A stretch of 33,299 nucleotides of DNA, from the NCBI GenBank assembly GCA_016209385.1, contig JACQWB010000125.1:1-33299 (forward strand). The letters run 5' to 3'. The position numbers and the translations under genes were made by a program. The notes under the pieces are model-generated. The model was given only the letters and a program-made list of their open reading frames with translations, ran no database searches and was not told the origin of the DNA. This DNA is from Candidatus Rokuibacteriota bacterium (GTDB taxonomy: Bacteria; Methylomirabilota; Methylomirabilia; Rokubacteriales; CSP1-6). Shown here one piece after another: positions 1-33,299 of the stretch (its first letter is position 1; every line of letters begins with the position of its first letter).

Positions 1-108
1 ACTGAGACGGGAGACGACGGACCAGCCGCGAAACGACGATCGCTGATGAGACAGTCGATCGCGAATGGGAGACCGAATCCGGACAACCCAGACAACCGAT
101 AGATCGGC

Positions 109-176
109 GCAGCGCTTTCAGATATGGTTCTATCCGTCATGCTCACGCACGACGGATAAAAGCCTGAATGTTCGGC
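109..176 (+). other. Degenerate attC or attI-like site at array start
   Basis: An R'-like box GTTCGGC lies at 170-176. It is preceded by an 8-bp stem, TATCCGTC (131-138) with GACGGATA (151-158), around a 12-nt loop. TTTCAG (116-121) pairs with CTGAAT (164-169). The expected outer AAC box is not recognisable; GCAGCGC sits in its place. It could be a decayed attC or the integron's attI. Positions 1-108 show no gene or other feature. Confidence 0.45.
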
Positions 177-261
177 GAATAGTTCGAGGGGGCGTACGGA
201 GACGATGGGTTGACCCGTGAGAAGAAGGTTCCCGAGGACCCAGTCGGGTTCATCCAGGACG

Positions 262-555
262 GTGTTCGTTCGGGGCCGGATATTCTGGACCTACCACGTG
301 AATATGCGCCTCGCCGGCCGCTTCATCCCCCGCGAGGCGATTCTGGCAGCAGTGGACACGTATCAGCTGGTCGAGGCGTACCCGGACGACAAGTACCTGC
401 CGAGCTACTTGCTCCTCGCTCGCCACGGGGAGGAAGCGTTCCACGTGTTGTTGGCCGTGGACGTCGAAGGTGATAATGTGCGCGTTGTGACATCGTATCG
501 CCCGGATCCCGACGAGTGGCAGCCCGATCTCAAGACAAGGAGACCACGCCGATGA
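262..555 (+). CDS. DUF4258-type toxin-like protein
   Basis: A protein of about 97 aa. After a short N-terminus it carries the run HVNMRL, then EAYPDDKYLPSYLL, FHVLLAVDVEGDNVRVV and a C-terminal YRPDPDEW. This is the pattern of DUF4258 proteins encoded next to YgiT zinc-finger proteins. The family is usually regarded as RelE/MqsR-like toxins of toxin-antitoxin pairs, but activity has not been shown for most members. GTG at 262 puts HVNMRL near the N-terminus as I recall for the family; GTG at 217 is an in-frame alternative and neither has a clear Shine-Dalgarno sequence. The stop overlaps the next start as ATGA (552-555), so the pair is translationally coupled. It is the first gene of cassette 1. 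Confidence 0.8.
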   Translation: MFVRGRIFWTYHVNMRLAGRFIPREAILAAVDTYQLVEAYPDDKYLPSYLLLARHGEEAFHVLLAVDVEGDNVRVVTSYRPDPDEWQPDLKTRRPRR

Positions 556-773
556 GATGCACGGTGTGTGGAGCCCAGCTCAAGCCGACGAGGACGGATC
601 TGCCGTTCAAGGTTGGGGACATGCGCGTCGTGATCCTCAAGAACCTCCCCGTCGTCCAATGTGGCAACTGTCCCGAGTATCTCCTAGAAGACGGCGTGCT
701 CCGCCGGGTAGATGAGATCTTGGCAGGAGTCGAGCGGGGCGCCGAGCTCGAGATCATTCGCTACGCTGCGTGA
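552..773 (+). CDS. YgiT-type zinc-finger antitoxin-like protein
   Basis: A 73-aa protein with two CxxC knuckles (C3/C6 and C37/C40) spaced as in YgiT/MqsA N-terminal zinc domains, followed by a helical tail with EILAGVERGAELEI. In MqsA the zinc domain binds the toxin; this protein lacks the C-terminal HTH that MqsA uses for DNA binding, as is common in stand-alone YgiT partners of DUF4258. It overlaps the upstream toxin-like gene by 4 nt, supporting a single toxin-antitoxin operon inside one cassette. The cassette's attC begins 16 nt after the stop, the tight packing expected of cassettes. A second DUF4258-YgiT pair with the same ATGA overlap occurs at 17330-17808. Confidence 0.85.
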   Translation: MRCTVCGAQLKPTRTDLPFKVGDMRVVILKNLPVVQCGNCPEYLLEDGVLRRVDEILAGVERGAELEIIRYAA

Positions 774-789
774 GGCGCGGCGGCGTATC

Positions 790-853
790 GCCGAACAGCA
801 GGATTCAGCTGCCGGGCCGCAGAGCGGCCCGCACCTGATCCTGAGTGTTAGAC
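790..853 (+). other. attC site 1
   Basis: R''-like GCCGAAC (790-796) and R' GTTAGAC (847-853) flank an imperfect palindrome. The left arm contains CAGGATTCAG and the right arm CTGATCCTG, pairing except for one extra T on the left. The inner arms are GGGCCGC and GCGGCCC around AGA. The unpaired base in the left arm is the strand-choice feature of attC folds. The two outer boxes do not match each other, as expected when they come from neighbouring cassettes. Confidence 0.85.
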
Positions 854-858
854 ACACA

Positions 859-1647
859 ATGCCAGCGCCGCCGATACTCTCGAACAAACGCTATACGGAG
901 CCGTCTGTCTTCACCGCCGAGAACCTGCTACGCGAGGCGAGACGGCAGAAGTCATTGGCGCAGGCGCATGTCCCGAGGATCTGTGTCCTCGACCCCGATG
1001 GCGACATCGTCCGCTGGCTCATCGGAACGAATCGCGCAGAACGCTATCCTGAGTGGGGGTGCTATCACACCGACCTTTTCACCTTCGCGCAGGATGGTGT
1101 TGGGTTCGGTATCGTTGGATGCGCCGTCGGGGCGTCGTTTGCCGTCCTCGTCGCCGAGGAGCTATTCACCGCCGGCTGCGAGTTGCTGATCAGCGTGACA
1201 TCGGCCGGGCAGGTCGTCGTGGTCACTGATCCCCCCTATTTCGTTCTCATTGAGAAGGCGCTGCGTGATGAGGGGACCAGTTATCACTACCTTCCTCCAG
1301 CAGACTTCAGCCACATCAGGCCAAGCCTCCTATCGACACTCGAGGGAGTGTTCACTCATATGCCGGTGCCTATGTACCGGGGTGCCACGTGGACGACCGA
1401 CGCGCCGTTTCGCGAAACGGCGTCCGCCGTAGCTCACTGCCGGGAGCTGGGGATCATGGCCGTCGAGATGGAGGCGGCCGCTCTCTATGCCTTCGCGGAG
1501 GCAAGACATCAGTCGGTTGTTTGCCTTGCGCACGTGACTAATCGGATGGCACGCGCCGAGGGTGATTTCGAGAAAGGGGTCGCAGGCGGTAGTCAGGATG
1601 CTCTGCAGGCGGTTGCCCTCGTCGCACGTGCATGGATGAGCCACTAA
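859..1647 (+). CDS. Nucleoside phosphorylase (PNP/UDP family)
   Basis: A 262-aa protein of the PNP_UDP_1 fold, which cleaves N-glycosidic bonds of nucleosides with phosphate or, in some relatives, with water. It has the glycine-rich GIVGCAVGASFAVLVAEEL phosphate-binding region and the family hallmark MAVEMEAAALYAFAEA near residues 195-210, where the Glu-Met-Glu contacts the ribose. Length is typical of uridine or purine nucleoside phosphorylases. ATG 859 lies 11 nt after the crossover point of attC 1, a normal cassette layout; a longer upstream reading would run through the attC and is unlikely. Substrate cannot be read from sequence. Among toxin-antitoxin cassettes it may serve nucleotide salvage or act as a defence effector, since PNP-domain proteins occur in antiphage systems; this is inference. 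Confidence 0.85.
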   Translation: MPAPPILSNKRYTEPSVFTAENLLREARRQKSLAQAHVPRICVLDPDGDIVRWLIGTNRAERYPEWGCYHTDLFTFAQDGVGFGIVGCAVGASFAVLVAEELFTAGCELLISVTSAGQVVVVTDPPYFVLIEKALRDEGTSYHYLPPADFSHIRPSLLSTLEGVFTHMPVPMYRGATWTTDAPFRETASAVAHCRELGIMAVEMEAAALYAFAEARHQSVVCLAHVTNRMARAEGDFEKGVAGGSQDALQAVALVARAWMSH

Positions 1648-1693
1648 TCCGCGCCCAGTACGTAAATCCACATGCGGGCAGCCGACGAACGGT

Positions 1694-1754
1694 GTCTAAC
1701 TTCAGCTTGCAGCGCACGGCGCAGGAGCGCCGCCGCTGAACCTGGGCGTTCGGC
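1694..1754 (+). other. attC site 2
   Basis: R'' GTCTAAC (1694-1700) and R'-like GTTCGGC (1748-1754). The left arm holds TTGCAGCG and CGGCGC; the right arm holds GCGCCG, CGCTGAA and CCTG. They pair with an extra G in the left arm between TT and CAGCG. The left box matches the start of cassette 2 (TTAGAC), as expected for the end of the same cassette. Confidence 0.85.
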
Positions 1755-1781
1755 GCATCTGCGCGTACCCAGAACCGCATC

Positions 1782-2198
1782 ATGACGATAGAGAACCGTC
1801 AGCTGATCGGGCGCTATGGGACTCAGTGGGCCCGGAACACGGAGAACATCAAGGCGCTGCGTGCCCAGGGCATCCGTGAGCAGATTCGCAAGCCCCAGGC
1901 GCTGACGGATCGTCCCTTCGGCGTCAATCTGGTCCCACCTGTGACGCCCCCACAGGGTTTCGAGGCACAACTCGAGGTCTGTCTCGAGGAAAGGGTATCC
2001 GTGGTCTCGCTCTTCTGGTGTGACCCGGCGCCCTTTGTGGAGCGTTGCCGCGCAGCCGGGGTGGTTGTGATGCTCCAGGTCAATGGCCGCTGGGTCATCG
2101 AAACAAGGCACCGTGGGAAGGCATGGGAGGTTATCGTAGAGCCGGACCACGAGCGGCGGTTGCTGGTCGTCGTGACCGCGTACCCGGTCTGGGAGTGA
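1782..2198 (+). CDS. Chimeric cassette protein: nitronate monooxygenase segment inside a DUF4258-like ORF
   Basis: A 138-aa ORF with three unlike parts. Residues 1-29 are unrecognised. Residues about 30-100 (positions 1869-2081) closely resemble an internal stretch of nitronate monooxygenases, including ALTDRPFGVNLVPP and FVERCRAAG. Residues 101-138 contain KAWEVIVEPD and LLVVVTAYPV, like the C-terminal strands of DUF4258-type toxins. The monooxygenase piece lacks the FMN-binding barrel ends, so catalysis is not expected. The DUF2283 gene starts 5 nt downstream, and DUF4258-like/DUF2283 pairs are common, so this ORF was probably a toxin-like gene interrupted in frame by a captured chromosomal fragment. 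ATG 1782 lies 27 nt after the attC 2 box. It may be inactive, or an assembly chimera. Confidence 0.65.
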   Translation: MTIENRQLIGRYGTQWARNTENIKALRAQGIREQIRKPQALTDRPFGVNLVPPVTPPQGFEAQLEVCLEERVSVVSLFWCDPAPFVERCRAAGVVVMLQVNGRWVIETRHRGKAWEVIVEPDHERRLLVVVTAYPVWE

Positions 2199-2203
2199 GG
2201 GAA

Positions 2204-2473
2204 ATGAACAACTCCTACTTGGAAGTCACGTTTCGGCACGGTCGTGCCCTGGCGGCCTACCTCTACCTTCCACGGAGGCCGAACGACAAGAGCTATCGGA
2301 CGGAAAGGGCGGCGCCGGGATTGGTGATTGACTTCAACCGAAATGGCAAGCCCATTGGCATCGAGATCACCGCACCAGCCAAGTTGTCCGCGGGGGCACT
2401 CAACCGGGTCTTGCGTCGGTTGCGCCTGCCGACCCTGACGCGCGCCGACCTAGCGCCCCTTCGAGCTGCGTGA
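2204..2473 (+). CDS. DUF2283 family protein (antitoxin-like)
   Basis: An 89-aa protein. The N-terminal half reads YLEVTFRHGRALAAYLYL and the central part GLVIDFNRNGKPIGIEI, the DUF2283 pattern in which a short beta sheet ends in an acidic-glycine turn and IGIEI. The C-terminal tail (LNRVLRRLRLPTLTRADLAPL) is a short helical extension. DUF2283 genes are often found beside DUF4258-like genes and are thought to be antitoxin partners; no biochemical role is established that I can rely on. It sits 5 nt after the chimeric ORF with GAGGGAA as a ribosome site, so both are read from one transcript. The stop is 13 nt before attC 3. Longer upstream starts in this frame overlap the previous gene and are not supported. 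Confidence 0.75.
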   Translation: MNNSYLEVTFRHGRALAAYLYLPRRPNDKSYRTERAAPGLVIDFNRNGKPIGIEITAPAKLSAGALNRVLRRLRLPTLTRADLAPLRAA

Positions 2474-2486
2474 CATCCCAGGCTCT

Positions 2487-2580
2487 CGCTAACCAGCGTC
2501 TCCAGCCGACGGCCGGCGCGAAGCACAACGTTGAACCGTAGCGGCGTCGCGCCGGCCGCGGCTGAGACGCGGCGTTAGCC
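2487..2580 (+). other. attC site 3
   Basis: The longest and clearest site, 94 bp. The outer boxes are CGCTAAC (2487-2493) and GTTAGCC (2574-2580). Left arm blocks GCGTCTC, AGCCG and GGCCGGCGCG pair with right arm blocks CGCGCCGGCC, CGGCT and GAGACGC. A single unpaired C separates GCGTCTC from AGCCG on the left. The loop is about 24 nt. Confidence 0.9.
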
Positions 2581-2599
2581 CGCACAGTGGAGAACAACT

Positions 2600-2842
2600 A
2601 TGGGAAAGAGACGAACTCTGGCCGATGACGAAGCCGATCGGCAGCGGGTCCTGGAGTACGTACGGGCGCGGCCAGGAGAAAGTTGCCAGGAAGCGGAAAT
2701 CAAGAACATGACGGGCGTCGCCAAGAGCCGCGTGCGAAACCTAGTGCGTGGCGTTCTCGGTATCGACCCGGTGGAGCTTGAGGCTGGGGCTGTTCGCTGG
2801 TGTCCGCCCGAAAAGCCGAACGAGAGCTCCAAGGGGAGCTGA
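2600..2842 (+). CDS. Small winged-helix-like cassette protein, function unknown
   Basis: An 80-aa protein. Residues about 10-60 look like a compact helix-turn-helix: a helix with EADRQRVLEYVRARPGES, then CQEAEIKNMTGVAKSRVRNL as a possible turn and recognition helix. The tail (AVRWCPPEKP) could be a wing strand. I do not recognise a named family. The start ATG 2600 follows the attC 3 crossover by 25 nt, with GGAGAA about 10 nt upstream. It is the only gene of cassette 4, with about 85 nt of unassigned sequence before attC 4. It could be a small transcription regulator or a host-factor-binding protein; confidence concerns only that it is a real gene. Confidence 0.6.
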   Translation: MGKRRTLADDEADRQRVLEYVRARPGESCQEAEIKNMTGVAKSRVRNLVRGVLGIDPVELEAGAVRWCPPEKPNESSKGS

Positions 2843-2927
2843 ATTATCATAAGCGTGCGCGAGACTCGGCGTCAGTTCACGGAGATGGCGAGACCCCGGG
2901 CGGAAGGTGGTGTGCCTTCGCGAATCC

Positions 2928-2993
2928 GTGTAACGAGGCGCTTCAGCGGGCTCGCGTTGCTCGCTCCGCGGCCGCTGAGCGTGAACGCTAGAC
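2928..2993 (+). other. attC site 4 with altered crossover box
   Basis: R''-like GTGTAAC (2928-2934) and GCTAGAC (2987-2993) in the R' position. The arms GCGCTTCAGCGG on the left and CCGCTGAGCGT on the right pair with one extra T on the left. The usual GTT crossover triplet is GCT here, a change that should weaken or block recombination. Confidence 0.75.
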
Positions 2994-3015
2994 GTATGCA
3001 CGGAAGGGAAGCGCA

Positions 3016-3507
3016 GTGACGGCGAGCCTGGGGTTCCGGCTGTCAGCCATCGTGGGCGATCAATACCCAGAGATGGAGGTTCCGCCTGTCGACGAGCTGC
3101 TTGCCAGACTTCAAACTGGCGAGGTGTCCGGTGAGGCTGTGATCTACCCGACGACTGGCGATTTCCCCCGGGCGATGATTGACTGGCATGCGGGCCACGG
3201 GTTCGTCCTGCTGTGTTTCGACAACGAAGCCTCTCGAGGCCACTTCTTGGCACGGGGTCCGGTGACCAGCCAGCCCTCCGTGTCGATTGTCCTTGGCGGT
3301 CAGGCGATGGAGAGGTGGCCGCCTGAGCTCTTCGTTCCCGAGGATCTCGCGGCCGACGGCCTGCGCGTCTTTGTCGATGCCGGCCAGCGCAAGCCAAGCC
3401 TCAGGTGGGTACGCCTGGATCGGTTTCGTCGCGAGGTGGTGTGGGAAGGGCGCGCCGCGCGGAGCGCGTGGGAAGAGAGGCAACGGCGACATGGCGACGC
3501 GCGCTGA
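3016..3507 (+). CDS. Imm1-like or uncharacterised cassette protein
   Basis: A 163-aa soluble protein, with GTG 3016 preceded by GGAAGGGAAG. The middle contains strands ending in FVLLCFDNEASRGHFLA and a stretch with LGGQAMERWPPELFVP followed by a helix and QRKPSLRWV. The combination of a -PPELFVP- segment, an amphipathic helix and a late Trp recalls Imm1-type immunity proteins of contact-dependent toxins, but the match is from memory of the pattern only. The C-terminal 30 residues are basic. It opens cassette 5 and is followed after 26 nt by hicBA. If it is an immunity protein, no cognate toxin lies in the window. Confidence 0.55.
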   Translation: MTASLGFRLSAIVGDQYPEMEVPPVDELLARLQTGEVSGEAVIYPTTGDFPRAMIDWHAGHGFVLLCFDNEASRGHFLARGPVTSQPSVSIVLGGQAMERWPPELFVPEDLAADGLRVFVDAGQRKPSLRWVRLDRFRREVVWEGRAARSAWEERQRRHGDAR

Positions 3508-3533
3508 CGTATACTGATGACGGGAGGTGACTG

Positions 3534-3731
3534 ATGAGGTACAAGATCGCCCTGCGGAAAACAGAGGAGGGGTACAGCGTATCGGTGCCGGGCCTGCCAG
3601 GCTGCTGGTCCCAGGGATCGACCGAGGAGGAGGCACTCCTGAACATCCAGGACGCGATCCAGGAGTATCTCGCGGCCCGCGACCAACTTTTAGAGGGCGC
3701 GACCGTGCGCGAGGTTGAGGTTACCACGTAA
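3534..3731 (+). CDS. hicB: HicB family antitoxin
   Basis: A 65-aa protein with the partial RNase H-like HicB fold: YKIALRKTEEGYSVSVPGLPGCWSQG, then EEEALLNIQDAIQEYLAA. The GYSVSVPGLPGC strand-turn and the helix after GSTEEEA are diagnostic. It lacks a C-terminal ribbon-helix-helix or HTH, so autoregulation would depend on another element or be absent. HicB neutralises the HicA mRNA interferase by direct binding. GGGAGGTGA lies just upstream of ATG 3534. The toxin gene follows after 2 nt, the antitoxin-first order seen in many hicBA loci. A second, different hicBA pair is at 18048-18486. Confidence 0.88.
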   Translation: MRYKIALRKTEEGYSVSVPGLPGCWSQGSTEEEALLNIQDAIQEYLAARDQLLEGATVREVEVTT

Positions 3732-3733
3732 GC

Positions 3734-3946
3734 TTGCCGAAGATTCCCGGCATCAACCACCAGGATGCCGTTCGCGCCCTGCAGAAGGCCGGGTTTCGAA
3801 TTGTCCGACAGGGCAAGCATATCGTGATGAGCGACGGCATCCGGATTCTTACCATCCCCAGACACAACCCGATAAACGCGTTCACTATGGGAGGTATCGT
3901 CCGCGACGCAGGTCTCACAGAAGATGAGTTCCGGGACCTGCTATAG
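3734..3946 (+). CDS. hicA: HicA family mRNA interferase toxin
   Basis: A 70-aa double-stranded-RNA-binding-like HicA protein that would cleave mRNA when free of HicB. It has the helix DAVRALQKAGF, the catalytic histidine in GKHIVM (H29), the central strand RILTIPRHNPI and the C-terminal DAGLTEDEFRDLL typical of HicA. The usual GSH is GKH here; the histidine is kept. Start is TTG 3734, 2 nt after the hicB stop, which implies coupled and probably low translation. The stop lies 6 nt before the R'' box of the last attC. It closes cassette 5 and the array. Confidence 0.87.
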   Translation: MPKIPGINHQDAVRALQKAGFRIVRQGKHIVMSDGIRILTIPRHNPINAFTMGGIVRDAGLTEDEFRDLL

Positions 3947-3952
3947 TGCAGC

Positions 3953-4005
3953 GGCTAACAATTCGGTCCAGCCGACGAAGTCGCCGCTGTCAGCCGGCAT
4001 TACCC
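3953..4005 (+). other. Terminal, degenerate attC site 5
   Basis: The left half starts with GGCTAAC (3953-3959), then AATTCGGTCCAGCCGAC, very like classical attC left arms. Inner pairs CAGC/GCTG and CGAC/GTCG enclose GAA. The right box is ATTACCC (3999-4005), differing from GTTAGCC at two positions, as expected where flanking chromosome replaces the next cassette. It marks the right end of the array. Confidence 0.65.
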
Positions 4006-4041
4006 ATGACCACTGACGCGCCCCACCAGCGGAGCGCTGGG

Positions 4042-5010
4042 ATGGCTGAGACCGTTCTCGACGTGCGCCGCCTCAAGAAGCACTTCCCGGTCAAGCGGGG
4101 GGTGCTCAGTAGCCGGGTGCTGGGGCTGGTCAGGGCGGTCGACGGGATCAGCTTCACCGTCGAGCGCGGGGAGACCTTCGGGCTGGTCGGGGAGTCGGGG
4201 TGCGGGAAGACGACCACGGCCCGGGTCATCCTGCTTCTGGAGCGCGCCACCGAGGGGAGCATTTTCGTCTCGGGCCGGGAGATCGGAGGGCTGCGGGGGC
4301 GCGAGCTCCGGCGGCACCGCGCCTCCGTCCAGGCGGTGTTCCAGGATCCCTACAGCTCCCTCAACCCGAGGAAGCGGGTGGGGGCGATCATCGCCGAGCC
4401 GCTCGTGGTCAACCGGGCCCTCCCGCGCCCGGCCCTCCCGCGGCGCGTCGCCGAACTCCTGGACCAGGTCGGGCTGCCTCCGAAGAGCGGCGACCTCTAT
4501 CCGCACGAGTTCAGCGGGGGCCAGCGGCAGCGGATTGCCATCGCGCGGGCCCTGGCCCTGAATCCGAGCCTCGTCGTCCTCGATGAGCCTGTGTCGGCGC
4601 TGGATGTCTCCATCCGGGCCCAGATCATGAACCTGCTCAGGGATCTGCAGAAACGGCTGGGCCTCACGTACCTCCTCATCGCCCATGACCTTGCCAGCAT
4701 CCGCTACATGGCCACGAGCGTCGGGGTGATGTACCTCGGGCGACTCGTGGAAACCGCCCCGGCGGAGGAGCTGTTCTCGCGTCCGTGTCACCCCTACACC
4801 CAGGCCCTCCTCTCCGCGGCGCTGCCGTCGCACCCTGACATCAAGCGGGAGGAGGTCATCCTGCCCGGCGAAGTCCCGAGCCCGCTTCACGTTCCCTCCG
4901 GCTGTCGCTTCCACCCTCGCTGTCCGGCGGCCATGCCGGTCTGCGCCGAGGTGGATCCAGCGGCGCGGGAAGTTCGCCCGGGCCATGCCGTGGCCTGCCA
5001 CCTCTACTGA
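4042..5010 (+). CDS. Oligopeptide/dipeptide ABC transporter ATP-binding protein (DppF/OppF type)
   Basis: A 322-aa ATPase that powers uptake of peptides or related solutes through a membrane permease. Visible are Walker A GESGCGKTT (about residues 50-58), Q-loop in AVFQDPYSSLNPRKRV, signature FSGGQRQRIAIARAL (from about 157), Walker B LVVLDEPVSALDVS (about 177) and the H-loop IAHD. The C-terminal oligo_HPY region contains GCRFHPRCPAAMPVC, specific to peptide-type transporters. ATG 4042 has GGAG seven nt upstream; ATG 4006 would start at the edge of the attC with no ribosome site. No permease or binding protein lies next to it. In such operons the F-type ATPase is usually last, so the cassette array may separate it from its partners. 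Confidence 0.9.
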   Translation: MAETVLDVRRLKKHFPVKRGVLSSRVLGLVRAVDGISFTVERGETFGLVGESGCGKTTTARVILLLERATEGSIFVSGREIGGLRGRELRRHRASVQAVFQDPYSSLNPRKRVGAIIAEPLVVNRALPRPALPRRVAELLDQVGLPPKSGDLYPHEFSGGQRQRIAIARALALNPSLVVLDEPVSALDVSIRAQIMNLLRDLQKRLGLTYLLIAHDLASIRYMATSVGVMYLGRLVETAPAEELFSRPCHPYTQALLSAALPSHPDIKREEVILPGEVPSPLHVPSGCRFHPRCPAAMPVCAEVDPAAREVRPGHAVACHLY

Positions 5011-5051
5011 GCCGGTGCTCCCGGCTCTGCCCTGTCACGAGGAGGGTCGTC

Positions 5052-6152
5052 ATGACGGGTAAGGTTGCGGTGTATCAGGGGCCCGGCCAGCCGATGGAGC
5101 TCCGGGAGTACCCGTTGCCCGAGGTCGGCTCCGAGGACATCCTCGTCAGGATCCGCTGCGCGAACATCTGCGGCTCCGATCTCCACATCTGGCACGGGCG
5201 CGGGCCGGGCATGCCCCGCGGCCGCTCGGTCTCCGGCCACGAGATGGTCGGCGAGGTGTTTCGCCTGGGCCGCGAGGTGAAGCACGACTGCCTGGGCCAG
5301 GCGCTTCGGGAGGGCGACCGCATCGCCTACGCCTATTTCGTCCCGTGCGGCGCGTGCCCGGCCTGCCTCAGCGGCGGCCCCGGGTGCGCCAATCGCTACC
5401 GATTCTGGTTGGGGAGCGTGGACGAGCCGCCGCATTTCCGCGGCGCCTACGGCGAGTACTACTACCTGCGAAAGGGGCAGACGCTCTGCAAGGTCCCGGA
5501 CGAGTTGAGCGACGCCGAGGTATCCCCCGTCAACTGCGCCCTCTCGGAAGCCCTGTACGGGCTGGATGAGATCGGCGTCCGCCTGGGGGACGCGGTCGTG
5601 ATCCAGGGCGCCGGAGGGCTCGGGCTCTACGCGACGGCGCTGGCGCGAGACATGGGAGCCGGCCAGGTGATCGTGCTCGACAAGCGGGCAGAGCGGCTCG
5701 CGCTGGCGAAGGAGTTCGGCGCCACCCACGTGATCAACGTGGACGCGACAAGCGAGAAGGACCGCCGGGAGCAGGTGCGCCATCTGACCCGCGGCCACGG
5801 CGCTGACGTGGTCGCCGAGTTCGTCGGCGTCCCGAGCGTTGTCGAGGAAGGCGCTCGGCTCCTCCGGCAGGGCGGCCGCTACCTGTGGATCGGCAACATC
5901 ACTCCCGGCCTCCCGTCGGCGCTGGATCCGGGAACGGTCGTGCGCGGGGCCCAGACGGTGAAGGGCGTGATCGTGTATGAGCCCTGGGTGCTGCCGCGGG
6001 CGATCGACTTCCTGGCGCGGCGCCGGGACACCTACCCGTTCGGCAAGATCATCTCCCACGCGTTCCCGTTCGAGGAGATCAACCGCGCCTTCAAGTTCGC
6101 GGACGAGGGAGGCGCGATCCGGGTCTCGCTCCGGATGGGCGCGTCGGCGTGA
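5052..6152 (+). CDS. Zinc-dependent alcohol dehydrogenase, MDR family
   Basis: A 366-aa medium-chain dehydrogenase/reductase. The N-terminal GroES-like domain carries the catalytic zinc ligands C40 (in ANICGSDLH) and the GHE motif (H63, E64), and a structural zinc site with C99, C102, C105 and C112. The Rossmann part has QGAGGLGLYATALAR and an aspartate in VIVLDKR that favours NAD over NADP. The long insertion around CANRYRFWLGSVDEPPHFRGAYGEYYYL is unusual for simple alcohol dehydrogenases and occurs in subfamilies acting on larger substrates; the substrate is unknown. It starts 41 nt after the ABC ATPase with AGGAGGG upstream and may be co-transcribed with it. Confidence 0.9.
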   Translation: MTGKVAVYQGPGQPMELREYPLPEVGSEDILVRIRCANICGSDLHIWHGRGPGMPRGRSVSGHEMVGEVFRLGREVKHDCLGQALREGDRIAYAYFVPCGACPACLSGGPGCANRYRFWLGSVDEPPHFRGAYGEYYYLRKGQTLCKVPDELSDAEVSPVNCALSEALYGLDEIGVRLGDAVVIQGAGGLGLYATALARDMGAGQVIVLDKRAERLALAKEFGATHVINVDATSEKDRREQVRHLTRGHGADVVAEFVGVPSVVEEGARLLRQGGRYLWIGNITPGLPSALDPGTVVRGAQTVKGVIVYEPWVLPRAIDFLARRRDTYPFGKIISHAFPFEEINRAFKFADEGGAIRVSLRMGASA

Positions 6153-6280
6153 CCTCGGGCGGGCCGCGAGGGCGACGACGCGGAGGGCCCGGGTGATGAA
6201 GTCTCCCCGGCGGAGCGCAGCGGAAGTTTCTCGGCGCGAATGCGGCCCGGCTCTACGGCCTCGAGGCTCGGTAGGATGAT

Positions 6281-6958
6281 ATGCGTGGGATAGGCGCGAT
6301 CATCTTCGACATGGATGGGGTCCTCGTCGATTCCGAGCCGCTGAACTTCGAGGCCCTCCGTCTGGTGTTGGCGCGGTACGGGATCGCCTATAGCGAGGCC
6401 GACAATGCGCCGTTTGTCGGCGTAACCGACCGGGAGCACTTCCGAGCCCTGAGGGCGCGGTACGGGCTGGAGCCGCTCGAGAGCGAACTGATGCGCGGAT
6501 ACACGGAGCTCTTGGTCCGGTTGATCCAGGACGGTACGAGGCCCATGCCAGGGGTTCCCGGCGTGCTCCAGCAACTGCGGGAGGCCGGCTACCGCCTAGC
6601 GGTCGCGTCCTCGGCAGCCCCCCAGGTCATCGCGGCCACGCTCGAAGCCCTCCGCATCGCCGGGCTCTTCGAGGCGGTCGTCTCGGGGCTCGAGGTGGAC
6701 CGGGGGAAGCCCGCGCCGGATGTGTTTCTCGAGACCGCGCAGCGCCTCGGCCTCCCGCCGCGCGCCTGCCTCGTCGTCGAGGACTCGCGAAACGGCATGC
6801 TGGCGGCCAAGGCCGCCGGGATGCCATGCGTCGCGATCCCGTGCCCGGCGACGCGCCACCAGGATTTCAGCGAGGCTCATGTCCGCCTCGCCGAGCTTGC
6901 GGCTCTCCCCGCGCTGATGGCGGAGGCCGGGCGCGCGAGAAAGGGGACTCTCCGATGA
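6281..6958 (+). CDS. HAD-superfamily phosphatase, beta-phosphoglucomutase-like
   Basis: A 225-aa HAD hydrolase of subfamily IA. Motif I is FDMDGVLVDSEPL near the N-terminus, with both Asp residues; the second makes it a phosphatase or phosphomutase type. Motif II is AVASSAAP (the Ser), motif III the Lys in DRGKPAPDVF, and motif IV VVEDSRNGMLAAKAAG. A helical cap lies between motifs I and II, as in PGMB, Gph and related sugar-phosphate phosphatases. The substrate is not predictable. It starts 128 nt after the dehydrogenase and ends next to a seven-codon remnant of another gene. Confidence 0.9.
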   Translation: MRGIGAIIFDMDGVLVDSEPLNFEALRLVLARYGIAYSEADNAPFVGVTDREHFRALRARYGLEPLESELMRGYTELLVRLIQDGTRPMPGVPGVLQQLREAGYRLAVASSAAPQVIAATLEALRIAGLFEAVVSGLEVDRGKPAPDVFLETAQRLGLPPRACLVVEDSRNGMLAAKAAGMPCVAIPCPATRHQDFSEAHVRLAELAALPALMAEAGRARKGTLR

Positions 6959-6978
6959 AGTTCGGGCTCTTCTTCTAG
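6955..6978 (+). pseudogene. Seven-codon remnant resembling the start of a luciferase-like monooxygenase
   Basis: ATG 6955 reads MKFGLFF and stops at TAG 6976-6978. MKFGLFF or MKFGLFY is a very common N-terminus of LLM-class flavin monooxygenases, and the ATGA overlap with the phosphatase stop (6956-6958) is a normal operon junction. The TAG shares the bases CTAG with the stop of the converging minus-strand gene, so the rest of the gene was probably removed by a deletion or rearrangement exactly here. It is too short for proof. Confidence 0.4.
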
Positions 6979-7547
6979 GACGCGGTCCGAAGCAGCTTCG
7001 CGCGTAGATCGTGTACCTGCTGGTGGAAGGGGACGCCGCGGGGCGCGGTCATGGGGGTCTGTTCTGCCAGCGTGGTGTGAAGCTCCACGAGCACCGGGCC
7101 CGGCTCGGAGAGGAGCTGCGGCAGGCGGCGGCGCAGGTCCCCAGGGTTGTCGATCGCGCAGGCGTTCCGGTAGCCGGCCCCCTTCGCCATCGTCACGAAG
7201 TCCACGGTGAGTCCGCCCGGAATCGCCTGACTGCCGGAAGTGTGGTAGACGCCGTTTTTGAAGACGAGGTGCGTCAGGTTGCGCGGCGCGGCCGCGGCGA
7301 TGGTGGCGAGAGAGCCGAGCTGCATGAGAAGCGATCCGTCTCCGTCGAACACGATCACGCGGCGCTCGGGCCGCGCGAGCGCCAGGCCCAGCCCGAGGGC
7401 CGAGGCGCCGCCCATGAAGCCGACGCAGGTCACGGAGAGGTCGTCCGGGGCGATCACCCGCCACGCCGGCGCGGTGGTCATGGTGGGAACGCAGATCGCG
7501 TCGCCACGGGCGGCGGCGATGGCGCGCAGCACGTCCTCGGGCTTCAT
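6975..7547 (-). CDS. TPP-dependent decarboxylase, beta (pyrophosphate-binding) subunit
   Basis: A 190-aa protein equal to the C-terminal TPP-binding domain of 2-oxoacid decarboxylases. It has the TPP signature: GDGS (in VFDGDGSLLMQLG), then about 27 residues later N in VFKNGVYHTSGSQ. Size and gene split match ComE-like sulfopyruvate decarboxylase or phosphonopyruvate decarboxylase beta subunits. It acts with the alpha subunit encoded 5 nt upstream on the same strand to decarboxylate a 2-oxoacid in the cytosol; substrate unknown. ATG 7547 is chosen because earlier in-frame codons overlap the alpha-subunit gene. The stop shares CTAG with the remnant on the other strand. Confidence 0.85.
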   Translation of the reverse strand: MKPEDVLRAIAAARGDAICVPTMTTAPAWRVIAPDDLSVTCVGFMGGASALGLGLALARPERRVIVFDGDGSLLMQLGSLATIAAAAPRNLTHLVFKNGVYHTSGSQAIPGGLTVDFVTMAKGAGYRNACAIDNPGDLRRRLPQLLSEPGPVLVELHTTLAEQTPMTAPRGVPFHQQVHDLRAKLLRTAS

Positions 7548-7552
7548 CGCTC

Positions 7553-8107
7553 CTAGATTGTCTCCAGACCGACGAGGACGGCCGCCGGGCCCCGTCGCTC
7601 GCGGCTGAGCTTGTAGTACTCGCCGATCAGGCGGAGGTCCTCCGGACCCTCGAGCCGCGCGTGCGGGACACCGAAGGTGTCGAGCAGCGGCTCGCAGTAG
7701 CGGACCATGGAATGGCGGGACTCGGACGGGTCCCGGTCCCTCTCGCGGTGGAGCAGGCCGATCATGTAGAAGATGGGCACACGACCGTCGATCGCCACGC
7801 CACGGAGCGTGTTGACCGAGGCATAGAGACCGGCGTGCTGGATCATCACCACGCACGGCTCATCGCCGATGTAGAGGCCAGCGGCGATTGCGTTGGCCTC
7901 GTCCTCCGTGGCGCAGGTCAGGACCCGGATCGACGGCTCCTTCTCGAGGGCGGCCAACACCGTCCGCTGGTGCGTGTCCGGCACGCTCAGGATCCAACCG
8001 AGATGGTCGGATCTGTCCTCACGCCCCGTCGCAGACGCCGAGCGCGCCTCGCGGAAGACCTCCTTGAGCGTGTCGATGATCAGCGATGCGGGGATCGATT
8101 CGGGCAC
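7553..8107 (-). CDS. TPP-dependent decarboxylase, alpha (PYR) subunit
   Basis: A 184-aa protein equal to the N-terminal pyrimidine-binding domain of TPP decarboxylases, resembling ComD/sulfopyruvate decarboxylase alpha subunits. It shows CATEDEANAIAAGLYIG, where the Glu activates the TPP aminopyrimidine, and VVMIQHAGLYASVNTLRG. The active site forms between this and the beta subunit encoded 5 nt downstream. The start is GTG 8107, four nt after a strong GGGAGG (8112-8117); TTG 8125 is an in-frame alternative without such a site. A strong hairpin lies about 20 nt upstream of the start and matches the leader of the selenoprotein gene at 14790. Confidence 0.85.
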   Translation of the reverse strand: MPESIPASLIIDTLKEVFREARSASATGREDRSDHLGWILSVPDTHQRTVLAALEKEPSIRVLTCATEDEANAIAAGLYIGDEPCVVMIQHAGLYASVNTLRGVAIDGRVPIFYMIGLLHRERDRDPSESRHSMVRYCEPLLDTFGVPHARLEGPEDLRLIGEYYKLSRERRGPAAVLVGLETI

Positions 8108-8111
8108 GAAA

Positions 8112-8151
8112 CCTCCCTTCGACAATCGGAGGGGGCCTCGACGGCCCCCTC
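8112..8151 (-). promoter_or_regulatory. Leader hairpin plus Shine-Dalgarno, copy A
   Basis: In mRNA sense, arm GAGGGGGCC (8151-8143), loop GTCGA, arm GGCCCCCTC (8137-8129), then CGATTGTCGAA and GGGAGG (8117-8112). The second arm contains CCCTCC, complementary to the ribosome site downstream, so two exclusive pairings are possible. Copy B is at 14745-14784. It could be a translational switch, an upstream terminator or a protein site. Confidence 0.6.
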
Positions 8152-8335
8152 TGAGAGATCATAGGGGGGCGCCGCGGCCTCGTCAAGCTCCGCCGCGGGT
8201 GGCATGCCGCCGTGTCGTGTCAACGCGCAGCGGGGGAACGGTGTAGACTGGGCCCACCCACGCAGACCCTGGAGACCGGGCCCTCGCCAGCGCCGAGGGG
8301 CGGGAGCCGGTCTTCGAATGAAGCGAGGCACGACG

Positions 8336-9316
8336 ATGGCTCTCCGCACGCCGCTCTGTGACCTGCTCGGGATCCGCTACCCGATCTGCCAGGCCGGGAT
8401 GGGCTACGTGGCGCGCTCGGAGCTGGCCGCCGCAGTGTCCGAGGCCGGTGGCCTCGGCGTCCTGGCGGCCGCCCACAACACGCCGGCTGAACTCCGCGCC
8501 GAGATCCGCCGGGTGCGCGACGGGACCGATAAGCCCTTTGGCGTAGACATCCTGTTCGCGAGCGTGCGCGTTGCCGGCGCCGAGGCGGAGCGCTTCACCG
8601 ACGCGGTGAAGGGCTGGGTGGACGTCACGCTCGAAGAGCGCGTGCCCGTCCTGATCGCGGGCCTGGGAACCCCCGGGCCCGTGACGGCTGAGGCTCACCG
8701 CCTCGGGATCAAGGTGATGGCGCTCTGCGGGAACGTAAAGCAAGCGCGCGACCATGCCGCGAACGGGGTCGACGTCGTGATCGCCCAGGGCCACGAGGCG
8801 GGCGGGCACACGGGTCGGATCGCGGGCCTGGTGCTGATCCCGGCGGTCGTCGACGCGGTGGCGCCGACCCCGGTGGTGGCAGCCGGCGGGATCGCCGACG
8901 GGCGCGGGCTCCTGGCGGCGCTCGCCCTCGGCGCGGTCGGCATCTGGATCGGGACGCGCTTCATCGCCACGGCCGAGGCCTACTGCCACGCCAACTACAA
9001 GGCGAAGATCGTCGCCATCGACGAGGAGGGGACCGTCGTCACGCGTGCGGCCACCGGCAAGCCGTGCCGGCTCATCCGGAACAACTTCACGCGCGAGTGG
9101 GAGAAGCGCGAGGCCGAGATCCAGCCGTTCCCGATCCAGGCGGAGCGCGTCGGCCGTCCGGCCGCCCTCCGCGCGCGCGAGGTCGGCGACATCGAGAACG
9201 GCAACGCCCCCTGCGGCCAGAGCGCGGGGCTGATCAGGGAGATCAGGCCGGCACGCGCGGTGATCGAGTCGCTGGTCTCCGAGGCCGAAGCTGTACTGGC
9301 GCGCCTGGGCGGCTGA
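8336..9316 (+). CDS. Nitronate monooxygenase / enoyl-reductase-like FMN protein
   Basis: A 326-aa TIM-barrel FMN enzyme of the nitronate monooxygenase (2-nitropropane dioxygenase) family, which oxidises nitronates to carbonyl compounds and nitrite. Seen are the N-terminal YPICQAGMGYVA, PFGVDILFA, the QGHEAGGHTG loop near the flavin, and the phosphate-binding VVAAGGIADGRG followed by GAVGIWIGTRFIAT. Length is normal. ATG 8336 has GAGG eight nt upstream; ATG 8318 is in frame and possible. It is a stand-alone gene with a 228-nt gap to the divergent decarboxylase operon. Its family also supplied the fragment inside the cassette ORF at 1782-2198, although that fragment comes from a different subfamily sequence. 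Confidence 0.88.
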   Translation: MALRTPLCDLLGIRYPICQAGMGYVARSELAAAVSEAGGLGVLAAAHNTPAELRAEIRRVRDGTDKPFGVDILFASVRVAGAEAERFTDAVKGWVDVTLEERVPVLIAGLGTPGPVTAEAHRLGIKVMALCGNVKQARDHAANGVDVVIAQGHEAGGHTGRIAGLVLIPAVVDAVAPTPVVAAGGIADGRGLLAALALGAVGIWIGTRFIATAEAYCHANYKAKIVAIDEEGTVVTRAATGKPCRLIRNNFTREWEKREAEIQPFPIQAERVGRPAALRAREVGDIENGNAPCGQSAGLIREIRPARAVIESLVSEAEAVLARLGG

Positions 9317-9331
9317 CGGGCGCGAGTGCTC

Positions 9332-9934
9332 TCAGAGCCCCGCGCGGCCCTCGATACGCGCCTTCAGCGCCTTGACCGTTTCCACGGCGCCATCCCGCCC
9401 GGCCCGCGCCAGCAGGAACGCCGGGAGCGTCGTTCGCCCGCCCATCGCGTAGGTGACCAGCGCCCCGTCTTCCCACTCGTCCACCTTCCAGTAGCCCCAG
9501 TGGTCACGGAAGAGGTCGTTGTCGCGGCTCTGGTCGAGCTCCCAGCGGAGGAGATGGGCCTCGGCATCGGCGTAGTTGTTCAGGAAGAAGCGGAAGGAAA
9601 ACGGTCCCACCGCAACATGGTAGCTCACCAGCGTGCGGCCGGCGGAGCGCTCGATCACACGCGTTTCCTTCACGCGGGGGAAGAGCCCGGCGTGGCCGGA
9701 GAAGTCGAGGAGCGTGTCCCAGACGGTTTCGGGCTCGCTCTGGAGGTAGGCGAGCGCGGTCCCCCCCATGCCGACGCTCCCGTTGCGGCCCACGGGAACC
9801 TCGGCCCGGAACAGGATCGCCCCCGCTTTCAGAGCCGTGAGGTCGGTGTGGGAGAGGGAAGGACGCGCGGCAACTTCGCGCGCGTCGCCGATGGCCAGGA
9901 ACAGCAGGAGGGATGCAATCGCAAGACGAATCAC
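9332..9934 (-). CDS. Exported SRPBCC/START-like protein
   Basis: A 200-aa protein with an N-terminal signal peptide (IRLAIASLLLFLAIGDAREVAA) and then an SRPBCC (polyketide cyclase/START-like) fold. The middle has AYLQSEPETVWDTLLDFSGH, the first helix-grip segment, and later SYHVAVGPFSFRFFLNNY and GYWKVDEWEDGALVTYAM. Such domains bind hydrophobic ligands; an exported form suggests a lipid or sterol-like ligand outside the cytoplasm, which is inference. The start is GTG 9934, placed because AAGGAGG precedes it at the right distance; ATG 9982 would add a non-signal-like stretch. It converges on the nitronate monooxygenase gene with a 15-nt gap. Confidence 0.8.
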   Translation of the reverse strand: MIRLAIASLLLFLAIGDAREVAARPSLSHTDLTALKAGAILFRAEVPVGRNGSVGMGGTALAYLQSEPETVWDTLLDFSGHAGLFPRVKETRVIERSAGRTLVSYHVAVGPFSFRFFLNNYADAEAHLLRWELDQSRDNDLFRDHWGYWKVDEWEDGALVTYAMGGRTTLPAFLLARAGRDGAVETVKALKARIEGRAGL

Positions 9935-10057
9935 CGAGAGTCCTCCTTCACGGGAATGAGCACAACGCGCGGAGTTTCTCATATCTCACACCGGAAGTAA
10001 AGCGGAAACGCCCTGACGCGGAGCGCGGGCGGGCCGACCACGCTCGTCCCCTCGTGA

Positions 10058-10075
10058 TATAATCGGGTGAACCCG
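10058..10075 (+). promoter_or_regulatory. glc operon -10 box with adjacent palindrome
   Basis: A perfect TATAAT (10058-10063) is followed directly by the perfect inverted repeat CGGGT-GA-ACCCG (10064-10075), which would cover the transcription start. No strong -35 is seen (GAC-containing match near 10034-10039). The palindrome could be an operator; GntR-type regulators commonly control glycolate genes, but the regulator is not in the window. Confidence 0.5.
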
Positions 10076-10093
10076 CTCTGGAAGGAGGCAGGC

Positions 10094-11566
10094 ATGGCCA
10101 CCCTGACCGAGTCCAGGAAGAAAGCCCTCCGTCGCGAGCTGGAAGGGATCGTCGGCAAAGCTGCGGTGCTGTCAGACCCCGACGAGCTGCTCGTCTACGA
10201 GTCCGACGGCCTCACCCTCTTCCGCGCGTTGGCCGACTTCGTCGTGTTCCCGACGTCGGCCGAGCAGGTCTCGGCCATCGTCAAGCTCGCTGACCGGGAG
10301 GGGATTCCCTTCGTCGCGCGGGGCGCCGGCACGGGGCTCTCGGGCGGGTGCCTGCCGAGCGAGGGCGGTCTGGTCATCTCGCTGATGCGGATGAACCGGG
10401 TCCTCGAGGTCGACTACGACAACCAGGTGGCCGTGGTGGAGCCGGGGCTGGTGAACCTCCACCTCTCCTGGGCGGTGGGCCCGCGCGGCTACTACTACGC
10501 GCCGGATCCCTCGAGCCAGCAGGCGTGCACGCTCGGCGGCAACATCGCGAACAACTCCGGCGGTCCCCACACGCTCAAGTACGGCGTCACCACGAACCAC
10601 GTCCTGGGGCTCGAGGTGGTGCTGCCGGACGGCGAGCTTGTCTGGCTCGGCGGCAAGACGCGCGACCCGCAGGGGTACGACCTGGTGGGCCTCTTCGTCG
10701 GCTCCGAAGGCACCTTCGGGATCGCGACGAAGATCGTGGTCCGGATCCTCAAGAAGCCCCAGGCGGTGAAGACGGTCCTCGCCATCTTCGACGAGATCGA
10801 CCGGGCCTCGGAGGCGGTCTCGGCGATCATCGCCCGCGGCCTCGTGCCGGCGGCGCTGGAGATGATCGACCAGGTGACGATCCAGGCCGTCGAGGACGCC
10901 TTCGGCTGCGGCTATCCGCGGGACGCCGCCGCGGCCCTCCTCATCGAGCTCGACGGCCTCGCCGTCGGGATGGAGGCGCAGGTGGAGCGCGTCATCGCCG
11001 CGTGCCGTGAGTGCGGGGCGCGGGAGGTGCGGCTCGCGAAGGACGAGGCCGAACGTCAGCTCCTCTGGAAGGGACGGAAGTCCGCCTTCGGCGCCTACGG
11101 CCGTATCTCGCCCGCCTACATGGTCATGGACGGCGTCATCCCGCGGACGCGGCTCCCGTATGTCCTCCGGCGTGTGAATGAGATCGTGGCGACCCACAAC
11201 CTCCGCGTCGGCAACGTGTTCCACGCCGGCGACGGCAACCTCCACCCCAACATCCTCTACGATCCGCGACGGCCGGGGGAGGAGGAGCGCGTGGTGCAGG
11301 CCGGCGCCGAGATCCTGAAGGTCTGCGCGGAGGTCGGCGGATCCATCTCGGGCGAGCACGGGATCGGCCTCGAGAAGATGGACTACATGCCGTTCATCTT
11401 CTCGCCGGCGGACCTGACCACGATGCACCGGGTGAAGGAAGCCTTCAACCCCCGCGGGCTCTGCAACCCGGGGAAGATCTTTCCGACGCGCAAGTCGTGC
11501 GTGGAGGTCGGGCCCGCCTACCGGCCCCACGCCATCGAAGAGAAAGGGCTCGCCCAGCGTTTCTGA
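10094..11566 (+). CDS. glcD: Glycolate/D-lactate oxidase subunit GlcD (FAD-linked)
   Basis: A 490-aa FAD_binding_4 oxidase. The PP-loop region has PFVARGAGTGLSGGCLP, and LGGNIANNSGGPHTLKYGVT contacts the FAD pyrophosphate. The C-terminal domain has NVFHAGDGNLHPN and GGSISGEHGIG, conserved in GlcD and D-2-hydroxyacid dehydrogenases, where histidines line the active site. It oxidises 2-hydroxyacids such as glycolate or D-lactate and passes electrons through GlcF. ATG 10094 follows AAGGAGG. It is first in a four-gene operon: glcE starts 36 nt later, then glcF and a Rieske protein. The substrate could be another 2-hydroxyacid. Confidence 0.93.
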   Translation: MATLTESRKKALRRELEGIVGKAAVLSDPDELLVYESDGLTLFRALADFVVFPTSAEQVSAIVKLADREGIPFVARGAGTGLSGGCLPSEGGLVISLMRMNRVLEVDYDNQVAVVEPGLVNLHLSWAVGPRGYYYAPDPSSQQACTLGGNIANNSGGPHTLKYGVTTNHVLGLEVVLPDGELVWLGGKTRDPQGYDLVGLFVGSEGTFGIATKIVVRILKKPQAVKTVLAIFDEIDRASEAVSAIIARGLVPAALEMIDQVTIQAVEDAFGCGYPRDAAAALLIELDGLAVGMEAQVERVIAACRECGAREVRLAKDEAERQLLWKGRKSAFGAYGRISPAYMVMDGVIPRTRLPYVLRRVNEIVATHNLRVGNVFHAGDGNLHPNILYDPRRPGEEERVVQAGAEILKVCAEVGGSISGEHGIGLEKMDYMPFIFSPADLTTMHRVKEAFNPRGLCNPGKIFPTRKSCVEVGPAYRPHAIEEKGLAQRF

Positions 11567-11602
11567 TGGCTGTGACGGCGAGCCCCGAGCCATCCGATCA
11601 GC

Positions 11603-12937
11603 GTGAACCCTGAGCTGCTCGAGAAAATCCGAGGCCTCGTCGGCCCTGAGCACTTCCTGACCGGCGTCGAGCTGTCGCCGTATGTCCTCGAAGGCCGGAC
11701 GCCCGACGCGGCGGTCTTCCCGGGCTCGATCGAGGAGATCAGCGCCATCCTCGCGCTCGCCTCCGAGGCCGAGGTCCCCGTGACGCCCTGGGGCGGCGGC
11801 ACGAAGATGGCCATCGGCTCGCCCCCGACGCGGGTCGGGCTGGTGCTCGGTCTCAAGCGCCTCGGGCGCCTGATCGAGCACGAGCCCGGCGACCTCACCG
11901 CCACGGTACAGGCCGGCATGTCCCTGGGCGCGTTCCAGGCCGAGGTCGGGCGGCGGGGGCAGTGGCTCTCGCTGGACCCCGGGTTCGCCGAGCAGGCAAC
12001 GCTCGGCGGGATCCTGGCCACCAATGCCTCGGGGCCGCGCCGCCACCTCTACGGCACCGCTCGCGACCTCCTCATCGGCGTGACCGTGGTCGCGGCCGAC
12101 GGCTCCGTCGTCAGGGGCGGCGGGAAGGTTGTGAAGAACGTGGCGGGCTACGACCTCCCCAAGCTCTACATCGGGTCGTTTGGAACCCTCGGAGTCATCG
12201 TAGAGGCGACCTTCAAGCTCAGGCCGCTCCCGGATGTGGACCGCTGCTTCCTGGCGCGCTTCGGCGGGCTCAAGGAGTGCGGGCTGGCGCTCAAGGAGCT
12301 TCTCACCTCCGACCTGATCCCCTCGGCGGTGGAGCTGCTGGACTCCGAGGCCGCCCGCGGCGCGGGGCTGGTCGCGGGGACGGACGGCGGCGGGACGCTG
12401 CTGGTGGGGTTCGACGGGCTCGAGGCGCAGGTGGGCTGGCAGTGCGAGGAGGCGCGCCGGCTCTTCGAGGCGGTGGGCCTCGTCGAGCACCGCGTCCTGG
12501 ACGGGGCCGCGCGCGACCAGGCCTGGCGCGCGGCGAGCGAGCTGCCGCGGCGGGTCGTGGCCGAGGCCGCGGCCCAGATGAAGCTCGCGGTGCTGCCCGC
12601 GCACGTGACCGACGTCATCGAGCAGGCTGGTGGGGTCGCCCAGCGGCACAGCCTCGGGGCCGCTTTCGTCGCCCACGCCGGGATCGGGATCGCGCGGGGC
12701 GTCCTGACGGGGGGGCGGGACAGCGCAAGAGCGGTGGCGGACGTGCTCGGAGAATGGCGCGAGATCGCGAAGGCGGCCGGCGGCTCCGCTCTCGTCGAGT
12801 GGGCGCCCCTGGCGGTGAAAGAGGCGGCGGCCGTGTGGGACCCCCCGGGGCCCGCGTTCAGGATCATGCAGCGGATCAAGGCGCAGCTCGACCCGCGGGG
12901 CATTCTCAACCCGGGCCGCTTCGTCGGCGGCATCTGA
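11603..12937 (+). CDS. glcE: Glycolate oxidase subunit GlcE-like (FAD-linked)
   Basis: A 444-aa FAD-binding protein and partner of GlcD. FAD-binding elements are TPWGGGTKMAIGSPP and ATLGGILATNASGPRRHLYG, then GGKVVKNVAGYDLPKLYIGSFGTLG, a GlcE hallmark. At 444 aa it is longer than typical GlcE (about 350 aa), with a fuller C-terminal FAD-oxidase domain that ends in LDPRGILNPGRF, as in GlcD. It may therefore be a second catalytic subunit and not just a structural one. The start is GTG 11603, the first codon giving the conserved N-terminus; 9 nt separate its stop from glcF. Confidence 0.88.
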   Translation: MNPELLEKIRGLVGPEHFLTGVELSPYVLEGRTPDAAVFPGSIEEISAILALASEAEVPVTPWGGGTKMAIGSPPTRVGLVLGLKRLGRLIEHEPGDLTATVQAGMSLGAFQAEVGRRGQWLSLDPGFAEQATLGGILATNASGPRRHLYGTARDLLIGVTVVAADGSVVRGGGKVVKNVAGYDLPKLYIGSFGTLGVIVEATFKLRPLPDVDRCFLARFGGLKECGLALKELLTSDLIPSAVELLDSEAARGAGLVAGTDGGGTLLVGFDGLEAQVGWQCEEARRLFEAVGLVEHRVLDGAARDQAWRAASELPRRVVAEAAAQMKLAVLPAHVTDVIEQAGGVAQRHSLGAAFVAHAGIGIARGVLTGGRDSARAVADVLGEWREIAKAAGGSALVEWAPLAVKEAAAVWDPPGPAFRIMQRIKAQLDPRGILNPGRFVGGI

Positions 12938-12946
12938 GGACGCCCC

Positions 12947-14281
12947 ATGGCCCACGGAGTCGCGACCGAACCCGTCCAGCTCGGCGCCGCCGGGTCGCTC
13001 CAGCTCCACGGGCTCGACGTGGACGGCGTCAACAAGTGCGTTCACTGCGGGCTCTGCCTCGCGTACTGTCCGACCTTCGCCGAGCTCGGCACCGAGATGG
13101 ACTCGCCCCGGGGCCGGATCTTCCTGGTCAAGTCACTGGCCGAGGGGCGGATCGCGCTCACCGAGTCGGTGGTGAGCCACCTCTCGCTCTGCCTCGACTG
13201 CCGCGCCTGCGAGACCGTGTGCCCCGCGGGGGTCCCGTACGGCCAGCTCATCGAGGCCGCCAAGGCCGAGATCGAGCGTCAGCGGCCGGGGGGTCCGTTG
13301 CGGCGCCTCTTCCGCTGGGTCAACTTTGCCCTGCTCCTCCCCCGTCCCGGAATGCTCGGCCTCGCGGCCTCGCTCCTTCGCCTCTATCAGCGGAGCGGGC
13401 TCCAGGCCCTGGCGCGCGCGAGCGGGCTGGTCCGGCTGCTCCCGGGGACGCTCTCGGCGTGGGAGGCCCTGCTTCCCGAAGTCCCGCCGGCCTCCGAGCG
13501 GCCGCCGCTGCCCGAGCTTGTTCCCGGCGAGGGCGTGCGCCGGGCGCGGGTGGCGCTCCTGACCGGGTGCGTTCAGCAGGTGATCTTCGGCCCTCACAAC
13601 CGGGCCACGGCGCGGATCCTGGCTCTCAACGGGGCGGAGGTCGTGGTGCCGCGCGGCCAGGGCTGCTGCGGAGCGCTTCACGCCCACGCGGGGGATCACG
13701 CCCGGGCCCAGGAGCTGGCGCGGCGGGCGATCGAAGCCTTCGAGGCGACGGGCGTGGACGCCGTGGTGGTCAACAGCTCGGGCTGCGGCGCTCACATGAA
13801 GGGCTACTGGCACCTCTTGAAGGACGATGCGGTCTACGCCGGGCGGGCGCGGGCGCTTTCCTCAAAGGTCCGGGACATCGCCGAGTTCCTGGCCGAGGAG
13901 CCGCTCCGCGGGCCGCTCGCCTCCGTGCCGCTCACCGTGACCTACCACGACCCGTGCCATGTGGTCCACGGGCAGAAGATCCGGAGCCAGCCGCGGAAGC
14001 TTCTCGCCCAGCTCCCGGGGCTGAAGCTCGTCGAGCTGACGGAGGCCGACTGGTGCTGCGGGTCGGCCGGGATCTACAACCTCACCCAGCCCGAGATGGC
14101 GACGCGGCTTCAGGCGCGGAAGGTGGGAAACCTCCTCGCGACGGGTGCCGAGGCCGTGGTGACGGCGAACCCCGGGTGCATCATTCAGATCGTCCAGGGG
14201 CTCCGCGCCAAGGGCTCGCCGATGCGCGTCCTTCACCTCGTGGAGCTCCTCGACCGGGCATACGGGCGCCCGGAGCGATGA
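12947..14281 (+). CDS. glcF: Glycolate oxidase iron-sulfur subunit GlcF
   Basis: A 444-aa iron-sulfur protein. Two 4Fe-4S motifs lie at the N-terminus: CVHCGLCLAYCP and CLDCRACETVCP. Two cysteine-rich CCG domains follow, seen as GQGCCGALHAHAGDH and YHDPCHVVHGQ with DWCCGSAGIYN, as in GlcF, LutA and heterodisulfide reductase subunit D. It takes electrons from the flavin subunits and passes them to the quinone pool or a ferredoxin-like acceptor. The last codons overlap the Rieske gene (ATGA, 14278-14281), so the Rieske protein may be its electron partner. Confidence 0.93.
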   Translation: MAHGVATEPVQLGAAGSLQLHGLDVDGVNKCVHCGLCLAYCPTFAELGTEMDSPRGRIFLVKSLAEGRIALTESVVSHLSLCLDCRACETVCPAGVPYGQLIEAAKAEIERQRPGGPLRRLFRWVNFALLLPRPGMLGLAASLLRLYQRSGLQALARASGLVRLLPGTLSAWEALLPEVPPASERPPLPELVPGEGVRRARVALLTGCVQQVIFGPHNRATARILALNGAEVVVPRGQGCCGALHAHAGDHARAQELARRAIEAFEATGVDAVVVNSSGCGAHMKGYWHLLKDDAVYAGRARALSSKVRDIAEFLAEEPLRGPLASVPLTVTYHDPCHVVHGQKIRSQPRKLLAQLPGLKLVELTEADWCCGSAGIYNLTQPEMATRLQARKVGNLLATGAEAVVTANPGCIIQIVQGLRAKGSPMRVLHLVELLDRAYGRPER

Positions 14282-14589
14282 TGGCGCGCGTCAAGGCGGC
14301 CTCGCTCCACGAACTGCCGCCCGGGGCTTCCCTGGTCGTCCGCGTCAACGGCGAGAGCATCGCGCTCTTCAACGGCGGCGGCGAGATCGTGGCTCTCGGC
14401 AACGTCTGCCCCCACGCGGGAGAATCGCTGGGAGAGGGCACGGTGGAAGGCGACATCGTGATTTGCCCTGGCCACGGTTGGGAATACGACCTCCGCTCGG
14501 GAGCGTGCATGACGGTTCCGGGTGAGTCTGTCCCCCGTTTCCCCGTCACCGTCGAGGGGGACGCGATTCTGGTGGACCTCGGGGAGTGA
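14278..14589 (+). CDS. Rieske [2Fe-2S] ferredoxin-like protein
   Basis: A 103-aa soluble Rieske domain. The cluster motifs are CPHAGESLG (Cys-x-His) and CPGHGWEYDL (Cys-x-x-His), separated by the usual spacing, followed by the strand with VPRFPVTVEGDAILVDL. No signal peptide or membrane anchor is present, so it resembles the small ferredoxins of dioxygenase systems and not cytochrome bc1 subunits. Translation is coupled to glcF through an ATGA overlap; ATG 14281 is a second in-frame start. A Rieske protein attached to a glcDEF operon is not the standard E. coli arrangement and suggests an alternative electron route. Confidence 0.9.
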   Translation: MMARVKAASLHELPPGASLVVRVNGESIALFNGGGEIVALGNVCPHAGESLGEGTVEGDIVICPGHGWEYDLRSGACMTVPGESVPRFPVTVEGDAILVDLGE

Positions 14590-14744
14590 AGAGCGGGGTG
14601 CTCCGGAAAGTAGATGAGTTCCTGACCGCGCGGCCAGTCTCAAGCCAGGAGCGGTACTAGCGCAGAGGAGTATGCCGTTCGAGCGCGCACCCACGCCTTC
14701 GGCGCGGGTACCCGGCCCGCGCAATCGAATCCTGGGGGAGGTTT

Positions 14745-14784
14745 CGGAGGGGGCCGCCGCGGCCCCCTCCGACCAAAGAGGAGG
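14745..14784 (+). promoter_or_regulatory. Leader hairpin plus Shine-Dalgarno, copy B
   Basis: Arm CGGAGGGGGCC (14745-14755), loop GCCGC, arm GGCCCCCTCCG (14761-14771), an 11-bp perfect stem, then ACCAAAG and AGGAGG (14779-14784) five nt before ATG 14790. The order of arm, loop, CCCCCTCCGA, purine spacer and GGAGGT matches copy A at 8112-8151 on the other strand. The second arm could instead pair with the ribosome site. Confidence 0.65.
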
Positions 14785-14789
14785 TCCCG

Positions 14790-16424
14790 ATGATCACGGT
14801 CCTGAACCCGATGGGGTTTCCGCCGAAGGTCGCGCACAGGGAGCTGGCGCCCCGCCTCGGCGCGCTCGACGGCAAGACCGTCTACCTGGTTGACTGCCGC
14901 TTCGACGATTCCGACGTCTTCCTCAAGCAGATGCAGGCGTGGTTCGCTGAGCACATGCCGGGCGTCCGCACGGTGTTGAAGCCGATCTCGAGCGTCTACC
15001 TCAAGGACGACCCGGCGACGTGGGAGGAGATCAGGGCCAGGGGGGACGCCGCGATCGTCGGCGTCGGCCACTGAAGCACCTGCGCGCCGGCGGTCGCCGC
15101 GCACGCGATGACGATCGAGGAGAAGTACGGCGTGCCCACTGTTGCCATCCACACCGACAAGTTCGACGGGGTCGTCCGCTCGGTAGCGACCGTGAACGGG
15201 ATGCCCGGGCTCCGGCAGGTCTTCGTGCCCCAACCCGTGATGGGCAAGTCGGCGCGGGAGCTGCGCGCCTACGTTGACGGCGCGGACCCGCTCACCGGCC
15301 GTCCCGTTATGCAGGAGGTTCTGGAGGGGCTCACGCGGCCGTTCGCCGACGAAGACCTGAAGCCGCGCGAGTTCGATCGCTCCATCCCGCGGCTCGTCGA
15401 GTCCGACACCGAGGAGGATCTCCACCGCCTCTTCCTCGACAACCGCTGGACGGACTGCCTGCCGATCGTGCTCCCGACGGAGGAGCGGGTGGCGGCGATG
15501 CTGGCCAGGACCCGCCGCAAGCCCGACGAGGTCGTGGGGCACATGCGACCGACCCACTTCCGCGAGGCCTGGGAGTACACGGTCGAGAAGGTCGCGGTCA
15601 ACGCGGTGATGGCGGGCGCGCGGCCGGAGTACTTCCCGGTGATCCTGGCGCTCGCGGCGACGGGCGTGAGCGCGCGCGGAAGCACGACCAGCTCCATGGC
15701 GGCCATGGCCGTCGTCAACGGGCCCATCCGCCACGAGATCGGGATGAACGCCGGGACCGGGGCCATGGGACCCTACAGCCACGCCAACGCCACGATCGGC
15801 CGGGCCTACGGCCTCCTCTCGCAGAACCTCCAGGGCGGCTCGGTGCCCGGGCTCACCTACCTGGGCTCGCAGGGGAACAACTACGCGTACAACAGCGTGA
15901 CGTTCGCCGAGAACGAGGAGCGGAGCCCCTGGGAGCCGTTCCACATCCAGCACGGCTTCGGGCCGGAAGACAGCGCCGTGAGCGTCTTCACCGGCTGCCG
16001 GTCCACCGCCTTCACCCTCGGCCTTCGCGAAAAGCACTGGCGCGAGCACGTCCGCAACATGCTCCGCGGGATGGACCCCCACATCCCGCCGGTGCTCCTG
16101 CTCGATCCCATCACCGCCCGGCAGTTCATCGACCGGGGCGGGTTCACGAAGAAGGACGCGCTGATCGACTGGCTCTACGACACCGCCCGGATGCCGGCCG
16201 GCGAATACTGGGACTACCAGCTCGTCCAGAACTATATCTACCCGCGCGCGACCTTCGGCGAGGAGCCGTGGGCCTCGAAGCTCAGGGCCGTCCCCGACGA
16301 GCTGATCCCGATGTTCCGGCGCGAGGACATCCACGTGGTGGTCGTGGGCGGAGAGACCAACGGCTACTGGCGCATCATGGGCGCGACGTACCAGAAGACG
16401 GTCTCGGTCGACGACTGGCGCTAG
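14790..16424 (+). CDS. UGSC-family-like selenoprotein, read through in-frame TGA (Sec95)
   Basis: One 544-aa product if TGA at 15072-15074 is read as selenocysteine. The two halves are in the same frame with no other stop, and the sequence across the junction is AIVGVGH-U-STCAPAVAAH, giving a U-x-x-C redox motif (U95, C98). Residues 1-120 resemble the UGSC (seleno)protein domain: a start with LNPMGFPPK, a Rossmann-like strand, and a glycine-rich strand just before U. The remaining 420 residues include NRWTDCLPIVLPTEERV, GSTTSSMAAMAVVNGP and a late VVVVGGETNGYW; their function is unknown to me. A SECIS-like hairpin follows the TGA. Without recoding, a 94-aa stub and an orphan ORF from ATG 15108 would result. 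Role inferred as thiol/selenol redox chemistry. Confidence 0.85.
15075..15102 (+). promoter_or_regulatory. SECIS-like hairpin after UGA of the UGSC-type gene
   Basis: Stem GCG/CGC (15084-15086 with 15100-15102), a bulged C15087, then CGGC/GCCG (15088-15091 with 15096-15099), around loop GGTC (15092-15095). The loop begins 17 nt after the UGA and has G at its first two positions, as bacterial SelB-binding hairpins require. The stem lies inside coding sequence, as is normal in bacteria. Confidence 0.7.
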
Positions 16425-16568
16425 GCGCGCCCGCCGCCTTGCGCTCTGGTGGTAACTACAATTTCTGGCTCGCGGCCCAGACGAACAAACTGATGGCACC
16501 GACTGTCACGACGCCGCGCACGGTAGGACTAAGCGCGGCACCGGTGTGGGCGTAGTTCGCCGCGTGCG

Positions 16569-16898
16569 TCATGCTTTCGCAGCCCTCCGCTGTCGCGCGT
16601 TGGGGGCTCGCCGAGCCGGGAATGCGATCTCCACTTCCCGGTCGAGGGCGCGCGCGAGCTTCACCAGCGTGCCCAGGGTCAGGTTCTGAGCTGGACTATT
16701 CTCAATCCGGGAGATGTTTGGGGCGCTCATGCCGACGCGGGCCGCGAGCGCGGTCTGGCTCATGCGCTTCCGTTGTCTGAGCCGGGCGAGTGCAACCCCG
16801 ACCCGGAGCGCCTTGAGTTCCTCCTCCACGAGGCGGCGTACCTGGGGATCGGCCATCTGGGTCTGGAAGTACCGAGTCCAGTTTGTTGCCTTCTTCAT
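16569..16898 (-). CDS. XRE-family HTH antitoxin (HigA-like)
   Basis: A 109-aa protein. A 30-residue N-terminal helical part is followed by a Cro/CI-type helix-turn-helix: LARLRQRKRMSQTALAARVGMSAPNISRIE, with MSQTALAARVGMSAPNIS as the two recognition helices, then TLGTLVKLARAL. In HigBA-type loci this protein binds the toxin and represses the promoter. The gene follows the toxin gene by 12 nt on the same strand, the toxin-first order of HigBA. The C-terminus is short and basic (RRAPNARQRRAAKA). The 144 nt to the selenoprotein stop show nothing recognisable. Confidence 0.85.
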   Translation of the reverse strand: MKKATNWTRYFQTQMADPQVRRLVEEELKALRVGVALARLRQRKRMSQTALAARVGMSAPNISRIENSPAQNLTLGTLVKLARALDREVEIAFPARRAPNARQRRAAKA

Positions 16899-16910
16899 CG
16901 CTCGTCCCTC

Positions 16911-17267
16911 TCAGCCGTCCTCGCGTTGCTCAAGGTGCCGTTTCATCCGTTCCTCGGCCAGGTGGACGTCCCGGTCCGGGAGCTTTGGGGTCCGCTTCTC
17001 TAGCGCGTGCAGCAAGACAAACGCCCGGTTCGGAGCCCCGAAGTAGAGCAACCGGTAATGGGTCGTCCCGGAGCGCACCCGCAGCTCTCGTACCTTGCCG
17101 CGAACCTGGCTCGAATAGGGGAACGGCAGTGCCGGTCCTTCTTCTTCCAGGAGCCGGATCGCCGCCAGGAGCTTGGCTCGGCCGCGTTTGTCGACCCGGT
17201 CGAGGAAGTCCCGCACGGGGCACCCCTGCTCGCTTTCATAGAACTCGACCACCCATGGCGGCGTCAC
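16911..17267 (-). CDS. RelE/HigB-type toxin (phage-derived Gp49-like)
   Basis: A protein of about 118 aa of the Gp49-like/HigB family, ribosome-associated mRNA interferases. Typical are the start VVEFYESEQGCPVRDFLDRV, the strand KVRELRVRSGTTHYRLLYF, in which basic residues line the active site, and VLLHALEKRTPKLP followed by the helix DVHLAEERMKRHL. GTG 17267 is preferred because TTG codons upstream (17273, 17291) lie in or before the promoter-like sequence. It is first in a two-gene operon with the HTH antitoxin. Confidence 0.85.
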   Translation of the reverse strand: MTPPWVVEFYESEQGCPVRDFLDRVDKRGRAKLLAAIRLLEEEGPALPFPYSSQVRGKVRELRVRSGTTHYRLLYFGAPNRAFVLLHALEKRTPKLPDRDVHLAEERMKRHLEQREDG

Positions 17268-17275
17268 TACCAATG

Positions 17276-17304
17276 ACGATATACAATACAAGGTAAGCCG
17301 TCAA
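17276..17304 (-). promoter_or_regulatory. Probable higBA-type promoter
   Basis: On the minus strand TTGACG (17304-17299) is followed after 17 nt by TATCGT (17281-17276). An overlapping TATATC gives a 15-nt spacer. Transcription would begin a few nt before GTG 17267, giving an almost leaderless mRNA. This is AT-richer than its surroundings. Confidence 0.5.
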
Positions 17305-17329
17305 GGGGGATTGGCGAGCGCGTGGCGAG

Positions 17330-17560
17330 GCGTGCTATTCATGTTTGTTGCCAGTCTGAGGCTGACGTGGGAGGCGCTGGATGCAGACCTACCGCTGCCA
17401 CCGTCCCTAGCCGAGCTGCCCGTCTTCGGTTTCAACCCGAGGGGCGAGTCGATACACAGTGTTTGGGCTTATAATGAGGAGACCAGTTTTGCAGTCGATC
17501 ACCGTGTATCGCCCGGATCCTGAGCGGTGGATTGACTGGAGAGTCCGGAGCAGGGCATGA
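17330..17560 (+). pseudogene. Frameshifted DUF4258 toxin-like gene
   Basis: Family segments appear in successive frames. Frame 1 (from 17311) has DLPLPPSLAELPVFGFNPRG and IHSVWAYNEETSFAV up to about 17495. A +1 shift then gives ITVYRPDPERWIDWRV ending at TGA 17558-17560. This matches the order of the DUF4258 at 262-555 (YPDD-LPSYLL, FHVLLAVD, VTSYRPDPDEW). The N-terminal part around 17330-17385 is not readable in the same frame either. The stop overlaps the ygiT start as ATGA, exactly as in cassette 1. The toxin is probably dead while its antitoxin-like partner remains intact; sequencing error cannot be excluded for a single shift. Confidence 0.7.
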
Positions 17561-17808
17561 AGCCGTTTGAAAAGTGTCCAATTTGCGGTGGAGAGCTTGC
17601 GGAAAAGGAGGTCGAGAAGCTTTTACGCGGTGGGATGCATACCGCGGTTCTCGACGTGAAGGCACATGTGTGCTTGAAATGCGGTGCACGGTTATACTCT
17701 CCTGATCTTGTGAGGAAATTTGAGGACATTCGCTGCCGCCTTGAGGACAATCGCCTCGAGGGATTTCAGACTATCGACGCTTGCAGGTTCATGGACCAGA
17801 ACGGCTGA
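17557..17808 (+). CDS. YgiT-type zinc-finger protein, orphaned antitoxin
   Basis: An 83-aa protein with CxxC pairs at C7/C10 and C39/C42, the zinc knuckle of YgiT/MqsA N-terminal domains, and between them ELAEKEVEKLLRGGMHTAVLDV. The tail (YSPDLVRKFEDIRCRLEDNR) is a helix as in stand-alone YgiT antitoxins; no HTH follows. It overlaps the decayed DUF4258 gene by 4 nt. It is not a close copy of the cassette YgiT at 552-773; the sequences share only the fold. Base composition here is less GC-rich than the neighbouring chromosomal genes, consistent with transfer. It may persist as an antitoxin that protects against an imported relative of its toxin. Confidence 0.8.
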   Translation: MKPFEKCPICGGELAEKEVEKLLRGGMHTAVLDVKAHVCLKCGARLYSPDLVRKFEDIRCRLEDNRLEGFQTIDACRFMDQNG

Positions 17809-17949
17809 TAGGGCGGAGCAAGGGATAAATGGCGTTTCTTGGTGCTTGCGCTGAGGCCGGCCGGCGCCGCCGGTGGGGCCTTCGCGGAGGAGCCTGAGAC
17901 ATATCTCCCATCGCCACCGGGATGGGCGTTCACAAGGAGGAGACGGTCC

Positions 17950-18033
17950 GTGGCTGAGATGAGCGGTGGACAAGGGGTCATCGAGCTCCTGAAGGTTGAA
18001 CAGGTCCGTCACCGCTCGTGCCGTTCGGTTTGA
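17950..18033 (+). pseudogene. Truncated N-terminus of a TPP enzyme
   Basis: GTG 17950 gives AEMSGGQGVIELLKVEQVRH, against AEMSAGQAVIELLKAEGVRH at the intact gene (18525). After RH the similarity is lost (RSCRSV) and the frame stops at 18033, 14 nt before hicB. It is a left-over of a duplicated or interrupted paralogue. It may supply the promoter and ribosome site context from which hicBA is read. The rest of 17809-17949 shows no gene. Confidence 0.7.
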
Positions 18034-18047
18034 AATAGGAGAGCGCA

Positions 18048-18314
18048 ATGCCGACAAGCAGTTACACCGCGATCCTGGAGCGAGAAGGCGATCTTTACGT
18101 CGCCTTGTGTCCGGAGCTCGACGTGGCCAGCCAGGGGGCAACGGTCGAGGAAGCCATGGCGAATCTGAAGGAGGCCGTCGAGCTTTTCCTTGAGTGTGCC
18201 GACCCCGAAGAGGTCAAGCGTCGCCTTCACAGCGAGGTGTTCATCACGAGATTCGAAGCCGCGCATGGGGAGGCTCCGGGTCCTATCTGGCCGGGAGGTC
18301 TGCCAGATTCTTGA
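18048..18314 (+). CDS. hicB: HicB family antitoxin
   Basis: An 88-aa HicB-type protein: YTAILEREGDLYVALCPELDVASQG is the beta-hairpin with the CPELDVASQG turn, followed by the helix VEEAMANLKEAVELFLE typical of the HicB_lk antitoxin fold. The C-terminal 30 residues (from ADPEEVKRRLHSE) are a short tail without a DNA-binding domain. ATG 18048 follows AGGAGAG. The 3' end overlaps hicA by 50 nt in another frame, which is common for this HicB subtype. It should neutralise the HicA encoded after it. It is not close to the HicB at 3534. Confidence 0.87.
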   Translation: MPTSSYTAILEREGDLYVALCPELDVASQGATVEEAMANLKEAVELFLECADPEEVKRRLHSEVFITRFEAAHGEAPGPIWPGGLPDS

Positions 18315-18486
18315 ACGTCATGGATTCATGGAGGTTCGACGCCGAGGGAGTCATGTCGTGATGCAGCGACGTGCCCCAGAAGGAACTGTCACGGTTCCTG
18401 TGCCCGATCACGCCGAGCTGAAAACGGGTACGCTCTTGTCGATCATCAGGCAGAGTGGCGTCCCGCGAGCCGAATTCGAATCGTAG
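18265..18486 (+). CDS. hicA: HicA family mRNA interferase toxin
   Basis: A 73-aa HicA with the helix REVCQILERHGF, the catalytic motif RRRGSHVVMQR (H30), the strand GTVTVPVPDHAELKTGTL and the C-terminal IIRQSGVPRAEFE. This is the canonical GSH and LKxGTLxxIIRQ pattern, closer to the family consensus than the cassette HicA at 3734. ATG 18265 lies inside hicB; the overlap couples their translation. The stop is 38 nt before the TPP-enzyme gene, so toxin transcription may read into it. Confidence 0.88.
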   Translation: MGRLRVLSGREVCQILERHGFMEVRRRGSHVVMQRRAPEGTVTVPVPDHAELKTGTLLSIIRQSGVPRAEFES

Positions 18487-18524
18487 GTCACTAACCCGAT
18501 GGCTCTCCGTGGGAGGACCGGGCC

Positions 18525-20204
18525 GTGGCTGAGATGAGCGCGGGACAGGCGGTCATCGAGCTGCTGAAGGCTGAAGGGGTGCGCCACATCTTCGGGATCG
18601 TCGGGTCGACCTTCCTGGATGTGCTGGACGTCCTCTACGACGACAAGAGCGTCGAGTACATCAACGTGCGCCACGAGCAGGGCGCGGCGTTCATGGCCGA
18701 CGGCCTGGCGCGGGTCACCGGCGCGCCGGCGGTGTGCCTGGTCACGAGCGGCCCCGGCGCGACGAACCTGCTCACCGGGATCGCCGCGGCATCGGTGGCG
18801 CACTCGCCGGTGGTGGCCATTGCGGGCGGGCCGGCCCTGGGGCACTACGGCAAGGACGCCTTCCAGGAGTTCGACCTGGTCAGCATGTTCAAGCCGGTGA
18901 CGAAGCTCGCGATCCAGGTGAATAAGCCGGAGCGGATTCCCGAGATCCTGCGCTCCGCGCTGCGGAGCGCCATGACAGGTCGCAAGGGCCCGGTGTTCGT
19001 CGAGATCCCGCGCGACGTGCTGAACAACCAGGTGGTCCAGGCGGAGATCGGCGAGCCCTCGAGCTACCGTCCGGCCCACCCGCAGCCGGCGCACCCGGAC
19101 GCGATTCGCGAGGCGGTCCGCGTGTTGCGCCAGGCCGAGCGCCCGCTCCTGCTGGTAGGAGGTGGGGCGACCTGGGCCGAGGCGAACGACCTGGTGGTGC
19201 GCCTGAGCGCCCAGCAAGCCCTTCCGGTGGTGACGGCCTACGGGCGCAACGATGCGGTCCCCAACGATCATCCCCTTTACATCGGCCCCCTGGGCCGAGC
19301 CGGATCCCCGGAGGCGGCTGCGGCCTGCCGCCGGGCTGACGTCCTCCTGGTCGTCGGCTCGCGGTTGGGGCACTTTACCACCTACTACGACGAGCGCTAC
19401 ATCCACTCCGGGACGCGCCTCGTCCAGATTGACGTCGAGAGCCGTGAGCTCGGCCGCAACTATCCCGTCGCCGTCGGGATCCAGGCCGATGCCCGGGAAG
19501 CCGTGTCGGCCTTGCTGGAAGCGTTGGCGCAGGCGCGAGTGCCGCCCGCATCCGAGGCCTGGCGGAAGGAAGCGCAGGAGCTCCGCGCCAAGCGCCACGC
19601 GCGCCTGGCGGGGGAGACGGCGCTCGGCGCGCTCCCGATCAAGCCGCAGCGCGTCTACGCGGAGCTGCGCCGGGTTCTGCCGCCGGACACGATCGTGACG
19701 CTGGACGCGGGAGCCGCGCCGGCCTACGCCTACGATCGGCTGAACTTCTCCCGCCCCCGCACCTTTCTCACGCCCCTCGACCTGGGGGGCCTGGGCTTCG
19801 CCTTCCCCGTTGCGCTCGGAGCCAAGCTGGGCCGTCCTGAGGCGCCGGTGCTCGCCATCCACGGGGACGGTGGCTTCCTGATGAACGCCCAGGAGCTGGA
19901 GACGGCAGTGCGGCACGGGATCAACGTAGCGACCCTGGTGCTGAACAACAACTGCTGGGGCTCGGAAAAGGCCTACCAGAAGCACTTCTACAACGCGCGC
20001 TACGTCGGCGCCGACATCGGCAACCCCCGCTATGACAGGTACGCGGAGCTCTTCGGCGCCCGGGGGTACTACGCGGAACACCCGGACCAGATCGGCGACG
20101 CCGTGCGCGCGGCGCTCGGGTGCAGTCAGCCGGCGATCATTGAAATTCCCATCGACCCCGATGAGTTTCCCGTGCCAGCGCATGCGGTCCGCCGTCGCGA
20201 GTAG
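18525..20204 (+). CDS. Thiamine-pyrophosphate enzyme, acetolactate-synthase-like
   Basis: A 559-aa full-length TPP enzyme with the three classical domains. The N-terminal PYR domain has GIVGSTFLDVLDVL and VRHEQGAAFMADGLAR with the TPP-activating Glu. The central domain has LLVGGGATWAEA and VLLVVGSRLG. The C-terminal PP domain has IHGDGGFLMNAQELETAVRHG and the Asn of LVLNNNCWGS. It belongs with acetolactate synthase, sulfoacetaldehyde acetyltransferase and benzoylformate decarboxylase relatives; no regulatory subunit gene is adjacent, so branched-chain synthesis is not the likely role. The start is GTG 18525. A truncated copy of its N-terminus lies at 17950, with hicBA between. Confidence 0.9.
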   Translation: MAEMSAGQAVIELLKAEGVRHIFGIVGSTFLDVLDVLYDDKSVEYINVRHEQGAAFMADGLARVTGAPAVCLVTSGPGATNLLTGIAAASVAHSPVVAIAGGPALGHYGKDAFQEFDLVSMFKPVTKLAIQVNKPERIPEILRSALRSAMTGRKGPVFVEIPRDVLNNQVVQAEIGEPSSYRPAHPQPAHPDAIREAVRVLRQAERPLLLVGGGATWAEANDLVVRLSAQQALPVVTAYGRNDAVPNDHPLYIGPLGRAGSPEAAAACRRADVLLVVGSRLGHFTTYYDERYIHSGTRLVQIDVESRELGRNYPVAVGIQADAREAVSALLEALAQARVPPASEAWRKEAQELRAKRHARLAGETALGALPIKPQRVYAELRRVLPPDTIVTLDAGAAPAYAYDRLNFSRPRTFLTPLDLGGLGFAFPVALGAKLGRPEAPVLAIHGDGGFLMNAQELETAVRHGINVATLVLNNNCWGSEKAYQKHFYNARYVGADIGNPRYDRYAELFGARGYYAEHPDQIGDAVRAALGCSQPAIIEIPIDPDEFPVPAHAVRRRE

Positions 20205-20300
20205 CGGTCCCGCGCGCGGCGCCGTGAACCGGGCCCGGGCCGACGTGGCTGGCATGACGCGCGGTATCCGGTGTGGTATGGTTGGCCGGGAGTGAGGGGC

Positions 20301-20819
20301 GTGTCCGAGCGTGACGCCACCCCGAGGGAGCACAAGGCCCATGCGCCGAGGAGTGTCGGCTGCTTCGTGCTGACGGTCTCCGACACGAAGACACCTGAGA
20401 CGGATACGAGCGGCCGGCTGATTCGGGAGCTCCTGGAGAAGGCCGGGCACACAGTGAAGGGCTCGACGATCGTCAAGGACGAACCCGTTCAGGTTCAGGC
20501 CGTGATCCGCGCGCAGTGCGCCGATCCCGCGGTCCAGGTCATGATCCTGGCGGGGGGGACCGGCATCGCTTCGCGGGATTCCACCTTCGAGGCTGTGGAG
20601 GCGCTCCTGGACAAGCGCCTCGCCGGATTCGGCGAGCTCTTCCGGTTTCTCTCCTACCAGGAGATCGGCGCCGCTGCGATGCTCTCGAGGGCTCAGGCGG
20701 GCGTGAGCCAGGGTCGCATCATCTTCTCCCTCCCCGGCTCGCCGAACGCCTGCCGGCTCGCGATGGAAAAGCTCATTGTGCCCGAGCTCGGGCATCTGGT
20801 CCGCGAGGCCAGTCGGTAG
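20301..20819 (+). CDS. moaB: Molybdenum cofactor biosynthesis protein MoaB/Mog-like
   Basis: A 172-aa MoaB/Mog-family protein that adenylates molybdopterin or assists molybdenum insertion. Motifs are LTVSDTKTPETDTSG at the N-terminal strand, VMILAGGTGIASRDSTFEAV with the GGTG substrate-binding loop, and FGELFRFLSYQEIGAAAMLSRAQAG, then FSLPGSPNACRLAMEKLIVPELGHL. All conserved blocks are present. The start is GTG 20301 after GAGTGAGGGGC; an upstream in-frame codon at 20271 lacks a ribosome site. It may work with the MoeB-like protein at 26159-27382 in molybdenum cofactor supply, though the two are not in an operon. Confidence 0.9.
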   Translation: MSERDATPREHKAHAPRSVGCFVLTVSDTKTPETDTSGRLIRELLEKAGHTVKGSTIVKDEPVQVQAVIRAQCADPAVQVMILAGGTGIASRDSTFEAVEALLDKRLAGFGELFRFLSYQEIGAAAMLSRAQAGVSQGRIIFSLPGSPNACRLAMEKLIVPELGHLVREASR

Positions 20820-20895
20820 GCCCCTGACCCTGGCCTGGGGGGAGTGGATGAAGGTGAGGGGGGTAGTGACCACGTGAACACTCAGGAGGAATGAT

Positions 20896-22005
20896 ATGCG
20901 TCACGTTCGTCTCGTCGGAATGCTGCTGTTGGCGGTCTCGGCTGTCTGGCTCGCGGGGTGCGCCGCCTCGGGTCCGACCCAGACCCCGTTCTGGCAGGAG
21001 AGCACGGGCGGCCCCGTAGCCCCGGAACTCTCCCGGCTCAACGACCTCCTATCCGACCTGGCCGAGCGGCTCAAGCCCGGACTGGTTCAGGTGCGCGTGC
21101 TCCGCACCCAGTCCCAGCAGGCCGAGGGGCAGGAGACGCCGCCGCAGCCCCCGGACGAGGGCCGTCGCGCCTCGGGTTCCGGCTTCCTCATCACGGAAGA
21201 CGGGCTCATCGTGACCAATGCCCACGTGATCACCGACGCGCAGCGGATTCAGGTGCGTCTGGCCGATGGCCGCCGCTTCGAGGGCAAGCTGATCGGGAAA
21301 GACAGCCGCGTGGACCTGGCGGTGCTTCGGATCGAGGCAGCGCGCGGGCTCCCGGTGCTGCCGCTGGGCGACTCGAACCGCGCCCGCGTCGGCGAGCTGG
21401 TCATGGCGCTCGGTCACCCCTTCGGTCTCGAGCAGACCGTCTCGTTCGGCATCGTGAGCCGAAAGGGGGCGCCGCTCCGGGTCGCCTCGCCGGGCTTCGA
21501 CTTCCTCCAGACTGACGCGGCAGTGAACCCGGGGAATTCGGGAGGGCCGCTGGTGAACATGGCCGGCGAGGTCCTGGGGATCAACAGCATGGCGGCCCGC
21601 AGTGGCTCCGTTGGCTTCGCGTTCCCGATCAACCTCGTCTAGACGCTGGTCCCCCAGCTCGTGGCCTAAGGGAAGGTGGAGTGGGGCTGGCTCGGGGTCG
21701 GGATCGATGAGGTGCCCGACGAGGACGTGGCCAAGCTCGGGCTGAGCGAGGCCCGCGGGGTGCTGATCAGGCAGGTCATGCCGGGCGAGCCCGCCGAGAA
21801 GGCCGGGCTCAGGGCGATGGACGTGGTCCTGGGCGTGGACGGCGAGTCGGTCCACGGTCCCCGCGACCTCCAGCGGATCATCGCCACGTCGCCGCCGGGG
21901 AAGACCGTCAAGCTCCGGGTCGTCCGCGAGGGGAAGGAACAGGAGGTGCCCGTCGTCGTCGGGCTCTACCAGGAGCCCTCGGAGCGCCCGCGCCCCGCTC
22001 GGTGA
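20896..22005 (+). pseudogene. HtrA/DegP-type lipoprotein protease split by two stop codons
   Basis: The N-terminus is a lipoprotein signal (LLLAVSAVWLAGC, Cys22). The trypsin-like domain is intact: H110 in VTNAH, D140 in DSRVDLAVL, S215 in NPGNSGGPL. After residue 248 (PINLV) the frame meets TAG (21640-21642) and TAA (21667-21669), then continues without a shift into a complete PDZ domain (WGWLGVGI to VVGLYQ) ending at 22005. In relatives the two stop positions are usually Lys or similar (INLVK, AKGKV), and single A-to-T changes would explain both. The 248-aa protease part may still be made without PDZ. The final stop overlaps the next start as GTGA. Assembly error is possible but would need two independent errors. 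Confidence 0.75.
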
Positions 22006-24014
22006 GAGCCCTCGCTCCGTCGCTCCTGGCGCTCCTCGTCGGAGCTCTGGCCCTTGCGCGTCCCGCTGCCGGAGCCTCCCGTGTTACCGCGCTCTTTCCG
22101 AGCGACGACTTCACCGTGGCGGACCCGGCTCAGCTCACAGGCCGCCGCGTGGCGCTCCCGCTCCCGAACTGCACGGTTGACCCGTCGGGCTGCGACGAAA
22201 TCCGGCTGCTGAACCAGCTCGACGGGTTCAGCCTCAACCCGCGCGTCGCGCTTCGGGTCTCGGCGCCTCTCGACCTCGGCTCGGTCACCCGCGACACCGT
22301 CTTTCTCCTCCCGCTGGGCGGCGGGGCGCCCGTTGGCCTCGCGCGCCTGGTATGGGACCCCGAGGGCCGAACCCTCTACGGTCATCCCGAGCGGCTCCTG
22401 AACCAGGGAAGTCGCTATGCCCTGGTGGTGACGGGAGGCGTGAGAGACGCCGACGGTCAGCCCCTCATGCCTTCGGGGGGGACGCCTGCCACGCTCGGAA
22501 GACGGCTCGAGGCCCTCGGGGTCATGGCCTCTCGCGTCGTCGCGTTGTCGAGCTTCACGACCCAGTCGGTCACCGCTGACCTCGAGAAGATCCGCCGCCG
22601 GCTCGACCAGCTCCCCGCCGCGCGTCTCCGCTTCGACCTCGCCCGCGGCAGGCGCCGGAGTATCTTCCCGCGACGCGAGATCGCCAGGATGGAGCACCGC
22701 CGCCACGTTCGCCTCAGCGACGACCCGTATGCGCCGGTGCCGCTGCCTCTGGCCCTGATCCCGCCGGCCGAGGTGAACCTCGTCGCCTTCGGCGCCTTCA
22801 GCTCTCCCAGCTTTCTCACCCCTGACCGGATCGTCCCTCAGGTTCCGACTCGGACCGGTACGCCCCGGATTCAGCGTGAGGAGGAGGTCCACGTGACCGT
22901 GATGTTGCCGGCCGGGCCGAAGCCGGCTCGTGGCTGGCCGGTGGCGGTCTTCGGTCACGGCTACGGGGGGGATCGCCACGCGAGCCTGCTGGCTGTCGCC
23001 GGCACGCTCGCCCGTCACGGCTTCGCCACGCTCGGCATCAACGTGATCGGCCACGGCGGCGGCGACAAGGGGGCGCTGGTGATCGAGCGCGCGGGAAGGG
23101 AAACGGTAACGCTGCCCTCGGGCGGGCGGGGGACGGACCTGGATCGTGACGGCCAGATCGGTCCCACCGAAGGGGTCGGGACTCTCGCCGGCGGCCGGCT
23201 CACGCTGGTCTCGAATCGGGACGGAATCCGCCAGACGGTGGCGGACCTCATGCGGCTCTTCCGCGCCGTGCGCGCGGGGGTCGACGTCGACGGCGACGGC
23301 GCGCCTGACCTGGATGGCGAGCAGCTCTACTACTTCGGCCAATCCTTCGGCGGCATCTACGGGACGCTGCTGGTGGCGGTGGACCCGCTGGTGACGGTCG
23401 GCGTCCTCAACGTTCCGGGTGGCCCGATCGTGGAGGTCGCGCGACTCTCGCCGGTCTTCAGGAAGTTCGTGATCCGGGCGCTCAGAGACCGGCGCCCGCC
23501 GCTGTTGAACGGCGCGGACGACTTCCACGAGTCGCTCCCGCTCCCGGACGAGCCGCCGGTGACGGCTCCCCACCCGGGAGCGATCGCGGTCCAGGAGTTT
23601 CTGGATCGAGCCGAGTGGCTAAGCCAGCCGGGGAACCCGGTGGCCTATGCGCTGCATCTGAAGCTCGCCCCGCTCGCGGGAAACGGCCCGAAGGCCGTCC
23701 TCTACCAGCTCGCGGTCGGCGATCGCACGGTCCCGAACGCGACGACGCTCAACATCCTGAGGGCCGGGGACCTGCTTTCCTCCACCTCGGCCTTCCGTCA
23801 CGATCGGATCGCGGACCAGCTCGGCGACACGCTTCAGGACCCGCACGCGTTTCTCACCTGGACGTGGCTCCCGTCGGTCGCCGGGATCGGCCGGGCGGCG
23901 CAAGAGCAGGTGGCCCGGTTCTTTCTGAGCCGCGGGGCGAGGATCGAGCATCCCGACTTCTTCGATCCGAAACCCCACGGGGTTCCCGTCTTCGAGGTGC
24001 CGTTCAGGGAGTAG
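22002..24014 (+). CDS. Secreted alpha/beta hydrolase with Ig-like N-terminal domain
   Basis: A 670-aa exported protein. The signal peptide is ALAPSLLALLVGALALARPAAG. Residues about 30-190 look like a bacterial Ig-like module (ALFPSDDFTVAD, NPRVALRVSAPLD, YALVVTGGVRDADGQPL). The hydrolase domain starts near 300: VAVFGHGYGGDRHASLLAV (oxyanion-hole side) and the nucleophile S448 in YFGQSFGGIYG. Acidic loops DLDRDGQIGPTEG and DVDGDGAPDLDG look like calcium sites. The late DPKPHGVPVF or an earlier DPHAF could hold the histidine. It probably cleaves esters or lipids outside the cytoplasm; substrate unknown. GTG 22002 overlaps the previous stop, so it was co-translated with the HtrA gene. Confidence 0.82.
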   Translation: MRALAPSLLALLVGALALARPAAGASRVTALFPSDDFTVADPAQLTGRRVALPLPNCTVDPSGCDEIRLLNQLDGFSLNPRVALRVSAPLDLGSVTRDTVFLLPLGGGAPVGLARLVWDPEGRTLYGHPERLLNQGSRYALVVTGGVRDADGQPLMPSGGTPATLGRRLEALGVMASRVVALSSFTTQSVTADLEKIRRRLDQLPAARLRFDLARGRRRSIFPRREIARMEHRRHVRLSDDPYAPVPLPLALIPPAEVNLVAFGAFSSPSFLTPDRIVPQVPTRTGTPRIQREEEVHVTVMLPAGPKPARGWPVAVFGHGYGGDRHASLLAVAGTLARHGFATLGINVIGHGGGDKGALVIERAGRETVTLPSGGRGTDLDRDGQIGPTEGVGTLAGGRLTLVSNRDGIRQTVADLMRLFRAVRAGVDVDGDGAPDLDGEQLYYFGQSFGGIYGTLLVAVDPLVTVGVLNVPGGPIVEVARLSPVFRKFVIRALRDRRPPLLNGADDFHESLPLPDEPPVTAPHPGAIAVQEFLDRAEWLSQPGNPVAYALHLKLAPLAGNGPKAVLYQLAVGDRTVPNATTLNILRAGDLLSSTSAFRHDRIADQLGDTLQDPHAFLTWTWLPSVAGIGRAAQEQVARFFLSRGARIEHPDFFDPKPHGVPVFEVPFRE

Positions 24015-24032
24015 CGCCTAGAGCACCAACCT

Positions 24033-24440
24033 CCAGGGCTGATCGAAAAATGGGGCCGCGGCACAAATCGGGTGCTGGCGGCGTGCCGTGAGGCGGGAAT
24101 CGAGCCTCCTGAGTTTCGGGAAGTGTCAGGATCGGTGGTGGTTACGTTTAGGGTGAGGGTGAGGGTGGGGCGCACGCCTCAAGTCGTCCCTCATGTGACC
24201 CCTCAAGTCACCCCTCATGTCGTGGCCCTATTGGAGGCTGCGCGTGAGCCGCGCAGCCGCGACGAACTCCAGCGAGTTACGGGACTCAGGGACCGCATGC
24301 ACTTTCTGAAAGCCTATCTGGACCCGCTCTTGGCCGCGGGGTGGGTCGAAATGACCATTCCCGACAAGCCACGTAGCCGCCTGCAGCGGTACGGCACCAC
24401 GAAGGTAGGGTTGGCCGCACTGCAACACGAGCGGTCATGA
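24033..24440 (+). pseudogene. C-terminal fragment of an AlbA_2/RecG-like ATP-binding regulator
   Basis: The frame from about 24033 reads GLIEKWGRGTNRVLAACREAG, the HATPase_c_4 end of this family, with no start codon before it. Then come EPPEFREVSGSVVVTFRV, a Pro-Gln/His-Val repeat (PQVVPHVTPQVTPHV) typical of the linker, and a winged helix (SRDELQRVTGLRDRMHFLKAYLDPLLAAGWVEM) ending at TGA 24440. About 300 N-terminal residues are missing; the previous gene stops only 18 nt upstream. GTG 24072 could still start a 122-aa wHTH protein, so a small functional product is possible. Confidence 0.7.
24151..24170 (+). other. G-quadruplex-type motif
   Basis: GGGTGAGGGTGAGGGTGGGG has four G-runs of three or more with loops TGA, TGA and T, a textbook intramolecular quadruplex on the plus strand. 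It lies in the region coding RVRVRVG of the regulator fragment. Confidence 0.6.
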
Positions 24441-24527
24441 ATTGGCAGATCAGATCTGCCACGGGGTATACCCGACTCAATTCTTGTCACTTTAGCTGGC
24501 CGACAAGTGGGCTAGCCGGATAGGCCC

Positions 24528-24650
24528 TCAGGCGCGCAGATCGCTGGCCAGGGCAGCGAGCGTGGCTCTGGCCCAGGGCTCTTGGAGGGACCAGACCGGG
24601 GCAGGCCGCCGCCCGTGATTCGCGTCCCCCCCTTCCGCTCGGCGCGGCTA
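24528..24650 (-). pseudogene. Remnant of a PNPOx-like gene (3' end, frameshifted)
   Basis: On the minus strand the end reads PVWSLQEPWARATLAALAS and stops at TGA 24530-24528, against PVPSLDQPWAKATLEALAQ in the intact gene at 25644-26129. A preceding GGTRITGG (against AGMRITGA) is in another frame, so a frameshift separates them. The rest of the gene is gone. It is a diverged paralogue and not a recent copy. Confidence 0.7.
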
Positions 24651-24941
24651 CCCGCCCCCTCCAGGATGGGTTTTCGCCGGCCGGCTGCCCGGGCGGGGTA
24701 CCCACGAAGTGGGTGGGCGCGCGCTTCCGGGGACCGAATTCGTTTCCTTCCCCCAAGGGTGAGGTTGGGAAAGAATCGAATCCCGCTTCAGCGCCCCGGA
24801 GCCTCTGATCCTGCCTGGGCTGGGCCGGCCAGGGGCGGTTTTCCCTGGGGGTTTCGAGTCCGAGCGATCGGCAGGTGTGTCTGGCCCGACAGCCCCAGAT
24901 GCCTTCCCGGCTCTATGGGACTGTCAGCGAGTTAGCCAAGG
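24651..24941. other. Gene-free stretch
   Basis: No credible gene. The sequence after the remnant holds a hairpin GACAGCCCCA (24888-24897) with TGGGACTGTC (24916-24925), about 20 nt beyond the 3' end of the DUF5666 gene. It could act as a weak terminator for that minus-strand gene, but no T-run follows. 24441-24527 is also empty. Confidence 0.4.
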
Positions 24942-25490
24942 CTAGTCGAATTTAAGCTTGGTCGCCGGAGTCACCCGAATCGTGAGTCCCATAACGTTGA
25001 GCGTCTTATCGGACTTATCGATGTTCTGGACTCTGCCCGTCACCTCGATCCCCTCGCCTGCCTTGCCATTGCTGACCGTGATCTTTGCCGCCTCGAATAC
25101 CTCATCCTCTCGGAGCTTCCCCCTGACCTCGGCCGCCATTCCTGGCCGCAAGGCGGAAAGCCGGGATTGGCCCAGTCGGTCCTGGATCTGGGTCTCCTCA
25201 GTCATGACCACCTTCACGCCCAGGACGGCGAGGCTCTTTTCCACGCCGTTCACCAGCTGGATACGGCCCTGGAGTTTTTCCTCGCCGGGCCCGTTCTGGA
25301 TCCCGATCTCATGTGCGCGGACCTCGCGCGCGCCCGAGGGCCTGCCCGCCACGGCCACGCGCTGGTCAAGCTCCAGATCGTCAAAGTTCGCGGGACGACC
25401 TCCCGGCAGCTCCCCGGGCGCGAGGAAGAGCGCCAGCATCAATAAGAGAGCGAGCCCCTCGATCCATCCGAAGGCTCTTTCGCATGGCAT
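24942..25490 (-). CDS. Exported DUF5666-type protein
   Basis: A 182-aa protein with a hydrophobic N-terminal segment (GLALLLMLALFLAPG) that acts as signal peptide or anchor. Three similar beta-rich units follow, each with a V-x-G-R strand and a V-x-V-T-x-x-T end: QRVAVAGRPS, KLQGRIQLVNGVEKSLAVLGVKVVM followed by TEETQIQD, and EVTGRVQNIDKSDKTLNVMG with IRVTPATKLKFD. GMAAEVRGKLREDEVFEAAKI is the linker type of DUF5666. Function is unknown; such proteins are periplasmic or surface beta-barrel-like folds. ATG 25490 is placed before the hydrophobic segment. It lies 153 nt from the PNPOx-like gene on the same strand. Confidence 0.75.
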   Translation of the reverse strand: MPCERAFGWIEGLALLLMLALFLAPGELPGGRPANFDDLELDQRVAVAGRPSGAREVRAHEIGIQNGPGEEKLQGRIQLVNGVEKSLAVLGVKVVMTEETQIQDRLGQSRLSALRPGMAAEVRGKLREDEVFEAAKITVSNGKAGEGIEVTGRVQNIDKSDKTLNVMGLTIRVTPATKLKFD

Positions 25491-25564
25491 TGCTATCCTC
25501 CCCGTGCAAGGACAACTTAGACAGCGGGCGGCACGCGGGTAATCAGGAAAAACCCTGAACGAGA

Positions 25565-25580
25565 CAGGGGAAAACCCCTG
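25565..25580. other. Perfect hairpin CAGGGG-AAAA-CCCCTG
   Basis: A 6-bp GC stem with a tetraloop in the 153-nt gap. In minus-strand sense it lies 64 nt after the PNPOx-like gene and 75 nt before the DUF5666 start. Related words CCCTGAA (25553) and CAGGGG (25590) flank it. It may be a weak terminator or leader structure; no long T-run follows at once. Confidence 0.45.
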
Positions 25581-25643
25581 AATATCTCTCAGGGGCTGGG
25601 GGTGGCTCGGCAGTCCCGCTCCCGGTTGGAGTAAGCGATTCAG

Positions 25644-26129
25644 CTACATGCCCTGCGCCAGCGCTTCAAGCGTCGCCTTGGCCCAGGGCTGGTCCAGGGA
25701 CGGGACCGGGGCGTAGGTGGCCGCCCCCGTGATCCGCATCCCCGCCTCCCACTCGGCGGGGCCGTCCTCGAGAACATCCTCCACCGTGAGGCTGAAGAGG
25801 CCGGCGTCGGGCAGGCCAGGCACGGGGTGGGGCCCCTCTGCAGCTCGAACCTTCACGTAGAAGGTCCGCTCGGGCTCGACGAGGAGCAGGGTCGCTGTCT
25901 GGCGCTCGAGGAGATTCCGGGCGCTCCGGCTCCGGGCGCCGATCACGATGCGGATCGTCTTGGGCCCTGCGGCGCGCACCTCGAGGGAGGAGAGGAGCAT
26001 CGGGTGCGGGAAGCCCCCGGGATCGACCGTGATCAGGGGGAGGACCTTGCCGAGATGGCGCGCGAGGTCGCCCTGTGAGAGGCGCGCGACGAGGTCAGCC
26101 GGCAGCTCAGGACCGAGGGAGCGGGACAC
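25644..26129 (-). CDS. Pyridoxamine 5'-phosphate oxidase-like flavin-domain protein
   Basis: A 161-aa split-barrel protein of the PNPOx-like superfamily. It has the N-terminal LITVDPGGFPHPMLLSSLEVRA strand pair, then TIRIVIGARSRSARNLLERQTATLLLV, where Arg and Ser residues contact the flavin phosphate in relatives, and late AGMRITGAATYAP. The family covers FMN- or F420-dependent reductases and heme-binding proteins; the specific role is not readable. The start is GTG 26129, 29 nt after the MoeB-like gene on the same strand, so they may be co-transcribed. A decayed relative of its 3' end is at 24528-24650. Confidence 0.75.
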   Translation of the reverse strand: MSRSLGPELPADLVARLSQGDLARHLGKVLPLITVDPGGFPHPMLLSSLEVRAAGPKTIRIVIGARSRSARNLLERQTATLLLVEPERTFYVKVRAAEGPHPVPGLPDAGLFSLTVEDVLEDGPAEWEAGMRITGAATYAPVPSLDQPWAKATLEALAQGM

Positions 26130-26158
26130 GGTCCTGCGGGCGTGGTCGCGCCCGAGCC

Positions 26159-27382
26159 TCAGCCGCCGGCCTTGGCCGTCGGGACCGTAGCAGCTTCAGG
26201 CCGGCCGTCGTCGCCCATGGCGCAGGCCTGGCCGGCTCCTTCCATGTGGATGGAGAGGTCCTTAATGGTGGGGTTCTCGCCGCAGAGCGGACACTTCGGG
26301 TCGCGGCGGAGCTTCACCTCTCTGAAGCGCATGCCGAGGGCGTCATAGGTGAGGAGCCGCCCGATCAGCGGCTCGCCGAAGCCGGCGAGCAGCTTGATCG
26401 CCTCGGTCGCCTGCACCAGCCCGATCACTCCTGGGAGCACGCCCAGGACGCCGGCCTCGCTTCAGGAGGGGACCAGGCCCGCCGGGGGCGGGTTCGGGTA
26501 GAGGCAGCGGTAGCAGGGCCCCCGGTCCGGAGCGAGGACCGTGGCCATGCCCTCGAACTGGAAGATCGAGCCGTGGACGTTGGTCTTCCCTTCGAGGTAG
26601 CAGGCGTCGTTGACCAGGTAGCGGGTCTCGAAGTTGTCCGAGCCGTCGACGATCAGGTCGTAGTCCGTGATCACGTCCATGACGTTGTCGACGGTGATGC
26701 GCATCGGAAGCGCGATCACGTTGACGTCGGGGTTGATCGCCTTGATCGTGCGCGTGCCGGACTCGACCTTCGCCTTGCCGATGTCCGCGGTGGTGTGGAG
26801 GACCTGCCGCTGCAGATTCGTGATGTCGACGACGTCGCCGTCCATCAGCCCGAGGGTGCCGACGCCCGCCGCGGCGAGGTAGAGGCCGATGGGCGAGCCG
26901 AGCCCGCCGGCGCCGATCAGCAGGACCTTCGAGCGCAGCAGCCGCCGCTGCCCCTTGTCGCCCACCTGCGCGAGGAGGAAGTGCCGGCTGTACCGCTGGA
27001 TCTGGTCCGGGGTCATCGGCACCTCACGGACGACGGGGAGGCCCGACTGGACCCACTTCTGGTAGCCCCCCTGGAGATTGATGACCGTCGTGTAGCCGAG
27101 CTCGCGGAGCGCCTTCGCGGCCAGGACCGAGCGGAGCCCGGTCTGGCAGTAGAGGACGATCGGCGTGTTCGGGTCGGTCACGGCGGTGCCGATGCGGAAC
27201 TCGAGGAAACCGCGGCTGATGTTGTTCGCCGCCTCGATGTGCCCGTCGCGGAACTCGTCCGGGTCGCGGACGTCGATGACGACGACCTTGTCTCCGGACT
27301 TGAGCCGGCGCTCGAGGTCGGCGGGGCCCTCTTCGGGAACGACCCGGCGCGCCTCAGCGAGCATTTCCTTCAGGGTCTTCAT
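26159..27382 (-). CDS. Rhodanese-MoeB/ThiF fusion, probable selenoprotein (Sec307 at catalytic Cys)
   Basis: A 407-aa product if TGA at 26464-26462 is decoded. Residues 1-118 are a rhodanese domain with active-site C79 in LYCQTGLRS. The E1-like domain has the ATP loop GAGGLGSP (157-164), [14 protein letters not shown] and the zinc pairs CYRC and CPLC. The sequence across the stop is [20 protein letters not shown]; family members read VPSCAEAGVLG, so UGA replaces the conserved cysteine that forms the thioester or persulfide. No frameshift is needed. MoeB/ThiF proteins adenylate the C-terminus of sulfur-carrier proteins (MoaD/ThiS); the rhodanese would supply sulfur. The usual MOCS3 order is E1 then rhodanese; here rhodanese is first. 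MoeB was, as I recall, listed among metagenomic selenoprotein candidates. A nonsense mutation is the alternative. Confidence 0.85.
26429..26448 (-). promoter_or_regulatory. SECIS-like hairpin after UGA of the MoeB-like gene
   Basis: In mRNA sense TCCTGGG (26448-26442), loop CGTGCT, CCCAGGA (26435-26429): a perfect 7-bp stem with a 6-nt loop. It starts 13 nt after the UGA, placing the loop 20 nt downstream, with G as the second loop base. These are the known limits for bacterial SelB elements. Confidence 0.75.
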
Positions 27383-27390
27383 GGCGAGGA

Positions 27391-27469
27391 TATTACCCCA
27401 TTTCCGGTCGGGTGAATAGTGATTCTCCCGCACAGCCGGGTCGCGGCTCGCGGCAGCGACTGCTATACT
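27391..27469. promoter_or_regulatory. Divergent promoter region, MoeB-like / rmlA
   Basis: Minus strand: TAATAT (27396-27391), 8 nt before ATG 27382. Plus strand: TATACT (27464-27469), 11 nt before ATG 27481. Both would give leaderless or nearly leaderless mRNAs, and neither gene has a Shine-Dalgarno sequence. The -35 elements are weak. Confidence 0.45.
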
Positions 27470-27480
27470 CTCAAAACTTC

Positions 27481-28365
27481 ATGATGAATGCCAGAAAGGG
27501 CATCATCCTCGCCGGGGGCTCCGGCAGCCGCCTCTACCCCCTGACGCTCGCCCTCAGCAAGCAGCTCGTCCCGATCTACAACAAGCCGATGATCTATTAC
27601 CCGCTCTCGACGCTGATGCTCGCCGGCATCCGCGAGATCCTCGTCATCACCACACCGCAGGACCAGGGCGCGTTCCAGCGGCTGCTCGGCGACGGCGGCC
27701 ATCTCGGTCTTCGCCTGGAGTACGCGGCGCAACCGCGCCCCGAAGGCCTCGCGCAGGCCTTCGTGATCGGCCGGCGCTTCATCGGCGACGGCCCCGTCGC
27801 GCTCGCCCTCGGCGACAACGTCTTCTACGGGCACGGGTTGCCCGATTACCTGAGACGCGCCGCCGAACGCACGGCGGGCGCCACGGTCTTCGCCTACTGG
27901 GTGCGTGACCCGGAGCGCTACGGCGTCGTCGAGTTCGACGCCTCGGGACACGCGATCGGTCTCGAGGAGAAGCCGGCCAAGCCGCGCTCCTCGTACGCGG
28001 TCACCGGCCTCTACTTCTACGACAACCGCGTCGTCGAGATCGCCGCGGACCTCAGACCGTCCGCGCGCGGCGAGCTCGAGATCACCGACGTCAACGCGGC
28101 CTATCTGGCCTGGGGCGCGCTGCACGTCGAGAAGCTCGGGCGGGGTATCGCGTGGCTGGACACGGGGACGCACGAGGCGTTGCTCCAGGCGTCCACCTTC
28201 ATCCAGACGATCGAGGAGCGACAGGGGCTCATGGTCGCCTGTCTGGAGGAGATCGCCTTCCGGCTCGGCTGGATCACCGCCCACGACGTCCTGCGGGTCG
28301 CGAAGCCGATGAAGGACAACTCGTACGGCCAGTACCTGTTGCGCCTGGTCGAGACGGACACGTAA
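27481..28365 (+). CDS. rmlA: Glucose-1-phosphate thymidylyltransferase
   Basis: A 294-aa RmlA/RfbA that makes dTDP-glucose from dTTP and glucose-1-phosphate, the first step of dTDP-rhamnose synthesis. The nucleotide-binding signature [16 protein letters not shown] is at the N-terminus, followed by [29 protein letters not shown] (metal-binding Asp) and [22 protein letters not shown]. The end DNSYGQYLL is typical. Length is normal. ATG 27481 (or 27484) lies just after a TATACT box without a ribosome site. rmlC and rmlB follow with gaps of 11 and 4 nt; rmlD is not in the window, so the pathway as seen stops at the 4-keto-rhamnose stage. Confidence 0.95.
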
Positions 28366-28376
28366 GATCACCGGTG

Positions 28377-28913
28377 ATGGAGCTCACCCCGCCCGCCAAG
28401 CGCGCCTTCCAGCTCCAGTCCTACGGCGCGTCCGCGTCCATCGATGGCGTCCACGTCGTGGAACTCCGACGCCACCACGACGACGGCGGCTCGATGACGG
28501 AACTCGCCCGCCTGACCGACGGGCGGACGGGGGCGCTGCCGGGTTTCGAGGTCCGGCAGGTCAACTACAGCGAGGTCGCCCCGGGCGCGATCAAGGCGTT
28601 CCACCTCCACGCGCGCCAGACCGACGTCTGGTACGTGCCGCCGGCGGACCGCATGCTCGTGGTGCTCCTCGACGTGCGCCAGGGTTCCGCCACCGAGGGC
28701 GCGCGCGCGCGCCTCGTGTTGGGCGACGGGACCTCGCGCCTGCTGCGCATCCCGCCGGGCGTCGCCCATGGCGTGCGCAATCTCGGCGCCGCGACCGGAC
28801 GGATCGTCTACTTCACGGACGTCCACTTCTCGCCCGAACCCTCGATGTGCGACGAGGGGCGCCTGCCGTGGGACTTCGCGGGCGCCGAGATCTGGGAACC
28901 GGTGCGCGGATAG
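28377..28913 (+). CDS. rmlC: dTDP-4-dehydrorhamnose 3,5-epimerase-like cupin
   Basis: A 178-aa RmlC-type cupin between rmlA and rmlB. The core has EVRQVNYSEVAPGAIKAFHLH, with the histidine that acts as base in RmlC, then WYVPPADRMLVVLLDVR and LLRIPPGVAHGVRNLGAATGRIVYFTD, the second cupin strand pair. The N-terminal 50 residues, with an Arg/His/Asp-rich stretch RRHHDDGG, differ from typical RmlC, where the protein begins with the ligand-binding strands. It would isomerise carbons 3 and 5 of the keto sugar. Given the divergence it could be an epimerase for another dTDP-sugar. ATG 28377 is 11 nt after rmlA. Confidence 0.82.
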   Translation: MELTPPAKRAFQLQSYGASASIDGVHVVELRRHHDDGGSMTELARLTDGRTGALPGFEVRQVNYSEVAPGAIKAFHLHARQTDVWYVPPADRMLVVLLDVRQGSATEGARARLVLGDGTSRLLRIPPGVAHGVRNLGAATGRIVYFTDVHFSPEPSMCDEGRLPWDFAGAEIWEPVRG

Positions 28914-28917
28914 GCGC

Positions 28918-29916
28918 GTGAAGCTGCTGGTCACGGGCGGCAGTGGCTTCATCGGCTCCAATTTCGTCCGCCACGTGCTGGCGACGCACCCCGGCGACAG
29001 CGTCGTCAACCTCGACAAGCTCACGTATGCGGGCAACCCCGCGAATCTGGCCGACGTCGCGCACGACCCGCGATACGCGTTCGTGCAGGGCGATGTCTGC
29101 GACGCCAAGCTCGTGCGCGACGTCGCCCGCGCCGTGGACGCCGTGATCAACTTCGCCGCGGAGAGTCATGTCGATCGCTCGCTGATGGAGCCGGACGCGT
29201 TCTTGAAGACCGACGTGTTCGGGGTGTTCACGCTGCTCGAGGCGGTCAAGGATCTCGGCATCCCGCGCTTCGTCCACATCTCCACCGACGAGGTGTACGG
29301 CTCCGTCGAGCGCGGGTCGTCGCGGGAGAGCGACCCGTTGCGGCCCTCGAACCCGTACTCGGCGTCGAAGGCGAGCGGCGATCTGCTCGCGCTCGCGTAC
29401 TGGCAGACGCACCGGATCCCGGTCCTGATCACCCGGTCGTCGAACAACTTCGGGCCTTACCAGTACCCGGAGAAGGTCGTGCCGCTGTTCATCACGAACG
29501 CGCTCGAGGACAAGCCGCTGCCGCTCTATGGGGACGGCAAGAACGTCCGCGACTGGCTGTACGTCCTCGACAACTGCTCGGCGATCGATCTCGTGCTCCG
29601 CCAGGGCAAGGACGGCGAGGTCTACAACATCGGGGGGGGCAACGAGGTCGAGAACGTGGTGCTCACGCGCCAGATCCTGCGCCTCGCCGGCAAGCCCGAC
29701 TCGCTGATCCAGCCCGTGAAGGACCGTCCCGGTCACGACCGCCGTTACTCGCTCGATTCGAAGAAGGTGCAGCAGCTCGGCTGGAAGCCGGGCCACCCGT
29801 TCGCCGCGGCGCTCCAGGCGACGGTCGCGTGGTATCGCGAGCACGAATCGTGGTGGCGGCCGCTCAAGTCGGGGGAATTCCGGGCCTACTACGAGAGGCA
29901 GTACGGCCACCGCTGA
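28918..29916 (+). CDS. rmlB: dTDP-glucose 4,6-dehydratase
   Basis: A 332-aa short-chain dehydratase RmlB that converts dTDP-glucose to dTDP-4-keto-6-deoxyglucose with bound NAD. The NAD loop TGGSGFIGSNF is at the N-terminus, NFAAESHVDRS covers the substrate side, and the catalytic region reads HISTDEVYGSVE with PYSASKASGDLL (Tyr and Lys). SNNFGPYQYPEKVVPLFI and GDGKNVRDWLYV are RmlB-specific. The start is GTG 28918, 4 nt after rmlC; an upstream ATG would overlap rmlC widely. It ends 13 nt before the HtrA-like gene. Confidence 0.95.
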   Translation: MKLLVTGGSGFIGSNFVRHVLATHPGDSVVNLDKLTYAGNPANLADVAHDPRYAFVQGDVCDAKLVRDVARAVDAVINFAAESHVDRSLMEPDAFLKTDVFGVFTLLEAVKDLGIPRFVHISTDEVYGSVERGSSRESDPLRPSNPYSASKASGDLLALAYWQTHRIPVLITRSSNNFGPYQYPEKVVPLFITNALEDKPLPLYGDGKNVRDWLYVLDNCSAIDLVLRQGKDGEVYNIGGGNEVENVVLTRQILRLAGKPDSLIQPVKDRPGHDRRYSLDSKKVQQLGWKPGHPFAAALQATVAWYREHESWWRPLKSGEFRAYYERQYGHR

Positions 29917-29929
29917 GGAGGGAGTCCGC

Positions 29930-30961
29930 ATGCGCGCGCGGACACGGGCCCAGGGCCTCGCCATACTCGCCCTCGTCGCGCTCGGCCCCGCGCTGGCGCT
30001 CGGTGCGCCGCGGGCTCGCGTGCCCGAGCGCGCGCCCGGGCCGTTTCCAGCGCAGCCGTCCTTCGTCCAACGGGTCGAGGCGGCGCTCGTCGGCCTCAGG
30101 GTGCGGAATGCCCCGGACGCGGTCTCGTCCAGCCGGCTGGGCGCGCGCCGCTCGGGCAGCGCCGTCGTCTTCGACGCGCGCGGCTACGCGGTCACCGTCA
30201 GCTATCTGCTCCTCGATGCGCTAGAGATCGAGGCGAGGATGCGCGACGGCCGGACCGTGCCCGCGCGGCTCGTGGGCCTCGACCTCGAGAGCGGCCTCGG
30301 GGTCGTGAGGCTGGAGGATGGCGGGCCGTGGGCCGCGGCCGCGCTCGGGCGCTCCGAGGACGTCGAGGTCGGCGCGCGCACGGCGACCGTGGGCGTGAGC
30401 GACGACGGCGAGTTGATCGCCGTCGTCGGTGCGGTGCACGCCATCCGGCGGTTCTCGGCGTACTGGGAGTACATGCTCGAGCGCGCGCTCTACCTGGCGC
30501 CGTCGAGCCCGGACTGGGCCGGCAGCGCGGTCGTGAACGACCGCGGCGAGGTGGTCGGCATCGCCTCGCTCCGCCTGGGCGAGGACCCGCACGTGAACCT
30601 CGCGATCCCCCTCGAGACGTTCGTCCCCGTCAAGGACGAGCTGATCGCCGCGGGGCGCATCGCGAGCCGGCCCACGCGGCCGTGGCTCGGACTCTACACG
30701 CTCGACCTCGACGGCGGCGTCGTGGTCAGCGAGGTGTCGCCGGTCGGTCCCGCCGCCCGCGCGGGCTTCCGCCGCGGCGACGTGATCGTCGGCGTCGACG
30801 GCGTGACCGTCGGCTCTCAAGAGGAGTTCTACCGGCGACTCTGGTCCCGGCGTGCCGGTGACCTGATCGAGGTGGCGGTGCGACGCAGCGACCGCGTCCA
30901 CGTGATCACGGTGCCCTCGATCGACCGCTACCGCCTCTATCCCTCCCGCACGGGAGAGTGA
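29930..30961 (+). CDS. Exported HtrA-like pseudoprotease with PDZ domain
   Basis: A 343-aa protein with a signal peptide (GLAILALVALGPALALGA), a chymotrypsin-like domain and a PDZ domain (WLGLYTLD to HVITV). The protease scaffold aligns by eye with the HtrA protein at 20896, but all three catalytic positions are changed: the TNAH equivalent is TVSY (Tyr92), the Asp of TDLAVL is Gly122 in SGLGVV, and GNSGGPL is DWAGSAV (Ala197). It cannot act as a serine protease. The PDZ part is complete, with GPAARAGFRRGDVIVGVDG. It probably binds peptides or regulates another envelope protease. ATG 29930 follows GAGGAGG. The HD-domain gene starts 4 nt after its stop. Confidence 0.85.
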   Translation: MRARTRAQGLAILALVALGPALALGAPRARVPERAPGPFPAQPSFVQRVEAALVGLRVRNAPDAVSSSRLGARRSGSAVVFDARGYAVTVSYLLLDALEIEARMRDGRTVPARLVGLDLESGLGVVRLEDGGPWAAAALGRSEDVEVGARTATVGVSDDGELIAVVGAVHAIRRFSAYWEYMLERALYLAPSSPDWAGSAVVNDRGEVVGIASLRLGEDPHVNLAIPLETFVPVKDELIAAGRIASRPTRPWLGLYTLDLDGGVVVSEVSPVGPAARAGFRRGDVIVGVDGVTVGSQEEFYRRLWSRRAGDLIEVAVRRSDRVHVITVPSIDRYRLYPSRTGE

Positions 30962-30965
30962 CCGC

Positions 30966-32369
30966 GTGAAGGGGGCGGCCGACACCTACCAGGGGCGCGG
31001 CCTCATCGCCGACCCGATCCACCGGTACATCCTCTACACACGCCCGGGCGGGATCCCCGGCGAGGCGACCGAGCAAGACCTGATCGACACCTCCTGGGTC
31101 CAGCGCCTGCGGCGCGTGCCGCAGCTGCAGTCGGCGCGCTGGGTGTTCCCGGCGGCGGAGCACAGCCGCTTCCAGCACTCCCTCGGGGCCATGCACCTCG
31201 CGGGGCGCTTCGCCCAGCAGCTCTACCCATCGCTGCGGGCGATCTTCCCCGACGCCCCGTCGCCCGTGCTGCTGGAGGAGCTCCTCCGCATGGCGGGCCT
31301 CCTCCACGATGTCGGTCACGGGCCGTTCGGCCACTTCTTCGACGACAATTTCCTCGTCGACTTCGATCTCACGCACGAGCTCGTCGGCCAGCGCATCATC
31401 CGCGAGGAGCTGGCCGACACCCTCCGGAACCTGCGGCGCAGCCCCAGCGGCGCCTTCGGCGCGAGCGAGGCCATCGACCCGGAGTGGATCTGCTATCTCA
31501 TGGGGAAGACTTACACGCAGCCGCTCGAGTCGCACCCGAAGTGGCTGCCGTTCCTCAAGCCGCTCCTGTCGGGGGTGTACACCGCCGACAACATGGACTA
31601 CGTGCTCCGTGACGCGTACATGTGCGGCGTCGCGGTCGGCCCGATCGACATCGAGCGCATCATCTACTACTCGTTCTTCTCCGAGAAGGGGCTCACGCTC
31701 GACCGCGGCGGGCTGCAGGCGTTCACGATGTTCCTGAACGCGCGCTTCTACATGTACACGAACGTCTACTACCACCGCACGACGCGCGGGATCGACCTGC
31801 ACCTCAAGGAGATCTTCCGCGACACGATGCGGATCGCCTTCCCGCACGATCTCCGCACGGACCTGCACCCGTACCTCCACCTGACCGAGTGGACGCTGCT
31901 CGAGGACGTAGGCAAGTGGCACCACACCGAGGACGCCGATCGCCAGCGCCTCGGGCTCGAGTGGCGGCACGTCCTCGACCGGAAGCTCAAGTGGCGCATG
32001 TCGCACGAGGTGATCCTCGACCTGTTCGAGCCCCGGCGCGGCCACAGCTTTCTCGACGCGGACACGGTGAAGCGCCGCGTGCGGAGCTTCCTGCCGCCCG
32101 CGCTCCGAGACTTCAACTTCGAGATCGACATGGCGCTGCAGGACCCGCGGCCGCTCAACCCGCTGAAGATGGGTGACCGCCAGATCTACGTCTACGACGC
32201 GGCGACAGGCTCCGTCTCCGAGGAGCCGTTGACCGAGATCCTCAAGTACCTGCCGGGCAAGGTCGCGCAGTGCCGTATCTTCGCCACGAGCCACGAGCAC
32301 GACGCGATCCTCGCCCGGGCGCTCGAGCGCGCGCTCGGCGACGAGCCCGCGATCCCGACGAACGTATGA
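30966..32369 (+). CDS. HD-domain phosphohydrolase (dGTPase/SAMHD1-like)
   Basis: A 467-aa HD-superfamily protein. The metal site is seen as HSRFQHSLGAMHLA (H71), LLHDVGHGPFGH (H114, D115 and further His), and a later Asp in VYTADNMDYVLRDAY, the H-HD-D order of dNTP triphosphohydrolases and SAMHD1-like enzymes. The N-terminal DPIHRYILYTRPGG and LQRL-type WVQRLRRVPQLQSARWVFPAAEHSR are the family start. Substrate may be dNTPs or other nucleotides. The start is GTG 30966; the stop overlaps the next gene (ATGA, 32366-32369). It is likely co-transcribed with the pseudoprotease and the transporter. Confidence 0.9.
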   Translation: MKGAADTYQGRGLIADPIHRYILYTRPGGIPGEATEQDLIDTSWVQRLRRVPQLQSARWVFPAAEHSRFQHSLGAMHLAGRFAQQLYPSLRAIFPDAPSPVLLEELLRMAGLLHDVGHGPFGHFFDDNFLVDFDLTHELVGQRIIREELADTLRNLRRSPSGAFGASEAIDPEWICYLMGKTYTQPLESHPKWLPFLKPLLSGVYTADNMDYVLRDAYMCGVAVGPIDIERIIYYSFFSEKGLTLDRGGLQAFTMFLNARFYMYTNVYYHRTTRGIDLHLKEIFRDTMRIAFPHDLRTDLHPYLHLTEWTLLEDVGKWHHTEDADRQRLGLEWRHVLDRKLKWRMSHEVILDLFEPRRGHSFLDADTVKRRVRSFLPPALRDFNFEIDMALQDPRPLNPLKMGDRQIYVYDAATGSVSEEPLTEILKYLPGKVAQCRIFATSHEHDAILARALERALGDEPAIPTNV

Positions 32370-33025
32370 GCTGGCGGTTCGTCACGGTCGCGGCGCTGTT
32401 CATCGCCTGCCTGCTCACCGCCAACACGATGGCGTCCAAGCTGATCGTCCTGGGCGGCCTGGTGCTCTCCGCCGCGATCGTGATCTTCCCCCTGTCGTAC
32501 GTCGTCGGCGACGTGCTCACCGAAGTCTGGGGCTACGGGGCCGCGCGGCGCGTGATCTGGCTCGGCTTCGCCTGCAACGCCGTCATGGTGGTCGCGATCT
32601 GGCTCGGGGGCGCGCTGCCAGCCGCGCCCTTCTGGAAGGGCCAGCCCGCGTACGACGAGATCCTCGGCACGACGCCGCGCATCCTCGCCGCGTCCTTCCT
32701 CGCGTACCTCGCGGGCGAGTTCGCGAACGCCTACGTGCTCGCCCGGCTGAAGATCCTCACGCGGGGGCGCTGGCTCTGGACCCGGACGATCGGGTCGACG
32801 GTCGTGGGTCAGGCGCTCGACACCGTGGTCTTCGTGACGCTCGCGTTCGCCGGGACGGTGCCGGGAGCGGTCCTGACCGGGCTCATCGCCGGCCAGTGGG
32901 CGGTGAAGGTCGCCTACGAGGCGGCGGCGACGCCCCTGACGTACGCGGCCGTGGCCTGGCTGAAGGCGCGCGAGCGGGTCGACACGTTCGACTACGGGAC
33001 GGACTTCAACCCGATCCGCCTCTGA
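32366..33025 (+). CDS. yhhQ: Queuosine precursor transporter, YhhQ/VUT family
   Basis: A 219-aa inner-membrane protein with about six hydrophobic segments: VTVAALFIACLLTANTMASK, LSAAIVIFPLSYVVGDVLTE, GFACNAVMVVAIWLGGAL, LAASFLAYLAGEFANAYV, ALDTVVFVTLAFAGTVPGAV and a last helix. TANTMASKL, PLSYVVGDVLTEVWGYG and the GEFAN region with IGSTVVGQALDTVVF are hallmarks of YhhQ (VUT), which imports queuosine precursors preQ0/preQ1. ATG 32366 overlaps the HD-gene stop, so translation is coupled. The end DTFDYGTDFNPI is typical. Confidence 0.92.
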   Translation: MSWRFVTVAALFIACLLTANTMASKLIVLGGLVLSAAIVIFPLSYVVGDVLTEVWGYGAARRVIWLGFACNAVMVVAIWLGGALPAAPFWKGQPAYDEILGTTPRILAASFLAYLAGEFANAYVLARLKILTRGRWLWTRTIGSTVVGQALDTVVFVTLAFAGTVPGAVLTGLIAGQWAVKVAYEAAATPLTYAAVAWLKARERVDTFDYGTDFNPIRL

Positions 33026-33041
33026 GTCGGCTCTCGCGCCT

Positions 33042-33057
33042 CCCTGGTGCGCCAGGG
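33042..33057. terminator. Hairpin between convergent genes
   Basis: CCCTGG-TGCG-CCAGGG forms a perfect 6-bp stem 17 nt after the transporter stop and 20 nt before the stop of the converging minus gene. No T-run follows on either strand, so it is only a possible bidirectional terminator. Confidence 0.4.
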
Positions 33058-33076
33058 CGTTCGCCAGCCAAGGCGA

Positions 33077-33299
33077 TCAGACGCGGTCATCGCGTCGGGT
33101 CCGGCGCCCGGAGCGGGATGAGACCAAGACCGCAATGCTGCCCCCGCTGCGTCCGACGGTTCCGCGCTTCAGTCCGGCCGGGACGAGGTGCGTCCGCACC
33201 CACTGGATGAGGGCCGCCGGGTGCCGCGTCAGCGCCTGAAGCGTCGTCGCGTTGCCGTCCTTGCGCGAAAACGAGCCCAGAGCGACGACCCCCGGTTGC
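33077..33299 (-). CDS. 3' end of an unidentified gene running off the window
   Basis: On the minus strand an open frame enters from the right edge and stops at TGA 33079-33077, giving at least 73 codons: VVALGSFSRKDGNATTLQAL, RHPAALIQWVRTHLVPAG, then GRSGGSIAVLV and a basic tail RSGRRTRRDD. The alternation of strands and helices looks like real protein and third codon positions are GC-rich, but I do not recognise the family. It converges on the transporter gene with a hairpin in the 51-nt gap. Because only the end is seen, function is left open. Confidence 0.4.
   Translation of the reverse strand, partial: QPGVVALGSFSRKDGNATTLQALTRHPAALIQWVRTHLVPAGLKRGTVGRSGGSIAVLVSSRSGRRTRRDDRV

Follow-up and report, generated by a model that had tools for sequence, protein, structure and literature searches.

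An in-frame UGA in a two-domain UGSC-type gene of a soil bacterium very probably encodes selenocysteine

Introduction

In contig JACQWB010000125.1 of a Candidatus Rokuibacteriota bacterium (assembly GCA_016209385.1), whose 33,299 nucleotides are the window analysed here, a reading frame opens with the ATG at 14790, meets a TGA at 15072-15074 and runs on in the same frame to a TAG ending at 16424. Is this TGA a stop or a selenocysteine (Sec) codon, and what could the complete protein do? A first-pass annotation, made from the letters of the window, had postulated a hidden selenoprotein of the UGSC type. Considering that the codons of the homologues, the constraint on the SECIS hairpin and the Sec machinery of the genome all agree, we hold it nearly certain that 14790-16424 is a selenoprotein gene, and the in-frame UGA of this soil-bacterium gene very probably encodes Sec. 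The word hidden was an overstatement, since the UGSC family, its Sec and a UGSC/Unknown_1 fusion are already published (2008, PMC2398784).

Gene Structure and the Selenocysteine Codon

The whole gene (14790..16424, + strand) codes for 544 residues in two fused domains, and the 94-aa ORF ending at TGA 15074 and the ORF from 15108, which the first-pass annotation had joined, do form one continuous frame. A Shine-Dalgarno sequence AGGAGG (14779-14784) lies 5 nt ahead of the ATG, and no ribosome-binding site was found at the internal ATG 15108. The third-position GC is 0.96 upstream of the UGA and 0.95 downstream. ORF adjacency was rejected as evidence for Sec, given that the GC-rich window holds 8 comparable same-frame ORF pairs with long halves split by TGA. 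What raises the UGA reading above chance is the UGSC Pfam match that spans the UGA, a codon restricted to TGA or Cys in 40 fusions, and the frozen synonymous sites described below. As standard gene calling splits at UGA, a gene of this kind is easily missed in annotation.

The UGA is codon 95 (15072..15074, + strand), assigned by frame reading and comparison with homologues, and the motif across it reads U95-S-T-C98, as had been noticed at the junction of the two ORFs. Cys98 (15081..15083, +), present in all homologous fusions read, is the likely resolving Cys of this U-x-x-C motif. The N-terminal UGSC domain (14799..15278, +), predicted to be a Rossmann-like alpha/beta domain, was recognised when the first 165 residues were read through the UGA: they match Pfam PF24696 with 95.1 bits (cut-off 25), which bears out the family assignment of the first-pass annotation. 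Against the NCBIfam equivalog NF041046 the protein reached 67.2 bits, with a cut-off of 125, while a stand-alone UGSC paralogue of the same genome scored 143. Judged by these scores, the gene is a member of PF24696 in a divergent USTC subfamily outside NF041046. It shares with the UGSC family (PF24696/NF041046; PMC2398784) a match across the Sec codon, the U-x-x-C motif and the use of Sec with a Cys minority, and it differs in having USTC for UGSC, the lower equivalog score and a fused partner domain.

Fifty related loci were fetched, of which 40 (L020-L059) are homologous fusions and form the basis of the counts at codon 95, a comparison that the first-pass annotation had advised. In the alignment the codon is TGA in 35 of the 40 and TGC or TGT in the remaining 5; no other stop codon occurs at this position among them, and Cys98 is conserved throughout. 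The U-x-x-C with Sec/Cys exchange by which the UGSC family is defined is thus found here (35 TGA, 5 Cys). All five Cys forms are alphaproteobacterial. The TGA forms lie on contigs labelled Rokubacteria, Methylomirabilota, Chloroflexi, Binatia, Deltaproteobacteria, betaproteobacteria, Acidiferrales and Actinomycetes. USTC had been regarded as an unusual variant, and this proved exaggerated, as it is the norm in the fused subfamily.

Ahead of the start codon, in the gap that follows the upstream gene, there is also a perfect 11-bp inverted repeat (14746..14770, +; GGAGGGGGCCG CCG CGGCCCCCTCC), without a U run, which could possibly be a terminator or a leader hairpin.

SECIS Hairpin and Selenium Machinery

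A SECIS-type hairpin occupies 15081..15107 (+), with its apical core at 15088-15099 and a GGUC loop at 15092-15095; the loop begins exactly 17 nt past the UGA, just where it had been placed, and is closed by the stem CGGC/GCCG (15088-15091/15096-15099). In up to 325 pairwise comparisons per codon among 26 Sec fusions, not one synonymous difference was seen at codons 99-104, and the lowest 8-codon synonymous window of the gene begins at codon 98 (0.065 versus a mean of 0.392, sd 0.081). In the five Cys genes the same codons differ synonymously at 0.5-0.6. This freeze, confined to Sec genes and absent in Cys genes, points to selection on the RNA that is tied to Sec, and on this pattern of substitution the hairpin 3' of the UGA is a SECIS under selection in Sec genes only. 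Its folding energy is ordinary, not lower than that of shuffled sequences (z 0.38), and was discarded as evidence; covariation of the core stem was uninformative because near relatives show no variation in the core. The Rfam SECIS models gave no match to the hairpin at the gathering score or at E 10. The other UGSC genes of the genome and its PrdB-like genes also have hairpins shortly past their TGA.

The source genome (4.57 Mb, 95% complete) was searched for the sel genes, as the first-pass annotation had recommended, and the four of them were found above curated cut-offs: tRNA-Sec (selC, 72.7 bits), selB and selA on the same contig, and selD. The selD gene (L122, contig C175) has itself one in-frame TGA, so that the selenophosphate synthetase is probably a selenoprotein as well. 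Seven UGSC genes are present in the genome, each with one TGA (7/7). Across the phylum, UGSC genes occur in 72 of 95 genomes and tRNA-Sec above the cut-off in 79 of 95, with 2-12 UGSC copies per genome in the family of the source organism and exactly one TGA in every one of the about 150 UGSC matches listed. Selenium-rich Methylomirabilota are already known from a genome with 63 predicted selenoprotein genes (PMC13188914), and the loci most closely related to the window also point to this phylum as its origin. The notion that the Cys form goes with a lack of Sec machinery was only partly true: selA is absent in 2 of the 5 Cys genomes, and it is missing above the cut-off in 1 of the 12 Sec genomes tested.

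Partner Domain and Gene Neighbourhoods

The second half of the protein is a C-terminal partner domain (15378..16421, +) whose stand-alone homologues adjoin UGSC genes elsewhere. The first-pass annotation had described a 420-aa extension of unknown function; the lack of a named function stands, and the length comes down to about 350 aa, because the UGSC domain extends to about 15278. No Pfam or NCBIfam family matched these C-terminal 350 residues, a profile search of PDB sequences returned nothing real (best E 0.45), and Foldseek gave no match below E 0.001 with either the whole model or the C-terminal domain (AF2 pLDDT 88.6). Class-I fumarase and cyclic-amide-hydrolase were examined as fold relatives and rejected, being weak (TM about 0.2-0.26).

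The partner profile finds 9 genes in the genome: 7 are beside or fused to the 7 UGSC genes and 2 are cut by contig ends. With both profiles, every UGSC domain in the scanned loci was seen to be accompanied by a partner domain, either in one fused gene or as a same-strand neighbour; UGSC comes first in the fusions and the partner mostly first in adjacent pairs. Partner domains without UGSC were only those next to contig ends. The pairing is no selection effect, since it holds in all 10 loci (L079-L088) retrieved with UGSC alone as query. This Rosetta-stone pattern suggests that UGSC and its partner act as one enzyme. The partner has many invariant polar residues and conserved Glu and His residues, and no invariant Cys in the alignment of homologues. 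D222, N310, N333, R338, E374, E376 and H385 are among its conserved positions. A fusion UGSC/Unknown_1 was reported in the GOS selenoproteome by Zhang and Gladyshev (2008; PMC2398784, Figure S1A); Unknown_1 is probably this partner domain, the common feature being a UGSC domain joined to a conserved domain without assigned function. Some stand-alone partners (L062, L064, L066, L068) end in C-x-D-G-T-C, possibly a redox tail, a motif that the fused form of the window does not carry.

A TrxR-like flavoprotein is encoded by the next gene downstream, on the same strand and within 154 bp, in 7 homologue loci belonging to Chloroflexi, Binatia, betaproteobacteria and alphaproteobacteria. Two of these linked proteins scored 257 and 287 bits with TIGR01292, under its cut-off of 343. 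It is plausible that the linked flavoprotein is the electron donor. The source genome contains no close orthologue of it (best 34% identity). Stand-alone UGSC/partner pairs adjoin genes that, named by sequence reading, encode Liv-type ABC transporters, acyl-CoA dehydrogenase, LarA-like proteins and CoA transferase. In the window, two FAD-oxidase (GlcD-like) genes and one Fe-S (GlcF-like) gene stand in a row directly upstream (10067-14281). The window neighbours (GlcD/GlcF, nitronate monooxygenase, TPP enzyme) were dismissed as a functional clue, as they are not conserved beside the fusion in relatives.

Structural Model and Similarity to GrdB and PrdB

The model of the fusion (pLDDT 92.3, pTM 0.90) has a compact fold. 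Its UGSC half consists of alternating strands and helices in a Rossmann-like order, with Sec95 located between the strand 87-93 and the helix 98-113. The structural matches of this half were weak and corresponded to SIS, B12-binding and ribose-binding folds; no thioredoxin fold was among the 50 matches listed. The model argues for a Rossmann-like UGSC domain, and not for the thioredoxin-like fold that the 2008 paper proposed together with a redox role (PMC2398784).

The relationship with other Sec enzymes was analysed by profile comparison. GrdB and PrdB are the Sec subunits of glycine reductase and D-proline reductase, and their partners, GrdE and PrdA, are of the pyruvoyl type. The UGSC profile matched that of GrdB with Sec on Sec (46.6, versus a maximum of 22.3 in 60 column shuffles), and it still did so with Sec masked (38.1 versus a shuffled maximum of 20.6); the PrdB-like profile gave 34.0 versus 20.9. 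The similarity spans only about 45 residues around Sec, so that a distant homology of UGSC with GrdB at the Sec site is likely and falls short of proof. What is alike in GrdB/PrdB (PF07355, TIGR04483) is the local profile at Sec, U-x-x-C in register and then a helix and a G-[IV]-P strand. What is unlike is that there is no whole-domain match, no recognised GrdE/PrdA-like partner and no conserved pyruvoyl-precursor Cys. The PF07355 family model did not match the UGSC proteins; the window protein lies outside this family and, by analogy, may work like one of its members. Accounts of GrdB-type chemistry are given in PMC13188914 and PMC10838667, and the fluoroacetate reductase FarB/FarE (GrdB-like, PMC10838667) offers, as an analogy only, an example of how Sec could attack a polarised carbon when no pyruvoyl partner is present.

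Proposed Mechanism and Alternatives

From the fold, the local GrdB similarity, the linked TrxR-like gene and the catabolic settings, we favour a substrate-specific, Sec-dependent reductive cleavage like that of GrdB/PrdB. On strong comparative evidence, Sec95 is inserted by SelB and tRNA-Sec with the help of the hairpin that directly follows the UGA, and in the model it lies at the strand-to-helix turn of the UGSC domain, three residues ahead of Cys98. This domain would pack with the partner domain, the likely substrate-binding half. The selenolate, by analogy with GrdB/PrdB, would attack a small organic substrate at a polarised carbon, displacing an amine, a halide or a similar group, and the seleno adduct may be resolved via Cys98 and then reduced by a donor of the thioredoxin/thioredoxin-reductase type. 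Our confidence in this whole mechanism, in which a Sec enzyme of two domains would cleave a small organic substrate by reduction, is evenly divided. Counting against it are the short stretch of similarity and the missing PF07355 match, a partner with neither an invariant Cys nor a fold match, the unconserved GlcD/GlcF-like and TPP neighbours near the fusion, and the missing close TrxR orthologue in the genome; the lineage is also probably aerobic, unlike Stickland fermenters.

The UxxC spacing together with the linked TrxR-like gene would also suit a general thiol/disulfide or peroxide oxidoreductase, the role assumed for most Sec families and the one put forward with the thioredoxin-like fold in 2008, in which case the partner would only anchor it or dock client proteins. 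We judge it less likely, given that a Rossmann-like fold is modelled and the matches listed include no thioredoxin, that the partner is large, rich in invariant polar residues and never absent, and that 2-12 copies per genome in catabolic settings better suit substrate-specific enzymes. More improbable is that the Sec binds metals or organometals, as has been proposed for SaoL/MerB-like selenoproteins, and that the fusion is a detoxification lyase: a role in heavy-metal biochemistry has been suggested for some newly described selenoprotein families (PMC13188914) and the partner has its conserved Glu and His, but no mercury or arsenic genes were recognised among the neighbours read and the Sec site resembles that of GrdB. 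A true stop, with a 94-aa ORF and a separate gene from 15108, or a UGA due to a sequencing error or a pseudogene mutation, would follow the standard code and the chance ORF pairs of the window, but is practically untenable with the UGA kept in 35 homologues of several phyla, Cys as sole replacement, the SECIS constraint, no ribosome-binding site at 15108 and the full Sec machinery.

Returning to reductive cleavage as the preferred reading, what this analysis adds is the constant partner domain, fused or adjacent and in either order; a Sec site like that of GrdB/PrdB in a model that is not thioredoxin-like; the linked TrxR-like reductase; and the USTC subfamily, for which a Cys form exists as well. 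In the openly accessible papers searched we found no prior report of the constant partner, the GrdB-like site, the linked reductase or the USTC subfamily. With a constant partner, a GrdB-like active site and a linked reductase, UGSC is no longer just a motif and becomes an enzyme system open to experiment. Somewhat more tentatively than the mechanism itself, we suggest that UGSC and its obligatory partner could be another, widely distributed class of enzymes for Sec-dependent reductive cleavage, with a GrdB/PrdB-related Sec site and a substrate subunit of a new type, at work in soil and freshwater bacteria that are probably aerobic, the genomes of this Rokubacteria-related family having 2-12 substrate-specific copies.

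The source genome has two more genes that are likely to code for selenoproteins, both PrdB-like (L077:1393-2223 on contig C310 and L078:1093-2157 on contig C8), with the motifs VALVIPV-U-PVC and AIFIPV-U-PIC and 145-154 bits against TIGR04483, under the cut-off of 300. Other genomes of the phylum have full-length GrdB homologues (L090, L096, L099-L102) with an in-frame TGA in UGTC motifs, and the homologue in L102 carries U-G-S-C itself.

Follow-up and report, generated by a model that had tools for sequence, protein, structure and literature searches.

The window (the whole stretch analysed, 33,299 nucleotides) contains a reverse-strand open reading frame (27382-26159) in which a TGA at codon 307 (26464-26462) is the sole internal interruption; the terminal stop is a second TGA (26161-26159). 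Read with the internal TGA as selenocysteine (Sec), the gene has the following features:

26159..27382 (-): predicted Sec-containing rhodanese-MoeB/ThiF gene, 407 amino acids (408 codons counting the final TGA stop; translation with TGA as Sec)
27047..27325 (-): N-terminal rhodanese domain, residues 20-112 (PF00581, E 1.8e-20)
27146..27148 (-): rhodanese active-site Cys79, codon TGC (alignment A1)
26288..26992 (-): ThiF/MoeB adenylation domain, residues 131-365, complete (PF00899, E 1.1e-82)
Cys290/293 inside the adenylation domain and Cys364/367 just past its end: presumed zinc ligands (conserved columns of A1)
26462..26464 (-): UGA codon of the predicted Sec307, in the place of the E1-like cysteine (alignment and invariance in relatives)
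26429..26448 (-): SECIS hairpin UCCUGGG-CGUGCU-CCCAGGA, 7 bp, loop 26436-26441 (fold, synonymous constraint, codon null)
26162..26236 (-): C-terminal tail ending K-A-G-G, low-confidence and probably disordered (pLDDT)

By its domains the protein belongs to the MoeB/ThiF E1-like enzymes, with adenylation of a carrier Gly-Gly terminus as the predicted activity. It scores 277 bits with PF00899 (cut-off 28.1) and 520 bits with the NCBIfam MoeB equivalog NF006444 (cut-off 449), and falls below the curated cut-off of TIGR02355, the rhodanese-free MoeB model. An AlphaFold2 model, for which 23 sequences of the window and the loci were used, has a mean pLDDT of 86, and its top Foldseek matches are ThiF, MoeB and Uba4. 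In alignment with the PDB sequences, residue 307 falls on C187 of E. coli MoeB (1jw9), C184 of ThiF (1zud) and the thioester cysteine of Uba4, located in its CGEAG motif (6yub), which we take to be C202 of the Uba4 literature. The first-pass annotation had placed the in-frame TGA at the E1-like cysteine and is right about the position; the letters it gave for the motif (VPSCAEAGV) do not match the window protein, which reads VPS-U-SEAGV. Both pairs of presumed zinc ligands are CxxC motifs, the first invariant in A1 and the second conserved in at least 90%. The crossover loop immediately before residue 307 is modelled with low confidence, and pLDDT is below 50 at residues 383-390 and 392-407. 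This tail is variable, with a recurrent [KR][AP]GG terminus in most Rokubacterial homologues that resembles the Gly-Gly end of the enzyme's own predicted substrates; no such terminus was seen in the sister families.

Conservation of the TGA and of the hairpin behind it

The TGA is fixed across the Rokubacterial lineage of soil and groundwater bacteria. We searched 95 Methylomirabilota genomes with the E1 core only, a query that excludes the real stop, and one in-frame TGA was found in the core in 58 genomes, that is, in 58 of the 58 whose best homologue is of the Sec type. Read codon by codon, all 30 fetched homologues (drawn from 60 relatives searched, the window's own included) have TGA at the site followed by the same downstream sequence. 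The flanks of the TGA had been described as conserved and in frame, and intact domains indeed lie on either side of it. The remaining families of the class (f5, f6, f8, f9 and f10) have Cys at the site. Only two Cys versions occur within the Sec lineage, on two contigs of a single genome (G082); they are nested in the lineage and their hairpin codons have drifted or been lost, as expected for Cys versions. Mapped onto 78 E1 domains in a tree, the Sec state can be explained by 3 changes, versus 25 in shuffles; since Methylomirabilota and Sec hosts are over-represented among the sampled Cys proteins, this describes clustering only.

The hairpin after the TGA is under selection. The 7-bp stem reported earlier at SECIS distance is present in the sequence (TCCTGGG-CGTGCT-CCCAGGA), is contained in the RNA fold and lies under synonymous constraint; its apical loop, CGUGCU, contains G. 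Among 145 Sec-MoeB sequences, the hairpin codons, +5 through +9 counted from the TGA, have the five lowest codon entropies of 52 well-conserved sites with at least three synonymous codons (mean 0.59 vs 1.80 bits). A full 6-bp stem (+18..23/+30..35) is found in 79% of the Sec-MoeB sequences, compared with a mean of 6.3% and a maximum of 11.7% in 500 redraws of synonymous codons taken from the same genes. The loop is nearly fixed at its free third-codon positions too (C24 in 135 and G27 in 133 of 145). These codon-level nulls were used in place of folding energy because the latter discriminates poorly on single sequences: some unambiguous Sec sequences are no more stable than expected, and the fold of one Cys homologue is as good as that of the window sequence. 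Of the SECIS prediction suggested by the first-pass annotation, the hairpin as part of the RNA fold held up; the 50-nt folding energy is by itself only moderately unusual (z -2.2). An Rfam gathering scan of the window gave no match, therefore no Rfam model covers the hairpin.

The genome encodes the selenium machinery for which a check had been advised, namely SelA, SelB, SelD and tRNA-Sec. Contig C51 carries selB (388 bits) with adjoining selA (named by the ORF sequence next to selB) and tRNA-Sec (72.7 bits vs a gathering score of 47), and selD on contig C175 (L206, G000:C175:5104-6039) has an in-frame TGA itself, making it a Sec-SelD. SelB is found throughout the phylum, including genomes whose MoeB has Cys, so finding it does not by itself tell the Sec genomes of the phylum from the Cys genomes. 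A small protein with KQPCAA repeats lies near sel genes (L194:11009-11446, (+)). Two more rhodanese-type matches with an in-frame TGA, L003 (G000:C185:19462-19779) and L007 (G000:C264:9081-9383), are possible rhodanese selenoproteins. The other recoded gene of the window, 11.4 kb from the MoeB gene (14790-16421, (+), TGA at 15072), is a UGSC-family selenoprotein candidate with the context GVGH-U-STCAPAV, a PF24696 match and an NF041046 score below the cut-off.

If the TGA were a nonsense mutation, a sequencing error or part of a pseudogene, it would terminate translation and the downstream sequence would be a relic or a separate gene. The ORF list does hold a 93-aa ORF from GTG 26440, and MAG data contain errors. 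Against this, the TGA is invariant in 58 genomes of one phylum and in at least 115 loci in GTDB genomes, the C-terminal part is conserved and the hairpin codons are frozen. Close relatives with TGC and no hairpin had been named as the sign of a nonsense mutation; the relatives carry TGA with the same hairpin instead. Because the TGA is invariant in relatives and the hairpin codons are under synonymous constraint, we conclude on comparative grounds that it is not a mutation; cross-species conservation refutes that reading, whose probability we regard as negligible. A reassigned TGA, or readthrough that inserts Trp or a near-cognate residue in place of Sec, is also very improbable. A conserved in-frame TGA does not alone reveal the inserted residue, but the gene itself terminates with TGA, close homologues without the TGA have Cys at the site, selA, selB, selD and tRNA-Sec are present, and a selected SECIS-type hairpin lies at the usual distance downstream. 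The conserved UGA, the selected hairpin, the decoding machinery and the intact conserved domains on both sides are evidence read from sequence, and they support a selenoprotein gene, as first proposed.

Distribution and homologues with a second TGA

We scanned GTDB genomes with a degenerate DNA pattern for the MoeB motif in which the Cys codon had to be TGA, and detected at least 115 TGA-MoeB loci in at least 10 phyla; all 115 matches listed read as MoeB proteins around the site. By record title (MAG labels), the matches listed are from Poribacteria (28), Verrucomicrobiota (26), Rokuibacteriota/Methylomirabilota (24), Planctomycetota (8), Actinomycetota (7), Tectimicrobiota (4), Myxococcota (4), Pseudomonadota (3), Chloroflexota (2), Thermomicrobiota (2) and Nitrospinota (1), with several from SAR324. 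We looked for SelB in 33 of the Sec-MoeB genomes among the matches listed and found it in 32 at E<1e-50; in 30 its score is above the curated cut-off. Two architectures occur among Sec-MoeB proteins, with the rhodanese either N-terminal, as in the window, or C-terminal (Verrucomicrobial and SAR324 groups).

In three homologues a TGA is also found at the rhodanese active-site Cys (C79 of the window protein):

L121:1217-2419 (+): double-TGA rhodanese-MoeB homologue (record title Deltaproteobacteria)
L071:1973-3175 (-): double-TGA rhodanese-MoeB homologue (Planctomycetota)
L158: double-TGA rhodanese-MoeB homologue (Planctomycetota)

In these proteins, a small sample of three loci, both catalytic cysteines (rhodanese and E1) would be Sec. 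L121 has a perfect SECIS-like stem with a CGUGCU loop after each of its two TGAs, the one behind the rhodanese TGA being 6 bp long and lying 15-32 nt after the start of that codon. In L071 and L158 the rhodanese TGA is followed by eight consecutive codons that are identical between the two, compared with 64% codon identity overall; their hairpin is less clear. No stem like that of L121 follows the rhodanese Cys in any of 96 Cys homologues. The genome of the window also holds a second rhodanese-MoeB copy, truncated at a contig edge (G000:C272:3-395, (-); L195 = L002), in which the rhodanese Cys codon is TGA and is followed by a perfect 6-bp stem of the same geometry as that of L121. A stray TGA was first considered for this fragment and is disfavoured by the stem, absent from the 96 Cys homologues. 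Given its position at a contig edge and a sequence closer to other genera than to the window copy, it may be a contaminant and is not relied on.

Carriers and gene neighbourhoods

The window enzyme is the only ThiF-family E1 detected in the genome (one PF00899 protein above the Pfam cut-off), alongside eight carriers of the ThiS/MoaD type (PF02597, above cut-off). At an assembly completeness of 95%, a second E1 may have been missed; the truncated rhodanese-MoeB copy on C272 is noted above. The carriers include a ThiS beside ThiG, a MoaD-MoaE fusion and SAMP1/MoaD-like proteins, one of which adjoins threonine synthase and a NIL-domain protein. In Rokubacteria the Sec-MoeB gene is not adjacent to a carrier gene, and for this reason we infer its carrier substrates. 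In other phyla, a ThiS-type carrier is nearby in 14 of 115 loci among the matches listed. Chloroflexi loci combine a carrier with a JAB protease and cysteine synthase, SAR324 and allied loci a carrier with a JAB-O-acetylhomoserine-sulfhydrylase-like fusion, and one Planctomycete locus has a carrier with JAB. Four loci represent Sec-MoeB beside a ThiS-type carrier, JAB protease and cysteine synthase, or beside the JAB/O-acetylhomoserine-sulfhydrylase-like fusion:

L075:1249-2892 (-)
L059
L114:2095-5974 (+)
L085:5973-6780 (-)

By analogy with its relatives, Sec-MoeB most likely activates sulfur carriers.

Proposed mechanism and relation to known systems

Selenocysteine is usually explained through redox or metal chemistry. 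E1-like enzymes are related to ubiquitin activation, and the textbook role of their nucleophile, which Sec would replace here, is acyl transfer and not redox. We consider it probable that the window encodes a selenoprotein E1 (MoeB/ThiF) with its own rhodanese, in which Sec307, inserted through SelB and the SECIS, would serve as the acyl/sulfur-relay nucleophile acting on carriers. In this scheme, SelB would decode UGA307 as selenocysteine, guided by the hairpin directly downstream, and the enzyme would adenylate the C-terminal Gly-Gly of small ubiquitin-like carriers (ThiS, the MoaD-MoaE fusion and SAMP/CysO/HcyS-like proteins). From its place in the flexible crossover loop, Sec307 would use its selenolate to accept the acyl group as a selenoester or to react with an acyl-disulfide; a persulfide on rhodanese Cys79 would supply the sulfur, and the carrier would be released as a thiocarboxylate. 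As the only detected ThiF-family E1, the enzyme would work in the thiamine and molybdenum cofactor pathways, and probably also in the carrier-dependent synthesis of sulfur amino acids, and would couple these pathways to selenium. If it is truly the only E1 of these bacteria, their core cofactor synthesis would be selenium-dependent.

The role as relay nucleophile is suggested by Uba4, whose equivalent C202 makes a thioester with Urm1 that the rhodanese persulfide then attacks (PMC7527816). In E. coli, adenylation alone is said to activate MoaD and ThiS (PMC7527816), so residue 307 need not be an acyl carrier. The main rival, which we judge unlikely, makes Sec307 a redox guard that blocks or reverses uncontrolled covalent attachment of the activated carrier or protects the enzyme from over-oxidation. 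It would agree with a Uba4 C202 mutant that keeps adenylation-dependent complex formation and shows more self-conjugation by Urm1-COSH under oxidants (PMC7527816), and with the predicted redox nature of most Sargasso Sea selenoproteins (PMC1088965). However, the thioester intermediate is also reported on C202 itself (PMC7527816), and a relay accounts at least equally well for the fused rhodanese and the double-Sec homologues. A broader proposal, put forward tentatively as a possibility, is that Sec-MoeB is in general a selenium-based sulfur-relay E1, a non-redox use of selenium in which Sec would be the nucleophile of acyl transfer and, in certain lineages, the persulfide nucleophile of the rhodanese as well. 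If so, the double-Sec enzymes (L121, L071, L158 and perhaps the C272 copy) would hand sulfur from Se to Se inside one polypeptide.

The MoeB selenoprotein family, of which the window gene is a member, has been on record since 2005. Eleven sequences were predicted in the Sargasso Sea metagenome in 2005 (PMC1088965) and 19 in the GOS metagenomes in 2008 (PMC2398784); MoeB is among the selenoproteins named in two reviews (PMC9312934, PMC13188914), with one representative accession, and the second of these lists a Methylomirabilota MAG with 63 predicted selenoproteins. In the text of these accounts, the marine sequences resemble the window gene at the level of the family: both are MoeB/ThiF proteins with an in-frame Sec predicted where homologues have Cys, and both have a SECIS downstream. 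No architecture, lineage, gene context or mechanism was found in that text. By the same text, the window gene differs in its N-terminal rhodanese fusion, lineage-wide fixation, occurrence of its relatives in at least 10 phyla, status as sole detected E1 and double-Sec homologues. A literature search found no functional study of a MoeB, ThiF or E1-like selenoprotein, and we did not find the gene context, lineage-wide fixation, sole detected E1 or double-Sec homologues described before. From 2005 on, Sec-MoeB had hardly been more than an entry in tables. It now has a lineage, conserved decoding signals, two architectures and candidate pathways (thiamine, Moco and the synthesis of cysteine and methionine from carriers), and the natural Cys/Sec series, double-Sec members included, makes the reason for Sec use testable.

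Eukaryotic Uba4/MOCS3 of the Urm1 pathway shares with the window protein the E1-like cysteine position, the adenylation fold and a rhodanese in the same chain. Its rhodanese is C-terminal and the residue is Cys, whereas the window protein has an N-terminal rhodanese and Sec; the MoeZR/Uba4 order, with the rhodanese C-terminal to the E1, is not that of the window (rhodanese 20-112, E1 131-365). Mycobacterial MoeZR, the E1 of the CysM/CysO/Mec+ set in M. tuberculosis, is likewise a rhodanese-fused E1 and activates both MoaD and CysO, and the Chloroflexi Sec-MoeB loci have the carrier, cysteine synthase and JAB protease in common with this set (PMC3227635). MoeZR differs in being a Cys enzyme with a C-terminal rhodanese, and the window gene lies outside such an operon. 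In work that PMC5764234 cites, Krishnamoorthy and Begley reportedly described, in 2011, a protein-thiocarboxylate methionine pathway of Wolinella. The SAR324 and allied loci resemble it in having a carrier with residues beyond GG, an E1, JAB and an O-acetylhomoserine-sulfhydrylase-like enzyme, and differ from it in the predicted Sec of the E1 and in the fusion of JAB with the PLP enzyme.
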